From Candidatus Companilactobacillus pullicola (GTDB lineage: Bacteria; Bacillota; Bacilli; Lactobacillales; Lactobacillaceae), in assembly GCA_019116025.1 (NCBI GenBank), contig DXCM01000061.1, positions 1 through 64,000 on the forward strand: 64,000 nt of DNA. The letters are read 5' to 3'. Positions 1 through 64,000 of the stretch are shown one piece after another (position 1 is the first letter of the stretch; every line of letters begins with the position of its first letter). The position numbers and the translations under genes were made by a program. The notes under the pieces are model-generated. The model saw only the letters and a program-made list of their open reading frames with translations, did no database searches and was not told the origin of the DNA.

Positions 1-1
1 A

Positions 2-79
2 ATTGATAGCGAAAATTGGATTCTTACTCAAACTTGGTTGTGGCGTAAATCTGCCGTCCTCCACAACAAGAAAATTTGA
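2..79 (+). CDS. C-terminal tail of an open frame entering from the left edge
   Basis: An open frame runs from the window edge to a TGA at 77-79 and encodes about 25 residues (it contains NWILTQTWLWRKS). From about position 52 it reads into the dispersed repeat that is also found at 10782, so the last eight or so codons are repeat-derived. This may be the end of a real upstream gene whose 3' end was replaced by the repeat, or only a chance frame. No family can be named from so short a tail. Confidence 0.25.
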   Translation: MDSENWILTQTWLWRKSAVLHNKKI

Positions 80-136
80 CTGGAACGCCATGGGCACGAC
101 TTGAAACTAATAATTTTGCACTTCGCGCAAAATCAT
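52..136 (+). repeat. Left half of structured repeat family 1 (copy A, truncated)
   Basis: Positions 52-136 match 10782-10866 with a single difference (G/A at 56). The identity stops abruptly after the AATCAT at 131-136, where the sequence passes directly into LysR coding sequence. The right half of the element, with the partner strand of the outer stem, is missing. This is therefore a breakpoint inside the element and not an intact copy. Confidence 0.85.
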
Positions 137-970
137 AGTTTTACGCAAGCGGCAGTTGACTGCAATATTTCTCAGTCAGCTATTTCACAACAAATGAAGG
201 AGCTGGAAAATCGTTTAGGTGTGAGATTGTTGAATCGAAAAGGGCGCAGTTTTGAAGTGACTGAAGCTGGACAATATTTTTATACACACAGTCAGGATGT
301 TTTGGCTGATGTCGATCAACTAGTTAAAAATACTATCAGGATCGAGAAAAATGACGAAGTGGAACTTCGTGTTGGTTATTTGCGTAGTTTCGGTACGGCT
401 GAATTTTTACAGACAGTTTCTAAATTTACTCAGGAATTTCCTAAAGTTAAAATCAAAATCAGTAGTGGGACGCACGAAGAACTTTATGAATTATTGCGGA
501 CAGGAAAATTAGATTTGAATTTCTCCGATCAACGTCGTGCTTTGTCGAATGAATATCAAAATGAATTTTTAACGTCTAGTGAGTTCATGGTTGCGGTCAA
601 TCGATCTTTGCCAGTCGACGATAAGAAAATTGATGTCGCTGACTTGGCTGATATACCTTGTATTTTGATTATCGATGGGAATCAGCAGGGGACAGAAGAG
701 GACTACTATCGGGATGTTTTAGGCGTGAAAAGTGAATTCATTTTAGCTAAAAATTACGATGAGGCACAGATGTTGATTGCCTCCAACCAAGGTTATTTGA
801 TCATTAACCATCGAATGCGCAAACAATTGGATCAAAATATTGTAAAGATGATTCCTTTAGTCAAGGGTGATCGTAAGTTGATTCAAAATTATTACGCCTA
901 TTGGCAGGCTGATAATTCTGGTTATTATATTGAGACATTTGCAGATTTATTGAAGCAGAGTTTTGCATAA
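101..970 (+). CDS. LysR-family regulator, 5' end fused to a repeat
   Basis: A LysR-type transcriptional regulator of 289 aa if started at TTG 101. The winged HTH is clear (SFTQAAVDCNISQSAISQQM, about residues 13-32), followed by a linker helix and a substrate-binding domain with the normal length to the C terminus. The first 12 codons (101-136) lie entirely within the truncated repeat copy A, and the usual N-terminal lead-in is replaced. There is no Shine-Dalgarno before TTG 101. The ATG at 90 opens only a four-codon frame (MGTT) that ends in TGA, and the LysR frame is stopped at 77-79. The gene may be translated poorly or be a recent pseudogene. Curiously, the repeat-derived residues (HFAQNH) fit the LysR pattern passably. 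Target genes are not evident. Confidence 0.8.
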   Translation: MKLIILHFAQNHSFTQAAVDCNISQSAISQQMKELENRLGVRLLNRKGRSFEVTEAGQYFYTHSQDVLADVDQLVKNTIRIEKNDEVELRVGYLRSFGTAEFLQTVSKFTQEFPKVKIKISSGTHEELYELLRTGKLDLNFSDQRRALSNEYQNEFLTSSEFMVAVNRSLPVDDKKIDVADLADIPCILIIDGNQQGTEEDYYRDVLGVKSEFILAKNYDEAQMLIASNQGYLIINHRMRKQLDQNIVKMIPLVKGDRKLIQNYYAYWQADNSGYYIETFADLLKQSFA

Positions 971-1062
971 CTTTTACTTATGAATAAGCCTTAATTTTAG
1001 AATAGTTTGAACGTGAAAATGTTGGTATCATGCTCTTTGTAAGTTAGGAAAGCGTGATAGAA

Positions 1063-1434
1063 ATGACAGATAAAGAAATGATTATTCAGTTATATCGTGA
1101 TGAAAATACGGCAATGGTGAAAAAAGATATTAATCGTTTAAACGAAGTCTTGGCTCCCTCAATGACTTTGACTCATATGACAGGTTACGTACAACAAAAA
1201 TTAGAATGGATCGATCAAATTCAAAATGATGAAATGCAGTATTTATCTTCTAAGGAAGATAATATTAAGAATATTGAGATTGACGGTGATAAAGCCAGTT
1301 TGGTAGGTCAGAATCAGGTTCAAGCCAAGATCTGGGGCGGTGGTGTAAATACTTGGCCGCTACAAATGAAAATGTACTTTGAGAAAAAGAATGGTGAATG
1401 GGTTATTGCTAATCAAGTTGCCAGTACGTATTAA
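1063..1434 (+). CDS. NTF2-like / SnoaL-type small protein
   Basis: A protein of about 123 aa with the layout of the NTF2-like superfamily (DUF4440/SnoaL type): an N-terminal helix (KEMIIQLYRDENTAMVKKDINRLNEVLAP), a conserved THMTGYVQ turn, and C-terminal beta strands ending in WPLQMKMYFEKKNGEWVIANQVAST. Such small cone-shaped domains bind or convert small ligands, but the ligand cannot be read from sequence. I prefer ATG 1063 to GTG 1054 because the AGGAAAG at 1046-1052 is better spaced for it. It stands alone between the LysR gene and a terminator and might be its target. Confidence 0.75.
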   Translation: MTDKEMIIQLYRDENTAMVKKDINRLNEVLAPSMTLTHMTGYVQQKLEWIDQIQNDEMQYLSSKEDNIKNIEIDGDKASLVGQNQVQAKIWGGGVNTWPLQMKMYFEKKNGEWVIANQVASTY

Positions 1435-1463
1435 AAAGGATAACTGATAATATTTTGTACACA

Positions 1464-1506
1464 AAAGGTCCCTTGTAGATTTAATTACTACTTGGGACCT
1501 TTTTTA
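1464..1506 (+). terminator. Intrinsic terminator after the NTF2-like gene
   Basis: The arms AAAGGTCCC and GGGACCT enclose a 20-base loop and are followed by a T-run. It closes the plus-strand transcript. Confidence 0.85.
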
Positions 1507-1644
1507 TAACCATTGTTCTTTGTTTTATAGTGGAAACGAGCTACACAGGCCAGATTCCTGTGCTTTGCTACAGTCCTGAAAACGCATGCGATTCCAGGGT
1601 TTAGGCAAATGCTCAGAATCTAAGCAGGCCTGCTTCGCTCTCTA
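1507..1644 (-). repeat. Palindromic repeat family 2, copy R1 (type A)
   Basis: The outer end carries AACCATTGTTC and TATAGTGGAAACGAGC, and the inner end is GCAGGCCTGCTTCGCTCTCTA. Termini are imperfect inverted repeats (CAGGCC / GGCCTG). The last three bases (1642-1644, CTA) are the complement of the nitroreductase stop codon TAG. The inner part shares AGGCAAATGCTCAGAATCTAAGC with the copies at 58139 and 62673, while the arm sequences differ in a compensatory way. Confidence 0.8.
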
Positions 1645-2100
1645 TTTAACGATATTTATTTTAATACGATCTAGAGGAATTTCACGTGGAACAAATTTTT
1701 CATCTGTTTGTCCTAAAGTTAGAGCAAAGATACCTTTGAATCCGGTAGGTAAAATGTTATTAGGGATTGAACCGACGCAGGACATATTATAGTTAGCACC
1801 TAGGCCTTGGTCTTCGGCAGCTAATTCCATGTTATGAACAATAGCGCCGGCTGAAATGTCTTCCATAGTGTCAGGTTCTTTAGCGGAAACGACAATAACG
1901 GTTGGAGCGTCGTAAATTCCACTCATTTTATTTAGAATATCTTTATCTTGAATAACTGTTAGGCGATAATTTTCGTATTCACCCATGCCAACAGGACCAG
2001 CATTAGCGGCAATCAGAATATTGTGCAATTGGTCGTCGGTGATTTGGCCGGTATAGTGACGAACGGCTTTACGTGATGTAATCATTGTTTTAGTTTCCAT
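1642..2100 (-). CDS. Small nitroreductase-family protein
   Basis: A 152-aa protein of the nitroreductase fold. Its N terminus (TSRKAVRHYTGQITDDQLHNILIAANAGP) matches the FMN-binding R-x-x-R and A-A-P region of the family, and the C-terminal part has MELAAEDQGLGANYN and FALTLGQTDEKFVPRE, the usual Leu-Gly-x-Gly signature and tail. Proteins of this short class are FMN-dependent oxidoreductases of quinones or nitroaromatics; the natural substrate is unknown. The start at 2100 is preceded by GAGGGAG. The gene diverges from pepN. Its stop codon TAG is the end of repeat R1. Confidence 0.85.
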   Translation of the reverse strand: METKTMITSRKAVRHYTGQITDDQLHNILIAANAGPVGMGEYENYRLTVIQDKDILNKMSGIYDAPTVIVVSAKEPDTMEDISAGAIVHNMELAAEDQGLGANYNMSCVGSIPNNILPTGFKGIFALTLGQTDEKFVPREIPLDRIKINIVK

Positions 2101-2286
2101 ATGTCAACACTCCCTCATTATATTTCTACTTATATAATAATATAGATATAAATTTATGAACGGATTAATCATAATCAATTTTTTTGACAAAAATCGGCTA
2201 TAATTGTTTCATTTTTATAGAAAGTCGTATAAAGTTAATATTATAGTAAATTAGAAAAACATTAAAAATAAATTAGAGGTTAGCTC

Positions 2287-4815
2287 ATGACTGAAATCAA
2301 ACATTTTTATGAAACATTTCATCCAGCACACTACGATATCTTTATAGATATTGATCGTGGTGCCAAAACTATTTCTGGTACAAGTAAGATTAATGGTGAT
2401 GCCATTGAAAAAACTGTCTCAATTAATCAAAAGTACTTGAACATTAAATCCGTTGAGGCTGACGGTGAAGCCGTACCATTCAAAGTTGATGATGAGAACG
2501 AAGGAATTCACATTGATCTTAAAAAGACCGGTGAAACAACTTTAACAATTGCTTATGATGCTAAATTAACTGATTCAATGATGGGTATTTATCCTTCATA
2601 CTACGAATTGAATGGCGAAAAGAAGCAAATCATCGGTACTCAATTTGAAACAACTTTTGCTCGTCAAGCATTCCCATGTGTCGATGAACCTGAAGCTAAG
2701 GCTAAATTTGATTTGGCTATCAAGTTCGATGAACAACCTGGCGAAACAATTTTGGCTAATATGCCTGAAATTCGTAACGAAGATGGCGTTCACTACTTTG
2801 ATACAACTGTTCGTATGTCAACATACCTTATTGCTTTTGCCTTTGGTGATCTTCAATCAAAGAAGACAAAGACTAAGAGTGGTGTAGAAGTTGGTGTCTT
2901 CGCTACTAAGGCTCACAAGGCTAAGGAATTGGACTTCACACTTGATATTGCTAAACGTGCAATTGAATTTTATGAAGACTTCTATCAAACACCATATCCA
3001 CTTCCACATTCATGGCAATTGGCACTTCCTGACTTCTCAGCTGGTGCAATGGAAAACTGGGGACTTGTAACTTATCGTGAAGCTTACTTGTTGCTTGATC
3101 CTGACAACACATCAATTGATACCAAGATGTTAGTTGCTACTGTTGTTACTCATGAATTGGCTAACCAATGGTTCGGTGACCTTGTAACTATGAAGTGGTG
3201 GGATGACCTCTGGTTAAACGAAAGTTTTGCCAACATGATGGAATATGTTGCGGTTGATGCTATCGAACCTGACTGGCATGTTTGGGAAATGTTCCAAACT
3301 TCAGATGTTCCTGCAGCCTTGCAACGTGATGCTACTGATGGTGTTCAATCAGTTCACGTTGAAGTTCAAGATCCAGCTGAAATTGATGCCTTGTTTGATT
3401 CAGCTATTGTCTATGCTAAGGGTGCCAGAATGTTAGTTATGGTACGTGCTTTGCTTGGCGACGACAATTTACGTAAAGGCTTGAAATTATACTTCGAAGC
3501 TCATAAGTATGGTAATGCCAAGGGTTCTGACTTATGGAGTGCTTTAGGTGAAGCTTCAGGTATGGATGTTGGTAAGATCATGAACTCATGGCTTGAACAA
3601 CCAGGTTATCCAGTGGTTTCAGCTAGTGTTGTCGATGGCAAACTTACATTGTCACAAGAACAATTCTTTATCGGTGAAGGTAAAGAAGTTGGCCGTCAAT
3701 GGCAAATTCCTTTGAACGGTAATTACGATGTTGCTCCTAAGATTATGTCTGAAAAGACAATTACATTAGGCGATTACGCAGAATTACGTAAGGAAAATGG
3801 TAAACCATTCCGCCTCAATGTTGGTAACAACTCACACTTTGTTGTTAAGTATGACGAAACACTAAAGAAGGATATTTTTGACAATATCGACACTGTTGAT
3901 ACAATTTCTCAACTTGGTTTACTACAAGACCTACGTCTTTTAGCTGATGCTCGTCAAATTTCCTACGCTGACGTTGTGCCAATGCTTGAAGGCTTCTCAG
4001 AAAGTACTTCATCAACTGTCACAGCTGCAATGTACCGCATTGCCAATAACTTGAAGAAATTCGTTAAACCTAATACTGATGAAGAAAAAGCTTTGCAAGC
4101 CTTCTATGACAAGTTGAGTGCTAAACAAGTTGCTCGTCTTGGCTGGAAACCTGAAGCTGGCGAATCAATCGATGACCAATTGACACGTCCATATGCCTTG
4201 AGTGCTGCTTTGTATGCTAAGAATGAAAAAGCTATCGCTGCTGCTCATGATTTATTTGCCGCTAATAAGGATGACTTGGCTAACTTACCAGCTGATATTC
4301 GTCTCTTGGTTATCAGAAATGAAGTTAAGAATTATGGTAGTGAAGAATTAGTTAATAGTTTGTTGAACGAGTACAAGACAACTTCTGACCCAAGTTACAA
4401 AGATGACTTGTCAGTAGCTATTCCAAGTACAACTGATGACAAATTGATTGCTGAAATTGTTGCTAAGTTTGAAGATGCTGATATTATCAAACCTCAAGAT
4501 CTACGTGCATGGTATCGTGGTATTTTGAATAATGACGAAGGTCAACAAGCTGCTTGGGATTGGATCAGAAACGACTGGCAATGGTTGGAAGATACTGTCG
4601 GTGGCGATATGGAATTTGCTACATTCATCACCGTTACAGCCTATGCTTTCCATACACCAGAACGTTTTGATGAATTCAAGAAGTTCTTTGAACCTAAGAT
4701 CAACACACCAGGATTGACTCGTGAAATCACAATGGATATCAGTACCATTGAAACAAAGGTTAACTTGGTTGAAGACGAAAAAAATGCTGTTAATGTAGCA
4801 ATTAAAAATGCTTAA
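2287..4815 (+). CDS. pepN: Aminopeptidase N with an altered zinc motif
   Basis: An M1-family lysyl aminopeptidase of 842 aa, full length for lactobacillar PepN, which removes N-terminal residues from peptides in the cytoplasm. The exopeptidase motif GAMEN is at 253-257 and the third zinc ligand Glu is at 312 in WLNESFAN. The zinc motif, normally HELAH, reads HELAN at 289-293: the codon at 3163-3165 is AAC where CAC is expected. The spacing to Glu312 is exactly that of HExxH-x18-E, so Asn293 replaces the second zinc ligand. The rest of the protein shows no sign of decay. Either the enzyme is impaired or changed in metal binding, or this is a one-base sequence error. It is a single-gene transcript closed by a terminator. 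Confidence 0.95.
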   Translation: MTEIKHFYETFHPAHYDIFIDIDRGAKTISGTSKINGDAIEKTVSINQKYLNIKSVEADGEAVPFKVDDENEGIHIDLKKTGETTLTIAYDAKLTDSMMGIYPSYYELNGEKKQIIGTQFETTFARQAFPCVDEPEAKAKFDLAIKFDEQPGETILANMPEIRNEDGVHYFDTTVRMSTYLIAFAFGDLQSKKTKTKSGVEVGVFATKAHKAKELDFTLDIAKRAIEFYEDFYQTPYPLPHSWQLALPDFSAGAMENWGLVTYREAYLLLDPDNTSIDTKMLVATVVTHELANQWFGDLVTMKWWDDLWLNESFANMMEYVAVDAIEPDWHVWEMFQTSDVPAALQRDATDGVQSVHVEVQDPAEIDALFDSAIVYAKGARMLVMVRALLGDDNLRKGLKLYFEAHKYGNAKGSDLWSALGEASGMDVGKIMNSWLEQPGYPVVSASVVDGKLTLSQEQFFIGEGKEVGRQWQIPLNGNYDVAPKIMSEKTITLGDYAELRKENGKPFRLNVGNNSHFVVKYDETLKKDIFDNIDTVDTISQLGLLQDLRLLADARQISYADVVPMLEGFSESTSSTVTAAMYRIANNLKKFVKPNTDEEKALQAFYDKLSAKQVARLGWKPEAGESIDDQLTRPYALSAALYAKNEKAIAAAHDLFAANKDDLANLPADIRLLVIRNEVKNYGSEELVNSLLNEYKTTSDPSYKDDLSVAIPSTTDDKLIAEIVAKFEDADIIKPQDLRAWYRGILNNDEGQQAAWDWIRNDWQWLEDTVGGDMEFATFITVTAYAFHTPERFDEFKKFFEPKINTPGLTREITMDISTIETKVNLVEDEKNAVNVAIKNA

Positions 4816-4838
4816 GCTTTTAAGAATAAAACACTTTA

Positions 4839-4883
4839 CAAAGGTCCTAATAACTCAATTTGAGTTGTTGGGGCCTTTTTTTA
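4839..4883 (+). terminator. Intrinsic terminator of pepN
   Basis: AAAGGTCCTAATAACTCA pairs with the following TGAGTTGTTGGGGCCTTT and is followed by a T-run. Confidence 0.9.
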
Positions 4884-5016
4884 TACGTAAAGCAGTTAAA
4901 CACATATTATTTTTCTAAAAAATGAACTATCCCGGAAATAAATATGCAATATGTCTAAACATGACATTACATATAAACGATTAGGGTTTATTATATAAGT
5001 AGAGTTATAAAATACG

Positions 5017-7368
5017 ATGATGGAATTTGTGAAGGGAGCGATTGGTATCAAAAAGTTATCAATTTTATATGTGGGAATAATCCTATTAGGATTTCTTTTA
5101 ATATTAAATTTTTCAACAAATAACGCTTATGCTGCCAATCAAGTGCAGATTTCATTGACTAAAGTATTGAGCAACACGGTAGACAATAAGGGTGTAGATC
5201 ACACTTTGCCCAAAGGTCTAACTAATATCAACGAGTTATTTAATATTCCAACGATTACTAATAATGACACTGAAGTTTTACCTGCAAATACTGGTGATAA
5301 TAAGGGCAGTGCCGATGTAGCGGTATTAACACAGTATGGTCAAACTAATAAAGTTGGTGCCATTTGGTCAAAAAGGACACAAACTGATACGGCTAAGCAA
5401 AATTATATTGATATAAATAAACGTCAGACGATGTCTATGTGGATGTTTTTTGGTGGTGTCGATAGTTTTGGTGGTGCTGATACTGGTGATGGGATGGCCT
5501 TTGTTTTACAAAATGTTTCCGACAATGCCTTTACTAATGCAGGTGATACGTCCAAAGTTCCTGGTGAAGCCTTGGGTGTCTGGGGAGCAATTATCTCTCC
5601 AATAGATATTTCAATACCATCCTTGGCTAAAACGGCTATTCAAAAGAGTTGGGCGATGGAGTTTGATACCTATCCTAATTTTGGTGATCCTAAAGATACT
5701 AAAACCTATGACAGTGATTTTGACCAGTATGTTAATAGTGGTGTTAATCATATTGCCAGTAATTATCCAGCACTAGAATCAACTTATGCGATTGGTGATA
5801 GAGGTGCGTATATGAACCATGATAATTTGATTACAAGCATTCCCACTACATCAAGGCCGACAAACTTCTTAACTGATGGTTATTGGCATCATGTCACTTT
5901 GACTTGGAATCCAGCTCCTAGTGGTTCTACTGAGGCTACGATGACTTTAAATTATGATGATAAGAATATGGACGGAACACCTAAATTAACCAGTGCCGGT
6001 AAAGTGAATACCAAAGTTATGAAAGTTGATACGACTGCTTTTGATCTCAATGGTAGTAATAAACTTTACTGGGGCTTTACAGGTTCAACTGGTTTGAGTT
6101 CTGAAAATAATCTAATTATTTTTGAATCAATTCCATCTTTGGTTGAGGCTGATACTACGACTTCAATTATTGATGAAACTTCTGGAAATCGTGAAATAAC
6201 TGACGCGACAACTGAAGCTCCCAATGCTAATGTAGTTCATCAAGGCGATAAAGTTAGTGTCAATTATGATTTGAATTACCTAACTGGTTCTAAACCTTGG
6301 GCAGATATTAATGCAACAATTAAACTTCCCGATAAGATTGATTACAGTAGTGCCTTAATTACCTATACAGATGATGCTGGTAAAACTACTACTGAAACAA
6401 TTGGTGAATTTAGCGGGATGACTAATAATCAAATCACGCATAAATTGGGACAGTCTCTGTATAAGACCGGAATTAAGTCCGCCAATATCAAATTTGAAGG
6501 AACTGTTAATGCTGGTACAACGGCTACAGAAACTGATGTTGCTGCAGCACATGCTAGTTTCTATGGTAATGATCTGCAAAAGGATGTTATGACGAAAGCC
6601 TTTGTTATCAAGCAACCAAATAAAATTACTTTAACGAAGACGGGGAAGGATGTCACAACTAGTTTTAATAAGGAAGTTCTATTGAATGGTAAAGTTTCTT
6701 ACAGTGATAAAACTAAAACAGTTGATCCTTCTAAATTAACCGTTGTTGCCAACGTAAATGGCGAAATTGCCAAAACCTCAATGAATTCAATTCTAGCTAG
6801 CGGTTCAACTGATACTTTTGCCTTGCCAGTATCTTCACAACTATTCTCTAATTTGCATGAAGGTGCTAATACGGTGACAATTTATGTTTATAACAATGAT
6901 GATTACAATGTTTCGGACGTGATTACTTATACGGTAACCATTTCAGGAACGGTTTCTTTATCCGTTAATCCAGAAAGTAATTTTAAGACGACTCAATCAT
7001 TTGGCAGTGATTCAATCATTCCCAGAGCTGATGATTGGTCGATTGGTGTGACTGATAGTCGTCAAAAGGGTGCTACTTGGAAACTTTATGCTTCCGCAAC
7101 GCCATTAGTTAATGGAAATAATCAGAGTTGGACAAGTTCTAAAGATGGTGAAAGTTTGATTTTCATCGACAAGTCTGGTGATACCGATAGTTTGGTTAAC
7201 AATAAAGTTGAAATCAGTGAGGCGGTTAAGAGTCAAACGGATTCTCAAGTCTTTGATGTTGATAATCAATGGTCAAAGGATAACGGAATCCTGTTGGAGC
7301 GTAGTTCATTTGAAACTGCCGGTAGGTACACTTCGACGATCACGTGGAACCTTCAAGACAGTATTTAA
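5017..7368 (+). CDS. Secreted L-type lectin / WxL surface protein
   Basis: A secreted protein of up to 783 aa. The N terminus has a signal peptide with a long hydrophobic core ending in AYAANQ. Residues about 60-375 form an L-type (legume-like) lectin domain, seen in GDGMAFVLQN, SWAMEFDTYPN, WHHVTLTWNP and LYWGFTGSTG. Two beta-rich linker domains follow, and residues about 645-783 look like a WxL cell-wall-binding domain, with a proximal TWKLY and a distal TSTITWNLQDSI. It probably binds glycans at the surface and attaches non-covalently to peptidoglycan. The start is uncertain: ATG 5017 has no ribosome site, whereas GAAGGGAG (5031-5038) lies 8 bases before ATC 5047, which would give the typical signal-peptide start I/M-KKLSILY. 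The next gene is a paralogue. Confidence 0.85.
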   Translation: MMEFVKGAIGIKKLSILYVGIILLGFLLILNFSTNNAYAANQVQISLTKVLSNTVDNKGVDHTLPKGLTNINELFNIPTITNNDTEVLPANTGDNKGSADVAVLTQYGQTNKVGAIWSKRTQTDTAKQNYIDINKRQTMSMWMFFGGVDSFGGADTGDGMAFVLQNVSDNAFTNAGDTSKVPGEALGVWGAIISPIDISIPSLAKTAIQKSWAMEFDTYPNFGDPKDTKTYDSDFDQYVNSGVNHIASNYPALESTYAIGDRGAYMNHDNLITSIPTTSRPTNFLTDGYWHHVTLTWNPAPSGSTEATMTLNYDDKNMDGTPKLTSAGKVNTKVMKVDTTAFDLNGSNKLYWGFTGSTGLSSENNLIIFESIPSLVEADTTTSIIDETSGNREITDATTEAPNANVVHQGDKVSVNYDLNYLTGSKPWADINATIKLPDKIDYSSALITYTDDAGKTTTETIGEFSGMTNNQITHKLGQSLYKTGIKSANIKFEGTVNAGTTATETDVAAAHASFYGNDLQKDVMTKAFVIKQPNKITLTKTGKDVTTSFNKEVLLNGKVSYSDKTKTVDPSKLTVVANVNGEIAKTSMNSILASGSTDTFALPVSSQLFSNLHEGANTVTIYVYNNDDYNVSDVITYTVTISGTVSLSVNPESNFKTTQSFGSDSIIPRADDWSIGVTDSRQKGATWKLYASATPLVNGNNQSWTSSKDGESLIFIDKSGDTDSLVNNKVEISEAVKSQTDSQVFDVDNQWSKDNGILLERSSFETAGRYTSTITWNLQDSI

Positions 7369-7383
7369 AGACAAATAATCTAA

Positions 7384-7429
7384 TAAAAAATCACGGTTAT
7401 TGAGTAATATCTCAAACCGTGATTTTTTT
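7384..7429 (+). terminator. Intrinsic terminator after the first lectin/WxL gene
   Basis: AAAAAATCACGGTT pairs with AACCGTGATTTTTTT around an 18-base loop. The A-run and T-run allow it to act on either strand, but only the plus-strand gene needs it. Confidence 0.9.
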
Positions 7430-7561
7430 GTCTATGAAAACGGATAAATGAAAAGATAGTTGTTTAAATATATTTTCATTAGATATAACATAAAGATGTT
7501 AGATGGTTTTATTAAATTAATAATAGGTATAGGAACTTAGTTCCTATTGAAGTGAATAATA

Positions 7562-9817
7562 ATGAGGAAATTTTTTTTAAAGGCTTTATTTCTGATGGCT
7601 GCAACGGGGGCAGTTATTGGAATTGATGAAACCAGAGTTCAAGCTGGTACGTCGCAACAGGATTCTATGACAGAAACACGGGAGGGGCTGGCTAAAGCAC
7701 CAGATAATCTTGGATTGAATGAGTCACAATTTTTACATGGTGATTTTTCAGGATTTGGGAGTAGTGCTAAGAATAGTGCTATTTTGCAAAACTCAACAAT
7801 GCATTCAACGGGAACATCTTATGATCCGTTGATGGCAATTAGAATGACTAATTACACCGATCAGGAAGGCGCTATCTGGTCTAATGTTGATAACGGAAAT
7901 TACGTTAATATCAATAATAAACAGACTTTGTCATGTTGGTTATACTTTGGACCATCACAGCATATTCATAGTGGTGATTCCTTTGGTGATGGGATGGCCT
8001 TCGTATTGCAAAACCCAGCTAACGGTGTTTCATCATTCTCTCACAATGGTACAAAAATTGGGACGGGTGAAACCTTAGGAGTTTGGGGCATGGATACTGA
8101 TAAATCAGTTACATCGACTCAAACAATTGCTGATACAGCCATTCAAGATAGTTGGGCTTTGGAATTTGATACTAATGATAATAAGTCAGGCGTGTTAAAC
8201 GATGATTTTGATGCTGAAAGTGATATCACAGGGCAACATATTGCTTATGGTTACCCAGGTGATGCTAGTACATATGTCAGACATAAGGCAGATTTAGTAG
8301 GTTTAAGTAACTACTACTCTATGAATCATTCTGGTGTTCAAAATATTACAACGTTGCACGATGATAATTGGCATCATTTAACGATTTCGTGGGATCCCAC
8401 AACATTCAGAATTACTTATAAGTATAATGATAAGAATTTGGATGGGTCTAAGAGTGATACACCTTTAGTATCAACCAGCGATCCAGTTCATGCGACTGAA
8501 TTTGGTGGAAAGAATGCTATGTCTAATAAGTTGCAGTGGGGCTTCACAGCAACTAGTGGTGCAGCTTATGAGCCTAATTTGATTGCGTTGGAATCTATTC
8601 CTTCTTCTGTTGAAGGGACAGTTACTTCGGACATAACTGACAATACACAAAACAAAACATTCTCTGAAACAGATACTAATCGAAATGTTAATTCTGGTGA
8701 TAGTTTGAGTTTTAATTACCATCTACGTTTTGATAGTGGCGAAAACAAATGGTTAAATGATGTAGCTCAGATCACATTTCCAAGCAATGTTACTTTTACA
8801 AACGGTGACGCTAATCAAGTATTAGGTTATGTAACTTACAATGATGGCAGTGATGCTAAAGCTGAGCCAATCTATGCTAGTGAAATTGATAAAGAAACAG
8901 GTAGACTAAAACACGGTATAGCTAAAGATTTATATGTCAGTTCTGATGGAACCTATCGACCTTCAGAAGCTACGATTACAATCAATGGTGTTGCTAATGA
9001 CGTTAAAAGTGATACCGTAGTTAAATCAGTTAGTGCCCATTTTGATAGTGATAATTTGATTACTGATGCTGATACTCCAGATTTTACTATTAAAAAAGCT
9101 AAGGCAATCAGCTTAGCTTTGGATCAAAGTAATATTACGGTATCTAATAATAAGGACGCTAATATTACGGGTAAGGTTTCATATGGTGATGGTAGTACCG
9201 TCAACAATTCTGATGTCACAGTTCATGAGAATTTGAACGGCAAAGACTTAACTACTTCAACATTGGACAGTAGCGCTGCCAGTGGTACATTGAATCTAAA
9301 TATTCCTTCAGCTGAGTTGACCCAAACGACTAACGTCTTAAAAGTTTATGTGGAAGATAGCGATGGAAATGTTTCGACAACTTCTACGGTAACGATTACG
9401 AAGAAGGGGAGTTTGTCATTGAAGGTCGACGATTATTCATTTGGAACAGTTAATCAGGCGATGGCTTCGATGTTGATTCCTAGAAAAGGCGATTGGAATA
9501 TTGTCGTTAATGATGGTCGAGAGAATGGGACTAAGACTCCTTGGCGTTTATCGACCTCTACTTCGGGATTGTATAGTGGCGATACTGCTTTTAATGGGAG
9601 TCTAATTTTTAAGAATTCCAATGGTTTAGAATTGCCAATAACTAATGACGAAAGTGTTAATATCGCTGACGGTTACAAGAGTGTCGATGGTGAACAAGTT
9701 ACTAACATCGGTAAATCTTGGAATGAATCCGACGGTATTATGCTCAAATCGAATGGATTTAACTCCAGTGGAAAGTATACTGGAAAGATGAATTGGGTTC
9801 TTTCAGAATCCGTTTAA
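7562..9817 (+). CDS. Second L-type lectin / WxL surface protein
   Basis: A 751-aa paralogue of the preceding gene with the same domain order: signal peptide (MRKFFLKALFLMAATGAVIG, cleavage probably near VQAG), L-type lectin domain (GDGMAFVLQN, SWALEFDTND, NWHHLTISWDP, LQWGFTATSG), linker beta domains, and a C-terminal WxL-like domain with TPWRLSTSTS and KMNWVLSESV. The two proteins are clearly related but strongly diverged, which suggests an old tandem duplication. Each has its own terminator, so they are not one operon. The DUF916 and small LPXTG partners of classical WxL clusters are absent. A role in adhesion or glycan binding is inferred from the lectin fold. Confidence 0.85.
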   Translation: MRKFFLKALFLMAATGAVIGIDETRVQAGTSQQDSMTETREGLAKAPDNLGLNESQFLHGDFSGFGSSAKNSAILQNSTMHSTGTSYDPLMAIRMTNYTDQEGAIWSNVDNGNYVNINNKQTLSCWLYFGPSQHIHSGDSFGDGMAFVLQNPANGVSSFSHNGTKIGTGETLGVWGMDTDKSVTSTQTIADTAIQDSWALEFDTNDNKSGVLNDDFDAESDITGQHIAYGYPGDASTYVRHKADLVGLSNYYSMNHSGVQNITTLHDDNWHHLTISWDPTTFRITYKYNDKNLDGSKSDTPLVSTSDPVHATEFGGKNAMSNKLQWGFTATSGAAYEPNLIALESIPSSVEGTVTSDITDNTQNKTFSETDTNRNVNSGDSLSFNYHLRFDSGENKWLNDVAQITFPSNVTFTNGDANQVLGYVTYNDGSDAKAEPIYASEIDKETGRLKHGIAKDLYVSSDGTYRPSEATITINGVANDVKSDTVVKSVSAHFDSDNLITDADTPDFTIKKAKAISLALDQSNITVSNNKDANITGKVSYGDGSTVNNSDVTVHENLNGKDLTTSTLDSSAASGTLNLNIPSAELTQTTNVLKVYVEDSDGNVSTTSTVTITKKGSLSLKVDDYSFGTVNQAMASMLIPRKGDWNIVVNDGRENGTKTPWRLSTSTSGLYSGDTAFNGSLIFKNSNGLELPITNDESVNIADGYKSVDGEQVTNIGKSWNESDGIMLKSNGFNSSGKYTGKMNWVLSESV

Positions 9818-9820
9818 AAC

Positions 9821-9873
9821 AAAAAAAGACTCGAAAACATAGCATATGAGGGCTGACGTTTTCGGGTCTTTTT
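9821..9873 (+). terminator. Intrinsic terminator after the second lectin/WxL gene
   Basis: AAAAAGACTCGAAAAC pairs with GTTTTCGGGTCTTTTT. Confidence 0.9.
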
Positions 9874-9943
9874 CCGTGAATGATGATAATACTAGCATTT
9901 TTGTTGGTTTTCAAATAATATGCTTGAGTTTATCTTTAGCAAA

Positions 9944-9987
9944 CAAAAAATGCGAAACGTGTTTTGTCACGCTCTCGCATTTTTGTT
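9944..9987 (-). terminator. Intrinsic terminator of the BI-1 gene
   Basis: On the minus strand AAAAATGCGA pairs with TCGCATTTTTT, directly overlapping the end of the BI-1 coding region. Confidence 0.8.
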
Positions 9988-10685
9988 TAGTTATTATTTC
10001 CAAAAATTTGGATGATACTCAAGAACAAGTTGATGAAATCAAGTACCAAATTAACTGAAGCTAGTAAAGCAATAGCACCAAGGCTCTCTGATGTAGCATT
10101 GTTTTGATAAATACGTTTGATATTTTGTGAATCAAAAGCAATGTAGAACAAGAAGAGAATGATGATAACACCACTAACCAGCATCATTAAGGCTGTACTC
10201 TTGAAGATGAAGAGGTTGATTGCTTCAACCACAATGACTGAAATAAGGCCAATCATTAAGGTACGGCTCCACTTAGTTAAATCTTTCTTGGTAACGAAAC
10301 CAATAAAAGCTGAAACAACGAAGATAGCTGATGTAACGGTTAATGTTTGGATAATACTTTTAGCTGAGTACATGTAGAAAACTGGAACTCCGATAAATGA
10401 TAGTGTAAACAGGAATCCTAGGTAACTTAAGAAAGTTAAGAAGTAAGATCTTGTTGCAAAACGTCCACATAAACTAATGAAGCCGATTGGAACACCAATC
10501 ATTAAGATCATTGAAATAATACGATGATTTGCCATACCTTGGAAAAGGGCCATGGATAAAGCTGTGTTCTTTGCGATTGCTTGCGCACAGATCATCCAAA
10601 AAGCAATTCCCAAACCAGTGTATAAGTAAACTAGGGATGTGAATCTAGCCAGACCAGTGGCTTTTACTTTGTCTATACTTTGCAT
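9987..10685 (-). CDS. Bax inhibitor-1 family membrane protein
   Basis: A 232-aa protein with seven hydrophobic segments of the BI-1/YetJ (TMBIM) family. The C-terminal pair of Asp residues that forms the pH-sensing site in B. subtilis YetJ is present in FDSQNIKRIYQ and LDFINLFLSIIQIFG. Bacterial members are proton-sensitive calcium leak channels in vitro; the physiological role is not settled. I place the start at ATG 10685, preceded by TAAGGAGG, because the longer open frame runs back into the repeat at 10782 and has no ribosome site. It is a single gene. Confidence 0.9.
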   Translation of the reverse strand: MQSIDKVKATGLARFTSLVYLYTGLGIAFWMICAQAIAKNTALSMALFQGMANHRIISMILMIGVPIGFISLCGRFATRSYFLTFLSYLGFLFTLSFIGVPVFYMYSAKSIIQTLTVTSAIFVVSAFIGFVTKKDLTKWSRTLMIGLISVIVVEAINLFIFKSTALMMLVSGVIIILFLFYIAFDSQNIKRIYQNNATSESLGAIALLASVNLVLDFINLFLSIIQIFGNNN

Positions 10686-10781
10686 AGTTTCCTCCTTAAA
10701 GACTCTATAATTATTGTACAATAGCATAACATTTATTGATATTGGTAGTAAATAATACGGAATTATTATTTTTGTGAAGTA

Positions 10782-10967
10782 TGCCATCCTCCACAACAAG
10801 AAAATTTGACTGGAACGCCATGGGCACGACTTGAAACTAATAATTTTGCACTTCGCGCAAAATCATGGATTTCCAAGCTCGGCCTTTCCCTAAGCAATAA
10901 ATTGCTAAGGGAATCTCATGGCTGAGTCAATTTTCTTGTTGCTCCGGACTAAATCCGGCTTTGTTTA
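10782..10967 (+). ncRNA. Structured repeat family 1, copy B (candidate RNA)
   Basis: The outer stem is AACAAGAAAATTTGACT (10795-10811) with AGTCAATTTTCTTGTT (10925-10940). Inside are a hairpin ATTTTGC/GCAAAAT and a hairpin CCCTAAGCAA/TTGCTAAGGG. Junction strings GGAACGCCATGGGCAC and TCATGGCTGAG also occur, with few changes, in copy C (13610), whereas the stems differ in sequence but remain paired. A short hairpin CCGGA/TCCGG followed by TTTGTTT closes the plus strand, so transcription in plus orientation is preferred. The strand, promoter and function are inferred. No protein is encoded. It lies upstream of and divergent from the BI-1 gene. Confidence 0.6.
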
Positions 10968-10989
10968 TTAATCATTGTAAAATCTAAAT

Positions 10990-11261
10990 ACTAAAAAGAC
11001 AGACTCTATTAAGAGATTCAAGCATATTTGCATGTCTTAAAATACTTAATGGGTCTGTTTTTGGTTTAGGATTTAAAAGTTTCTATTTTAACCATGTAAG
11101 ATTGGATGGTAACTCTATTCAAGTTTTATTTTTTCTAAATTTTTAGAGAAAAGGGAGAGAAATCTTTCTTAGGACAACTGATTGGTTTCAATTTTTTGTT
11201 AAGGTTTCATCCATGATATAAATATCACAAATGTTACATAGTGTGACAAATTGATAAAAAG
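10990..11261. other. Gene-free stretch between the repeat and the EIIC gene
   Basis: No plausible coding region is visible. It contains a hairpin with a long loop (AAAAAGACAGACTC near 10995 pairing with GGGTCTGTTTTT near 11050), which could end a plus-strand transcript from the candidate RNA at 10782, and a small palindrome TGATATAAATATCA near 11213. Nothing else was recognised. Confidence 0.5.
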
Positions 11262-11263
11262 AA

Positions 11264-11303
11264 AAACTGGAATCTCTAGTATGTTCTAGAAACTCCAGTT
11301 TAT
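11264..11303 (-). terminator. Intrinsic terminator of the EIIC gene
   Basis: AAACTGGA-TCTCTAG pairs with CTAGAAACTCCAGTTT around a short loop; the minus strand continues into a T-rich run. Confidence 0.8.
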
Positions 11304-11319
11304 TTGTTGTGAAATTATT

Positions 11320-12597
11320 TTATGCAGCGTTTAAAGCAGCTTCGCTTTTACGCATTTCGATAGCTGTACTCATGTAGACGAATGGTGCGTAAATCAAAGC
11401 AGCTACTACAATATTTAGAGCGGCGATGACTCCACCTTGCCAACTAGCGGTTGCGATAACAGCACCGATAATTGGTGGTGTTACCCAAGGCGGCATACTT
11501 GTACATGCCGGCATGAAGCCTGATACCGTAGCAAAGTACGCAATACTTACACTGACCATTGGAGCCAAGATGTAAGGTACGAACAAGATTGGATTAAGCA
11601 CTAATGGTAAACCAAAGGCTAATGGTTCATTGATGTTGAAAATACCTGGTGCTGTTGCTAGTGAAGCAACTGACATATAAGGTTTATTCTTACGTCCAAC
11701 GATAAAGATAGCAATTAGTAAACCGATTGTTACACCAGTACCACCCATGTTAACAAATGAGTCCATAAATGGTTTGTTAACGATATAAGGAATTTCCTTA
11801 CCAGCCTTTAAAGCAGCAGCGTTAGCTTGAATAGCTGGAGCATTGATTGTTTGCATGAATGGTTCGATCATGTTGGCACCATGAAGACCAAAGAACCATA
11901 AGAATGGTGTGATGAAAGCAATCAATAGGGCAGTTGGATAACTATTAGCCATACCCATAAATGGTACTTGAACGGCCTTATAGAAGGCTGTAACTACGTT
12001 TTCGATGTGCATTGCATTTAGTAGCATTGTAACGAAAGCGAAGATTGTAACAGTGAAGATAGCTGGCAATAAAGCCGCGAAGGATTTAGAAACAGCAGGT
12101 GGAACTCCATCGGGCATTTTGATGTTGAACTTATCTACGCCAGATAAGCGTTTGAAGATTTCTGTTGAAATCAAACCAACGATCAAAGCGATGAAAAGAC
12201 CAGCTGAATCCATTCCTTGAGCCCCTCCGACTGCAAAGAATGAAGCTAGTGAAACGATACCGGCAGAAATACTGTCAATATCATAAGTCTTAGCCAAGTT
12301 ATGAGCGACAAGGAATGAAATTAGAATAGAAAGAATTGCAAAAGTACCATTCCAGATATTTCCCCCGAGAAGTGTCCAGACATAAGAATCGCCCAATTTT
12401 TCACTGAAAATTCCATTCATAAAGCTTTGGAATCCAGGAATTGGCAAGTTATTGATCAATACGGCAAAAGCACCAACGATCATTAGTGGCATTGTATATG
12501 CGAAAGCATCACGAATGGCAATTAAATGACGTTGATTACCAATTTTAGTAGCAACTGGTAAAAAATGCTTTTCCATGAAAGCAATAAATTTTTTCAT
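11320..12597 (-). CDS. PTS EIIC permease, lactose/cellobiose family
   Basis: The membrane-spanning sugar-translocating subunit (EIIC) of a cellobiose/lactose-family phosphotransferase system, 425 aa and full length. Typical features are the N-terminal amphipathic MEKHFLPVATKIGNQRHLIAIRDAF, the central MPDGVPPAVSKSFAALLPA, the GLHGANMIEPFMQ loop and INEPLAFGLPLVLNP near the substrate site. It takes up and phosphorylates a disaccharide, probably a beta-glucoside, together with EIIA and EIIB encoded elsewhere. The gene is monocistronic, follows the RpiR regulator gene in the same direction, and has a palindromic operator candidate 50 bases upstream. Confidence 0.92.
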   Translation of the reverse strand: MKKFIAFMEKHFLPVATKIGNQRHLIAIRDAFAYTMPLMIVGAFAVLINNLPIPGFQSFMNGIFSEKLGDSYVWTLLGGNIWNGTFAILSILISFLVAHNLAKTYDIDSISAGIVSLASFFAVGGAQGMDSAGLFIALIVGLISTEIFKRLSGVDKFNIKMPDGVPPAVSKSFAALLPAIFTVTIFAFVTMLLNAMHIENVVTAFYKAVQVPFMGMANSYPTALLIAFITPFLWFFGLHGANMIEPFMQTINAPAIQANAAALKAGKEIPYIVNKPFMDSFVNMGGTGVTIGLLIAIFIVGRKNKPYMSVASLATAPGIFNINEPLAFGLPLVLNPILFVPYILAPMVSVSIAYFATVSGFMPACTSMPPWVTPPIIGAVIATASWQGGVIAALNIVVAALIYAPFVYMSTAIEMRKSEAALNAA

Positions 12598-12650
12598 TGT
12601 TAACCCCCCTTTTTTGAGTATGTTTAATTTATACCATTTTAATGTAAGGG

Positions 12651-12670
12651 GTTACAACGATATTTGTAAC
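12651..12670. promoter_or_regulatory. Palindromic operator candidate for the RpiR regulator
   Basis: GTTACAA (12651-12657) and TTGTAAC (12664-12670) form a perfect inverted repeat with a 6-base spacer. It lies between the regulator's stop codon and the EIIC start, where a promoter for EIIC must be. Assignment to the RpiR protein is by position only. Confidence 0.6.
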
Positions 12671-12675
12671 AACTT

Positions 12676-13434
12676 TTAGTTATCTTTGGCACGTGATAAT
12701 GAAGAAGTTCTACGAATTAATTTTTCAATAAGGAACATAGCGGGAGTCTGAGAAGTCACATTATCGCTGTCAATCATTTGTTCCGTAGCGTAATAAGTTA
12801 AAACGTATTGACTCATTTTGGCAATTGTTGAAGTGGGATTATTTGTAATTGCGATTACCGGAATACCTTGTTTGATGAAGTTAGCAACGTATTTGATCAT
12901 TACATGATTTTCCCCAGAAACAGAACAGACAATTAAGCAGTAATCATCGGCCTCATCTGGATTAGTTTTAATAATTGGATTATCAATTGGTTCCCGAATC
13001 AACAACGACATATTGATCAAACTAGAATAGGTGACTGAACCAAATTCGGCAAGGATACGAGAGGTCCCGGCTCCAATCCAGAGCACGTGCTTACAGTTGA
13101 CTAAAATTTCAGCTACTTCGTCGATTTTATGGCTGTTATCATTGCTATCGGTTTCCGTAATGGATTGAATAATTTCGTTGGTATCTAAATCGGTTGGATA
13201 AGTTTTGGTAAAATTCTTGTTGCCCATGTGTAATTTGAGGCGTGTTTTGAATTCAGACCAACCCACGCATTCAAATTTTTGACAGAAACGCTGGATACTG
13301 GCAGTGCTACAATAAGTTTCATCCGCCAGGTCACGAATCCGCATGTAAATAACGTTGTCCATATTTTTAACGATGAATCGATAAATAATCATATCAGTTT
13401 CGGTGAGATCAGGAGTGTAATCAAGAAATAACAT
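12676..13434 (-). CDS. MurR/RpiR-family sugar-phosphate-responsive regulator
   Basis: A 252-aa regulator with an N-terminal RpiR-type HTH (residues 1-75; IRDLADETYCSTASIQRFCQKFECVGWSEF) and a C-terminal SIS domain (about 105-235; VLWIGAGTSRILAEFG, LIVCSVSGENHVMIKYV, PVIAITNNPTSTIAKM) that binds phosphosugars. The family usually represses a neighbouring sugar-uptake operon. Here the EIIC gene follows directly with an inverted repeat between them, so control of that permease is the simplest reading. Whether it represses or activates cannot be seen. Confidence 0.9.
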   Translation of the reverse strand: MLFLDYTPDLTETDMIIYRFIVKNMDNVIYMRIRDLADETYCSTASIQRFCQKFECVGWSEFKTRLKLHMGNKNFTKTYPTDLDTNEIIQSITETDSNDNSHKIDEVAEILVNCKHVLWIGAGTSRILAEFGSVTYSSLINMSLLIREPIDNPIIKTNPDEADDYCLIVCSVSGENHVMIKYVANFIKQGIPVIAITNNPTSTIAKMSQYVLTYYATEQMIDSDNVTSQTPAMFLIEKLIRRTSSLSRAKDN

Positions 13435-13609
13435 TTTTTCTACCAGCTTTACATTCGATTAAAAGTTAAATTGTACCTATTAATATAGTACCTTATTCTG
13501 TGATGTCATTTTTCGAAATCAACGAAATTATTATGCGATTGCTCACAGTCATTTTAAATCTCTACTATGGTTTATTGAGGGGATTTTTACTTAAGTTTGA
13601 TTAAATATG

Positions 13610-13790
13610 TCACCCTCCGCAACAAGTCCGATTGGTCTGGAACGCTGTGGACACTGATTTGAGCCAATTGAAAATCACAATTGTCTCAAATACAGGTCTT
13701 TTACTAAGTGGGAAACCCACCAAGTAAAATTTCACGGCTGAGACCAATCGGACTTGTTACTCCAGGTTAAATAGAGGTCCTATTTAATAT
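13610..13790 (+). ncRNA. Structured repeat family 1, copy C (candidate RNA)
   Basis: The outer stem is an 18-bp perfect helix, AACAAGTCCGATTGGTCT (13621-13638) with its exact complement at 13741-13758. Inner hairpins are ATTTGAG..CAATTG / CAATTG..CTCAAAT (13657-13691) and TTTTACT..GTGGG / CCCAC..AGTAAAA (13699-13729). The conserved junctions GGAACGCTGTGGACAC and TCACGGCTGAG match copy B. A closing hairpin TTAAATAG/CTATTTAA lies at 13767-13787. Almost every outer-stem pair beyond AACAAG/CTTGTT is changed relative to copy B with pairing kept, which is strong evidence for selection on RNA or cruciform structure. Function unknown. Confidence 0.65.
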
Positions 13791-13810
13791 TCATTTCTCT
13801 AAATTTGAAA

Positions 13811-13868
13811 AATAGCGTCTATTTAGAATTCCACGATTTTTTTGAGAAAATTCTAAGTAGGCGCTATT
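13811..13868 (-). terminator. Intrinsic terminator of the AraC regulator gene
   Basis: AATAGCGTCTATTTAGAATT pairs with AATTCTAAGTAGGCGCTATT; on the minus strand the stem is followed by a T-run at 13807-13811. Confidence 0.8.
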
Positions 13869-13914
13869 AAATTCCAAATTCAAAAATTTTATATTGACTG
13901 GAATTAAGAGAGAA

Positions 13915-14778
13915 TCATTGGAAGTCATCGGATTCAATCTTTTTTTTCAAAATAATACTTTTATCATGTCGAAAGGCACTAGGACTCATTCCATAGAATT
14001 TGTGGAATGCCTTACTAAAGTTGAAAGGATCTTTATAGCCTACAGAGTAAGATATTTCAGCAATTCCATAGTTACTATTCAAAAGGAGTAAACGGCTTTT
14101 TTTCATACGTAACTCTAAAATGAAATTTTGTGGAGACTTGTCGATGGTTTCTTTGAAAATACGATGTAAATAAGTACGGTTTATATCTAAATTTTCAGCT
14201 AACTGATTAATAGAAATATCGGTATCGTAATTACTTTCAATAAATTGACAAGCTTGTTTGAAGATCTGATTTTTAGTTGAAATACGATTGTTTTGTTTAG
14301 GGTATTCGCTAATTAGTAAATAAAGTAGTTTGTACGTTTCCGCGAGCATTAGTAAATCATTTGGAAATAGATCTGAATTATGAGAGAGGACTGATAAATG
14401 TAAGAATTGATCAATGAATTTTGAATTCTTTTTTAAAGTTAATGTGTAATTATCCATTAAAGTACTTCTACGCAAGTAGTCATCCACTTGTGTACCGCTT
14501 AAACCAATCCAAATATATTCCCATGGATCATTTTTATCAGAAAAGTAACTAACAGGGATTCCGCGGGGAATAATAAAACAATCATTCTTTGATAAATGGT
14601 AAGTATGGCCTTTAATTTGAAAGTCGCCGTGACCACTTAGGATGTAATGTAAAACGTAATTGTTCTTAATAGTAAATTTATTTGTGGCACCATCACCCAT
14701 AGCCTGACCACAGAAATCAAAATTAACCTCGAATTGAACTTTGTTAAATTCAAAAAAATTTAATTGATTACCATGCAT
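13915..14778 (-). CDS. AraC-family regulator of the adjacent glycosidase operon
   Basis: A 287-aa activator-type regulator: an N-terminal cupin-like sugar-binding domain (residues 10-150; HYILSGHGDFQIKGHTYHLSKNDCFIIPRGIP) and a C-terminal double HTH (about 185-280; DISINQLAENLDINRTYLHRIFKE, then ISYSVGYKDPFNFSKAFHKFYGMSPSAFR, the AraC signature). This is the MsmR/RafR arrangement known from alpha-galactoside operons. It diverges from the GH1-EIIC-GH36 operon, and two direct repeats TTGTCTACAT lie between them. It therefore probably activates that operon in response to its sugar. Confidence 0.92.
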   Translation of the reverse strand: MHGNQLNFFEFNKVQFEVNFDFCGQAMGDGATNKFTIKNNYVLHYILSGHGDFQIKGHTYHLSKNDCFIIPRGIPVSYFSDKNDPWEYIWIGLSGTQVDDYLRRSTLMDNYTLTLKKNSKFIDQFLHLSVLSHNSDLFPNDLLMLAETYKLLYLLISEYPKQNNRISTKNQIFKQACQFIESNYDTDISINQLAENLDINRTYLHRIFKETIDKSPQNFILELRMKKSRLLLLNSNYGIAEISYSVGYKDPFNFSKAFHKFYGMSPSAFRHDKSIILKKKIESDDFQ

Positions 14779-14798
14779 AATTTATTCCTCAAAGATTT

Positions 14799-14829
14799 TT
14801 GTCTACATTTTACCATGTATTGTCTACAT
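14799..14829. promoter_or_regulatory. Direct-repeat operator for the AraC regulator
   Basis: TTGTCTACAT occurs at 14799-14808 and 14820-14829, in the same orientation and 21 bases apart, two helical turns, as expected for an AraC-type dimer. The proximal copy ends near the presumed -35 region of the operon promoter (TACAAT at 14860-14865 as -10, with a poor -35). Confidence 0.7.
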
Positions 14830-14876
14830 CTAACAATTTCTAATCGTTAGTGGTGTTGGTACAATCAATTTATAAA

Positions 14877-14890
14877 GTTAAGCGCTTACA
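14877..14890 (+). promoter_or_regulatory. cre-like site before the glycosidase operon
   Basis: The core TAAGCGCTTA with flanking CA resembles the CcpA consensus, deviating only at the first two positions. It lies downstream of the likely -10 and just before the ribosome site, where bound CcpA would block transcription when glucose is present. Confidence 0.65.
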
Positions 14891-14909
14891 AATAAGGAGT
14901 ATTAAGAAT

Positions 14910-16286
14910 ATGACAGATAAACAATTTTTTTGGGGCAATTCAGTCTCAAGTATGCAAACTGAAGGAGCCTGGAATGAGGACGGTAAAGGAATGTCGGTTT
15001 ACGATATCCGAGAGGCCGGTGAAAATAGGTCAGACTGGAGAGTAGCCACTGACGATTATCATCGTTATAAAGAGGATTTTGATTATATGCAAGACTTGGG
15101 AATGAACATGTATAGATTCCAAATCTCATGGTCACGAGTAAATCCTAATGGTGATGGTGACTTTAATCAAAAGGGTATCCAATTTTACGACGACTTTATT
15201 GATGGACTTTTGGAACGTGGTATTACGCCAATGATATGCTTGTATCATTTTGACATGCCATTACATCTGGCTAAGAAATATAATGGCTTTGTCAGTCGAG
15301 AAGTTATGGAAGCGTTTGTCCGTTTCGCTAAAAGGATGATTGATCATTTCTCCGGAAAAGTGAAGTATTGGTTAACTTTTAACGAACAAAATCTATTTCA
15401 TATGAGTGGAGCCTTTCAGGGAGCTGGATATCTAGATGGTGACCGAAGTTTAACGGAGTTATATAAGATTCAACATCATATGATGTTAGCTCATGCAATT
15501 ATTTCAAATTATATTCATGAAAATACAGATGCACAAATCGGTGGTATGTTGGCGTATATGGAAATATACCCAGCCACAAGTAAACCTAAGGATGTTTTTT
15601 ACGCCGAGAAGGCAGATGAATTTTACAACAAAAATCTATTACGATGTTTTTCTGAAGGTGAATACTCAGATGAAGTTCTTAAAGAAATGGGACGTTTTGG
15701 AATAAAAGATGTTATTAGAGATGGTGATTTAGATATTATGTCTCGAATGAAAAGTGATTGGATTGCCTTTAGTTACTATCAATCAGCAGTTTTAAATGCT
15801 GATGAATTAAACGATGATATTCCAGTATCTAAATACATGGATATTGGCTCAGTGAGGAATCCTTATTTGAAGGCAACTGAGTGGAATTGGCAAATTGATC
15901 CAATGGGATTTAGAACAGCTTTAGTCAAATTGCATTCGCAAACTGGTTTGCCTATTTTTCCGATTGAGAACGGAATTGGCGTAATTGAGAAGTGGGATGG
16001 AGAAAATCCAATTGATGATCTTTATAGAATTGAATATCATCACGATCATATTAAGGCAATGCAAGATGCAATGAATATAGATGGAGTACCAATCTTGGGA
16101 TACCTTGGTTGGGGTTTAATTGATATTCTCAGTTCTCAAGGAGATATGCGTAAGCGTTATGGAGTTGTTTATGTAAATCGTGATAATCATGATTTAAAGG
16201 ATTTAAAACGAGTTCCAAAGCGTAGCTACTATTGGTTAAAGAAAGTTATTAGTTCAAATGGAAAAGATTTAGAAATTGAAAATTAA
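14910..16286 (+). CDS. GH1 6-phospho-beta-glycosidase
   Basis: A glycoside hydrolase family 1 enzyme of 458 aa. The acid/base Glu is in TFNEQN (about residue 157) and the nucleophile Glu in FPIENG (about 352). The loop SSQGDMRKRY near the C terminus reproduces the Ser-x6-Lys-x-Tyr spacing that binds the 6-phosphate in 6-phospho-beta-galactosidases and glucosidases, so a phosphorylated substrate delivered by the PTS is likely. The start at ATG 14910 is chosen because AAGGAG lies 10 bases upstream; the 20 extra codons of the longer frame overlap the promoter. It is the first gene of the operon, 14 bases before the EIIC start. Confidence 0.93.
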   Translation: MTDKQFFWGNSVSSMQTEGAWNEDGKGMSVYDIREAGENRSDWRVATDDYHRYKEDFDYMQDLGMNMYRFQISWSRVNPNGDGDFNQKGIQFYDDFIDGLLERGITPMICLYHFDMPLHLAKKYNGFVSREVMEAFVRFAKRMIDHFSGKVKYWLTFNEQNLFHMSGAFQGAGYLDGDRSLTELYKIQHHMMLAHAIISNYIHENTDAQIGGMLAYMEIYPATSKPKDVFYAEKADEFYNKNLLRCFSEGEYSDEVLKEMGRFGIKDVIRDGDLDIMSRMKSDWIAFSYYQSAVLNADELNDDIPVSKYMDIGSVRNPYLKATEWNWQIDPMGFRTALVKLHSQTGLPIFPIENGIGVIEKWDGENPIDDLYRIEYHHDHIKAMQDAMNIDGVPILGYLGWGLIDILSSQGDMRKRYGVVYVNRDNHDLKDLKRVPKRSYYWLKKVISSNGKDLEIEN

Positions 16287-16300
16287 AGGAGGAATTGAAG

Positions 16301-17692
16301 ATGCTCGAAAAAAATTCTGCTGCTGATAGAAGTTCTAAATTTCAGGACAAAATGGTAGAAATTGGTGCTAAAGTTGGAAATCAGATTCATCTTCGTTCAT
16401 TACGTGATGGAATGTCAGTTTTAATGCCATTATTCATTCTTGCTGGTCTTGGAGTATTAATAAATTTTGTTGTGATTCCTTATAGTGTTGGTGGTTTGAA
16501 AGGAATATTAAATATCTCTAATCCCGATGCGGTAATTGCTAAAATGCAAATATGGGGATCTACTATTTCTAGAGGTACTTTGGATGTTACTGGGCTATTG
16601 ATGGCACCTTGTATTGGCTATGCAATGGCTAAGAATCGTGGGTTTTCCAATCCGCTCTCGGCTTCGGTTATAGCTTTGGTTTCATTGATTACATTATTGC
16701 CTTTAACTGTTAGCATTGTTCCTAACGGTAAGAAGATTGCTGTTGATATTGGTGGTGTTTTAACTACTAATGACCTTGGGTCTAAGGCCATGATTGCAGG
16801 AATTATCGTAGGTTTATTGTCAGCTGAGATATTTGTTAAATTAACTAAAATCAAAAAGATGAAAGTTAACTTAGGACCAGGAGTACCACCTATGGTTGCT
16901 GAAGCTTTCTCAAGTATGTTTCCAGCAATGATAACGATTAGTATTTTTGCTTTGATTTCTGCTATTTTACAAGGTTTTTTCAATACAGATTTAATTACTT
17001 TAATTGTAACGGTGATTCAAACACCATTGCGTTCTATTACAACCAGTTTGGCAGGCTACTTGTTCCTTTATTCATCAGGTAATTTATTATTCACAATAGG
17101 AATTCATCAATCAGTTATTACAGGAACATTCACTGATCCATTTCTCTTGATTAACCAAAATGAAAACATGGCAGCATTTGCTAGTCATGGACATGTTCCT
17201 AATATTATTACAACGGCCTTCCAAATTGTTTACCCACAAATGGGTGGTACTGGCGCAACAATTTCATTACTTTTAGCAATTTTTCTATTTTCAAGATATA
17301 AGGCCAGTCGTGATTTGGGTAAATTGGCACTAGCACCAGGAATGTTTGAAATTAATGAACCAATTATCTTTGGTTTCCCAATTATTTATAATTTACCAAT
17401 GATCATTCCATTTATTCTTCTACCTATTTTTAATGCATTAGTGGGTTACTTTGCTACAAGTATTGGTTTAGTATCTAAGACAGTAGTAATGGTTCCATGG
17501 GTAACACCTCCAATTATTAGTGGCTTTTTAGCAACGGCTGGTGACTGGCGGACACCTATTTTACAGGTAATTTTGATTGTGGCTGGTGCCTTCATTTATC
17601 TTCCATTTATGCGAGTTAGTGAGGCTGTTTCGATGAAGTTAGCTCAGGAAAAACAGGAGAAAGAAGATCTAGAAAAGGCAGTAGTTGAATAA
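16301..17692 (+). CDS. PTS EIIC permease of the glycosidase operon
   Basis: A second lactose/cellobiose-family EIIC, about 463 aa, with VGNQIHLRSLRDGMSVLMPLFILAGLGVLINF at the N terminus, LGPGVPPMVAEAFSSMFPAM in the middle and FEINEPIIFGFPIIYN near the substrate site. It resembles the EIIC at 11320 but is not a recent copy. The start at ATG 16301, 8 bases after AGGAGG, is preferred to TTG 16295. EIIA and EIIB are not in the operon and must be shared with another system. Its substrate should match the two glycosidases on either side. Confidence 0.92.
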   Translation: MLEKNSAADRSSKFQDKMVEIGAKVGNQIHLRSLRDGMSVLMPLFILAGLGVLINFVVIPYSVGGLKGILNISNPDAVIAKMQIWGSTISRGTLDVTGLLMAPCIGYAMAKNRGFSNPLSASVIALVSLITLLPLTVSIVPNGKKIAVDIGGVLTTNDLGSKAMIAGIIVGLLSAEIFVKLTKIKKMKVNLGPGVPPMVAEAFSSMFPAMITISIFALISAILQGFFNTDLITLIVTVIQTPLRSITTSLAGYLFLYSSGNLLFTIGIHQSVITGTFTDPFLLINQNENMAAFASHGHVPNIITTAFQIVYPQMGGTGATISLLLAIFLFSRYKASRDLGKLALAPGMFEINEPIIFGFPIIYNLPMIIPFILLPIFNALVGYFATSIGLVSKTVVMVPWVTPPIISGFLATAGDWRTPILQVILIVAGAFIYLPFMRVSEAVSMKLAQEKQEKEDLEKAVVE

Positions 17693-17720
17693 AAAGCAAA
17701 ATGTAGAAGGGATACTGACA

Positions 17721-19916
17721 ATGGCAATTTTAATAAATGAAGATAAAAAATTATTTACGCTTCAAACGCGAAATAGTACCTATCAAATGAAAGTAGGTAA
17801 TTTTGGCTATCTTTATCATCTTTATTATGGAAAAAGAGTTGATCATCAAGATCTTTCTTACTTGCTCTACGATGGTCCTTCACACTTTGCACCATATCCT
17901 TACGAATCAACGAACCGAGTTGGTTCTCTAACTTTAATGCCTCAGGAATTCCCAACTGTGGGAACGGGCGACTTGGGTAGTGTGGCTCTGGATGTTGAGA
18001 ATGCTGACGGTACTCGAATTATTGATCTGAAATATAAAGGTTACGAAGTTTTAGATGGAAAGTACAGTTTGACTGAATTGCCCTCATTTTATGCACATGA
18101 CAATGACGCTCAGACTTTGAAAATCACCTTGGTGGATGTCGTTTCCGATATTGAAGTGGAACTCTATTATGGCGTATTTGAAGATAAAGATGTCATCACT
18201 CGAGCAGCCGTGATCAGTAACCTTAGTGAAAATGCAATCCAGCTTAAAAAAGCTCAATCCCTATCACTCGATCTTATTTCTGGTCAGTATGATTTAATCC
18301 ATTTCCACGGTCGCTGGGCAGATGAACGTAATTTTGAAAGAGTCCCTTTGACTCATAATGTAACGACTTTTGGATCAAACTATGGCATATCGAGTGCTAA
18401 AGAAAATCCTGGATTCATTCTGCTAGATAAAAATACTACTGAAGAAAATGGCAACTGTTACGGATTTAATCTAGTTTATAGCGGCAATTTTCAAGCAACT
18501 GCTGAATTGGGTACCTTGGGTCAGAGCCGAGTTACGTTGGGGTTAGGTGATAACGAATTCTCATGGAAATTAGATCCGGGTGCTATGTTTGAAGTTCCCG
18601 AAGCCGTGATGAGTTTTTCTAGTGAAGGGTTAACGCAACTATCACATAATTTTCACGATGCTATTAGAGAAAATCTTTGTCGAAGTAGATACATCAGTGG
18701 ACCACGACCAGTTTTGATCAATAACTGGGAAGCAACCTATTTTGACTTCACTGGCAAGAAATTATTAGAAATAGCGACTGCAGCTAAAGATATTGGTGCT
18801 GATCTTTTTGTTATGGACGATGGCTGGTTTGGTAAACGTTCAGACGATAATAGTTCTTTGGGCGATTGGTTTGTGAATGAACAGAAACTTGGATGCTCAC
18901 TTAATGAGCTGGTATCCAAGGTCAATGCTTTAGGAATGGAATTTGGAATCTGGTTTGAACCGGAAATGGTCAATGAAGATAGTGAACTCTACAATGCCCA
19001 TCCGGACTGGGTTTTGAATTTCCCTCACCGAAGACCATTGTTGAGTCGTGGTCAGATGGTTTTAGATATGTCGAATGAAGCAGTTCAAGATTATCTGTTT
19101 GATCGTATCTCTAATGTGCTGGATAGTGCCAATGTTAGCTATATTAAATGGGACATGAACCGTCCAATTACCGAGTGGTACTCCAAAGACTTGGCCGATA
19201 AACGACAAGGTGAACTCCAACATCGCTATGTTCTAGGACTTTATAAGTTATTAGGACGACTTACCCGGAGATATCCGGATGTTTTATTTGAAGGTTGTTC
19301 CAGCGGTGGAGCTCGATTTGATTTAGGAATGCTAGCTTATGAACCACAGATTTGGACCTCCGATAATACAGACGCTATCAATCGTTTGAAAATTCAGTAT
19401 GGGACGAGTTTCTTCTATCCTATATCAACGATGGGTTCACATATTTCAGCCAGTCCTAATCACCAAAATGGACGAATAACACCATTTGAAACTAGAGCTA
19501 GTGTTGCGATGGCGGGAACGTTTGGCTATGAGTTAGATGTTACTAAGATGAGTGATGCGGACAAAAAACAGGCTAAAACTTATACTGATTTTTACAAAAA
19601 GATTCAAAAGATGACTTTCAACGGCGATTATTATCGTTTGGCCAGTCCTTTTGATCGAAATAGTGACATTGTCGCTTGGCAAATTGTTGCTAAGGATAGG
19701 TCGCAGAGCCTTGTTACTGTTGTGGCGACTGATGTTGTTGGCAATCCACCGTTCGTCTATATTAAATTACGTGGTTTGAAGGCCAATGCTAAGTATAAAA
19801 TTCAGAATAATATTTATAGCGGCGATGCCTTAATGAATGCTGGATTAAAATTAACGCAGCCCAAAGGTAACTATCCTTCGGAACAGATTTATATTGAAGA
19901 AGTGAACGGCAAATAG
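17721..19916 (+). CDS. GH36 alpha-galactosidase
   Basis: A family 36 alpha-galactosidase of 731 aa, the usual length of lactobacillar MelA/RafA/Aga enzymes, hydrolysing terminal alpha-1,6-galactose from melibiose, raffinose and related sugars in the cytoplasm. The catalytic nucleophile Asp is in YIKWDMNR (about residue 478) and the acid/base Asp in WTSDNTDA (about 548). The substrate-recognition CSSGGARFDLGML is intact, and no signal peptide is present. The start at ATG 17721 follows GAAGGG. It is the last gene of the operon. Pairing an alpha-galactosidase with a PTS EIIC and a phospho-beta-glycosidase is unusual and suggests a mixed alpha-galactosyl/beta-glycosyl diet or a phosphorylated intermediate. 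Confidence 0.94.
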   Translation: MAILINEDKKLFTLQTRNSTYQMKVGNFGYLYHLYYGKRVDHQDLSYLLYDGPSHFAPYPYESTNRVGSLTLMPQEFPTVGTGDLGSVALDVENADGTRIIDLKYKGYEVLDGKYSLTELPSFYAHDNDAQTLKITLVDVVSDIEVELYYGVFEDKDVITRAAVISNLSENAIQLKKAQSLSLDLISGQYDLIHFHGRWADERNFERVPLTHNVTTFGSNYGISSAKENPGFILLDKNTTEENGNCYGFNLVYSGNFQATAELGTLGQSRVTLGLGDNEFSWKLDPGAMFEVPEAVMSFSSEGLTQLSHNFHDAIRENLCRSRYISGPRPVLINNWEATYFDFTGKKLLEIATAAKDIGADLFVMDDGWFGKRSDDNSSLGDWFVNEQKLGCSLNELVSKVNALGMEFGIWFEPEMVNEDSELYNAHPDWVLNFPHRRPLLSRGQMVLDMSNEAVQDYLFDRISNVLDSANVSYIKWDMNRPITEWYSKDLADKRQGELQHRYVLGLYKLLGRLTRRYPDVLFEGCSSGGARFDLGMLAYEPQIWTSDNTDAINRLKIQYGTSFFYPISTMGSHISASPNHQNGRITPFETRASVAMAGTFGYELDVTKMSDADKKQAKTYTDFYKKIQKMTFNGDYYRLASPFDRNSDIVAWQIVAKDRSQSLVTVVATDVVGNPPFVYIKLRGLKANAKYKIQNNIYSGDALMNAGLKLTQPKGNYPSEQIYIEEVNGK

Positions 19917-19926
19917 TTTAAAAACA

Positions 19927-19967
19927 AAGAACTCAGTAACTTGGTCATAAGTTATTGGGTTCTTTTT
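19927..19967 (+). terminator. Terminator of the GH1-EIIC-GH36 operon
   Basis: AAGAACTCAGTAACTT pairs with AAGTTATTGGGTTCTT and is followed by a T-run. Confidence 0.9.
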
Positions 19968-20062
19968 GACCACTTGAGTTCAAAAAGTGACCGCATAAAC
20001 CGATACTATATACATCAGATTGGGGATGTGGTGTAATACATCTAACGAAAGGGTTGTTCGAT

Positions 20063-20515
20063 GTGAAAATAAAAGTAGATATTTCGCCGCAATACTCGGA
20101 AAAAGAGATTGTGATACATGCGAATAAAAATGATGATGAAGTTCAAGAAATCTTACATAACATCAAAGAGATTGAGACTAAATTTCACAGTTTAAATGGT
20201 TATTTGGATGAGACTGTCTATTCGTTGCAGCTCAAGAATATTCTGTTTTTTGAGACGAACGATCGAAATGTCTATGCCCACACTAAAGACAACGCCTTTT
20301 TGATTCATTATCGGTTGTACGAATTGGAACAGAATTTACCGGATAACTTTTTACGAATCTCTAAGTCGGCAATTTTAAATGTTGACGAGATTTTGTCACT
20401 GACTCGATCGGTGACTGGTAATGTTGTTCAGTTTCGAGATTCTTACAAGCAGATTTATGTTTCAAGACGATTTTTGAAAAAATTGAAAATCAAATTAAAT
20501 CAAAGGAAGTTTTAA
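20063..20515 (+). CDS. LytTR-domain transcriptional regulator
   Basis: A 150-aa protein with a short N-terminal part and a LytTR DNA-binding domain (about residues 60-148; ILFFETNDRNVYAHTKDNAFLIHYRLYELEQNLPDNFLRISKSAILNVD). There is no receiver domain, so it is not a classical response regulator. The start is taken as GTG 20063, 9 bases after GAAAGGG, because TTG 20054 abuts the ribosome site. It is followed 2 bases later by a LiaF-like membrane protein. Such LytTR/membrane-protein pairs in lactobacilli are usually autoregulated, with the membrane partner acting as inhibitor; that is inferred here. Confidence 0.88.
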   Translation: MKIKVDISPQYSEKEIVIHANKNDDEVQEILHNIKEIETKFHSLNGYLDETVYSLQLKNILFFETNDRNVYAHTKDNAFLIHYRLYELEQNLPDNFLRISKSAILNVDEILSLTRSVTGNVVQFRDSYKQIYVSRRFLKKLKIKLNQRKF

Positions 20516-20517
20516 CT

Positions 20518-21267
20518 ATGAGAAATAGAAATGGGATCTTTTGGGGATTATTTCTGTTACTGAGTGCCGCCATTCTTGTTGTCAGCCAGTTACACTTAAT
20601 CACTTACACGTTTAGTTTTTGGACAGTAGTCGCAACTATTTTTTTAGCTGCAGTTTTAATTAAAAGTTTAGTATACTTTTCAATTTCGGGGACAGTCTTT
20701 TCCTTGGCGTTCTTGGGAATTCTGTATGCGAAACCTTTAGGAATCACAGCCATCGTACCTTGGACGATTTTAGGGGCAGCATTGTTGATAACTATTGGTT
20801 TATCAATGATTTTGAATCCCTTTTTAAGAAAGCATCGTCCTTGGATGAATTATAGTAAGGGGTATACCAGAGGTCATCATGGTCCTTTTTTTAACTTTGA
20901 CTACAGCTCTGAACCTGATATGAAAACTATCGATGAGCCGGATGTCGATGTGTATGTCAAAATGGGAAACAGTGTTAGATATGTGAAATCAGATGACTTC
21001 AAAACCGCCAATATCAACGTTAATATGGGTGAGGCAAAAGTTTATTTTGATCACGTAACCGTTAAAGATACGGCGATTATTAATGTCAATGTTTCTCTAG
21101 GCGGTGCTGAATTATACATCCCAAGTAATTGGAACGTTATCAAAGGTGTTAATAACAGTATGGGAAATATCACAGAAGCTGGCGTTCGTAATGTTGGTGA
21201 AGATAGTCCCGATGTTACAATTTCAGGATTAGTTTCTCTGGGAAATTTAAAAATTAGTTATATTTAG
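20518..21267 (+). CDS. LiaF-like membrane protein
   Basis: A 249-aa protein with four N-terminal transmembrane segments (residues about 8-100) and a cytoplasmic or extracytoplasmic beta-helical C-terminal domain (about 135-249), seen in the repeated VNMGEAKVYFDHV, VNVSLGGAELYIPSNW and VNNSMGNITEAG units. This is the LiaF/YvqF (cell-wall-active antibiotic response) architecture. LiaF inhibits the LiaRS envelope-stress system in Bacillus; here the partner is the LytTR protein just upstream and translationally coupled to it. Confidence 0.88.
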   Translation: MRNRNGIFWGLFLLLSAAILVVSQLHLITYTFSFWTVVATIFLAAVLIKSLVYFSISGTVFSLAFLGILYAKPLGITAIVPWTILGAALLITIGLSMILNPFLRKHRPWMNYSKGYTRGHHGPFFNFDYSSEPDMKTIDEPDVDVYVKMGNSVRYVKSDDFKTANINVNMGEAKVYFDHVTVKDTAIINVNVSLGGAELYIPSNWNVIKGVNNSMGNITEAGVRNVGEDSPDVTISGLVSLGNLKISYI

Positions 21268-21298
21268 AAATAGAGTCGCAAATTTGCGACTCTATTTT
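21268..21298 (+). terminator. Terminator of the LytTR/LiaF-like operon
   Basis: AAATAGAGTCGCAAA and TTTGCGACTCTATTTT form a nearly perfect hairpin with almost no loop. Confidence 0.9.
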
Positions 21299-21400
21299 CG
21301 TAAAACGGCAAAATATTAAAATAGAAAATCAGAACCAAGCGTCTATTTTTCAAAAATGTTAATCTAATATCATAAATGAATGACAAATAGGGGCAAACAG

Positions 21401-22195
21401 ATGGAAAACTTCACGGTCTACAACGAAACGATTGACGAGTTACCGATTATCATAGATTTTCCTCACAGTGGGACATGGCTTCCCGACGAGGTTCGAAAAA
21501 AAGTTATTCCTGGCCGATTATTACCCAATGTTGATTGGTTCTTGCCAGACCTATATAACTTTTTACCACAGAATGGTTTTACAACATTGCAGAATAATGT
21601 GCATCGATATGTAGCAGATCCCAATCGTAGCCTGGGAATGATCAATCCTAAGGGGGATTATCGTTACGAGGTTGTTTACAGTAAGACGACTTTTGATAAG
21701 CCAATATATCAGAAAACATTATCACCAGATGAAGTCTATCAACGGATCGAAACTTTTTATAATCCTTATCACCATCAGTTGCAAAAATTAATTGATCATA
21801 AACTAGAGAAATTTGAAAAAGTATATTTATTCGATCTACATAGCTACGCAGAATATCCACACGAAGACGTCAAAACAGATGATGTAGTACTTGGCAATCG
21901 GTTTGATAAGACCTCTGATAGTAAATTACGTGAATTTATGACAGAGCAGTTCAATCAAAAGGGATATTCAGTATCCAACAATCATCCTTTTTCAGGAGGA
22001 TATATCACTCCTCATTACGGTCAAAATCCTCGAGTAGAATCGATGCAAATTGAATTAGCATATCACATGTACGTTGAAAATCGTTATTTTGGTGAAGAAG
22101 AGCTTACAGGAGTTGATGTAGGGACATTCACAACTGCTAAAAATAGTCTGCAAAGTATCTTTATGGAATTACTCAATTACATTTTTTCTAAATAA
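21401..22195 (+). CDS. N-formylglutamate amidohydrolase family protein
   Basis: A protein of about 264 aa of the N-formylglutamate amidohydrolase (HutG/FGase) family. The metal-binding pieces are visible: DFPHSGTWLP near the N terminus, ADPNRSLG, LFDLHSYAEYP in the centre and NNHPFSGGYITPHYG later. The family hydrolyses N-formyl-L-glutamate in histidine breakdown, but no other hut gene is present, and lactobacillar members may act on other N-acyl amino acids. ATG 21401, 7 bases after AGGGG, is preferred to ATG 21380. It is a single gene between two terminators. Confidence 0.88.
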   Translation: MENFTVYNETIDELPIIIDFPHSGTWLPDEVRKKVIPGRLLPNVDWFLPDLYNFLPQNGFTTLQNNVHRYVADPNRSLGMINPKGDYRYEVVYSKTTFDKPIYQKTLSPDEVYQRIETFYNPYHHQLQKLIDHKLEKFEKVYLFDLHSYAEYPHEDVKTDDVVLGNRFDKTSDSKLREFMTEQFNQKGYSVSNNHPFSGGYITPHYGQNPRVESMQIELAYHMYVENRYFGEEELTGVDVGTFTTAKNSLQSIFMELLNYIFSK

Positions 22196-22244
22196 AAATG
22201 CTCGTATTCTGTGTAATAACAGAGTACGGGCATTATTTTTATAG
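22196..22244. terminator. Bidirectional terminator between the amidohydrolase and asnA
   Basis: AATGCTCGTATTCTGT pairs with ACAGAGTACGGGCATT; A- and T-runs on either side suit both converging genes. Confidence 0.85.
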
Positions 22245-23246
22245 TAAGTGAATATTGTTTTCTTCGCATTTCTCACGTAAATCTTCAGGCCAAACAGCGG
22301 CTTGAACTTCACCAACGTGAGCTTTACCAAGTAACAACATGCAAAGACGTGATTGTCCAATACCACCACCGATTGTGTAAGGTAGTTCGCCGTTCAATAA
22401 AGCTTGGTGGAATGGCAATTTAGCACGATCTTCAGCGTGAGCCATCTTTAATTGTTCCTTCATTGATTCTTCAGAAACACGGATACCCATACTTGAGATT
22501 TCTAGGGCATGTTGTAGAGGTTCATACCAGAACAAGATATCGCCATTTAATTTCCAGTCATCATAATCAGGAGCACGACCGTCATGACGCTTGCCACTCT
22601 TCATAGGTCCACCGATTTGCATTAAGAAGACACAACCAAGTTCCTTACAAATAGCGTCTTCACGTTCTTTAGGTGTCTTATCAGGCCAGCGGTCTTCTAA
22701 CTCTTGAGTTGTAACGAAGTGAATTTCGTCAGGTAGGTGATGAACGGCCTTAGGGAATTTGTACCAAACTTCATGTTCCATATGTTTGATAACTTTGAAA
22801 ATTGTACGAACGGTGTTTTCCAAAGTTTCAGTTGTACGTTCATCTTTGGCAATGATTTTTTCCCAGTCCCATTGATCGACGTAGATTGAGTGAATGTTGT
22901 CGAGGTCTTCGTCTTTTCTGATGGCATTCATGTTAGTGTAAATACCTTCGTGCATATCGAAGTGATAACGTTTCAAAGCTAGACGTTTCCATTTTGCTAG
23001 AGAGTGAACGATTTCAATAGTTTCGCCAGGAATACCTTTCATTGTGAAGGAAACTGGTGACTCGACACCGTTAAGATTATCGTTTAAACCAGTGCCTTTT
23101 TCGACCATCATAGGTGCGGACAGACGAGACAGGTTTAGTTCCTTACCGAATTCATCTTGAAAAGTTTCACGAATGTATTGAATAGCTTTTTGTGTTTCTT
23201 TAACAGATAGTTTAGGATCGTAATCCTTAGGTATAATTAAGTCCAT
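22239..23246 (-). CDS. asnA: Aspartate--ammonia ligase (asparagine synthetase A)
   Basis: Ammonia-dependent asparagine synthetase, 335 aa, making asparagine from aspartate, ammonia and ATP. It is a class II aminoacyl-tRNA-synthetase-like fold, seen in [22 protein letters not shown] (substrate loop), [10 protein letters not shown] and the C-terminal [27 protein letters not shown]. The start at ATG 23246 follows TTGGAGGAAAC; the five extra upstream codons of the longer frame overlap this ribosome site. The gene is preceded by a T-box riboswitch with an asparagine specifier, so it is induced when uncharged tRNA-Asn accumulates. Confidence 0.97.
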
Positions 23247-23283
23247 TTTAGTTTCCTCCAATTGTTTCTCATTTATGCAAAAT

Positions 23284-23575
23284 AAAAAAGTCTTTCATCG
23301 CAGTTATTAAATTAATAATAACTGGGACGAAAGACTTTTCGCGGTACCACCCAAGTTGCCTATATAAAAATAGACCACCTCAATAAGAGCACAAACATGC
23401 TCCACCGATGGTAACGTACCGGTTAACGTCTGTACTTACTTTGACATGGTCATTTCAGCCAGAAACATAAGAAAGTGTTATTCGGAATTTCCATTTACTA
23501 GTTGGGTTCTCACCAATCCCAATTCACTGTTAGTGTGGAAAAACTTACTCTTCTTTCTTGTCGTTTTTTATCTTG
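23284..23575 (-). promoter_or_regulatory. T-box riboswitch with Asn specifier, controlling asnA
   Basis: On the minus strand the T-box core GGGTGGTACCGCG is at 23352-23340. It is followed by a terminator formed by AAAGTCTTTCGTCCCAGTTAT and ATAACTGCGATGAAAGACTTT and a T-run (about 23338-23284). Upstream, Stem I is closed by AAGAAAG with CTTTCTT and contains the GGTGAGAA distal-loop element. In the specifier bulge GAATAACAC the codon AAC is at 23479-23477. AAC reads Asn, in agreement with the asnA gene it controls. Confidence 0.93.
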
Positions 23576-23583
23576 TGACACTT

Positions 23584-23611
23584 ATATTAGCATTAAATTT
23601 GAAAATGTAAA
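23584..23611 (-). promoter_or_regulatory. Promoter of the asnA T-box transcript
   Basis: On the minus strand TTTACA (23611-23606) and TAATAT (23589-23584) are separated by 16 bases, just upstream of Stem I of the T-box. Confidence 0.6.
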
Positions 23612-23691
23612 ATAAAAATTTGATGAAAACTAATTTTAGAGTGACTAATTAAAATTGCTCTAATGTAGAGAAATTATTAAAGTTAATTGAA

Positions 23692-24177
23692 TTAAATGGT
23701 TAAAACGTAAAGTCTAGAATCACGGTCAGGGTAAGGATAGTTAGCGTCAAAGTTTTCGGGAGTGACCTGTTGAAAGCCTTGCTTTTCGTAAAAGTAATGT
23801 GAGCGCGTTTCTTTTTCTGGTGTATCCAAAACGATACGGTGGAATGATTGGAGTTTGGCGTAGGACAATAAAATTTGATAAAGCTGAGCCCCTAGATGAT
23901 GAGGTTGGCCACGATATTGTGGGTAAGTGAAAAACTTTTTTAAAACAGCAGTATTGTCATCCAAAGGTAAAAGAGCAATTGAGCCGACAATTTGATTTTT
24001 ATCTAAGGCAATCCAGAAATTACCGCCAGTTTTTTGATAGTAAGTTGAAATTTTGAAGATATCGTCTTGTTCTGCCATTTTAATATTTAATTGGGCTTCG
24101 ATATTTTGACAAAAATTGATTAAATCCACTAATTGTGCCTGATTTCGAGAATTATTTTGATAAGGAATAATTTGCAT
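23692..24177 (-). CDS. GNAT-family N-acetyltransferase
   Basis: A 161-aa GNAT fold acetyltransferase. The acetyl-CoA-binding region is FFTYPQYRGQPHHLGAQLYQILLSYAKLQ (around residues 82-110), where the Q/R-x-x-G-x-G/A motif is recognisable, followed by the strand RIVLDTPEKETRSHYFYEKQGFQQV. The first 75 residues form the acceptor-binding half (FWIALDKNQIVGSIALLPL). The acceptor molecule cannot be predicted. It diverges from the LysR gene at 24288, which could regulate it. The ribosome site is weak (CGAGG). Confidence 0.85.
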   Translation of the reverse strand: MQIIPYQNNSRNQAQLVDLINFCQNIEAQLNIKMAEQDDIFKISTYYQKTGGNFWIALDKNQIVGSIALLPLDDNTAVLKKFFTYPQYRGQPHHLGAQLYQILLSYAKLQSFHRIVLDTPEKETRSHYFYEKQGFQQVTPENFDANYPYPDRDSRLYVLTI

Positions 24178-24287
24178 AGGGGGCCTCGTTTCTTGATGAT
24201 GATTTAATTGTAATAGGAAACCCTTGATATGTATAATTGATATTATAGATAGCTTTTATCAAAATAATTGATAGTTAGGATAAAATC

Positions 24288-25142
24288 ATGGATATACGTG
24301 AGTTGACCACTTTCAAAATGATATCGGAAACACATAATTTCTCAAAAGCAGCGGAATTATTAGGATACACCCAATCCAATGTTTCAATGCAGATCAAAAA
24401 TCTGGAAGCAGAATTAGGAACTAAATTATTCGATTATCAGAAACGACAGGTTAAGATTACTCAAGCTGGGATAGAACTTTTACCGATGGTGGATAGAACT
24501 CTAGAAAATTTCTCTGAGATCAAGACTTGGAATCAACAAGCAGAACGAAAGGGTATTTTAAAAATTGCGGCACCGGAATCATTGACGATTTCGATGGTGG
24601 CACCGGCTTTAAAGAAATTCAGACAGAAATATCCCCAAGTTCAAATTGAGTTACAAAATGCTACCTGTCTTCATAATGAAGAAACTTTGTTACGTGGAGA
24701 AGTTGATATAGCTTTTATGATGTGGCCCAGTCGTCCTAGTAAAAAATTAATCGATCATGACTTGGGAGAACAAGAAATGGCTTTAGTGGTACCGATTGAT
24801 AGTAAGGTTTCATTCCAAAAGATAATTGATGATAAAAATGCTCAGTTTATCATTAATGAAGCAGAGTGTAGTTATCGCAATCAGTTCGAAACTGCTGTTT
24901 GGCAACAACATCAACGTCAATTTCGAACGACCAGCTTAGATAGTATTGCGGCTATCAAAGCGTCAGTTATAAATGGGTTAGGATTCAGTTACTTACCATT
25001 GGCGATGGTAAAAGATGAAATAGAAACAAAAAAATTACAGGTTATTAAAACTGACATTGTAAATCACGTTCACGCCCATTTATTGACTAGAAATTATAAA
25101 GAAAGATCCAATTTGATTTCTGAATTTATTCAGATGTTTTAG
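24288..25142 (+). CDS. LysR-family transcriptional regulator
   Basis: A 284-aa LysR regulator with a standard N-terminal HTH (MDIRELTTFKMISETHNFSKAAELLGYTQSNVSMQIKNLEAELG) and an intact periplasmic-binding-like effector domain (GILKIAAPESLTISMVAPALKKFRQKYPQVQIEL). In contrast with the LysR at 101, its N terminus is complete. It diverges from the GNAT gene and converges with the DASS transporter gene, so the GNAT gene is the more likely direct neighbour target; control of the acid-sugar cluster is also possible. Confidence 0.9.
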   Translation: MDIRELTTFKMISETHNFSKAAELLGYTQSNVSMQIKNLEAELGTKLFDYQKRQVKITQAGIELLPMVDRTLENFSEIKTWNQQAERKGILKIAAPESLTISMVAPALKKFRQKYPQVQIELQNATCLHNEETLLRGEVDIAFMMWPSRPSKKLIDHDLGEQEMALVVPIDSKVSFQKIIDDKNAQFIINEAECSYRNQFETAVWQQHQRQFRTTSLDSIAAIKASVINGLGFSYLPLAMVKDEIETKKLQVIKTDIVNHVHAHLLTRNYKERSNLISEFIQMF

Positions 25143-25146
25143 AACA

Positions 25147-25187
25147 AAATAACCGTCATTCCAAAAGGAGTGACGGTTATTATTTTT
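25147..25187. terminator. Bidirectional terminator between LysR and the DASS transporter gene
   Basis: AATAACCGTCATTCC pairs with GGAGTGACGGTTATT; A/T runs on both sides. Confidence 0.9.
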
Positions 25188-25194
25188 ACTGATT

Positions 25195-26592
25195 TTAAGC
25201 GATACCCATAAGTTGCCAAAGTGGAACACAGACGAGTAAGCCAACGATATTTAATAACATGTAACCAATAGACGATTTAGCCATGGCACCACGTGAAGCC
25301 ATACTATCTTGAACAGCAGCACTACCTGTCAAAATAGGGGCATTCATGTAGGACAAGAGCCAAACATTAACACTAGTTGTTACGATGATAGCAATGATTG
25401 CAGGACTAAAACTCATTTGTGAGAAGAATGGAAGTAAGCCGATAGTGATTAAAGTACCTGTAGAGATCAAAGATACAACGACAAACTTACATAGATAAAT
25501 AATGATTGGCAAAACAATAACGGTAATATAAATGTTTCCGATAATTGGAGAAATAGCTGGAGCAAGAATCTTTCTCAACCAAGTTGTTAAACCAGCGGAT
25601 TGCATGACGTTACCTAAGGCCATAACAGTACCGATGAAGATGATAGTATTCCAACTCAAACGGGTTTTGAAATCTTCTGGAGTCAAAACTTTTAGAGCAA
25701 CTAGAACACTGACACCAATGATAGCTGTAACGGCGGCCGGAATATTGAAGACGGACTCCAAAATCCAGAAGACAATAGCGACTAGAATAACAGCGGCGGT
25801 GATTTTTTCTTCACGTGACATTGGTCCTAATTCGGCTAATTGTTTGGAAATGAATTCCCGAGAAACAGGTTTATCATCTTTAGGTTTGAAGAGGAAGGTC
25901 AATAAGAAATAACCACCAATCAAAATAATGATAGTCCAAGGAATCATCATGACGAACCAATTACCCCAGTTCAATTGAGCTTGAGCTTTAGCAGGTAAGA
26001 GTCCTTTAAAAGCATAGTTTTGAGCTGTAGCACTCAAGAAGCTAGCTTCAGTAACGAAGAAGCCCCAAAGAGCAGCTAGAAATAAACCAGAACTACCTTT
26101 ACCGAAAGGTTTATATCCTAAGGCATTGCTGATTCCTTTTGCAATTGGAGTACTCATGGCTGTTTTAGGATGAGCACTGGGAATCATGGGAGCAATAATT
26201 GTTCCGGCCGTGAAGAGGGCTAAAGTTTGGCCTCTAAAATTAGCCGGGAAGAAAGTCATAATTTTTAAAGCAATACGTTTAATTAAACCGGTTTTGGTAG
26301 CGGCGGCACCTAAGCCTAAACCACCAATGATGATCCACATTGTCGTTGTCGAGAAAATTTGATAGGCAACTTCGAATTTCACAGCACCTAAAACGACCCA
26401 AGAAGATAACATCAATAGACCAGTGGCAAAACTAGGAATAACGTTAAAAATCCAGAAGATATTAGCCGTAACTAGTGAAGCTAGAACAATCATACCTGCA
26501 TGCGTTAGACCATGAGGAGTTGGAATAAAGAAAGTGATAATAACTCCAAGAACGATCCCAACTATGCCGGCAATTAACTTTTTATGTTTCAT
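25195..26592 (-). CDS. DASS/SLC13-family dicarboxylate transporter
   Basis: A 465-aa integral membrane protein with about 12 transmembrane segments of the divalent-anion:sodium symporter family (DASS, SLC13; the 2-oxoglutarate/malate, citrate/succinate and tartrate transporter group). The two re-entrant hairpin regions are visible (ITPMIPSAHPK-like APMIPSAHPKTAMSTPIAKG and the second STGTLITIGLLPF). Family members carry C4-C6 di- and tricarboxylates, including tartrate. The gene follows a 2-hydroxyacid dehydrogenase gene in the same operon and is opposite to two enolase-superfamily genes, so an aldarate or a similar sugar acid is a reasonable guess as substrate. Confidence 0.88.
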   Translation of the reverse strand: MKHKKLIAGIVGIVLGVIITFFIPTPHGLTHAGMIVLASLVTANIFWIFNVIPSFATGLLMLSSWVVLGAVKFEVAYQIFSTTTMWIIIGGLGLGAAATKTGLIKRIALKIMTFFPANFRGQTLALFTAGTIIAPMIPSAHPKTAMSTPIAKGISNALGYKPFGKGSSGLFLAALWGFFVTEASFLSATAQNYAFKGLLPAKAQAQLNWGNWFVMMIPWTIIILIGGYFLLTFLFKPKDDKPVSREFISKQLAELGPMSREEKITAAVILVAIVFWILESVFNIPAAVTAIIGVSVLVALKVLTPEDFKTRLSWNTIIFIGTVMALGNVMQSAGLTTWLRKILAPAISPIIGNIYITVIVLPIIIYLCKFVVVSLISTGTLITIGLLPFFSQMSFSPAIIAIIVTTSVNVWLLSYMNAPILTGSAAVQDSMASRGAMAKSSIGYMLLNIVGLLVCVPLWQLMGIA

Positions 26593-26608
26593 AGTGGGTT
26601 ACCTCTTG

Positions 26609-27598
26609 TTATTTATTTTCGGATGCTAAAATTTCTTGATTAACTGGGAATTCTGGAACCTTGCCATTTGAAAAATCAATAATGGCTTGAGCAGCACCGA
26701 GTCCAAGAGCTTGGTTAGCTTCAACAGTTGTTCCGGCCATATGACTTGTTAGAACTGTATTCTTACTTGTGAAGAGTGGATTGCTTGGATCTGGAGGTTC
26801 AGGATTGAAGGAATCAATTGCAGCACCAGCAATAGTACCAGCATTTAAAGCAGAAGCTAGATCATTTTCATTAATGATTCCACCACGAGCCGAATTAATA
26901 ATGAACGCTGAATCCTTCATAGTAGCTAATTCATTAGCAGTGATCATATTTTTAGTTTCAGGTGTTAATGGCATGTTGATAGAAAGAAAATCAGCTACTG
27001 GATAAATATCTTTTAAGTTCTTGTAAAGTTTAACAGGTGATTCTTTCAAATATGGATCGTAACCAACGACATTCATACCAAAGGCTTGAGCTAATTTAAC
27101 TAACTCTCTACCAATCTTTCCTAATCCTAGAATGGCTAATGTCTTACCACGTAATTCGTTGCCGTTAAGATTGAATTGAGTAGAGAAACCAGGTAGTGAA
27201 CCAATTTCAGCTAGTTCATCTTTCTTTTCGTGAATCAATTTATTAGAAGTTAAAATTCTTCTACTTAACATCAACATTGTTGTCATAACGTATTCAGCAA
27301 CGGCAAAAGCATTGGCTCCGTTCACTTTAGCAACTAAAATATTCTTCTTAGTAGCTTCATCGACATCGACGTTATTAATACCAGTACCATTACGAGAAAT
27401 GATTTTTAGATTTTCACCGGCATCAATCACTTCGGCGGGTAATTCGGATGAACGCATGATAACAGCGTAGGCATCTTTAATTTCTTTCTTCATAGTTTCA
27501 ACATCTGTTCCAGCAGAAACGTGGACGTCAAAACCATTATCTTTAAGAAGTTGAATCCCTTTATCATCAATCTTTTCACTTAACAAAACTTTCCTCAT
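26609..27598 (-). CDS. D-2-hydroxyacid dehydrogenase (SerA-like)
   Basis: A 329-aa NAD(P)-dependent D-isomer-specific 2-hydroxyacid dehydrogenase. The substrate-binding RNGTGINNVDVDEA, the Rossmann motif LGLGKIGRELVKLA with the acidic YDPY, the catalytic Arg in INSARGGIINENDL and the catalytic His in TSHMAGTTVEA are all present. It most resembles phosphoglycerate dehydrogenase/hydroxypyruvate reductase but lacks the ACT regulatory domain of SerA. It is the first gene of an operon with the DASS transporter (16-base gap). Reduction or oxidation of an acid-sugar breakdown product, such as tartronate semialdehyde or hydroxypyruvate, is suggested by context. Confidence 0.9.
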   Translation of the reverse strand: MRKVLLSEKIDDKGIQLLKDNGFDVHVSAGTDVETMKKEIKDAYAVIMRSSELPAEVIDAGENLKIISRNGTGINNVDVDEATKKNILVAKVNGANAFAVAEYVMTTMLMLSRRILTSNKLIHEKKDELAEIGSLPGFSTQFNLNGNELRGKTLAILGLGKIGRELVKLAQAFGMNVVGYDPYLKESPVKLYKNLKDIYPVADFLSINMPLTPETKNMITANELATMKDSAFIINSARGGIINENDLASALNAGTIAGAAIDSFNPEPPDPSNPLFTSKNTVLTSHMAGTTVEANQALGLGAAQAIIDFSNGKVPEFPVNQEILASENK

Positions 27599-27749
27599 AT
27601 GTGGTGGCCTCCTATAAAGTTACGTATGTCACTAATTTAATTTCACAGATAATTATAGTTAATTTTTTCACTAAGACACAGTCACCAAATGGACCCCACA
27701 CGAACTAAATATTACGTATAAAAACCTTGATAGCCTAATTTACTGGAAT

Positions 27750-27765
27750 TTACAAGCGGTTTCAA
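27750..27765. promoter_or_regulatory. cre-like site in the divergent acid-sugar promoter region
   Basis: The stretch with core ACAAGCGGTTTCAA fits the CcpA consensus with one mismatch (A for G at the third position). It lies in the 297-base divergent region between the dehydrogenase and enolase-superfamily genes and could repress both. Nothing else in that region was recognised. Confidence 0.55.
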
Positions 27766-27895
27766 AATTAAATTAATCAAAAATAAGAACAAAAAGTTCA
27801 GCAGGGGTAAATAAATGGACTGTGCATTAGTGAAAAACATAACTACAATTAATTTGAAAATAGTTGCACAAAGTAAATTGAATGGAGGAAAGACG

Positions 27896-29113
27896 ATGAA
27901 GATTGTTAGCGTTGATATTATGAAGGTTCCAAGTGAAGATCCTAGTTTTAGTGGTAATGGTCAAGGATCAAAAGAAGATTGGTGTCCGTTAGTAATCAGA
28001 ATTAACACGGATACTGATATTTCCGGTTTTGGTGAAGCAGGTCTAGCCTATGGAAAAGGTTGGCGTGGCGGTTTCGGTATGTTGCAGGACTTTAGCCAGG
28101 TTATTATCGGTGAAGATCCATTGAACATTGAGAAAATTTGGGACAAACTTTTCAATACTACATATTGGGGAATTGCTGGCGGTGTTGTAGTTAATGCAGC
28201 TATTAGTGCTATTGATATTGCTTTGTGGGATATCAAAGGTAAGTATTACAACACACCAACTTATGAAATCCTCGGTGGCAAAACTAATGATCATCTCAGA
28301 GCCTATGCTAGTCAGTTGCAATACAACTGGGGTGAACACATCGACAAGTTGAAGCTGATCACACCAGAAGATTATGCTGAAGTGACAAAGAAAGTTATGT
28401 CTGAGGGTTATGATGCTTTGAAATTTGATCCAATCATGTTGAGTGACCAACCAGATGGCGGTGGCGAATGGAATACTAAAGGAACGGTTTCCCAGCACGT
28501 TATTAAAGTGGCTTATGATCGTGTCAAAGCTATGCGTGAAGTTGGTGGCGATGATTTGGACATCATTATTGATATGCATGCTAACTCAGATACGACTTCT
28601 GCTATCAAGATTGGTCAAGCACTTGAAGACTTAAATATTCTTTATTATGAGGAACCAGTCAATACTTTGAATCCAGACAACACTTTGGAAGTTTCCCAAA
28701 AGGTTAATATTCCAATCGCTGCTGGTGAAAGAGTCTTCACTCGTTGGGGCTTTAGAAAATTCTTTGAAGATCGTTCTATTAAAGTCGCACAACCAGATCT
28801 CTGTTTAGCTGGTGGTATTTCTGAAGCCAAGAAGATTTGTGATATGGCTTATACCTATGACATCAACGCTCAAGTTCATGTTTGTGGAGGTCCAATTGCG
28901 ATTGCGGCCGCTCTCCAAGTTGAAGCAGTAATTCCTAACTTCTTGATTCATGAAGTTTACCAACGTGCTATCAATGCTAAAGATCGTGCAACATGTAAAT
29001 ATGATGATTATCAACCAGTTAATGGCTTTATTGATATTCCCGACAGACCAGGTATTGGTCAAGAATTGAAACCAGAGGTCATTGCTAAGAGTAAGAAAGT
29101 AACTATTAAATAA
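27896..29113 (+). CDS. Enolase-superfamily sugar-acid dehydratase or cycloisomerase
   Basis: A 405-aa member of the mandelate racemase / muconate lactonising subgroup of the enolase superfamily. Metal-ligand strands appear as IIIDMHAN, YYEEPVN and AAGERVFTR, and the C-terminal barrel has VHVCGGPIA and FLIHEVY. The catalytic-lysine strand is ALKFDP. Related enzymes are galactonate and mannonate dehydratases and galactarolactone cycloisomerase; the exact substrate is not fixed by the sequence. The start at ATG 27896, after GGAGG, replaces 27 doubtful upstream codons. It is followed 14 bases later by a lactonase gene, which favours a lactone-forming or lactone-using reaction. Confidence 0.88.
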   Translation: MKIVSVDIMKVPSEDPSFSGNGQGSKEDWCPLVIRINTDTDISGFGEAGLAYGKGWRGGFGMLQDFSQVIIGEDPLNIEKIWDKLFNTTYWGIAGGVVVNAAISAIDIALWDIKGKYYNTPTYEILGGKTNDHLRAYASQLQYNWGEHIDKLKLITPEDYAEVTKKVMSEGYDALKFDPIMLSDQPDGGGEWNTKGTVSQHVIKVAYDRVKAMREVGGDDLDIIIDMHANSDTTSAIKIGQALEDLNILYYEEPVNTLNPDNTLEVSQKVNIPIAAGERVFTRWGFRKFFEDRSIKVAQPDLCLAGGISEAKKICDMAYTYDINAQVHVCGGPIAIAAALQVEAVIPNFLIHEVYQRAINAKDRATCKYDDYQPVNGFIDIPDRPGIGQELKPEVIAKSKKVTIK

Positions 29114-29127
29114 CGGAGGCTTTTAAA

Positions 29128-30255
29128 ATGAAGGATAAATTTATTTTAGGTGGTTATACGGAAGATAGTTATACGCCCAACAATCAGTCAGACGGGATGT
29201 ACGTTGCTACACTAGATACTGACGAAAAAAAGATTACCGATATTAGCTTATTGGCTAAAGTCGATAATCCAGCTTTCTTGAATTATTCAGATACCGACGG
29301 CAAAATTGCAACTGTTTTGACAAAAGATGGTAATCAAGGTGGAGTTGGAATCATCGATGCCAAGACTGGTAAATTAATTTCAGCTAGTTATTTACCTAAG
29401 AAACACGGATCTTATGAAGCTTACAATGCGGCTGATAATCTTTATTTCTGGAACGAATTGCCATATACAGTTCCTTCATATATTTCAATCGACAGCGAAC
29501 ATAAGGTTTTATTTGCCGCAAATTATAATACTAATGCTATTCATACTTTTAAAATGAATGATAACTATGAGATCACTGATAGTCATACTTATCCAATCGA
29601 AGGTCACGGACCACTAGTTGAACAAGATCACGCTCATATTCATTTTGCCAGAGAATTGCCTGATGGTAGATTGATTGTCTGTGGTTTAGGTTGCGATAAA
29701 TTATTCATCTACGATGTTAACTTTGATACCGCCGAATTGACTTTGAAGTCAGCCTTTGATGCCAAGCCTGGATTTGGACCTCGTCAATTAGCCATTGCCA
29801 AAAAATCTAATTACATCTATGTTTTAGGTGAACTATCCAGCCGTGTCGGCGTTGTCGAATATAACCATGAAACTGGTAAATTGGAAAGAATCGCTGATTA
29901 CTCTAATATTCCTGAAGGTTACGTTGGTCACAGTGGCTCAGCTGCAATCAGATTGTCACCTGATGAGAAATTCTTGTACATTTCAAATCGTGGACATGAT
30001 TCAATTACCGTTTATAAGGTTTTGGATGGCGGCAAACATCTTGAGAAGATTCAAAATATTAAGACCGAAGGTGTTTTCCCACGTGACTTTAGTTTGAGCA
30101 AGAACGGTGATTTCCTACTTTGTGCAAATCAAAATACTAATGATTTGATTCTTTTCAATCGTGATACTAAGTATGGTTACCTAAGCATCGCGCAAACTGG
30201 CATTAAACATGATGCCTGCGTTCGTGTGCTTGAAGCTACTGATTTTCTAGCTTAA
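29128..30255 (+). CDS. Beta-propeller lactonase (6-phosphogluconolactonase-like)
   Basis: A 375-aa protein of the seven-bladed-propeller lactonase family (PF10282 type; E. coli Pgl/YbhE and muconate-lactonising relatives). Blade repeats are visible as LFAANYNTNAIHTF, DKLFIYDVNF, SRVGVVEYN, KFLYISNRGHDSITVYKV and DFLLCANQNTNDLILFNRD. The conserved catalytic-site pieces HAHIHFARELPDGR and GFGPRQLAI fit the family. In this operon it most likely opens an aldonic- or aldaric-acid lactone and not 6-phosphogluconolactone, since no pentose-phosphate gene is near. It shares the transcript of the preceding enolase-superfamily gene. Confidence 0.85.
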   Translation: MKDKFILGGYTEDSYTPNNQSDGMYVATLDTDEKKITDISLLAKVDNPAFLNYSDTDGKIATVLTKDGNQGGVGIIDAKTGKLISASYLPKKHGSYEAYNAADNLYFWNELPYTVPSYISIDSEHKVLFAANYNTNAIHTFKMNDNYEITDSHTYPIEGHGPLVEQDHAHIHFARELPDGRLIVCGLGCDKLFIYDVNFDTAELTLKSAFDAKPGFGPRQLAIAKKSNYIYVLGELSSRVGVVEYNHETGKLERIADYSNIPEGYVGHSGSAAIRLSPDEKFLYISNRGHDSITVYKVLDGGKHLEKIQNIKTEGVFPRDFSLSKNGDFLLCANQNTNDLILFNRDTKYGYLSIAQTGIKHDACVRVLEATDFLA

Positions 30256-30257
30256 AA

Positions 30258-30291
30258 AAAGAGGCGAAATCAATTGAGATTTCATCCCTTT
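30258..30291 (-). terminator. Terminator at the LysR/lactonase convergence
   Basis: On the minus strand GGGATGAAATCTC and GATTTCGCCTC flank a short loop and are followed by a T-run; it overlaps the last codons of the LysR gene. Confidence 0.6.
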
Positions 30292-31181
30292 AGTTCAGAA
30301 ATTAAATTTTTTAACGAAGGATTTTTATTATCTGGATGATACAGAAACGCTGAAGCGTAATATTTATTAACGTTATCAGTTATTTTAAGAAACTTGATCA
30401 TTGGATTTTGAGCTTTTTCTTTAGATAAAAACGGACTTGGATAAAAGCCAACACCGTTATTAGCGGCAACCAGCATGTCGCGCTGCTCTAGAGATGAAAC
30501 ACGACTGATCTGTTCTGGCGTTAAGAAGCCATCGAATTTATCGAGAAATACTTCTCTTAAGTAATAAGATTCAGATGAACTGTAGTAAAGGACTTTCATA
30601 TTTCTTATCTCATCTAAGCTCACTGAATCTTGTTGGCTGAGAGGGCTATTGACACTAACGCCAAGCATCAACTCACCTTCAGCTAATTTGATCATATCCA
30701 TATCTTTGAAATCCGCACTTTCGCGAGACAAATTGTAATAGGGTGTAACTGCAAAGTCTAGGTTATTACGTTTTAGTAATTGGATTAAACGAATGCCACT
30801 TTCTTCTTTTAATTCCAATTTTATTTCGGGATATTTTTTCATAAAGGGTGCAATGATGGTTTCTAAAATGACGGTCTGATTGAGGGATGAAAAGCCGATT
30901 CGCAAAGTGGGCGTAGGTTTTTCATTGATCGTCTGCATTTTGGTTAAGGCATCGTTGTACGTGTTGACGATATCTTGTGCAGTAACGACGAATTGCTTAC
31001 CAGCCTGATTTAATTTAGTACTATTTTTCTTTCGTTCAAATAGTGGGGTGCCGAGTTCATTTTCGATTTGATCCATTTGTTTTGAGACTGCCCGTGGAGA
31101 AAGAAATAATTTTTCGGCAGCTGATTTGAAACTACCATTTCTAGCGACAGACAAAAATGTTTTGAGTCGATTGATTTCCAT
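30282..31181 (-). CDS. LysR-family regulator divergent from the glucarate dehydratase gene
   Basis: A 299-aa LysR regulator: HTH in MEINRLKTFLSVARNGSFKSAAEKLFLSPRAVSKQMDQIENELG and an effector domain (TLRIGFSSLNQTVILETIIAPFMKKYPEIKLEL). The start at 31181 follows a GGGGGG ribosome site; the longer frame adds 18 unlikely residues. It diverges from the glucarate dehydratase-like gene at 31277 across 95 bases and probably responds to an acid sugar or its dehydration product. Confidence 0.9.
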   Translation of the reverse strand: MEINRLKTFLSVARNGSFKSAAEKLFLSPRAVSKQMDQIENELGTPLFERKKNSTKLNQAGKQFVVTAQDIVNTYNDALTKMQTINEKPTPTLRIGFSSLNQTVILETIIAPFMKKYPEIKLELKEESGIRLIQLLKRNNLDFAVTPYYNLSRESADFKDMDMIKLAEGELMLGVSVNSPLSQQDSVSLDEIRNMKVLYYSSSESYYLREVFLDKFDGFLTPEQISRVSSLEQRDMLVAANNGVGFYPSPFLSKEKAQNPMIKFLKITDNVNKYYASAFLYHPDNKNPSLKNLISELKG

Positions 31182-31276
31182 TGCGACGATCCCCCCAATT
31201 AAAAAACTTTTACAACTAATATTATACATGAACAATTATTACTTCGATTAATCATTAATATACAAGGAGAAATTTT

Positions 31277-32605
31277 ATGAGTATTCCAAAAATTGAAAAG
31301 ATGGATGTATATCCTGTTGCTGGTTATGACAGCATGCTACTAAACCTAAGTGGTGCCCATGGCCCATATTTCACAAGAAATATTGTTGTTTTAACAACTG
31401 ATGAAGGTCAAGTTGGTGTCGGTGAAGTTCCTGGTGGACAAAAGATCACTGACACGTTGAATCAATCAAAAGAATTGGTTATCGGTAGAACAATCGGCGA
31501 ATATAAGGATGTTCTTTTGAAAGTTAAAGAGAAGTTCTCATATTTGGATAAAGGTGGCCGTGGTCAACAAACTTTTGACCAAAGAATTATGGTTCACGCA
31601 CTAACAGCTATTGAAACTTCATTCTTGGATTTGTTAGGTAAACATTTCCACGTTCCCGTCGCTGCTCTATTAGGTGATGGTCAACAACGTGAGAAAGTCG
31701 GCGTTTTAGGTTACCTATTCTATGTTGGTGATACAAGTAAGACTGACATGCCATACTTACAAGATGATGACAATTCTAGTGACTGGGGCAAACTCCGTCG
31801 TAAACCAGCCATGGACCCAGAATCAATTGTTAAGTTGGCTCAAGCTGCTTATGATAAATATGGATTCAAGACTTTCAAACTCAAGGGTGGTGTCTTTGAT
31901 GGTGAAGAGGAAGTTGCTGCTATCAAAGCACTTCACGAGGCTTTCCCAGAAGCCAAACTTGATTTAGATCCAAATGGTGCTTGGTCATTAAAACAAGCTG
32001 TTCACTACGCTGATGAATTGAAAGGTATACTTCATTATATTGAAGATCCTTGTGGTGGCGAGGATGGTTTCTCAGGTCGTGAAATTTTGTCTGAGTTCCA
32101 ACAAATCACGCACATGCCTACAGCTACAAATATGGTTGATACTGATTGGCGTCAAATGTCACATGCCATTGCTTTGAACTCTGTTTCAATTCCATTAGCT
32201 GACCCACACTTCTGGACTATGGAGGGTGCTGTCCGTGTAGCTCAATTGTGTAATGAATTTAATTTGAATTGGGGAGTACATTCTAATAACCACTTTGATA
32301 TTTCATTGGCCATGGTCGCTAATGCTGCTGCCGCTGCTCCAGGTCGTGTCTATGATGTTGATACTCATTGGATCTGGCAAGATGGTCAAAACTTAACTAA
32401 GAATCCATATAAGATTGAAAATGGTCAATTAACTGTTCCTAAGACTAATGAAGGTTTGGGAGTAGAAATTGATTTGGATAAGATTAAGAAGGCCAACGAA
32501 TTGTATATTGAGAAAGATTTAGGTGCGCGTGACGATGCGAAAGCTATGCAATTCTTAATTCCAAATTGGAAATTTGATCCAAAGAAACCTTCAATGGTTA
32601 GATAA
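31277..32605 (+). CDS. gudD: Glucarate dehydratase-like enzyme
   Basis: A 442-aa enolase-superfamily enzyme of the glucarate dehydratase class, which converts D-glucarate or L-idarate to 5-keto-4-deoxyglucarate. Typical features are [17 protein letters not shown] and GVGEVPGG near the N terminus, the Lys-x-Lys base in FKLKGG, metal ligands in [20 protein letters not shown] and TATNMVDTD, and the catalytic His in [12 protein letters not shown]. The start is well marked by AAGGAG. It is monocistronic, with its own terminator and a divergent LysR gene. The aldolase for its product is not in the window. Confidence 0.9.
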
Positions 32606-32623
32606 AAAAATATTATTCGTAAT

Positions 32624-32669
32624 GTCTCGTAATTATCGGCTAATTTTTGGTAATTACGAGGCTTTTTTT
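32624..32669 (+). terminator. Terminator of the glucarate dehydratase gene
   Basis: GTCTCGTAATTA pairs with TAATTACGAGGC and is followed by seven T. Confidence 0.88.
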
Positions 32670-32752
32670 ATACTATATAAGGGAACGGTTGAATAAATTT
32701 TTTAATAATAGTACCATAGCAACTAACGTTTTAATTCAATTGGAAATTCATC

Positions 32753-32821
32753 GGAGGTCCTGTTTTATTTGGACCGGATAAGATGCTAGTTAGCTGAAAG
32801 CTACTAGTGTCTTATTTTTTT
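32753..32821 (+). promoter_or_regulatory. Leader attenuator of the ABC exporter operon
   Basis: A small hairpin GGTCC/GGACC (32757-32775) is followed by a strong stem, ATAAGATGCTAGTTAGCT (32778-32795) with AGCTACTAGTGTCTTAT (32799-32815), and a T-run: an intrinsic terminator placed 36 bases before the first ABC gene and far after the previous terminator. It can only act on the exporter's own leader, so read-through must be regulated. Two short leader frames exist (13 codons from TTG 32740; 6 codons from TTG 32769 behind GGAGG), which would suit ribosome-mediated attenuation by a translation-blocking drug. The trigger is unknown. Confidence 0.6.
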
Positions 32822-32856
32822 CAAAAGAATTAGAACTCTAATTAAAGGGGGTTCTT

Positions 32857-34578
32857 ATGAAAGTCATAATGCCGTATATTAAACGCTATCGCAAAGATGT
32901 CTATATTTCGTTGATCTCAATCATTGCTTTAGTGTTTGCAACGCTTTGGCAGCCGCGATTATTGCAAGTAATCATGAATGCAATTTTGAAAGGCGACAAT
33001 AAAACTATCATTCAACAAGGAATTATGTTGATTGCATTGGCAATAGTTGGTATTGCTGCCGGTATAGTCAATACGATTTACTCAGCTCATGTAGCCTTGG
33101 GGGTTGCGACTGATCTGCGGTCGGATCTGTATGAGAAAGTACAATCCTTTGCCTATGCAGATGTCGAAAAGTTTTCTGCTTCAAATTTAGTTGTCAGAAT
33201 GACGAATGATATTAATCAAGTCCAACAAATCGTCATGGCAGCTTTTCAACAAGTCAGTCGTATTCCGTTACTATTTATGGGTGCATTTATCTTAGCGATG
33301 GTAACAATGCCACAACAATGGTGGGTTATTATCGCCATGATGGTTATTGTCATATCTGTCAGTTATTACACATTCCACAAGATGAGTCGATATTTTGCTG
33401 AAACTCAACAAGATATTGAAGATGTTAATACTGTTGCTCGAGAAAATCTGATGGGGATTAGGGTTGTTAAGTCCTTTGTGCAAGAATCACATGAAATCAA
33501 GAAATTCTCTGCTACTTCAGATAGATTGACTAGAGTTACAGCAAAGATTGGTTACACATTCGGTGTTTTGATGCCAATCTTCTTCTTAACAGCTAATATT
33601 GCGGTTGTTGTATCAGTTTACTTGGTTGGACAAAGTATAACGGTTCACCCCGGATACTTAGCTGCAATTACGAGTTTTATTTCTTATTTGATGCAAATTC
33701 TGTTCGCAGTTATCAATGGGAGTTTCTTAATGATGGGAGCTTCCAGAGCTAATATTTCCTTAGGACGTATTGGAGAAGTTTTGAAAACAGAACCAAGTAT
33801 GTCATATGTTGAAGGAAAGCCTGATCCCGTTGAAGGGGACATTGAATTCGATCATGTAACTTTCACTTATCCAGGTGACGCAACACCTACTTTAAAGGAT
33901 GTCAGTTTTACTATAAAAGCAGGGGAAATGATTGGAATTGTTGGAGCTACAGGTTCTGGTAAGACAACGCTGGCTCAATTGATTGCTCGTTTATATGATC
34001 CAGATTCAGGTTCCGTTAAAGTTGGTGGAATAGATGTCCGTCAGTTACCTGAAAAATCGTTACGTGAAACGGTGGCTTATGTATTACAGCGTTCAACGCT
34101 TTTCTCTGGTACCATTTCAGCAAACTTACGTCAGGTTAAGCGGAATGCCACACAGATGCAGATGCAGTGGGCAGCCAACATTGCTCAGGCGTCTGAATTT
34201 ATTGAACGATTACCGATGACTTACAATGCGCCAGTTGAAGAGCGTTCCTCCAACTTCTCTGGTGGTCAACAACAACGTCTATCAATTACACGTGGTGTTA
34301 TTGCACAACCGAAAATTCTGATTCTTGATGATGCTACATCGGCATTGGATGCTAGATCGGAAAAACTGGTTCAAGATGCTTTGGATAAAGATTTGACCGG
34401 TACTACAACAGTCGTTATTGCAGAAAAAATTTCTTCGATTTTACGAGCAGATCATATCCTGGTCCTCGATGAAGGAAAAGTCGTTGGTAACGGTAATCAT
34501 AAAGAATTGGTTGCGAATAATTCGTACTATCAAGAGATTTATAATACGCAAAAAGCTAGAGAGGAGGGGAGATCATGA
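32857..34578 (+). CDS. ABC exporter half-transporter with degenerate ATP site (LmrC-like)
   Basis: A 573-aa half-transporter: six-helix exporter domain (about 1-310) and nucleotide-binding domain (about 325-565). Walker A GATGSGKTT (about 363) and signature FSGGQQQR (about 466) are canonical. Walker B ends ILDDATS, with Asp in place of the catalytic Glu, and the H-loop reads IAEKI where IAHRL is normal, so this NBD cannot support hydrolysis at its own site. That is the pattern of the degenerate half in heterodimeric multidrug exporters such as LmrCD and TM287/288. The stop overlaps the next start (ATGA), so the halves are translationally coupled. Confidence 0.93.
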   Translation: MKVIMPYIKRYRKDVYISLISIIALVFATLWQPRLLQVIMNAILKGDNKTIIQQGIMLIALAIVGIAAGIVNTIYSAHVALGVATDLRSDLYEKVQSFAYADVEKFSASNLVVRMTNDINQVQQIVMAAFQQVSRIPLLFMGAFILAMVTMPQQWWVIIAMMVIVISVSYYTFHKMSRYFAETQQDIEDVNTVARENLMGIRVVKSFVQESHEIKKFSATSDRLTRVTAKIGYTFGVLMPIFFLTANIAVVVSVYLVGQSITVHPGYLAAITSFISYLMQILFAVINGSFLMMGASRANISLGRIGEVLKTEPSMSYVEGKPDPVEGDIEFDHVTFTYPGDATPTLKDVSFTIKAGEMIGIVGATGSGKTTLAQLIARLYDPDSGSVKVGGIDVRQLPEKSLRETVAYVLQRSTLFSGTISANLRQVKRNATQMQMQWAANIAQASEFIERLPMTYNAPVEERSSNFSGGQQQRLSITRGVIAQPKILILDDATSALDARSEKLVQDALDKDLTGTTTVVIAEKISSILRADHILVLDEGKVVGNGNHKELVANNSYYQEIYNTQKAREEGRS

Positions 34579-36356
34579 GTGATTTAAAAAATGCTGGTAG
34601 ATATTATTGGCACTATTTGAAAAGATATTGGTTTGGATTTCTCATGACAACCATCCTGATTGGTATTTCCACTGCCTGTGTGGTTATCGCCCCTACCTAT
34701 TTAGGACGTGCTGTTTCTGAATTAACGACTTATTTGCAACAGTGGACTAATACTTCAACACGTGCTAATGCTAGTCTAGGAACATTTAATAAGACTTTGT
34801 GGATTTACCTAGGTTTGTACTTGGGTGATGCTATAACAATTCTTGGCGCTGGGATGATTTTAGCCAGAATTACGGCCTATTCTACTGGAACAATGCGTGT
34901 AGGCTTATTCCGTAAAATGCAACGAATGCAGATCAAATACTTTGACTCCCATAGTGATGGGGATGTCCTAGCACGTTATACATCTGACCTAGATAATATC
35001 TTCAATGCAATGAACCAAGCATTAATTGATATTTTCTTATCAGTTGCTCAATTTATCGGAATTTTGATTGTTATGTTTAATCAAAATGTGACGATGGCTT
35101 GGGTAACAATGGGGTCAACACCAGTTGCTTTGATCATTGCAGTGTACGTCATGAAAAAAGCCGGCGTGGCTGTTAATCATCAACAAGATGATATTGGTAA
35201 AATGAATGGTTATATCAATGAACAAGTGACTGCTCAAAAAGTTATCATCACCAATGGTTTACAAAAGGACTCCGTTGCCGGATTTAAAAAACACAATGAA
35301 AAAGTACGTAAATCGGCGATGTCTGGTCAAATTTGGTCAGGTATCTTGAATCCATTGATGCAAGGGATGGCCTTACTTAACACAGCTATCGTTATCTTCT
35401 TTGGATCATGGTTTGCTTTGAATGGTACCTTATCGACTGGTGCAGCCTTAGCTTTGGTGGTTGTTTTCGTTAACTATGCTCAACAGTACTATCAACCAAT
35501 TATGGCATTGACGAGTTTATACGGAATGATTCAATTGGCTATTACTGGGGCTCGTCGTGTCGATGAGGTTAGAAATCAACCTGATGAAGTTCAACCCGAT
35601 GAAGGAAAGAAATTACCAGGAATTAAAGATGAATTGGATATTTCGGATGTTCACTTTAGCTATTTGCCAGGTAAAGAGATTCTGCATGGTGTATCTATTA
35701 AAGTTCACAAGAGTGAAATGGTTGCTTTAGTTGGTCCGACTGGATCAGGTAAGACAACAGTTATGAACCTCTTGAACCGTTTCTATGATGTCGATAGTGG
35801 AAAAATCACGATTGACGGTACCGATGTTCGAGATTTCTCACTAAAAGAATTACGTAAAAATGTCGGGATTGTTTTACAGGATCCACAATTATTCTCCGGA
35901 ACAATTGCCGACAATATTCGTTTTGGAGATCCTGATGCCAGCATGGATAAAGTCGTTGCTGCCGCTAAGGAAGCTAATATTCATGATTTTGTTACTAGCT
36001 TGCCTGATGGTTATGAGACCAAGGTTTCAGATGAAAAGAATGTTTTCTCTGCTGGTCAAAAGCAATTGATGTCGATTGCCAGAACAATTTTGACTGATCC
36101 ACAATTTTTGATTTTGGATGAAGCTACTTCTAACGTCGATACTGTTACAGAAGCTAATATCCAAGCGGCGATGGATCGAGTGCTTCAAGGTAGAACTAGT
36201 TTTGTAATTGCTCACCGACTTAAGACAATTTTGAACGCTGATAAGATTGTTGTCTTGAGGGATGGAAATATTATTGAACAAGGTAACCACGACGAATTGT
36301 TAGCTGAAAACGGCTTCTATGCTGAGTTGTATCATAATCAAATGGTTACAGATTAA
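34575..36356 (+). CDS. ABC exporter half-transporter with catalytic ATP site (LmrD-like)
   Basis: The 593-aa partner of the preceding protein. It has six transmembrane helices (about 1-325) and an NBD with Walker A GPTGSGKTT (about 388), Walker B ILDEATS (about 512) with the catalytic Glu, and the H-loop IAHRL (about 545). Its signature is degenerate (FSAGQKQ where LSGGQ is usual), which faces the degenerate site of the partner. The two proteins thus complement each other to one working ATPase site. The likely role is export of lipophilic drugs, peptides or lipids. The longer extracellular loop (QQWTNTSTRANASLG) after TM1 is typical of this subunit. Confidence 0.93.
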   Translation: MSDLKNAGRYYWHYLKRYWFGFLMTTILIGISTACVVIAPTYLGRAVSELTTYLQQWTNTSTRANASLGTFNKTLWIYLGLYLGDAITILGAGMILARITAYSTGTMRVGLFRKMQRMQIKYFDSHSDGDVLARYTSDLDNIFNAMNQALIDIFLSVAQFIGILIVMFNQNVTMAWVTMGSTPVALIIAVYVMKKAGVAVNHQQDDIGKMNGYINEQVTAQKVIITNGLQKDSVAGFKKHNEKVRKSAMSGQIWSGILNPLMQGMALLNTAIVIFFGSWFALNGTLSTGAALALVVVFVNYAQQYYQPIMALTSLYGMIQLAITGARRVDEVRNQPDEVQPDEGKKLPGIKDELDISDVHFSYLPGKEILHGVSIKVHKSEMVALVGPTGSGKTTVMNLLNRFYDVDSGKITIDGTDVRDFSLKELRKNVGIVLQDPQLFSGTIADNIRFGDPDASMDKVVAAAKEANIHDFVTSLPDGYETKVSDEKNVFSAGQKQLMSIARTILTDPQFLILDEATSNVDTVTEANIQAAMDRVLQGRTSFVIAHRLKTILNADKIVVLRDGNIIEQGNHDELLAENGFYAELYHNQMVTD

Positions 36357-36367
36357 ATTACGTAATG

Positions 36368-36402
36368 AAGTCTTTCAAATTTTAAATTTGGAAGGCTTTT
36401 TT
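36368..36402 (+). terminator. Terminator of the ABC exporter operon
   Basis: AAGTCTTTCAAATTT pairs with AAATTTGGAAGGCTT followed by a T-run. Confidence 0.88.
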
Positions 36403-36497
36403 GTTTGATCATCATTCTTGACAAGTCTATTTGAAGTGTAAAAATGTTATTTTTACTGGAACCTCGTAAACTGGAGAAAAGGTTAGGGGTAAGGGAG

Positions 36498-38432
36498 ATG
36501 AAAAAGAAACGTCAAATTCTAATCAGTATACTTTTTAGTATGATGCTAATTTTCACCGCCACGAGTTTCAATAAAAATAGTTCTGAGGATAAAATTTTGT
36601 CCAAAATAGTACCTGTAACAATTACCGCAAAGGCTGCAGTTACGCCATATCACACGCCCACAGCTGATCCGATAATCCTATTATTTATTTGGTTGACCTC
36701 GGGTTATAATTTGCAACCTGAAAATCAATATTCGTATGTAAATAATCCTAAAACTTTGTACACAGACTCAGGTCGCTCAGTTGTGGACGCACTTTTAGGC
36801 CTACTATCGAGTCCACACTACACTTGGTATCAGTCAACTGATGGGCAGAATTGGACTCAAATGTCACAGACATCTAAGGAATTGACAGTGACGCCAAGTA
36901 AAGTCGGAACAGTTTATTATCAACAGATGACTCGTTGGTATGGTTTAATACCAGGCTTATTGGATACCATTGTATATTCCAAAGTAGCTTTTATAACGAC
37001 TTTTCCCAATCCAATTGCAGCTACAGATTTGAGTGTAAAAGCTAATGATAAATATTTATATAATAATCAATCTAATGCTGTGACAACCTATGTGACAGGA
37101 ACGCCGACTCCAGTTGATGCTACGGGAAATATTGTTTGGAAAGTTGATAATACGAGTTTAGCGACTGTCGATAGTAGAACTGGCTTAGTGACTGCGAATA
37201 AAAACGGTGAATCTGGGACAGTACGGGTAACAGGAACAATGGCCAATACTGATGGAACCAGTGCCAGTGGTTTCGTTGATATTAAAATTGGTGGAGGTCT
37301 AGATGATCAGACGGTTGATGAGGGGCAAAAAACTAACTTTACGATTCAAGGGACATTTGATGAAGAACCAACTAATGTTGTTTGGCATAAGGTTGATACT
37401 TCTGGTAAGGATACGGTCGTAAACAATAACAATAGTGAACCTTTGATTTATACGACACCAGACACAGTTTACGCTGACAATGGAACCAAATATTATGCTG
37501 TTCTGACAGTGACGAGTGGCGATAGTACGACTACTGTTACTACAAATAAAGCTAATTTGACGGTTAGAAAAAATATTGTTCCTGACGTTTCAATTAATAA
37601 CACTATTTTCAATAATAGTTATGAAGATCATAATAGTGAAAATACAACAATAAGTAATGTTGCTGAAAATGATAAAGTGATGCACCAAATCAATATTAAA
37701 GATGGAAATCTGAATTCAGCGTTGACGAGAGCAGAAGTAGAAATTAAACTTCCTAAGACTTCACAAGTTGACGGTATTAAAGTGAATGGTCAAGATTTTT
37801 CAGATTATACGAATGTGACAGATCCTGATAATTCGCAGGGATCAGTTTTGACTATACGTAATTTAAATTTCGCAACTACTAAAGATTTCACTATTGAAAT
37901 TAATTCGACCGTAGGAAAAAATGAAGCTTTGTCATTTGACTCCGTCGTGAGTGTTAACGGCTATGATACTAACGGTAAATTGCTGGGAAGATATTTACCC
38001 GGACAAGAGTTGAAGTTGAATTTTGCTGACAATAGTATCAGTCTGCAGGCGAAGGATTGGAACTATAAGACGATTAACTCTCACACAACAAGTTCCTTGC
38101 TTGATAGGGAAAAAGTTGAAGGCAGCCATTTAGAAGTTGTCGATAAACGCCGTAATAAGCAAGCCTTAACTTTATATTTATCGCAGAAGGAGCCGTTTAA
38201 ATCTGATGAAAAAATTTTGAATTCAGAAATGCGTTATTATCAGGCTAATGGCAATTATGAAATCTTGAATGAAAATGGAACTTTGGTTTCTGAAACAATT
38301 GCTGATGAGACACTTGATTCGGTTACTTGGTTAGATCATGAAGGACCTAAGTTGTATATTGGCAATGGCGTACACAAAGCAGGTGTCTATACGGCAAAAC
38401 TGGAGTGGTCGCTAGTTGAATCGGTTAAATAA
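36498..38432 (+). CDS. Secreted Ig-like (BIG2) / WxL-type surface protein
   Basis: A secreted protein of 644 aa. The signal peptide (MKKKRQILISILFSMMLIFTATSF) is followed by a stretch ending in ITAKAAV, an unusual hydrophobic segment (DPIILLFIWLTSGY), an Ig-like region (WYQSTDGQNWTQMSQTSKELTVTP), a BIG2-type domain (ATDLSVKANDK to VTANKNGESGTVRVTG), further Ig-like repeats, and a C-terminal WxL-like domain. In the latter the distal KLEWSLVESV is kept but the proximal Trp is lost (ALTLYLS). It probably sits on the cell wall. ATG 36498 is preferred over TTG/ATG starts further up because it begins a proper signal peptide and AGGGG lies 9 bases upstream. Confidence 0.8.
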   Translation: MKKKRQILISILFSMMLIFTATSFNKNSSEDKILSKIVPVTITAKAAVTPYHTPTADPIILLFIWLTSGYNLQPENQYSYVNNPKTLYTDSGRSVVDALLGLLSSPHYTWYQSTDGQNWTQMSQTSKELTVTPSKVGTVYYQQMTRWYGLIPGLLDTIVYSKVAFITTFPNPIAATDLSVKANDKYLYNNQSNAVTTYVTGTPTPVDATGNIVWKVDNTSLATVDSRTGLVTANKNGESGTVRVTGTMANTDGTSASGFVDIKIGGGLDDQTVDEGQKTNFTIQGTFDEEPTNVVWHKVDTSGKDTVVNNNNSEPLIYTTPDTVYADNGTKYYAVLTVTSGDSTTTVTTNKANLTVRKNIVPDVSINNTIFNNSYEDHNSENTTISNVAENDKVMHQINIKDGNLNSALTRAEVEIKLPKTSQVDGIKVNGQDFSDYTNVTDPDNSQGSVLTIRNLNFATTKDFTIEINSTVGKNEALSFDSVVSVNGYDTNGKLLGRYLPGQELKLNFADNSISLQAKDWNYKTINSHTTSSLLDREKVEGSHLEVVDKRRNKQALTLYLSQKEPFKSDEKILNSEMRYYQANGNYEILNENGTLVSETIADETLDSVTWLDHEGPKLYIGNGVHKAGVYTAKLEWSLVESVK

Positions 38433-38438
38433 AAGCTA

Positions 38439-38482
38439 AAAAGAGCCTTATCCTACTCGCGTTGACTAGGACAAGGCTCTTT
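38439..38482. terminator. Bidirectional terminator between the WxL-type gene and lysE-like gene
   Basis: AAAGAGCCTTATCCTA pairs with TAGGACAAGGCTCTTT. Confidence 0.9.
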
Positions 38483-38493
38483 GCGTTTGATGC

Positions 38494-39108
38494 TTAATGA
38501 ATTATCAATGTAATGAAATTATAGAACAATTTCAAACCATAAAGGATAATTACAGCGCCACAGATCATATTGATAGTCCGTAAAACCTTGGCGTTAAATT
38601 TATCCTTGAACTTAGCGATAACAAGATTCAAGCCGATAAACCAAACAAATGAGGCGATGACGACACCGCCAATGAAGATGGGATAACTATTGACCGGTAA
38701 TGTGACTTGAAAAGCCCCCAACATCAGTGATCCATCAATGATTGCTTGTGGATTGAACCAAATCAATACGAAAGCTGATGAAATGGTTTTAAACATGGTT
38801 AATTCAGTTTCTTTACTGCCGATTTCTGTTGCTTCTGTTCGAAGAAGATTGATGCCCATGTAAATTACAATCAAACTTCCAAAGAGAAGAATAGCTAATT
38901 TTAGCCATTCGAACTGTTTCATGATTGCTCCGATACCGAAGAAGCAAGCGATTGATAAGGTAATATCAAATAAAGCTACAAAAAAGGCAGCGAGATATGA
39001 ACGGCGTCGTGACTGAGTTAACGCATTATTGATCACAAATAAATTTGCTAAACCAATCGGCGCTTCAATCGCGAATCCCATAGTTAGTCCTTGTAGAAAA
39101 AAGTTCAT
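38494..39108 (-). CDS. LysE-family amino-acid exporter
   Basis: A 204-aa membrane protein with six hydrophobic segments of the LysE/RhtB family, which export amino acids such as lysine, arginine or threonine. The N-terminal GLTMGFAIEAPIGLANLFVINNAL carries the conserved G-x-x-x-G-x-x-x-P-G-P-like loop, and the central FNPQAIIDGSLMLGAF matches the family's WLNPKA motif (here WFNPQAI). The start at 39108 follows GGGAGGT. It diverges from a MocR-type regulator, which probably controls it. Confidence 0.88.
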   Translation of the reverse strand: MNFFLQGLTMGFAIEAPIGLANLFVINNALTQSRRRSYLAAFFVALFDITLSIACFFGIGAIMKQFEWLKLAILLFGSLIVIYMGINLLRTEATEIGSKETELTMFKTISSAFVLIWFNPQAIIDGSLMLGAFQVTLPVNSYPIFIGGVVIASFVWFIGLNLVIAKFKDKFNAKVLRTINMICGAVIILYGLKLFYNFITLIIH

Positions 39109-39125
39109 ATTTTTTACCTCCCTTG

Positions 39126-39222
39126 CCAACCAAATTAAGGTTTATAATTTAAGCACAGTAATGATTATATAAGTGTTTTTCAAAATAGTAACCAACCAAG
39201 TTAATTATATAAACCCAACCAA
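39126..39222. promoter_or_regulatory. Direct repeats in the MocR/LysE divergent region
   Basis: CCAACCAAATTAA (39126-39138) and CCAACCAAGTTAA (39192-39204) are direct repeats 66 bases apart, and a third partial copy CCAACCAA is at 39215-39222. MocR-type regulators bind direct repeats in the divergent region with their target, so these are operator candidates for the regulator at 39235. Confidence 0.55.
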
Positions 39223-39234
39223 AAGGAGCACAAA

Positions 39235-40677
39235 ATGAGAAGAGAATCTCCAGTCGTAATAGATTGGCAACCAAATAAAAAAGATACTATGCCAATTTAT
39301 CGCCAAATCGTAAAGTATATTTGTGATAAAGTCGCCAGTGGACAGTGGCAGATCGGCACTAGATTGCCGTCACAACGGGATTTAGCCAAAATGTTTCACG
39401 TGAATCGTAGTACTATTTCCACGGCCATTGATGAGTTGACTTCATACGGGATTATTTCTGGAAAGTATGGCGCAGGCACCCAAATTATCAGTAATACTTG
39501 GTCATTGATGTTGCCAACGGCCTTGAATTGGAAAAAATATATTTCCGCTGGCTATTTTCAAGAAAACACGCGACGTATTCAACAAATCAATCATTGGGAA
39601 TTTGCTCCAAAGATAACCCGTTTAGGGACAGGTGAACTGGATCCTCGACTCTTCCCTAGAAAAATGTGGTCGGAAATCATGCAAAAACTGAGCACCGAGA
39701 TTACTTCACTAGGGTATGCCGAACCTTTAGGTTTATTAGAATTACGAATGGCGATTGCTAAACACATGCAAAAGTTGGGTATAGATGCTGGAGTGAACAA
39801 TATTTTGATCACTTCTGGTGCCTTGCAGGCGTTGCAACTGATTGCTTCCTGTTTGTTAGAAGATGGCAGCACTGTTTTCACAGAAGCACCGAGTTATTTG
39901 AAATCACTTCAAACATTTCAATCCATGGGATTAAATTTGGACGGAATACCCATGGATTCAGAAGGGATGGAGTATTGGCGCATCGAAAAGAGATTGAAGA
40001 ACACCGAATCAGTTTTATACACTATCCCGACTAATCATAATCCAACCGGTACCACTATGTCCGATTTCAGACGTCACGAATTGATGGAATTTTGTATACA
40101 AAATAGACTTCCAATCATAGAAGATGGAGTCTATCAGGAATTATGTTTTGATGAGCAGCCAACCGCCTTAAAAGCCATGGATAAAAACGGAATGGTCATG
40201 TATTTAGGCAGTGCTTCAAAAGCCTTGGCACCAGGGTTAAGAATTGGCTGGGTCATCGCATCTGAACCAGTTATCCAGCGATTAGGAGATACCAAGATGC
40301 AGATGGATTATGGAGCCAGTTCCTTATCACAATTGGTGTTCGCTGAATTTTTGAATAGTGGTTTGTATGACGAATATTTGGTGGATTTGAAGAAGGAATT
40401 AAAGAAACGTCGAGACAATGCGTTGAAAGTTTTGGAAGATAATTTCCAAGGAATCGCCACTTGGAATCGACCTATCGGTGGCTTTTATATTTGGCTGACA
40501 TTTAAAAACGATATTGAAGCTGAGGATTTGTTTGAGAAAGCCTTGGATGTGGGGATTCTTTTGAATACTGGAGATATTTATGATTTTAAAAAGAGCCGAT
40601 CTATTCGGTTGTCCTTTGCTTATACTACTTGTGAGGAATTTAGTGTCGCTATGGGAAAATTAAGAATGCTCTTATGA
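39235..40677 (+). CDS. MocR-family GntR/aminotransferase regulator
   Basis: A 480-aa fusion regulator: N-terminal GntR winged HTH (residues 15-85; PIYRQIVKYICDKVASGQWQIGTRLPSQRDLAKMFHVNRSTISTAI) and a fold-type I aminotransferase domain (about 115-480). The PLP lysine is in YLGSASKALAPGLRIGW, the conserved Asn-Pro-x-Gly in TNHNPTGTTM, and the Asp of IEDGVYQEL. MocR proteins (PdxR, GabR, TauR) sense PLP or amino acids. Divergence from a LysE exporter with direct repeats between suggests that it controls amino-acid export. Confidence 0.93.
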   Translation: MRRESPVVIDWQPNKKDTMPIYRQIVKYICDKVASGQWQIGTRLPSQRDLAKMFHVNRSTISTAIDELTSYGIISGKYGAGTQIISNTWSLMLPTALNWKKYISAGYFQENTRRIQQINHWEFAPKITRLGTGELDPRLFPRKMWSEIMQKLSTEITSLGYAEPLGLLELRMAIAKHMQKLGIDAGVNNILITSGALQALQLIASCLLEDGSTVFTEAPSYLKSLQTFQSMGLNLDGIPMDSEGMEYWRIEKRLKNTESVLYTIPTNHNPTGTTMSDFRRHELMEFCIQNRLPIIEDGVYQELCFDEQPTALKAMDKNGMVMYLGSASKALAPGLRIGWVIASEPVIQRLGDTKMQMDYGASSLSQLVFAEFLNSGLYDEYLVDLKKELKKRRDNALKVLEDNFQGIATWNRPIGGFYIWLTFKNDIEAEDLFEKALDVGILLNTGDIYDFKKSRSIRLSFAYTTCEEFSVAMGKLRMLL

Positions 40678-40777
40678 AGTAGGATAACTTTTATAATGTT
40701 TCTCGTCTAAGGTGTATTATATGATTACTGTTTAATAAAATTGAATGTCAATAATTGTAAAAATTTGGAGATAAAGC

Positions 40778-43700
40778 ATGGAATCTGATGGTAAAAAAAA
40801 TATAAATGATGAGGATGAATATTCGGAATTCATAAGTGATATACGAAATTCTGAGAATAATAATTCTTTGTTCTTTTTTGTTGGTGCAGGTGTATCAATA
40901 TCGCAAGGTTATCCTACATGGAATGACTATGTTAGTCAGTTAATTGAATATTGGAAGTATCATCTTTCTGAACTGTATAAAAAAGACATAGCGAATGGTA
41001 GTAACACTAAGAAGATTTCATTTAAACAGTTAGAGTTATTGGATGAACTTAAGAAGTCTTCAATGTCAAATAAGAGAAAAGTTGACTTTATAGATACGTT
41101 GATACGAAATATCTGTGATGAAGTTTCTAATAGTGATACACAAATTAGTGAGCAATACTACAGATCTGCAGCACTAGGATTTGAGAAATTTCTGTTTCTT
41201 AATGTGGAGCCTATAAAAATAGTGAATGATATACTGAATGAGCTTTTAAACATAAGATCTACTTTTATAACTACAAATTATGATTCTCAAATAGAAGGAT
41301 GTTATAGAGAAAAATTTGGGATAAAACCCGAAGTAATAATGGACTTTCATGATGATTTCACTAAAGAGAATGTGCACAAAGTTATACACCTTCATGGTAC
41401 GCCTTTAAGTAACCCTCAATATTTTATAAATTCATCTGAAGGATACTCAAAAATTTATTATGATTCATTGGATAAATATAAAGAAAAAATTGCGGAGTTA
41501 TTTAAGCAAAAAGTCAATCCTATAATAATATTTATTGGATGTAGTATGGAAGAAGACGAAGTATTATCCCTATTTGACCTGAAAAATAAAAAATATAAAT
41601 ATTATTCACTTATGAAGTATGATAAAAAAACTCCGGAATTAAGCAAATTTACTAAGGAATATTATGAATGTAGCAAGAATATAAAATATATTTGGTATGG
41701 AAACGAATATGGTGATTTACCTATATTTATTAGACAAATGTTAGAGGATAAAGATAGTAGAGTTATGGATAGCATGACACCAAAAGATATGGAAAATATA
41801 TTGATTGGTGAAAATATGGTAGATAAAACTTCCTTTGTAAGTGTAATAAACAAACAATTATCTATAGGAAATTCACATGTCCTAGACTCAGCTTTTAGTA
41901 AGTATGATAGTTTAGATTCAAATAGGGTTATGAGAAATATAAATATGTCATTTGAATCTAGTCTAATAAATAAGGACTTCTATAGTGTTACGGCTTATAT
42001 TCCAAATTATTGGAAACAAATTGACAAATACTTTAATGAATTAGATATTAATGGCAAATCTATAGTAATTGATTATTTGGAGGATTATTCCATTAATGGC
42101 TTTTCTCTTTCCGAATACATGATAAGTATTCTGTTAAATAATTCATCTCAGAAAGGCGAAGATTTTAGAATAGATTATTATGAAAAGTTTCTTAGAGGTA
42201 TATATTCTAATGAATATTATGATTTTAGAGTCGAATCACAGGATTTAAATGCTTTATGGCTTATAGATCATGTGTCTAAAAATCATAGTGTATATCTAGG
42301 ATTCATTGATAAACAAACTTTTGGGTTTAATGAAACTTTATTTGAAAAATTAATTCAAAATTTAGATTCGATGGATAAAACATTAATGCTTTATGATTAT
42401 CGTTATTTAATCGATGAAACGGGAGTCGGATTACTTAAATACTTAATAGAAAAAGACAAATTGAATCTTACTGATGGACAATTATTGAGGTTTAAGAAAG
42501 CAAAAATAGTTCAAAGAATTTATTGTAATTTAATTTTGAATGGATTTAGAGTTCCAAAAGAAACAAGAGATGAAATCGTGAGAAATATTAGCGAAACATA
42601 CAAATTTTATGGCAAGGAAATGAATATATTTCTATCGAAATATAAGAAAAACTATGATAAGAAATCTGATTTTTATATTGATGGTATTTATTCTGACTCA
42701 AAGTTAACAATTAATGAATATAATAATTTTTTACCTATAAGAATTTCAAAGAGTAATGAAGAGATTGATAGGCTTATATCAAAACTAAAAGAAGTTACCT
42801 TTAAAAGTAATGCGGATATACAAATTGACATAATGGATCAAGATAATGAAATAGATAAGTCTTTAAGCAACTCGAAAATATGGATAGAGAACAAAGATGG
42901 AGTTATTTACTTTCTGAATGGATTGATCAATGACGATGAATTAAGAAAAACGTATAGAAGATCAATCATGAAATCAGTAATTTATGGTTATAGTACTGAT
43001 CATATAAAACCTGAATTCATAAACAATTATTTTGATATAGAAAAAAGCAATAATAAAGATATATTTGATTTTTTGGATGAGGAATTATTTACAGAGATTA
43101 TAAAAAAAGAAGACTTTGATAAAATTGAAGGTCGCTTTATGTCCTTTAAAATGAATGAGTTAAATACAAAGAACAATAACACCGATATTATAGAGAATGG
43201 GAACATAAATTTAGATGAATTTATAAATACTGATCTGGGCCACTACACTCAAATTATTAAACAAATTTCTACAGATGATTTGAAAAGAAATGAAACCTTA
43301 ATAAAATCGAAAATAGGATCTGTAGATAATAAATATAGACCTTATTTGAAGGGAATGTTTATTGAATTGTTTGATGATGAAATTGATTTTGAGTCAATAA
43401 ATACATTTTTGGGCTTTTCTCATAATTATAGATTTGTTTTAAATGGTGAGTACGTTAGAAAATTTTCAAATTTGGTAAGAAATTGTTTTTTTGAAAATAA
43501 AATAAGAGATAACTTTACGATATATAATATGAGTATAGCGCTGGTTGAGAATATTGATCCATTAGAAAATAATCAACATATTGTGACTTTAAACAAAAAG
43601 CAAAGTGAATTTGATGAACAAATATTCAAGCGTATATTAAATTTATTCTTTAAAAAGAAAATTAAGTCAAAATTTAAAGGCAATTGGGTAGAATTTTTTT

Positions 43701-44089
43701 TAAGGGAATGTGGGTATACTCAATCTCTCATTAATTTTATAATATATTCTGCTAATGATATCGATATTAGTAATTTAAGAATATTAAAAGATTTACTTAA
43801 ACAGAATATGAATAAAGAATTAAGTAAAGTCAGAAGTACCTCTTTTTATAGTATTCAAAATATGAATTTGTTGGATGTAGAAAAAATAGATATTATTATT
43901 GATTTGTTAGAAATACTGCTCCAAGAAAATGTTATGAAGGAGGATACTTATTTTATGAGTTCAATGAATTCCTTTTTAAAGACGCTAAAATCGGATAGTT
44001 TAGATAAACAAATAAATAATGTGATAGATATTTTGACGAGATTTGTTCCTTCAAGTGAGATAGAGGAATTAAAACGTGAATATTTATAA
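40778..44089 (+). CDS. Large SIR2-domain protein, probable anti-phage NADase
   Basis: A 1103-aa protein with an N-terminal SIR2-like domain (about 15-300). Visible motifs are FFFVGAGVS (32-40) with the P-loop-like Gly-Ala-Gly, TTNYD (165-169) giving the catalytic Asn167, HLHG (204-207) giving the catalytic His206, and IFIGCSMEED (251-260). The remaining 800 residues are mostly predicted helical, rich in Asn, Lys and Ile, and match no domain I know. This is the layout of DSR-type defence proteins, which deplete NAD+ on phage infection. Codon use is markedly AT-rich (ATA, AGA) compared with neighbours, suggesting transfer. It converges with the helicase gene. The start follows TTTGGAG. Target recognition by the C-terminal part is inference. 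Confidence 0.85.
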   Translation: MESDGKKNINDEDEYSEFISDIRNSENNNSLFFFVGAGVSISQGYPTWNDYVSQLIEYWKYHLSELYKKDIANGSNTKKISFKQLELLDELKKSSMSNKRKVDFIDTLIRNICDEVSNSDTQISEQYYRSAALGFEKFLFLNVEPIKIVNDILNELLNIRSTFITTNYDSQIEGCYREKFGIKPEVIMDFHDDFTKENVHKVIHLHGTPLSNPQYFINSSEGYSKIYYDSLDKYKEKIAELFKQKVNPIIIFIGCSMEEDEVLSLFDLKNKKYKYYSLMKYDKKTPELSKFTKEYYECSKNIKYIWYGNEYGDLPIFIRQMLEDKDSRVMDSMTPKDMENILIGENMVDKTSFVSVINKQLSIGNSHVLDSAFSKYDSLDSNRVMRNINMSFESSLINKDFYSVTAYIPNYWKQIDKYFNELDINGKSIVIDYLEDYSINGFSLSEYMISILLNNSSQKGEDFRIDYYEKFLRGIYSNEYYDFRVESQDLNALWLIDHVSKNHSVYLGFIDKQTFGFNETLFEKLIQNLDSMDKTLMLYDYRYLIDETGVGLLKYLIEKDKLNLTDGQLLRFKKAKIVQRIYCNLILNGFRVPKETRDEIVRNISETYKFYGKEMNIFLSKYKKNYDKKSDFYIDGIYSDSKLTINEYNNFLPIRISKSNEEIDRLISKLKEVTFKSNADIQIDIMDQDNEIDKSLSNSKIWIENKDGVIYFLNGLINDDELRKTYRRSIMKSVIYGYSTDHIKPEFINNYFDIEKSNNKDIFDFLDEELFTEIIKKEDFDKIEGRFMSFKMNELNTKNNNTDIIENGNINLDEFINTDLGHYTQIIKQISTDDLKRNETLIKSKIGSVDNKYRPYLKGMFIELFDDEIDFESINTFLGFSHNYRFVLNGEYVRKFSNLVRNCFFENKIRDNFTIYNMSIALVENIDPLENNQHIVTLNKKQSEFDEQIFKRILNLFFKKKIKSKFKGNWVEFFLRECGYTQSLINFIIYSANDIDISNLRILKDLLKQNMNKELSKVRSTSFYSIQNMNLLDVEKIDIIIDLLEILLQENVMKEDTYFMSSMNSFLKTLKSDSLDKQINNVIDILTRFVPSSEIEELKREYL

Positions 44090-44145
44090 ATTGTTCTCAA
44101 GAAATGGATCCACTTTGGAATGTTAACCGTATATTAGCCGTTAGG

Positions 44146-47031
44146 TTATTCTTCAGTCAAAAAATGATACAATCCCAAATCCAATTCATGTTCCAATCGA
44201 AGGATAAATTCAACTAATTTGGTTGGCTTACCATCGCTGTTTTTTTCAACAATATCTTTTGCAGTAAGAATACGTGCGGAACCAAGATAGTAAAAGTCCT
44301 TACCATCAATTCTATCGTTGTTAGATTTTCTCACGAACAGCTGAATCATCTCAAAGCCTTTATGTTTGAGAATTTCACTCTCGGCCGTGCTAGACATTGA
44401 ACGTCCACTTTTAGAAAATAAAGGTAAGGTTGAACGATCGGAAAAGGTATTTTCATATACCATCTTATTTTGAACTTTCACAGTTTTCTTTAAAGATATA
44501 AAAACAGGCAGAAAACGTCCATCATCCCTTAAGCCGTAACCACCAATATTTATATAATTAGGCTCATTTTTCCAGTTCAATATCTTGATAATGTCAGGAC
44601 GGTAATATTTTTCACCAATGGTAAATCGATTACGATAGATTGCTGGATTCTGACGTACATCCCAAAGTTTTGCATCTAAGGCATCTTCAAAATATATTTC
44701 AAAGTCTGGAGATTGTAATAACTGTTGAAATTTGGAAGTGAATTCCCATTTATCACCAGTGCAATCAACCAGTGCAACGTGTCCGTATTTCTTTTGTTTC
44801 ACTTTGGCAAAGTATGTAAAGTCTAAAACAGAGGCCACATTATTCAAGGTTTCTTCGTCACAAAAAATATTTTGAGATTGAAGTCCAGATAAAATTTCTT
44901 TATCGGTTAAAGTATGTTTGATCAATAACTGTTTCAATATCCAAGCCTCAACAGGACGTTTGGATACAGTAATTTCCGCAGAAATGAATTTTAAAAATGA
45001 ATGTTGTTCTTTAGTAAGTGATTTTGAGAACTTATCTTCAAATTTTGCTTGCATGTCATAAAGAGTGTCGAATTTACTGATGATATCAGGAACATCGACA
45101 CTACCCATCTTGGCAAAATCCAGTAACATGGGTGAACGTAATCCAATCTTGTCTTTGAGGCTCTGATAAGCAGCTTTAAAACGTTTCATATCATTTAAAC
45201 GAGCTTTTGAAACGGCGTCGAGAATTCTTTTACGTGCGACTTCTTCAAAATTAATCGTCGAAACGCCTGAGATGCTGGGACTAATTATTTGTTTACGGAT
45301 TTTCTCTTTGTTACTGGTATGTGAGCGGTCAAAAGCCATGGGAATCATGTAATTCTCATCATAATTACCGATAAAATCCAGAATTGTGACGTATTTTTTA
45401 TTATTGAACTTACGTAGACCTCGGCCTAATTGTTGGAGGAAGATAATACTGGATTTTGTGGGACGCATCATGACAATTTGATTGAGAATGGGGATGTCGA
45501 CACCTTCATTAAAAATATCAACCGTAATAATATATTGCAGTTCACCCTTAGTTAACCGGTGAACTGCTTTTTCACGTGCTTCAACGGTATCTTCTGCGGA
45601 AACAAACTGAGCGTTGATACCTTTATCAGTGAGTTTAACTGCGAGTTCACGGCCTTCGGTGACACGACTGACAAAAATTAGACCGTGGACATCATTGCCG
45701 CGAGGTCCGTAATAGTTGGTTTTATCGATTATATAATTGACACGCTCATCAGACACTAGATACTTGAGACTAGTCTTATCATCGATGACTTCACCATTTT
45801 TCTCGTAGTCAGTGATACCGATATAGTGAAAGGGCACCAGTAAATCGTGATCCAGCGAGTCCAAGAGTGAAATTTCGTAGGCCAGATGGTAGTCAAAGTA
45901 TTCATAAACGTTGGTTCCGTCAGTTCTTTCAGGGGTAGCGGTCATCCCCAGCATAAATTGAGGCTTATAAAAATTCATCAACCGCTGATACATTGACTCC
46001 TTTTCACCGGGGAGATTTTGGCTAACTCGATGGGCTTCGTCAATAACAATGTAGTCGAAAGCGTCGGCGCCGAGTTGTTCACAAACTGATTTCTTAGAAA
46101 TCATATTAACCGTCGCAAAAAGGTAGCGAGCGGTCACTTCTTTTTGATTACCACTAAGAATTCCATAATCGCTGTCAGAGCCACCCAAAATCTCTCGAAA
46201 ACTAGACATGGCTTTACGTAGGATTTGTTCCCGATGCACAACAAATAAGAGTCTTTTTGGTTGAAATTGTTGCACATCAAAAGCTGCCAAGTAAGTTTTA
46301 CCGGTACCAGTTGCGGCAACGACTAGACCTTTTTTAGCGTGTTCACTATCTCGCAAGTATTTGAGTGCTTCTAGAGCAGGCTTTTGCATTTCGTTAGGAA
46401 CAATTTTACCTGATGAGTCAGGGGCCCTTTTAACTCGATGATTAGAGTAATTTGGTTGCCAGTTTTGACGATAATTATCTATCCACACCGAAGTTAACGG
46501 AATGGCTTGTTCCCAAAGGCTAGTTAGTTCATTTTTGACATTACAAATAACGTCCCCACGTTCAGTTGAAGTGATACGCAAGTTCCATTCAAAATTCTTT
46601 TTCAGAGCGTTTTGAGTTAAATTGGAACTTCCAATGAGCGCACTTTCATAGTCTTCATGGTCAAAATAATAGGCTTTAGTGTGAAAACCATCTTGATCCA
46701 AAATTCTAACGTCAAGATTAGGGATTCGCAACAAATCTTCAAAAACTTTAGGATTATTGAAACCAAGATAGGTTGAGGTAATAAGTTTTCCGCGAATACC
46801 GTGTGTAGCAAGATCTGCCAGAGTACTTTTAAGATCTAATAGACCACCTGAAGTGACAAAGGCAACAGCGATAGTAAATGATTTAGCGCTGCGTAGTTCG
46901 TCTTCTAAAGTTTCGAGAACGGTGCCATTCTGATTGGTTATTAGTGCTGGCTGATAACGTGATAATGACTGAATTGAATTGTCTAGGAAACCAAAATTTA
47001 TTCCCTGGTTAATTTCGTAATCAATGTCCAT
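44146..47031 (-). CDS. PLD-domain DEAH helicase with DUF3427
   Basis: A 961-aa three-part protein: a phospholipase-D-like nuclease domain (about 30-195; HTKAYYF near 117 and SSNLTQNALKKNFEWN), a superfamily 2 helicase (about 215-570; Walker A ATGTGKT near 242, DEAH in VIDEAHR near 331, MTATPERTDG, and the motif VI QQLGRGLRK), and a C-terminal DUF3427-type region (about 600-961; ILNWKNEPNYINIGGYG). Such proteins occur in genome-defence settings and also as chromosomal genes of unclear role. Only one HxK half of PLD is seen, so dimerisation would be needed for cleavage. It diverges from the degenerate HNH gene over 125 bases and may work with it. Confidence 0.92.
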   Translation of the reverse strand: MDIDYEINQGINFGFLDNSIQSLSRYQPALITNQNGTVLETLEDELRSAKSFTIAVAFVTSGGLLDLKSTLADLATHGIRGKLITSTYLGFNNPKVFEDLLRIPNLDVRILDQDGFHTKAYYFDHEDYESALIGSSNLTQNALKKNFEWNLRITSTERGDVICNVKNELTSLWEQAIPLTSVWIDNYRQNWQPNYSNHRVKRAPDSSGKIVPNEMQKPALEALKYLRDSEHAKKGLVVAATGTGKTYLAAFDVQQFQPKRLLFVVHREQILRKAMSSFREILGGSDSDYGILSGNQKEVTARYLFATVNMISKKSVCEQLGADAFDYIVIDEAHRVSQNLPGEKESMYQRLMNFYKPQFMLGMTATPERTDGTNVYEYFDYHLAYEISLLDSLDHDLLVPFHYIGITDYEKNGEVIDDKTSLKYLVSDERVNYIIDKTNYYGPRGNDVHGLIFVSRVTEGRELAVKLTDKGINAQFVSAEDTVEAREKAVHRLTKGELQYIITVDIFNEGVDIPILNQIVMMRPTKSSIIFLQQLGRGLRKFNNKKYVTILDFIGNYDENYMIPMAFDRSHTSNKEKIRKQIISPSISGVSTINFEEVARKRILDAVSKARLNDMKRFKAAYQSLKDKIGLRSPMLLDFAKMGSVDVPDIISKFDTLYDMQAKFEDKFSKSLTKEQHSFLKFISAEITVSKRPVEAWILKQLLIKHTLTDKEILSGLQSQNIFCDEETLNNVASVLDFTYFAKVKQKKYGHVALVDCTGDKWEFTSKFQQLLQSPDFEIYFEDALDAKLWDVRQNPAIYRNRFTIGEKYYRPDIIKILNWKNEPNYINIGGYGLRDDGRFLPVFISLKKTVKVQNKMVYENTFSDRSTLPLFSKSGRSMSSTAESEILKHKGFEMIQLFVRKSNNDRIDGKDFYYLGSARILTAKDIVEKNSDGKPTKLVEFILRLEHELDLGLYHFLTEE

Positions 47032-47156
47032 ATGTGAGTCCTATCTTTACATTATTTATAATGATTAACTTGAATTTTACTAATTCCAATAGACAAGTAT
47101 ATCAGAACCATCTCGATTATCTAATGTACAATAAAGAGTAGAGGAGGTGCAGTTTT

Positions 47157-48050
47157 ATGAGTCAAACTAATTATTTCATAATAGATTCCAGTTCCAGCAT
47201 TGAACACAATGATGTCGACTTCAAATATTATAGCTACCAAAACCGCAACAATAATCAATTACATAAGGGTGATTTAATCATTTATCGTCGCTCCGGCAGT
47301 GCATCGGAGTGGGGTAATGAATTTTATCTTTATGGCGCTGGTAGATTCGGCAATGTTGTGAGACACGATTCAACTACTGGTAACGATATTGTCGCAATTG
47401 AAAATCCTTACCTGTTTTCACATCGACTCATGAAACAAAATTTACGTACCTTCGATTGGACGTTTCGAAAATTTAAGGGTAAATGGTCTAATTTTTTCAA
47501 CATGAACGGAATTACACAGATAAATGAGCACGACTACCTGGGATTGTTGGAACGTCAAAAAAATATGGTAACTGAACCAAAACTGTCAGATACAGAAGAA
47601 TTGTTGGCGGTAAAGTGTTATCAAGCTGAAAAGAATGAACTTTACTTTATCAACGATGAAGCTAAAGGTGTAAAAACTTACGATGCAGTGCAAAAGTTTT
47701 TCGCGGATAAAGTAAAGTTTAATTATCATTATAAATCGGCGGTAGCGGGTCCGGTTGATGAGGATGATTTGGTAGTAGCGAGAATTGTCCCTTGGGCAGT
47801 TAATAAGAATATCCGTTTAGATCCACGCAATGGTATTAGTTTTTCTAAAACACTTGCCAAAGCCTTTACCTCGGGGTATTTCACCTTTAACGATAAAGGC
47901 CATATTGTCATTTCTGACATGGCTGCACATGATGCAGAAACTAATAAATTATTAAATAAATATAGAAATAGAAAAATACATATGAACTACCAATATTCTC
48001 CTAATAAAGAATATTTACAATATCATCGAGAACATGTTTTCAAAAGATAA
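47157..48050 (+). CDS. HNH_2-like protein lacking the catalytic residues
   Basis: A 297-aa protein. The C-terminal 110 residues follow the HNH_2 endonuclease pattern closely: ARIVPW (208-213), RLDPRNGISFS (220-230), FNDKGHIVIS and the closing EYLQYHREHVF (285-295). In active relatives the first of these reads A-S-H-I-x-P-W and the upstream Cys-x-x-Thr-Gly is kept; here the His is Arg209 and the upstream stretch is SAVAG, and the LHDRAFD-like helix reads TLAKAFTSG. The N-terminal half (LHKGDLIIYRRSGSA to GAGRFGNVV) is beta-rich and looks like a small ligand- or base-reading domain. Nuclease activity is doubtful; DNA binding is possible. A strong GAGGAGG precedes the start. It diverges from the helicase gene. 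Confidence 0.7.
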   Translation: MSQTNYFIIDSSSSIEHNDVDFKYYSYQNRNNNQLHKGDLIIYRRSGSASEWGNEFYLYGAGRFGNVVRHDSTTGNDIVAIENPYLFSHRLMKQNLRTFDWTFRKFKGKWSNFFNMNGITQINEHDYLGLLERQKNMVTEPKLSDTEELLAVKCYQAEKNELYFINDEAKGVKTYDAVQKFFADKVKFNYHYKSAVAGPVDEDDLVVARIVPWAVNKNIRLDPRNGISFSKTLAKAFTSGYFTFNDKGHIVISDMAAHDAETNKLLNKYRNRKIHMNYQYSPNKEYLQYHREHVFKR

Positions 48051-48055
48051 CCCTA

Positions 48056-48084
48056 TTGACGAATAGAATACTTACTTGTATTAT
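48056..48084 (+). promoter_or_regulatory. Promoter of the carAB operon
   Basis: TTGACG (48056-48061) and TATTAT (48079-48084) are separated by 17 bases, directly upstream of the two PyrR attenuators. Confidence 0.8.
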
Positions 48085-48104
48085 ATGAACAACAACTTTT
48101 AATT

Positions 48105-48190
48105 AAGTCCAGTGAGACTTGGAAAGTACAATCGCTTATGGGGAAACCCTAACTAACTTTCTTTGTCGCACTGGCAAGGGAAGTTTTTTT
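48105..48190 (+). promoter_or_regulatory. First PyrR-responsive attenuator
   Basis: The PyrR-binding loop AAGTCCAGTGAGACTTGGAAAG-type sequence spans 48105-48126. The terminator is AACTTTCTT (48155-48163) with AAGGGAAGTT (48176-48185) and a T-run. CCAGTG (48109-48114) can instead pair with CACTGG (48169-48174), forming the antiterminator. All three alternative structures are therefore visible. PyrR with UMP would stabilise the binding loop and cause termination. Confidence 0.85.
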
Positions 48191-48206
48191 ATATCTTGAA
48201 TTTTTA

Positions 48207-48293
48207 ATCAGATCCAGAGAGGTCTCAAAGGTTCAGTCTAAATAATCAATCTAAGACAAAACTTGAGGGATGCTGGATAAAGCATCCCTTTTT
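48207..48293 (+). promoter_or_regulatory. Second PyrR-responsive attenuator
   Basis: A second binding loop, GATCCAGAGAGGTCTCAAAG, lies at 48211-48230 and is closer to the PyrR consensus than the first. The terminator is AGGGATGCT with AGCATCCCT (48266-48289) and a T-run. ATCCAG (48212-48217) can pair with CTGGAT (48273-48278) as antiterminator. It ends 35 bases before carA. Confidence 0.85.
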
Positions 48294-48327
48294 CTGTCTC
48301 AAATATTGTGAAAGTTTGGAGAATATT

Positions 48328-49386
48328 ATGAAAAGATATCTAGTTTTTGAAGATGGTACATATTTTGAAGGTAAGGCCTTCGGTAGTGATGTTGAAACAA
48401 TTGGTGAGTTAGTTTTCACAACTGGTATGAGTGGATACCAAGAAGCTATCACTGACCAATCTTACAACGGTCAAATTATCAATTTTTGTACACCGATGAT
48501 TGGTAATTACGGAATTGCTAAAAAGTTTAATGAATCACCAAAGTCATACATCAAAGGTGTTTTGGCTCGTGAGATTGCTGAAGTCGTGGGCAATTACCAA
48601 AGTGAAATGACTATCGACCAATTCCTCAAGGAAGAAGATATTCCTGGAATTTACGACATTGATACACGTGCCATCACTTTAAAAATTAGAAAAGCTGGGG
48701 CTTTGAAAGCTGCCATTGTCGACAACTTGAATTCAGGTTTGATTGACCAAATTGCAGACTGGCAATTAGATAGGAATCAGTTGGATAAGAGTATTACTGA
48801 AACTTCACAAACATTTGCCGGCCATGGTAAACACGTTGTCATGCTGGATTACGGATACAAACAAAGTATCGTCGACGAATTACAAAAGCGTGATATCAAA
48901 GTCACAGTTGTCCCGGGAAATACTTCGGTAGAAGATATCGAAAACTTGAAACCAGACGGGATTTTGTTGAGTAACGGACCTGGAGATCCAGTCGATCATA
49001 CTGATATTTTGGACAATATTGTCGAACTAGAAAAGAAGTATCCCATCTTTGGAATCTGCATGGGACACCAACTACTTTGCCTAGCTAACGGTGCGAAAAC
49101 TTTCAAGATGAAATTTGGACATCGTGGTTTCAATCATCCTGTTAAAAATTTGGAAACAGGAAAAATTTATTTCACTTCACAAAATCACGGTTACGCAGTT
49201 GACCCAGAATCCGTTGCTGACACTGACTTGAAAGTGACACAAGTTGAATTGAATGATCAAACGGTTGAAGGTGTTGAACATACTAAATACAATGCTTTCT
49301 CAGTTCAATTCCATCCTGATGCAATGCCAGGGCCACACGACGCCGACTTTATTTTTGATAAATTTTTGGAAAGACTAAACAAATAG
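48328..49386 (+). CDS. carA: Carbamoyl-phosphate synthase small subunit
   Basis: The glutamine-hydrolysing subunit of carbamoyl-phosphate synthase, 352 aa, delivering ammonia to CarB for pyrimidine and arginine synthesis. The N-terminal domain begins KRYLVFEDGTYFEGKAFG. The class I glutaminase domain has the catalytic Cys in FGICMGHQLL (about residue 245), KFGHRGFNHPV, and the His-Glu dyad region QFHPDAMPGPHD, where Asp takes the place of the usual Glu after P. The start at ATG 48328 follows TTTGGAG. Control by two PyrR attenuators shows that it serves pyrimidine synthesis. It is followed 18 bases later by carB. Confidence 0.97.
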   Translation: MKRYLVFEDGTYFEGKAFGSDVETIGELVFTTGMSGYQEAITDQSYNGQIINFCTPMIGNYGIAKKFNESPKSYIKGVLAREIAEVVGNYQSEMTIDQFLKEEDIPGIYDIDTRAITLKIRKAGALKAAIVDNLNSGLIDQIADWQLDRNQLDKSITETSQTFAGHGKHVVMLDYGYKQSIVDELQKRDIKVTVVPGNTSVEDIENLKPDGILLSNGPGDPVDHTDILDNIVELEKKYPIFGICMGHQLLCLANGAKTFKMKFGHRGFNHPVKNLETGKIYFTSQNHGYAVDPESVADTDLKVTQVELNDQTVEGVEHTKYNAFSVQFHPDAMPGPHDADFIFDKFLERLNK

Positions 49387-49404
49387 CTGGAGGAAAAATT
49401 AATT

Positions 49405-52400
49405 ATGCCAAAGAGAACAGACCTTAAAAAGATTATGATCATCGGTTCTGGCCCAATCATTATTGGACAAGCTGCCGAATTCGACTATTCAGGAACTCAA
49501 GCTTGTTTAGCTCTTAAAGAAGAAGGCTACGAAGTTGTTTTGATCAACTCTAATCCTGCTACGATCATGACTGACAAGCACATCGCTGATAAAGTTTACA
49601 TCGAACCAATTACTTTGGAATTCGTAGAAAAAGTTTTGGTTAAGGAACATCCCGATGCCATCTTACCAACATTGGGTGGTCAAACAGGTCTGAATATGGC
49701 TGTGCAATTACAAGAATCAGGTATTCTTGATCAATTAGATATCGAAATTATTGGAACTAAATTGAACACAATCAACGAAGCCGAAGACCGTGAAGAATTC
49801 AAACGTTTGATGCAAAGATTGAACGAACCAATTCCGGCTTCAAAAACAGCTTATACATATCAAGATGCAAAAGATTTCACTGACCAAATTGGTTTTCCTG
49901 TAATCGTTAGACCAGCTTTCACAATGGGTGGAACTGGTGGTGGTGTCGCACATGACGCTGTCGAATTAAAAGAAATCGTTGAACGCGGATTAAAAGTTTC
50001 GCCATCAACTGAATGTTTGATCGAACAAAGTATCGCCGGTTTCAAAGAAATTGAATTTGAAGTAATGCGTGATAGCAATGACAATGCTTTTGCCGTTTGT
50101 CATATGGAAAACGTTGATCCAGTGGGAATTCATACAGGAGATTCAATCGTTGTTTCCCCAATCCAAACGCTATCCGATACTGAAGTACAAAAGTTACGTG
50201 ACGTTTCACTAAAAATTATCCGCGCCTTGAAGATTGAAGGTGGTTGTAACGTTCAACTAGCCATCGACACAAAGACTAGCAACTATTACATCATCGAAGT
50301 AAACCCACGTGTCAGTCGTTCATCAGCTTTGGCTTCCAAGGCAACTGGTTACTCGATTGCGAAGATTGCGGCGAAGATTGCCGTTGGATTAACATTAGAT
50401 GAAATCACCAATCCAATTACAGGTAAGACCTTTGCCCAATTTGAACCAGCATTGGACTACGTTGTCTGCAAGATTCCACGTTGGCCATTTGATAAGTTTT
50501 CAAAAGCTGACCGCACAATTGGTACACAAATGAAAGCTACCGGCGAAGTAATGGCCTTAGGTCGTAACTTTGAAGAAGCACTCCAAAAAGCTGTTCGTTC
50601 TCTAGAAATTGACCAGCACGATCTAATTATGGATTCGCTCAAAGACAAATCGACCGAAGAATTGGAAGAATACGTTCAAATCCCTAAGGATGACCGTTTG
50701 TTCTATTTAGCCGAATTGTTGCGCCGTGATGTTTCCTATGAAAAAATCAATCAACTAACAGCCATCAATCCATTTTTCTTAGCCAAAATGAAGAAAATCA
50801 TTAACTTCGAAACAGAATTGACGAATGGGACATTAACGAAGGAGATTGTAACTGAAGCTAAACGTTTAGGTTACTCGGATCGAACAATTGCTCGTCTGAA
50901 TGATTTGCCAGAAGATGTTATCCGTTCATACAGGATTCAGAGTGAAATTTTGCCAACTTACAAGACGGTTGATACTTGTGCCGGAGAATTTGAAGCGGAG
51001 ACACCATATTTCTATAGTACTTATGAAACTGAAAATGAATCAGAAAAAATGTCTGATAAATCCGTTCTGATTTTAGGTTCAGGTCCAATCAGAATTGGAC
51101 AAGGTATCGAATTCGATTATTCAACTGTCCACTGTGTCAATGCCGTTCAACAAATGGGGTATAAAGCAATTGTTATCAACAATAATCCTGAAACAGTTTC
51201 AACTGACTACTCAATCGCCGATAAATTGTACTTCGAACCACTAACCCTAGAAGATGTTTTAAATGTCTGCGACTTAGAAAAACCAATTGGCGCAATTGTT
51301 CAATTTGGTGGTCAAACATCAGTTAATTTAGCAGAACCGCTAAAAGAGAATGGTATCAAGATTTTAGGTACACAAGTTGAAGATATCAACCGTGCTGAAG
51401 ATCGTGATCTCTTTGACCAAATCATCAAGAAACTAGAAATTCCACAACCAATTGGTGGCACAGCAACTTCCGCAGCCGGTGCGTTAGAAATTGCTCAAAA
51501 AATTGGTTATCCAGTTTTGATTCGTCCAAGTTATGTTCTAGGTGGACGAGCAATGGAAATCATCAAGTCAGACGATGAATTGAACAAGTATATGAAAGAA
51601 GCCGTACACGTATCAAACAACCATCCAGTTTTGATCGACAGTTACTTAACAGGACGTGAATGTGAAATTGATGCCCTAAGTGATGGTGAAAATGTTCTAT
51701 TACCAGGTATCATCGAACATATCGAACGTTCTGGAGTCCATTCCGGAGATTCAATGGCCGTTTATCCTCCCCAAAATATTCCCGATTCAGTACAAGATCA
51801 AATTGTCGAATATGCTAAACGCTTAGCCAAAGAATTGCATTGTGTGGGAATCATGAACATTCAATTCGTTATCCACGACAATCAGGCTTACGTGATAGAA
51901 GTAAATCCACGTGCCAGCCGAACAGTACCATATTTAAGCAAAGTTACCGGAATTCAAATGGCCAGAATTGCAACAAAATTAATCTTAGGAGCCAACTTCA
52001 ATACCCTAGGATTAGAGCCAGGATTAGCACCAGAATCACGCTTGATCCACGTTAAAGCTCCAACATTCTCCTTCAACAAATTAAATGACGTCGATAGTGC
52101 TTTAGGACCAGAGATGAAATCAACCGGAGAAGTTATGGGATCAGGAATTGACTATACCGAAGCCTTGTACAAAGCCTTTGAAGCCACCAACCAACATATC
52201 AAAGACGCCGGAAATGTTTTGATCACAGTCAATGACTCCGATAAGAAAGAAGCATCAACCCTAGCCAGAAGATTTGAAGAAGTAGGCTTCCAAGTACTAG
52301 CTACAAAAGGAACAGCCGATTACTTTAACAAATTAGGACTCAGAGCCAAAATAGTACCAAAAGTTGGCGAAACGGATAAGGATATTATCTATGACATCAC

Positions 52401-52581
52401 CCACAATAAAGTACAATTATTGATCAACACAATTGGAGACAAACGAACACATACATCAGACGGCTATATCATCAGACAAAATGCCGTCTTGAATTCAGTG
52501 CCACTATACACATCATTAGATACAGCCGACGCTATTTTGAAAGTGTTGGAGAAAAGATTTATCGGTGTGAATGCATTATAG
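49405..52581 (+). CDS. carB: Carbamoyl-phosphate synthase large subunit
   Basis: The synthetase subunit of carbamoyl-phosphate synthase, 1058 aa, full length for Gram-positive CarB. It contains two homologous ATP-grasp halves (each starting with [11 protein letters not shown]-type loops, [21 protein letters not shown] and [20 protein letters not shown]), an oligomerisation region between them, and a C-terminal MGS-like allosteric domain (from about 930; [25 protein letters not shown]). The two active sites make carboxyphosphate and phosphorylate carbamate. Its stop codon TAG is the first three bases of repeat R2, directly abutting a long hairpin. The partner carA precedes it in the same transcript. 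Confidence 0.98.
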
Positions 52582-52733
52582 AGAGAGCGAAGCAGGGGCG
52601 GTCAGCTCCCGAGGATTAAGACTACTTATCTCAGTCGGCAAAGAAGTGCCGGCAGAGATAAGTAGTCTTAACCGGAAGGAGTTGCCCTGCTCTGCAGCTC
52701 GTTTCCACTATAAAGCATAGAACAATGATTATT
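52579..52733 (+). repeat. Palindromic repeat family 2, copy R2 (type B)
   Basis: It begins with TAGAGAGAGCGAAGCAGGGGC and ends GAGCTCG..TTTCCACTATAAAGCA and the AACAATGATT outer motif. Inside is a long hairpin, GACTACTTATCTC / GAGATAAGTAGTC, with a loop stem TGCCGGC, and the outer arms AGGGGC pair with GCCCT-type bases. The first three bases are the carB stop codon. The inverted second half of R3 (58288-58412) is the same type, with compensatory changes in the hairpin arms. Confidence 0.85.
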
Positions 52734-52766
52734 TTCAACAGAACGATTATTAATTTGAACTAAGTT

Positions 52767-52813
52767 AAAAGGCCTCTTATCGAACGGAAATCGCAAGATT
52801 AGGGGCCCTTTTT
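52767..52813 (+). terminator. Intrinsic terminator downstream of repeat R2
   Basis: AAAAGGCCTCTTATC pairs with GATTAGGGGCCCTTTTT. It is the U-tract terminator for carAB, placed beyond the repeat. Confidence 0.85.
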
Positions 52814-52866
52814 ATAAATAATAAAGTGTAATTGGAAATTTCAAAGAATGTGAATGGGGTAAAATT

Positions 52867-53544
52867 TTGAGTAATATAAACTATGACGGTGATATGCTGA
52901 ATTATCTGGATACTTTGGGTGAAGAGCCATTTTACAGTATTGATGAGATGATTGATATCTTTAAAAATGATGGCAAAGTACACGAATCACTGGGTATGAT
53001 AAGTACTTTTGAATTATTGGAAAGATGCAAAAAATATGAGATTCCTTATAAAAAGGCAAGACGCAAAGTAATTATATGGGACATCTTAGAAAGATCGCAT
53101 TCTAATTTGACACGTGGCCATTTTTTACATGAACTCTTAGAAGTTAATGAGTACACGAATGACGGTAGTAGCTATATAGTTATGGAATTTGAAGATGAAG
53201 ATAATAAGAAAGTAATCTTGCATCTAGATGATGAGAAAAAATACCATGAGATTTTCGATGATTATCTCGTTGCGACGAAGATAATTAATAACGGTACAAG
53301 TGATTTTAGTATTGAATTTCATTGTAATGCTTTTGATACTTTTAATTACACAAAGGTGATCACAAATTTAGATACGGGATTTAGTAAAAAAGTTAATAAA
53401 TATCGTATCAGTCCTTTTAATCAAGAGGGAATGTTATGGCTTGTGAATAGTTTAGAAGAAATAGATGATTCTTTTTATACTGTCAAAGAACAAAGGGCTA
53501 GATATGATACATATTTTGATTCAACAGAGGATATTGAACTATAG
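52867..53544 (+). CDS. Hypothetical protein, AT-rich
   Basis: A 225-aa acidic, soluble protein of no family I recognise. It starts with TTG 52867 behind GGGG. The first 90 residues are helical (DMLNYLDTLGEEPFYSIDEMIDIFKND..LLERCKKYEIPYKKARR), the middle is beta-rich and very acidic (YIVMEFEDEDNKKVILHLDDEKKYHEIFDDY), and there is no signal peptide or membrane segment. Base composition is AT-rich, like the SIR2 gene. It has its own terminator and no operon partner. It may be an orphan of transferred DNA; function unknown. Confidence 0.7.
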   Translation: MSNINYDGDMLNYLDTLGEEPFYSIDEMIDIFKNDGKVHESLGMISTFELLERCKKYEIPYKKARRKVIIWDILERSHSNLTRGHFLHELLEVNEYTNDGSSYIVMEFEDEDNKKVILHLDDEKKYHEIFDDYLVATKIINNGTSDFSIEFHCNAFDTFNYTKVITNLDTGFSKKVNKYRISPFNQEGMLWLVNSLEEIDDSFYTVKEQRARYDTYFDSTEDIEL

Positions 53545-53565
53545 ATAAGAAAATTTCAACAAAGG

Positions 53566-53600
53566 AAAGCCGCTCCCAAATCAACAGGGAGCGGCTTTTT
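53566..53600. terminator. Bidirectional terminator between the hypothetical gene and sbcC
   Basis: AAAGCCGCTCCC pairs with GGGAGCGGCTTTTT; converging genes share it. Confidence 0.9.
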
Positions 53601-53603
53601 AAG

Positions 53604-56600
53604 TTACTTATTAACAATTTCAATTTTACTACGGCCATCACCAAGCTTCTTAATCAAAACCTGTTGACCAATAGTCTGTTTCATAGATTCAATATGACTG
53701 ATAACACCAACCATACGATTTTGCCCGATAGTTTCCAAAGCGGTCATCGATTTTTCAAGTGTTTCATCATCCAAAGAACCGAAACCTTCATCAACAAATA
53801 AGGCATCAATTTGAACACCATTAGAAGATGATTGGACAACTTCACTCAATGAAAGGGCGATAGAGAGGGCGGCGATAAATGTCTCACCACCAGATAACGT
53901 GTCCGAAGAACGAGATTTACCAGTTTCATTATCAAAAATATTAATATCCAAACCGTGATCACGTATTTTATCGCTAGGGTCATTCGATAATTCAAAAGTA
54001 TAACGATTGTTAGAAAGCAGATTAATAAAGTGGTCGTTAGCGTAATTGAGAACTTTCTGCAAATAGTTTTGAACAACAAAAGTCTCTAATTTCAGCTTAC
54101 TGCTGTTGTTACCTTGACCATTTACGATGTTGTACAAGTCGGATAATTGACTGAATTTCTTAGCAAAGTCGCCTTGTTTAGCGATGATTTCTTTGATACG
54201 ATTCAAGTTCCTTTGGGCATCTTGGAAAGTTCTTTTGGCGTTGGCTACTTGAGAAATTAATTCATCCTTTTTAGCTTGCAAGTTTGTCAAAATTTCTTTG
54301 AGAGCCGACAAGTCAGGCTTTTGTTTGTCGGTCAAAGTGGTAGATAATTCTTCAATTCTCTTTTCCAAACGTGTTTTTTCCTGTTTGTAATTAGAAATTT
54401 TGATTTGTAAATCAGAAAGGAGACCGTCATTTATTTCTTCTAGCCAGTCACGCAAAATCTTCGGATCATCGGATTTAGCAGTGGGGTCAGATAATGCAGA
54501 ATCAATCTGCTTTTGTAATTTGTCGATGGAATTTTTTTGATCGGCTAACTGTTTTTCAACATCCGCAAATTGAGTTTGGTTGTTGGAATACTTGAGCTGA
54601 CTGTCTTGAGCAGTTTTTTGTGTGTCCGCCAATTGCTTTTGATAATCTTCAACAGCCGTATCCAGTTGCTTAATTTCTTTAGCAATTTCTTTACTAGAGC
54701 GAGATTCCGTCCCAACTTTAGTAAGTGTCTGTTCGAGATCACTTTCGTTAGCTTTCAGAGAAGATTTCTTAGTGGCTAAAGCTAATTTGAGCTCAGTCTG
54801 TTTTTCGGCGGCGACTTTATTAGTATCCAGTAATTTGTCGATTTCCACAGTTAACTTATTAGCAGCTGTTAATTGTTCGTTAAGTGAATCAATGGCTTTT
54901 TCAAAAACCTTCTTTGCGGCAGTCATCACGAATTCATCATTGAAAGTTAACTTGGATTTGGCAATCAATTCTTGATAGGTATCTGATAATTGTTGGTTAG
55001 CATTATTTAGAGTGTCTTCAGCAGTATCAAGTTCATCGGTTACTTGAGCAATGTTTTCGTTTAAAGTTTCAACTTCTTTTTGGGCAGAAGCAAAACGATT
55101 TTGTGACTTATCAACTTGTTCCATCGAAGCCTTGAGTTCAGTTTCGTCTGCATCAACGGTTTTAACCATACCCGAGTGGTCAGTAGACCCACAAACAACG
55201 CAAGGTTCTCCGTCAACTAGTTCCTTTTGAAGTTGAGCAATCATCAGGGCTTGACGATGCCCCTTTTTCTCTTGGAAATCAATCTGAGCTTGTTGTAATT
55301 TTTCTTCTTTAGTCTGAAGTTTTTCTTTTAATTCATTTAAATGTTTTTGAAGACGTTGAACTTCTTTCTTAGCACTCAGTTGATGGTTTTCCAGTGGCGT
55401 GAGCGTTTCAACAAAGTTATCTTTCTCATTTGTGATGGCGTCCTTTTGTGTTTGCAGTGTATCACTGTCGGTCAATTGGGCCTTTTTAGCTGCAATTTTT
55501 TCAGTAACTTGTTGAAGTTCCTTATCTTGAGCGGATAACTTATCTTGTAAAGTAGCTAATTCAGGTTTTTGATCAGCAATTTCTTGTTTAAGTTTTTCGA
55601 TACGTTCAACGTCAGGAATTAAAACAGCCAATTTCTTACTTTCAATAGTTTTCTGATCAAAGATATCCTTTTGAGCCGTAAGTTCCTGATTCTTTGTTGT
55701 AGCCAATTGATAATCTTTTTGAGAAATTTCCATTTGAGCCGCTAATTTTTGTTTGCGGTCACTGATATTGCTTAATTCGGTAGTTTTACTATCTAAATCA
55801 CGGACAATATCTTTCAAACTGTCAGCCCATTGTAATTCGGCAACGTGTTTTTGATTGGCAGAGATGTCAGTTTTTTTATTTACAATAGTCAGCTGGTAAT
55901 CCTGTTTAGCAGTATCTAAGTCAGTGAATTGCTTGTCTAAATCCTTGGCCGTTTGAAAATTTTTATCAGCTGTTTGAACTTGTCTATTAATTTCATCAGT
56001 CTGTTTTTCTACTTTATTGAAGTCCTCATGTCGTTTTTCGACGAATTCTTCGAGGAGGACCATTTTTTGCTCATCAGCCTCGTGACTTAATTGTTCTTTT
56101 TCTTCGTCAGTCCAATTATCGGAATCCATTTGAGCAGCTAAATCAGTAGCAAAGGCTTCATTTTTCTTTTTGTCAGTAGTGTAGAGATCTCTTAATTTAT
56201 TAGCAAAGTCAGAATAAAGCTGTGTACCAAAAATCTTTTTTAGGATGGCTTCCTTGGCATCTGTTTTTGACTTTAAAAATTCGGAAAAATCATTTTGAGG
56301 TAACAGAATAATCTTCTTAAATTGTTCTGCCGAAAGGTTGAGGATTTCAGCAATGGCAGTACCGACATCGCTAGGTTTAGCAGCTATACTATCAATCTCG
56401 GTTCCGCCGACTTTATCCACAATTGCTAATTTGGCAATTGGTTTTTTATCCACAAGATTGTCACCACGTTGACTTTTTAGCCACTGTTCAGGACGGCGAA
56501 CAATTCGATAAAGATTATTTCCCTGTTCAAAATAGAAAGTTACTTCGGTTGCTTTATCGATGGGGGCAAATTGACTGCGCATTTCTCGAGCATCACGGCC

Positions 56601-56774
56601 ATCAGTTGTAGTACTGCCGAAGAGGGCAAAGGTCATGGCATCAAAAATCGTTGATTTACCAGCACCAGTATCACCACCGATAAGAAAAATCGGTGCTTCA
56701 TCCAATTTTCGAAAGTCGATACTAGAATCTTCATGGGGTCCGAAATAATTCATCTGTAAGTAAATAGGTTTCAA
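53604..56774 (-). CDS. sbcC: SbcC, ATPase subunit of the SbcCD nuclease
   Basis: The 1056-aa SMC-like subunit of the SbcCD (Rad50-Mre11 type) nuclease that cuts DNA hairpins and processes double-strand ends. Walker A is GGDTGAGKST (about residues 34-43), two long coiled coils fill residues about 180-850, and the zinc hook is CVVC (about 527-530) in the middle. The ABC signature LSGGETF and Walker B ALFVDEGF are near the C terminus. It begins 2 bases after the sbcD stop, in the same transcript. The window holds many long palindromes, which are substrates of this enzyme class. Confidence 0.97.
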   Translation of the reverse strand: MKPIYLQMNYFGPHEDSSIDFRKLDEAPIFLIGGDTGAGKSTIFDAMTFALFGSTTTDGRDAREMRSQFAPIDKATEVTFYFEQGNNLYRIVRRPEQWLKSQRGDNLVDKKPIAKLAIVDKVGGTEIDSIAAKPSDVGTAIAEILNLSAEQFKKIILLPQNDFSEFLKSKTDAKEAILKKIFGTQLYSDFANKLRDLYTTDKKKNEAFATDLAAQMDSDNWTDEEKEQLSHEADEQKMVLLEEFVEKRHEDFNKVEKQTDEINRQVQTADKNFQTAKDLDKQFTDLDTAKQDYQLTIVNKKTDISANQKHVAELQWADSLKDIVRDLDSKTTELSNISDRKQKLAAQMEISQKDYQLATTKNQELTAQKDIFDQKTIESKKLAVLIPDVERIEKLKQEIADQKPELATLQDKLSAQDKELQQVTEKIAAKKAQLTDSDTLQTQKDAITNEKDNFVETLTPLENHQLSAKKEVQRLQKHLNELKEKLQTKEEKLQQAQIDFQEKKGHRQALMIAQLQKELVDGEPCVVCGSTDHSGMVKTVDADETELKASMEQVDKSQNRFASAQKEVETLNENIAQVTDELDTAEDTLNNANQQLSDTYQELIAKSKLTFNDEFVMTAAKKVFEKAIDSLNEQLTAANKLTVEIDKLLDTNKVAAEKQTELKLALATKKSSLKANESDLEQTLTKVGTESRSSKEIAKEIKQLDTAVEDYQKQLADTQKTAQDSQLKYSNNQTQFADVEKQLADQKNSIDKLQKQIDSALSDPTAKSDDPKILRDWLEEINDGLLSDLQIKISNYKQEKTRLEKRIEELSTTLTDKQKPDLSALKEILTNLQAKKDELISQVANAKRTFQDAQRNLNRIKEIIAKQGDFAKKFSQLSDLYNIVNGQGNNSSKLKLETFVVQNYLQKVLNYANDHFINLLSNNRYTFELSNDPSDKIRDHGLDINIFDNETGKSRSSDTLSGGETFIAALSIALSLSEVVQSSSNGVQIDALFVDEGFGSLDDETLEKSMTALETIGQNRMVGVISHIESMKQTIGQQVLIKKLGDGRSKIEIVNK

Positions 56775-56776
56775 AA

Positions 56777-57955
56777 TTATTTCTCCTTTCTTAAATCAAC
56801 AAAAATTTTATCCACAATTTGTTTTTGAGTCTTGGATAAATCATTTCCAGTTATGCTGTGGAAAAATTGGTCAACTGTTTCATCTGGACTCAATTCACTA
56901 ATGTTTTGCACAGCTTGAGTCTGTTTATCTTGATAAATATTCTCATAGTCGAGCTCGACAATGGTTCCGTAAATCTCTTGTAATTGAGCACGAACGTTGA
57001 TGTGCTTGCTGCGGTCAAAATTCTTCACAGTGATAGCAAACCAGGCTGTATCGATTGGCTGTTTTTTATAAAAAACAGGATCGGTTAAGGTATCCCAATC
57101 TTCTTGCAACACAATTAAGTCAGTGTGAGGTTTGATTTCCTTAAAGGTACGGGTGATTTTATCGTCATTGATCTCAACAATATCGACACCTTTGCCCTTA
57201 TTTTTGATGCGAGCTTCTTTGACATTGAACTTCACAGGACTACCAGAATAACGGATTGTTTCACTTGGAGAAGCGAAGCGAGTATGAATGTGGCCCATCA
57301 TAACATAGTCAAACATGTTAAATTGATCAGCCGTCAAATTGGCTAGGCCACCGACAGTGGAAGTAGTCTCGCTAGTTAGTTCGATCTTCGTATCCTTATT
57401 TGGCGTGACCGCAAAGTGAGTGATGAGTAAGTGCTTCTTATTAGGATCAAACTTCTTTTTGATGTCTTCTAAAACCAGATTCATAGCATCAGTTATCGTA
57501 TGAATTTTTTGAGTATCTTCTTCAGGAACACCTTGTTGATGGTAGTAAGCTCTGACATCCATTGGATCAAAAAATGGCAACATAAAGATTTGAGCTTCAG
57601 GAGTCTCAATAGGAGTGAAGGCTTCACTGACTAAAGTGTTGAGGTGGAAATTATTGTATTCCATCCATTCACGACCGTAATTCAAACGTTTAGCGCCATC
57701 ATGATTTCCGGAAATAGCGTAAATAGGGAAGTGATGGTCGATATTCATTTCTTTAAACATTTCATTTAAAGTTGTGACGGCATCAACGTTAGGAATGGCA
57801 CGATCGTAAATATCACCCGCAATGACAATACCGTCGACGTGTTCTTCTAAAGCAATTTTTAAAATTTGTTGGAAAGCGGCTTTTTGTTCATCAAGCAATG
57901 AGTAGCCGTTTAGAGTCCGACCAATGTGCCAGTCGGCAGTATGTAAAAGTTTCAT
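56777..57955 (-). CDS. sbcD: SbcD, nuclease subunit of SbcCD
   Basis: The 392-aa Mre11-like metallo-phosphoesterase of SbcCD. All phosphoesterase motifs are present: TADWHIGRTL, VIAGDIYDRAIP, AISGNHDGAKR, LITHFAV and MGHIHTR. The C-terminal capping domain binds SbcC. The start at 57955 follows a CGGAGGAA ribosome site. It is the first gene of the sbcDC operon. Confidence 0.97.
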   Translation of the reverse strand: MKLLHTADWHIGRTLNGYSLLDEQKAAFQQILKIALEEHVDGIVIAGDIYDRAIPNVDAVTTLNEMFKEMNIDHHFPIYAISGNHDGAKRLNYGREWMEYNNFHLNTLVSEAFTPIETPEAQIFMLPFFDPMDVRAYYHQQGVPEEDTQKIHTITDAMNLVLEDIKKKFDPNKKHLLITHFAVTPNKDTKIELTSETTSTVGGLANLTADQFNMFDYVMMGHIHTRFASPSETIRYSGSPVKFNVKEARIKNKGKGVDIVEINDDKITRTFKEIKPHTDLIVLQEDWDTLTDPVFYKKQPIDTAWFAITVKNFDRSKHINVRAQLQEIYGTIVELDYENIYQDKQTQAVQNISELSPDETVDQFFHSITGNDLSKTQKQIVDKIFVDLRKEK

Positions 57956-58073
57956 ATTATTCCTCCGTAAAGATTATATTCTACTTCCTTTGTACGTCGA
58001 AAAATTGTTTTTAGCAATATTAAATTACGAAAGGATTTTTAATTCGTATTTGTCTTTTGGAATTGAACGGAAT

Positions 58074-58111
58074 AAAAAAGTGAGTGCTAAGGTTCTAGTA
58101 CTCACTTTTTT
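58074..58111. terminator. Hairpin terminator upstream of sbcD
   Basis: AAAAAAGTGAGT pairs with ACTCACTTTTTT. It lies between sbcD and the repeat R3 and can end transcripts from either side, such as the pepD transcript coming through R3. Confidence 0.85.
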
Positions 58112-58138
58112 GGTTCATATGTGGTTTTCTTCTGTTCT

Positions 58139-58417
58139 TAATAACCATGGTTTTGTGCAGAATAGTGGAAATGAGTTCCACAAGCCAGATCCCTGTGCTT
58201 TGCCTGACTTCACGAACTGTCTGCTTCGCAGCTAATTCGCAAAGTCTTGCAAATGCTCAGAATCTAAGCGGGCTTGTTCCACTCTCTAATGGAAATGAGC
58301 TACGCAGGGGCAACTCCTTCCGGTTAAGTCAACTTTCTCTGCCGGCGCTTCGCTGCCGACTGAGAAAGTAGTCTTAATCCTCGGGAGCTGACCGCCCCTG
58401 CTTCGCTCTCTGCTCTA
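58139..58417 (-). repeat. Palindromic repeat family 2, double copy R3 (types A and B)
   Basis: Two elements in tandem: type A (58139 to about 58289, nearly identical to R4 in inverse order) and type B (about 58288-58412, like R2). They join at CTCTCTAATGGAAATGAGC, so that the end of one is the beginning of the next. The type B hairpin is AACTTTCTC / GAGAAAGT with CTGCCGGC / GCCGAC inside. On the minus strand the element starts with AGAGAGCGAAGC right after the pepD stop codon TAG (58417-58415). Confidence 0.85.
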
Positions 58418-59824
58418 ATCGTTCAGATTGTAACGTAACTTCATATGTTCTGAACCCATTGTAACCATGTCTCCGAGTAGCTTAGTTTGTTTCTCAAAGG
58501 CTACGTCGGCTAATTTCTTATTAGCTTCTTCAAGATACTTTTCGGCATCGTTTTGGTTGGCGATTTCCTTGTCGGTATCATTTTGAATCTTGCGATATGT
58601 ACTCATGGCATCTAGTTCATAATCGTTTCTCATATCAACGTATAGATCGTAATCTGTATCGCCTAATAGGGCTGTGGTACAGCTTAACCAGTACATGTTG
58701 TTCATGTCGAATTTGCCTGTGGCATTCTTGTATTGTGCTGGTGTGTCGTTTACGTTGGCATAGAATGGTACTACGGTATTAAAGGTATTGGCACCGTATG
58801 CTAACCAGTGAATTCCGGCAATTTCTGCGGGAACGTTATTTCTGATTTGTAGAATATGAACGTCGTGGTTTCTGTTGATACCAATTGGTCTGAAGAGCTT
58901 CTTTTCAGCTTCGGTACCTGATCCATAAACGTCATACTTAGTATTTTCAAAGTGTGAGCTCAAGACGAACTTAACATCTTCGATGGAAATCTTACGGTTG
59001 GCGTGGCAGATGAATGGTAGGTCTTGGTTCATTGGATCATCTGGTGTGTCGTCAGGGCTGAAGAATTTTTGTCCAGACCAAGCACGAGGGTTGTTGTAGA
59101 CGGTATCTTTAATTGATGAACTACCCAAGATATGTCTTAAGTTATATTGATCGAAATCAGGATTCAAATTGTTTTGATCAATAAGGTCTTTCAAATCAGC
59201 TGAACATAGTGTGTCAGTTGAATCAAAGTCGAAATTGTCGATGTTCATACGGTTGGGTGCAACTACATAAGCATCATCAGGAATACGAACAGCTGCCCAG
59301 TGATGTCCACCGATTGTTTCTAACCACCAAACTTCTTCGTTATCGGAAAAAGCAATTCCGTTTGGTTCGTAAGTTCCATACTTTTCTAGCAAAGCACCAA
59401 GACGTTTAACACCATCTTTAGCACTGTGGATGTATGGAAGAACTACGGTTACAAGGTCTTCTTCACCAAGTCCGTTTTCAACGAATGGGTCCAAGCCTAA
59501 GACGCGTGAGTTAGTAGTAATAGTTTCGGTCGCTGACATAGCGATGTTTTCGCTGTTAATACCGGCTGCGGGCCAGATTCCGTTTGTCAAAATTGAGTTA
59601 GGAATTGAAGTGTAACGTAGAGGGTTATCAGGCAAAGATACGTTGACTTTACTGATAACTGAAGTGTAATCCTTAGGTTGATCTTCGGGATTAACTACTA
59701 CAAAACGTTGAGGATCAAGTGCTTCGTGACCATCATCGTTTCTAGAAATAATTGTTGAACCATCAATAGAAGCTTTTTTACCAACTAAAATTGATGTACA
59801 TGAACCTTTAATACGCTTTTCCAT
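58415..59824 (-). CDS. pepD: C69-family dipeptidase
   Basis: A dipeptidase A of peptidase family C69 (469 aa), an Ntn-hydrolase releasing amino acids from dipeptides of broad specificity. The nucleophile Cys is near the N terminus in [25 protein letters not shown] (Cys9). Further conserved pieces are [61 protein letters not shown] and [14 protein letters not shown]. No signal peptide is seen, as usual for lactobacillar PepD. It is a single gene; its stop codon abuts repeat R3. Confidence 0.95.
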
Positions 59825-59895
59825 TATTTAAATCGCTCCCTTTATGGTTATTGATAGTTTAATTATAACTGGTTTGACTGGTGAAACCAAATGGA

Positions 59896-60537
59896 CTAAT
59901 TATTGATCTGTGCATACGTATCATAATACTCATTAATGATTGTGTGGGTAAAAGTTTTGATTTGTTCAGATATCACTACTTCTGGCTTAACTAATAAGGA
60001 GTGAATCTGATAAATAAAATACTCTTTTAAGTACTGTTCTCCTTTTTCCAGACTTATTTGATTAGTTCTGACATTATCCAAAATGCCATGAATATTGATT
60101 TGATTTTGGAAAAGTAGGAATTCTGCGGAAACATCATTAATAATCAATTGTTGCTGTTGGGCGGCTTGATAATATTTTTCTAAAGCTTGGAAATATTTTT
60201 CGTAGCCGTGACTAAATTGACGATACATTTGTGGATAAGCTTGTTTTAATTCAGTTTTGAACAATTCTGTGGTCGAACCCATCAATAAGAGGGAATTCAA
60301 AATAGTTGGTAGTAAATTCTCATCCGCAACTTTTGTAGGGATGGGATTTTTTTGTAGAAATTCTAAGTGTCGTTGAACAACTGATTGGACGATCTCATCT
60401 TTATTTTTAAAGTAGATATAGAGTTTGGCACGACTGATGCCGGCCATTTTTGCTAAATCTACCATTGAAAAGTTATCGAATCCTTGTATGAGAATGATGT
60501 GGTTAAATTTGATAATTAATTCTTCTTTTGGTGTCAT
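59896..60537 (-). CDS. TetR-family repressor
   Basis: A 213-aa TetR-type regulator. The HTH is in residues 5-50 (ELIIKFNHIILIQGFDNFSMVDLAKMAGISRAKLYIYFKNKDEIVQSVVQRH); the rest is a helical ligand domain. ATG 60537, preceded by TTGGAGG, is preferred to the longer frame, whose 17 extra residues cover the promoter. It diverges from a reductase gene, and an inverted repeat overlaps the reductase promoter, so repression of that gene, and of itself, is likely. Confidence 0.9.
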   Translation of the reverse strand: MTPKEELIIKFNHIILIQGFDNFSMVDLAKMAGISRAKLYIYFKNKDEIVQSVVQRHLEFLQKNPIPTKVADENLLPTILNSLLLMGSTTELFKTELKQAYPQMYRQFSHGYEKYFQALEKYYQAAQQQQLIINDVSAEFLLFQNQINIHGILDNVRTNQISLEKGEQYLKEYFIYQIHSLLVKPEVVISEQIKTFTHTIINEYYDTYAQINN

Positions 60538-60572
60538 GCAATAATACCTCCAAAAATAATTATAACATTTGT

Positions 60573-60625
60573 TTGACAAAATAGACACTTAATAGTATTA
60601 TTTGTCTAAATTAAACAAACAGAGG
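60573..60625 (+). promoter_or_regulatory. Reductase promoter with TetR operator candidate
   Basis: TTGACA (60573-60578) and TATTAT (60596-60601) are 17 bases apart. The half-sites TGTTTG..TAGACA (60570-60587) and TGTCTA..AAACAAACA (60603-60621) form an imperfect inverted repeat that covers the -35 and the start of transcription. Confidence 0.65.
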
Positions 60626-60634
60626 ACATAAATT

Positions 60635-61639
60635 ATGAAAAAAGTTATTGTAACAGGTGGTACAGGATTCGTTGCAGGATGGGTGATCGTCGATTTTCTT
60701 AATGCAGGATATGAGGTCAGTACTAGTGTGCGCTCAATGAAAAAAACAGATCATTTAGAAAAGGAAATTGCTGGAGCGGTTTCTAAAGATGAAATGAAGA
60801 ATCTTAGTTTCTTTGAGGCTGATCTAACTAGCGATAAGAATTGGGTAGAAAGTATTAAAGGTGCTGATGGCGTGATCCACGTAGCTTCACCAATGGGGAA
60901 TGGAATTCAAACGGTTGAAGAATTGGTTAATGTTGCCAAGAATGGAACACTTACAGTTCTAAAAGCAGCTAAAGCAGCTGGCGTTAAGCGAGTAGTAATG
61001 ACTAGTTCACAGGCAGCATCTACTCCTGAAAGTGGTAGTACCGCCGTTTTGGATGAGAGTTTTTGGACGGATGTTAAGAATCCAGATTTAGATCCTTATC
61101 GTATTTCAAAGGTTGAGTCTGAGAAAGCTGCTTGGGAATATGCCAAAGAAGAGGGTATGGAATTGACAACAGTACTTCCAGGTGCAATCTTTGGTCCTAT
61201 TTTGTCAGATAAAGCGGTCAGTTCTAATCGAATTCTGTTACAAATGTTAAACGGATTGCCAATGACACCACATGTTCCGTTAGAAATTTCGGATGTTAGA
61301 GATTTAGCCAGGCTGCACCGATTAGCCTTTGAGAATCCCGTTGCTATTGGAAAAAGATACCTAGCTGCTTCTCAAGTATTACAGATGGCAGATGTAGAAA
61401 AGATTTATCAGACTAATTTCCCATATAAAAAAATTAAAATCAGAATGATGCCTAATACAGTGACTAAATTATTAGCGCGCTTCGTTCCTAGCTTGCGTGC
61501 ATTAGTACCAATGTTGGATCGTAAATATCGTCATACGACTGCCGCTGCGGAAAATGATTTGGGCTGGACACAACATAAACCAGAAGAAACAATCATGGAT
61601 GCAGCTAAAACTTTGATTAAATTAGGACTTGATAAATAA
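60635..61639 (+). CDS. NAD-dependent aldehyde/ketone reductase, extended SDR family
   Basis: A 334-aa extended short-chain dehydrogenase of the dihydroflavonol-reductase / aldehyde-reductase type. The dinucleotide-binding motif is VTGGTGFVAGWV (residues 5-16), the catalytic Tyr-Lys pair is in DPYRISKVESEKAAW, and VIHVASPMGNGIQ and LPGAIFGP are typical of the subgroup. Such enzymes reduce reactive aldehydes and ketones with NADPH. It is divergent from the TetR repressor. The start follows AGAGGAC. Confidence 0.9.
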   Translation: MKKVIVTGGTGFVAGWVIVDFLNAGYEVSTSVRSMKKTDHLEKEIAGAVSKDEMKNLSFFEADLTSDKNWVESIKGADGVIHVASPMGNGIQTVEELVNVAKNGTLTVLKAAKAAGVKRVVMTSSQAASTPESGSTAVLDESFWTDVKNPDLDPYRISKVESEKAAWEYAKEEGMELTTVLPGAIFGPILSDKAVSSNRILLQMLNGLPMTPHVPLEISDVRDLARLHRLAFENPVAIGKRYLAASQVLQMADVEKIYQTNFPYKKIKIRMMPNTVTKLLARFVPSLRALVPMLDRKYRHTTAAAENDLGWTQHKPEETIMDAAKTLIKLGLDK

Positions 61640-61653
61640 TTTTGAAAAAACAA

Positions 61654-61684
61654 TTGACCTAGACCACACTCTAAGTACTATTGT
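61654..61684 (+). promoter_or_regulatory. MerR-type promoter of the aldo-keto reductase gene
   Basis: TTGACC (61654-61659) and TATTGT (61679-61684) are 19 bases apart. The spacer carries the dyad ACCTAGA..TCTAAGT (one mismatch, 6-base gap). A stretched 19-base spacer with a central dyad is the hallmark of MerR-activated promoters. TACTAT at 61676-61681 with a 16-base spacer is an alternative -10. No MerR gene is in the window. Confidence 0.6.
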
Positions 61685-61721
61685 TAAATCGTTGAGAAAA
61701 ACGAAAGGAACTTAAAAACTT

Positions 61722-62675
61722 ATGAAACAACTAAATATTGGTAACACAAATTGGAAAGCATCAGCTGTTGCATTAGGAATCATGCGCATGGAAGCTTTAT
61801 CAGCTAAAGATGCAGCCAAAACACTTGAAGCCGCTGTTGAAAGTGGTATTAACTATATTGATTCAGCCGATATCTATGGTATGGGTAATTCCGAAAAAGT
61901 TTTCGGACAAGCTATGAAAGAAGCAAACATCTCACGTGATGATGTCTATATTCAATCAAAAGGTGGAATCGTCTTTGATCCAGCTCGTAGTCACGGAAGT
62001 TTTGTTTTCGGTAAAAGATATGAATTCTCAAAGAAACATATCATTGAAGCCGTTGACGGAATCCTAGATAGAATGCAAATTGATTATCTAGATTCATTCT
62101 TATTGCACCGTCCAGATCCATTGATGGAACCAGAAGAAGTAGCCGAAGCCTTCGACGAATTGCAAAGAGATGGAAAAGTAAGACACTTCGGTGTTTCCAA
62201 CTTCAATCCCCAACAATTCCAAATGCTACAAGAAGCCGTTGACCAAAAATTATTGATCAATCAATTACAATTCAGTATCGCCCACACAGGAATGATCGAT
62301 TACGGCATGCACACAAACATGACCGATGCTCGTTCTATAAATCATGACGGAGGACTATTAGAATTCTCCAGAAGAATGGGAACAACAATCCAAGCATGGT
62401 CACCATTCCAATATGGGATGTTTGAAGGAACCTTCATCGGCAGTGACAAATTCCCAGAATTGAATGCTAAGTTACAAGAATTGGCAGACAAGTATGGAGT
62501 AAGTAAGAATGCCATAGCAGTAGCATGGATCTTAAGACATCCAGCAGGAATTCAAGTGTTGATAGGAACAATGAATCCAGAACACGTAATTGATAGTGCA
62601 AAAGGTGCCGATGTGGAACTTACTAAACAAGAGTGGTACGACGTATACTTCGCAGCAGGAAATGACTTGCCTTAG
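61722..62675 (+). CDS. Aldo/keto reductase, YdhF-like
   Basis: A 317-aa NADPH-dependent aldo/keto reductase with a (beta/alpha)8 barrel. The catalytic tetrad is visible: Asp and Tyr in YIDSADIYGMGNSE, Lys in IQSKGG and His in FLLHRPDP. Cofactor-binding pieces are FGVSNFNPQQF and GTMNPEHV near the C terminus. It resembles E. coli YdhF. It detoxifies aldehydes or ketones; the physiological substrate is unknown. It has a MerR-type promoter of its own, 82 bases after the SDR gene. Its stop codon TAG (62673-62675) lies in the beginning of repeat R4. Confidence 0.93.
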   Translation: MKQLNIGNTNWKASAVALGIMRMEALSAKDAAKTLEAAVESGINYIDSADIYGMGNSEKVFGQAMKEANISRDDVYIQSKGGIVFDPARSHGSFVFGKRYEFSKKHIIEAVDGILDRMQIDYLDSFLLHRPDPLMEPEEVAEAFDELQRDGKVRHFGVSNFNPQQFQMLQEAVDQKLLINQLQFSIAHTGMIDYGMHTNMTDARSINHDGGLLEFSRRMGTTIQAWSPFQYGMFEGTFIGSDKFPELNAKLQELADKYGVSKNAIAVAWILRHPAGIQVLIGTMNPEHVIDSAKGADVELTKQEWYDVYFAAGNDLP

Positions 62676-62823
62676 AGAGTGGAACAAGCCCGCTTAGATT
62701 CTGAGCATTTGCAGGACTTTGCGAATTGGCTGCGTAGCAGACAGTTCGTGAAGTCAGGCAAAGCACAGGAATCTGGCTTGTGGAACTCGTTTCCACTATA
62801 AAGCAGAGAAGCATGGTTATTTA
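62673..62823 (+). repeat. Palindromic repeat family 2, copy R4 (type A)
   Basis: It begins with TAGAGAGTGGAACAAGCC, ends with GGCTTGTGGAACTCG, TTTCCACTATAAAGCA and the CATGGTTAT outer motif. Terminal arms ACAAGCC/GGCTTGT pair. The interior matches the type A part of R3 at over 90 percent by eye. The first three bases are the aldo-keto reductase stop codon. Confidence 0.85.
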
Positions 62824-62896
62824 AAAATAGAAGATAACCAGTTAAGAAAAGAACCATGGTTATCTAATCCAGAATCCAAGCATCAAGAAAAAATAC

Positions 62897-62937
62897 AAAA
62901 AACCGCTAAACTCTTTTTTTGAGTCTAGCGGTTTTTA
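62897..62937. terminator. Bidirectional terminator downstream of R4 and the mscS gene
   Basis: AAAACCGCTAAACTC pairs with GAGTCTAGCGGTTTT around a T-rich loop. Confidence 0.9.
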
Positions 62938-62939
62938 AA

Positions 62940-63800
62940 TTATTTAGGTAAATCGATTCCAGCACCAGTAATACCAGAAAGATACTTCTCTAACAAAACA
63001 TTTTTAACATGGAACTGGGCGCCAGGCTTAGTATAAGTAGCGACCTGAATAACCAAAGTGCCATCAGGTTGGTTGGAGAATCCCACAATATAAGGTTTCT
63101 TAGTAATCTGTAACTTCGCCAAATCCAAATCCTGATTGATCTGGTTAATAATCTTAGTGATCTCTTCAAAAGGAGCAGCACTAGAAACTGGAATTTCCAT
63201 TAGAGCCTGCATATTATTACGGGATTTATTGCTGACGACAGTGATATTGCGGTTAGGGATGTAATTCAGCGTGCCGTCGACACTTTGAATTTGAGTTGTT
63301 CGGATACCAACATAAGTGACCTGGCCTTCGACATTATTAACTGTGATCGTATCACCGACACTAATTTGTTGCTCCAAAAGGATGAAAAAACCATTGACCA
63401 TATCGGAAACGAATCCTTGGGCTCCAAGACCAATAGCCAAACTGAAGATCCCGGCACCAGCAATCAATGTGCCAACAGGAATTCCAATCGCTGATAGTAA
63501 AGCGTAGATCCAGAAAAATAATAGGATATATTTAAAAATATTGAGAACTAGAGTATAGATTGTATCAAGCTTTTTAGGGGAAATACCGCGCTTATAATTA
63601 CGCAGACCAGTTTTAAAGATATGACGAATAATCTTTTTACCGATCCAGTTGATCAAAAGTAAGACGACTGTTAATAGGATCAATTGAAAAACGACCGAAG
63701 CAACGTGTTGTAAAACTGATTCCCAGTCGACCTTCAGAAACATTTTTTTAATAAGAGTATTTAAGTTAAGGGATGTGTTCAAAATTTCAGTTCCTTTCAA
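62940..63800 (-). CDS. MscS-family mechanosensitive channel
   Basis: A 286-aa small-conductance mechanosensitive channel protein that releases solutes on osmotic downshock. It has three transmembrane segments (about residues 28-50, 80-105 and 108-135), the pore helix GLGAQGFVSDMVNGFFILLEQQ, and a cytoplasmic beta domain (ISVGDTITVNNVEGQVTYVGIRTTQIQSVDGTLNYIPNRNI). The length is normal for the family. It is a single gene flanked by terminators. Confidence 0.95.
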   Translation of the reverse strand: MKGTEILNTSLNLNTLIKKMFLKVDWESVLQHVASVVFQLILLTVVLLLINWIGKKIIRHIFKTGLRNYKRGISPKKLDTIYTLVLNIFKYILLFFWIYALLSAIGIPVGTLIAGAGIFSLAIGLGAQGFVSDMVNGFFILLEQQISVGDTITVNNVEGQVTYVGIRTTQIQSVDGTLNYIPNRNITVVSNKSRNNMQALMEIPVSSAAPFEEITKIINQINQDLDLAKLQITKKPYIVGFSNQPDGTLVIQVATYTKPGAQFHVKNVLLEKYLSGITGAGIDLPK

Positions 63801-63830
63801 AAAGTAGCTGAAATAATGATAGCATAAACG

Positions 63831-63871
63831 AAAAAGCAGCTAAACTGGTCATTAACCAATTTAGCTGCTTT
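63831..63871. terminator. Hairpin terminator upstream of the mscS gene
   Basis: AAAGCAGCTAAACTGGT pairs with ACCAATTTAGCTGCTTT. It ends the minus-strand gene that enters from the right edge. Confidence 0.9.
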
Positions 63872-63874
63872 AAC

Positions 63875-64000
63875 TTAATTTAAATAACTCTTAGGAACAA
63901 AGTCTTCAACTGCAACGTATAGTTTATCAGACAAATCTTTGTATAATTTGTGTTCGCCAGTTTGCAGTGTGAAGTTCAGATTGTCGCAAGATTCGATCAA
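63875..64000 (-). CDS. C-terminal end of a gene cut by the right window edge
   Basis: A minus-strand open frame of 41 codons plus a TAA stop (63877-63875), reading ..CDNLNFTLQTGEHKLYKDL.. and ending in VEDFVPKSYLN. It is followed at once by a strong terminator, which supports a real gene. I do not recognise the family from this fragment. Confidence 0.6.
   Translation of the reverse strand: MIESCDNLNFTLQTGEHKLYKDLSDKLYVAVEDFVPKSYLN

Follow-up and report, generated by a model that had tools for sequence, protein, structure and literature searches.

The attC sites of integrons are recognised by structure, as folded single-stranded DNA in which the stems are variable and the extrahelical bases are conserved. 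In the Bacillus cereus group, the repeat bcr1 is transcribed and contains compensatory changes. The repeats bcr1-bcr18 of that group are described as group-restricted repeats of 100-400 bp that are mostly chromosomal and have traits of mobile elements, with up to 130 copies of bcr1 per genome (PMC6542083). REPINs are present in hundreds per genome as inverted doublets and singlets, and their stems carry compensatory changes (PMC3116915). CGTC-tagged REPs have stems of 8-9 bp and loops of 4-5 nt and are, like the repeat described here, without a known transposase (PMC3733652).

The repeat studied here was analysed in a window of 64,000 nucleotides from Candidatus Companilactobacillus pullicola, the source genome (2.93 Mb), and in relatives of this organism; other genomes are numbered with the prefix G and sequence stretches with the prefix L. 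The repeat is probably a family of short, non-coding mobile DNA elements that is present in Companilactobacillus and in a small number of other Lactobacillales genera. Its copies were located with a model, R1, that was built from 61 copies. The plus strand is the one drawn in the preliminary description of this DNA. The features in the window are as follows.

10784..10951, plus strand: solitary unit of subfamily IV, stem CAACAAGAAAATT (R1 model 160.2 bits, fold, positions read from the sequence)
10794-10811 and 10925-10941, plus strand: outer arms of this unit (read from the sequence)
10812-10818, plus strand: GGAACGC of this unit (read from the sequence)
about 10885-10913, plus strand: hairpin 2 of this unit, with the TAA/TAA internal loop (read from the sequence)
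10922-10925, plus strand: CTGA of this unit (read from the sequence)
10952..10996, plus strand: 3' tail that resembles other subfamily IV tails and is probably part of the element (tails common to copies, among those listed)
10997..11062, no strand assigned: terminator-like hairpin 3' of the first unit, outside the element (by eye; missed by the terminator scan)
13610..13769, plus strand: solitary unit of subfamily III, stem CAACAAGTCCGATTGGTCT, 18/18 outer pairs (R1 model 139.6 bits, fold)
13811..13868, no strand assigned: terminator-like hairpin with a stem of 18, 3' of the second unit, outside the element (terminator scan)
about 66..136, plus strand: truncated third unit near the contig start (R1 match 54-193, 38.2 bits)

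Both full copies lie where the preliminary description had placed them, and they belong to two subfamilies of one branched palindrome. The stems pair as had been claimed, with all 18 outer positions matched in the second copy and one bulged T in the first, as read from the sequence. The open reading frames of the window likewise bear out that no transposase or reverse transcriptase gene is situated beside the two copies. A closing hairpin downstream had been counted as part of the element; it is absent, by eye, from most copies, and the shared unit ends at GACTA or GGTTA (10951 and 13769). The tail at 10952-10996 is probably part of the element, given also a single-unit insertion elsewhere that has a tail of about 100 nt.

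The truncated copy at 66-136 was absent from the preliminary description. Its 5' part is identical to the 10784 copy and is followed by a LysR-like coding sequence, named by eye.

The unit is a branched palindrome of approximately 140-177 nt. It consists of an outer helix, a GGAACGY / CTGA internal loop and a short helix that leads to a three-way junction. Two hairpins extend from this junction, and hairpin 2 carries a TAA/TAA (or TAA/CAA) internal loop. A short 5' flank is present on the units, and in the source genome also a 3' tail of about 50-100 nt. When folding was compared with shuffled sequences, z was -6.4 for the 10784 copy and -10.3 for the 13610 copy on the plus strand, and -8.4 and -9.9, respectively, on the minus strand. 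None of 200 shuffles folded as well in each of the four runs (two copies by two strands), and the folding energy is lower on the minus strand for both window copies. GGAACG, TAA/TAA and CTGA recur across three genera. Comparison with Rfam, which had been proposed earlier, yielded no family for the copies: at the gathering threshold, the whole window gave only a T-box located elsewhere, and up to E 1, the region around the copies gave one unrelated sub-threshold match situated outside them.

The junction strings that had been noted as common to the two copies are a property of the whole family. The junction motif matches the source genome 229 times with at most two mismatches, not all of these being full units, whereas a reversed control pattern matches 12 times. 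The R1 model finds at least 150 places in the source genome; its counts per genome are lower bounds (at least 150, at least 67, at least 77 or at least 14 scored units). The repeat occurs about 200 times in the source genome. Rough subfamily labels for the 150 source matches listed, which include fragments and antisense echoes, assign 75 to subfamily I (stem AAAAATTGGGAATGC), 53 to subfamily II (stem GTAGAAAATCTGTGGGCC), 12 to subfamily III (window copy 13610) and 10 to subfamily IV (window copy 10784). A search of relatives, also suggested by the preliminary description, gave matches in 34 of 36 genus genomes, the source included. There is no unit match in G007 and G046, and there are one to three in G011, G016 and G044. 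Among 198 genomes sampled across the order, four match, namely the source and three genomes that belong to two other genera. When genome contigs were scanned with a pattern, C. kimchii, C. paralimentarius and an uncultured Lactobacillus MAG were identified. The units of G023, G137 and G130 range from AT-rich to 66% G+C, and units with chimeric, broken or deleted sequence exist and persist.

No exact motif match was present in viral contigs, and one composite had no match in phage records. The stretch around the first window copy gave no match in plasmids; a plasmid search with one composite gave a decayed unit that lies next to WxL genes, on plasmids of C. futsaii and Pediococcus inopinatus. 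No description of the repeat was found in the literature, as judged on titles and the beginnings of abstracts.

The commonest form of the repeat is two units arranged tail to tail, that is convergently, with gaps of 10-456 nt in the source genome. Close neighbours (<500 nt) are convergent in 58/58 cases in the source, 8/8 in G023 and 11/12 in G137/G130; matches shorter than 100 nt or overlapping a better one were left out of this count (150 to 144, 23 to 22 and 34 to 33). In the source, 116 of the 144 units are paired, in stretches that were chosen for their copies, and in G023 16 of 22 are paired. Because of that choice, the frequency of pairs is free of bias in G023 alone, which was covered as a single run of 400 kb. 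The middles of the composites differ, and some contain a terminator-like hairpin, by eye.

Like REPINs and REPs, the repeat is palindromic, present in hundreds per genome, organised as inverted doublets plus singlets and compensated in its stems (PMC3116915). REPs, however, are simple hairpins of about 20-60 bp with a RAYT gene, whereas the repeat measures 140-177 nt, is three-way branched and does not track Y1. With the bcr repeats it shares, as far as their description goes, restriction to a group, a comparable size, a mostly chromosomal location and mobile-element traits. The mobility of the bcr repeats is tied to TTTAT repeats (PMC6542083), whereas no common flank repeat was found here, in a comparison that was not specific to TTTAT. 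Many units begin with CCGTC, which recalls the CGTC-tagged REPs (PMC3733652), but the 5' ends of the G137 and G130 units are mostly not CGTC. Variable stems and conserved unpaired bases are also found in both the repeat and the attC sites, but the repeat is much larger and branched, and no cassette arrays were seen around it.

To describe the covariation of the stems, 61 copies from four genomes were aligned with MAFFT, an alignment that is not fitted to structure. In this alignment, 96.7% of the cells pair, versus 78.1% in shuffled alignments. Double changes occur at 38 of 50 pairs (29.3 shuffled) and in 576 cells (165 shuffled), where cells count related copies and not independent events. 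The covariation score is 0.508, compared with 0.172 when shuffled, and slid alignments score no higher than 0.100. One measure, the count of pair types, is just above that of the shuffles (87 versus 80.2), and 12 of 500 shuffles attain it. With RNAalifold, an identical core fold is obtained for the units of G023, G137 and G130, an agreement that is not wholly independent because these units were picked with R1. Across 61 subfamily I copies (of 65 aligned), the pair changes in which one side is private to a single copy comprise 16 Watson-Crick double changes, 3 wobbles and 15 broken pairs. Since private changes are compensated, compensation is either fast or inherited from unsampled lineages; it is also expected from selection at the level of copies.

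G·U pairs are tolerated by RNA helices. The repeat and the RNase P RNA were passed through a single procedure (MAFFT, RNAalifold and cell counts). RNase P from 30 of the 36 genus genomes has 164 Watson-Crick double changes, 190 G·U and 6 A·C, a ratio of 31.7. The 61 units have 567 Watson-Crick double changes, 48 G·U and 56 A·C on the plus strand (ratio 0.86) and 593, 87 and 27 on the antisense strand (ratio 3.2). The G·U to A·C counts on the plus and minus strands are 35 to 27 and 33 to 17 in G023, 59 to 39 and 52 to 31 in G137, and 16 to 8 and 10 to 7 in G130, so that the ratio is 1.3-2.0 in these genomes. The outer helices of 131 source units, with arms matched by Watson-Crick pairing only, contain 2230 Watson-Crick pairs, 14 G·U, 29 A·C and 121 others; summed over the four sets matched in this way, outer helices contain 25 G·U and 66 A·C (66 to 25 antisense). 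Eight tRNAs contain 173 Watson-Crick pairs, 11 G·U and no A·C. In the repeat, G·U is not clearly favoured over A·C on either strand, as it is expected to be in a functional RNA.

The arms thus co-vary mainly as Watson-Crick DNA; they pair much as DNA does, because the G·U/A·C balance is far below that of RNase P. The favoured strand, if any, is the reverse of that drawn in the preliminary description. As G·U exceeds A·C on the antisense strand (87 to 27), one strand may have a role, as RNA or as DNA. Template switching on DNA can also yield compensatory change (PMC8794818), but by itself should not preserve unpaired motifs. The earlier proposal of a new RNA family is consequently retained in so far as the family is dispersed, covaries and matches nothing in Rfam; its RNA nature is not supported by ratios of 0.86 and 3.2 against 32 in RNase P.

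Sites that are occupied in one species and empty in another were found in several comparisons. A single unit with its tail, about 284 bp, is present in L095 of the source and missing from L036 of C. kimchii, where the flanks are continuous; TTGC is present at both edges of this insertion. All three composites of the source stretch L067 are missing from G045, and both assessable ones are missing from G014, the third not being met on the same contig; the G041 site was left out of this scoring. The composites at L070:3501-4129, L071:3501-4180 and L106:2814-3431 are missing from L034, L037 and L049. In the opposite direction, units of L035 and L042 are missing from L093 and L097 of the source. We infer that presence/absence mostly reflects insertion, gain rather than loss. 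No unit is situated beside the relatives of the PTS/rpiR-like genes of the window in G022, G023, G003 and G009, within about 1.5 kb on each side. The statement that the element is unlike a simple selfish palindrome does not agree with this absence, with the difference in presence between species or with the convergent inverted pairs.

Both flanks placed 11 of the 28 units in L031-L053, at 7 distinct loci, whereas 17 were unmapped. The source has a unit at 3 of the 7 loci and is empty at 4. At the 3 shared loci, the identity to the local source unit is 0.64, 0.86 and 0.69, versus 0.83, 0.93 and 0.92 to the best source copy elsewhere, which suggests, from sequence comparison, replacement, conversion or reuse of places. 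Among the C. kimchii/paralimentarius units, 13 of 21 match some source copy at 92% or more (best 98%), the flanking stretches being mostly 82-90% identical (range 74-94%); 7 MAG units reach 65-73% to source copies. High unit identity at unrelated places hints at exchange between species.

The search for a mobilising enzyme, which covered only Y1 transposases and reverse transcriptases, found none. Y1_Tnp is present in 18 of the 36 genus genomes and RVT_1 in 12, both independently of copy number. G007 has an open Y1 frame and yet no unit match. No general target-site duplication was detected: the longest word shared by the flanks has a mean of 6.16, versus 6.34 +/- 0.11 in shuffles (73 of 77 pairs). 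Three pairs share words of 10-11 nt, which may be due to chance. Mobility based on reverse transcription, by a group II intron or retron, was rejected, as there is no RVT_1 match in the source genome and none tracks copy number.

These results bear on several other explanations. A structured non-coding RNA family, or an element mobilised through RNA, that is transcribed, works as RNA and has been multiplied in the genome would account for the strong covariation with conserved unpaired bases, for the lower folding energy of the minus strand with its threefold G·U excess, and for the terminator-like hairpins about 45 nt downstream of both window copies on the plus strand. We regard it as improbable, since G·U does not exceed A·C on the plus strand and does so weakly on the minus strand, compared with 32-fold in RNase P; the source also has no RVT_1, and inverted pairs would yield two converging transcripts. 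With a limit of 300 nt, 22/133 units have a terminator-like hairpin on their 3' side and 11/133 have one on their 5' side, in an insensitive scan that missed the hairpin at 10997, and a non-coding RNA gene with its own terminator is unsupported as a general rule. Selection at each place on palindromes used by the host, for protein docking, as terminators or as structures of mRNA ends, is consistent with the position of unit 5' ends near gene edges (analysed with a plain ORF picker), with the compensated private changes and with the source having a unit at 3/7 mapped loci of other species. At those 3 loci, however, the source copy in place resembles the unit less closely than the best source copy from another place does, the other 4 are empty, and so are the further sites in L095, L067 and the other stretch comparisons. 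Units run with or against the 5' gene about equally often (72 opposite, 69 same and 9 without a neighbour, in 150 matches that include fragments and echoes), and G007 and G046 do without a match while G011, G016 and G044 have one to three, which leaves such host use highly improbable.

Three traits of a MITE or non-autonomous element are present: no coding capacity, presence/absence polymorphism and high copy number. ORFs of at least 150 aa wholly enclose none of the 144 source units and none of the 22 from G023, and 2/33 G137/G130 units lie inside such ORFs, both in G130. An ordinary MITE of a DDE-type insertion sequence, whose fold is a by-product of palindrome correction with no role in mobility, would explain why the inverted pairs look like both termini of one short element. 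By eye, TTCTTCG...CGAAGAA-like ends are present in several pairs of G137, and template switching can keep stems paired (PMC8794818). We consider this MITE reading unlikely, as correction alone should erase internal loops, whereas GGAACG, TAA/TAA and CTGA recur in three genera, and no constant target duplication was detected. Still harder to sustain is a giant REPIN moved by a RAYT/Y1 (HUH) transposase. Inverted doublets, singlets and hundreds of copies are as in REPINs (PMC3116915), but Y1_Tnp, present in half of the genus genomes, has no match in G023, G003, G017, G013, G015 and G008, which have at least 47-77 scored units each. The sole Y1 match of the source is broken and lies in an IS605-like element; no unit was seen in the 3.3 kb stretch that contains this element. 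A RAYT/Y1 mobiliser was rejected on these grounds.

The repeat, whose number, fold, covariation, pair geometry and presence or absence at orthologous sites are observed directly, is closer in its behaviour to an orphan mobile DNA element than to a conventional RNA gene. The best reading is a new family of non-autonomous mobile DNA elements that act most like REPINs and bcr repeats, with membership in either not claimed. As such an element, it may use its fold as DNA, in a hairpin, a cruciform or a single-stranded intermediate, and a putative recombinase or transposase supplied in trans would read the unpaired GGAACG, TAA/TAA and CTGA. The stems would stay Watson-Crick because mismatched arms are lost from the mobile pool or, alternatively, because template switching or mismatch repair of the folded strand restores one arm to match the other. 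More tentatively, and by analogy with attC, the repeat could represent a new mobile class whose ends a putative recombinase recognises by a large, branched fold, of single-stranded DNA or as a cruciform; this is possible, though we hold it to be doubtful.

The family fills much of the intergenic space in a food-fermenting genus, and draft assemblies seem to be interrupted by it. Covariation is often regarded as proving that an RNA is functional; the repeat passes this test overwhelmingly, yet the G·U/A·C comparison with RNase P points to DNA. If a class recognised by its branched fold does exist, the stems would be free to change as long as they remain Watson-Crick, which would produce textbook "RNA covariation" without an RNA.

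At three loci (L070:6601, L073:5464 and L115:3501-4116), a unit of the branched palindromic repeat is present both in the C. pullicola genome and in C. kimchii or C. paralimentarius. At all three, the likeness between the local units is lower than their likeness to copies elsewhere. This lower likeness may result from conversion between copies or from the reuse of insertion places.

The repeat is also found at the edges of the assembly. A truncated unit opens the contig and is joined directly to a LysR-like coding sequence (window 1-137), a junction that is possibly a misassembly at the repeat. Units are situated at the start or end of further contigs of the same genome, namely C20, C65, C67 and C82, and the repeat therefore probably fragments this assembly.

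The genome also contains an IS605-like element (L054) that carries a broken Y1 gene and a gene named TnpB-like by eye. The window contains the following other features.

5017-7368 and 7562-9817: a tandem pair of large surface proteins, both lectin-like, 5' of the first copy of the unit (open reading frames, named by eye)
23320-23570, minus strand: T-box leader (100.2 bits)
10997-11062 and 13811-13868: examples of terminator-like hairpins with similar stems (by eye)

Similar stems, of the CTATTAAGTATTC or CTATTTAGAATTCC types, were seen by eye in many intergenic terminator-like hairpins in stretches of the C. pullicola genome. One and the same WxL locus, at about 4860-5250, occurs on plasmids from two species, C. 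futsaii and Pediococcus inopinatus (L224 and L225), and differs between them by one hairpin. This hairpin is terminator-like, about 78 bp long and flanked by TTTTGTA; it is present in the P. inopinatus plasmid and absent from that of C. futsaii. The terminator-like hairpins with CTATTAAGTATTC- or CTATTTAGAATTCC-type stems perhaps constitute a second dispersed hairpin family.
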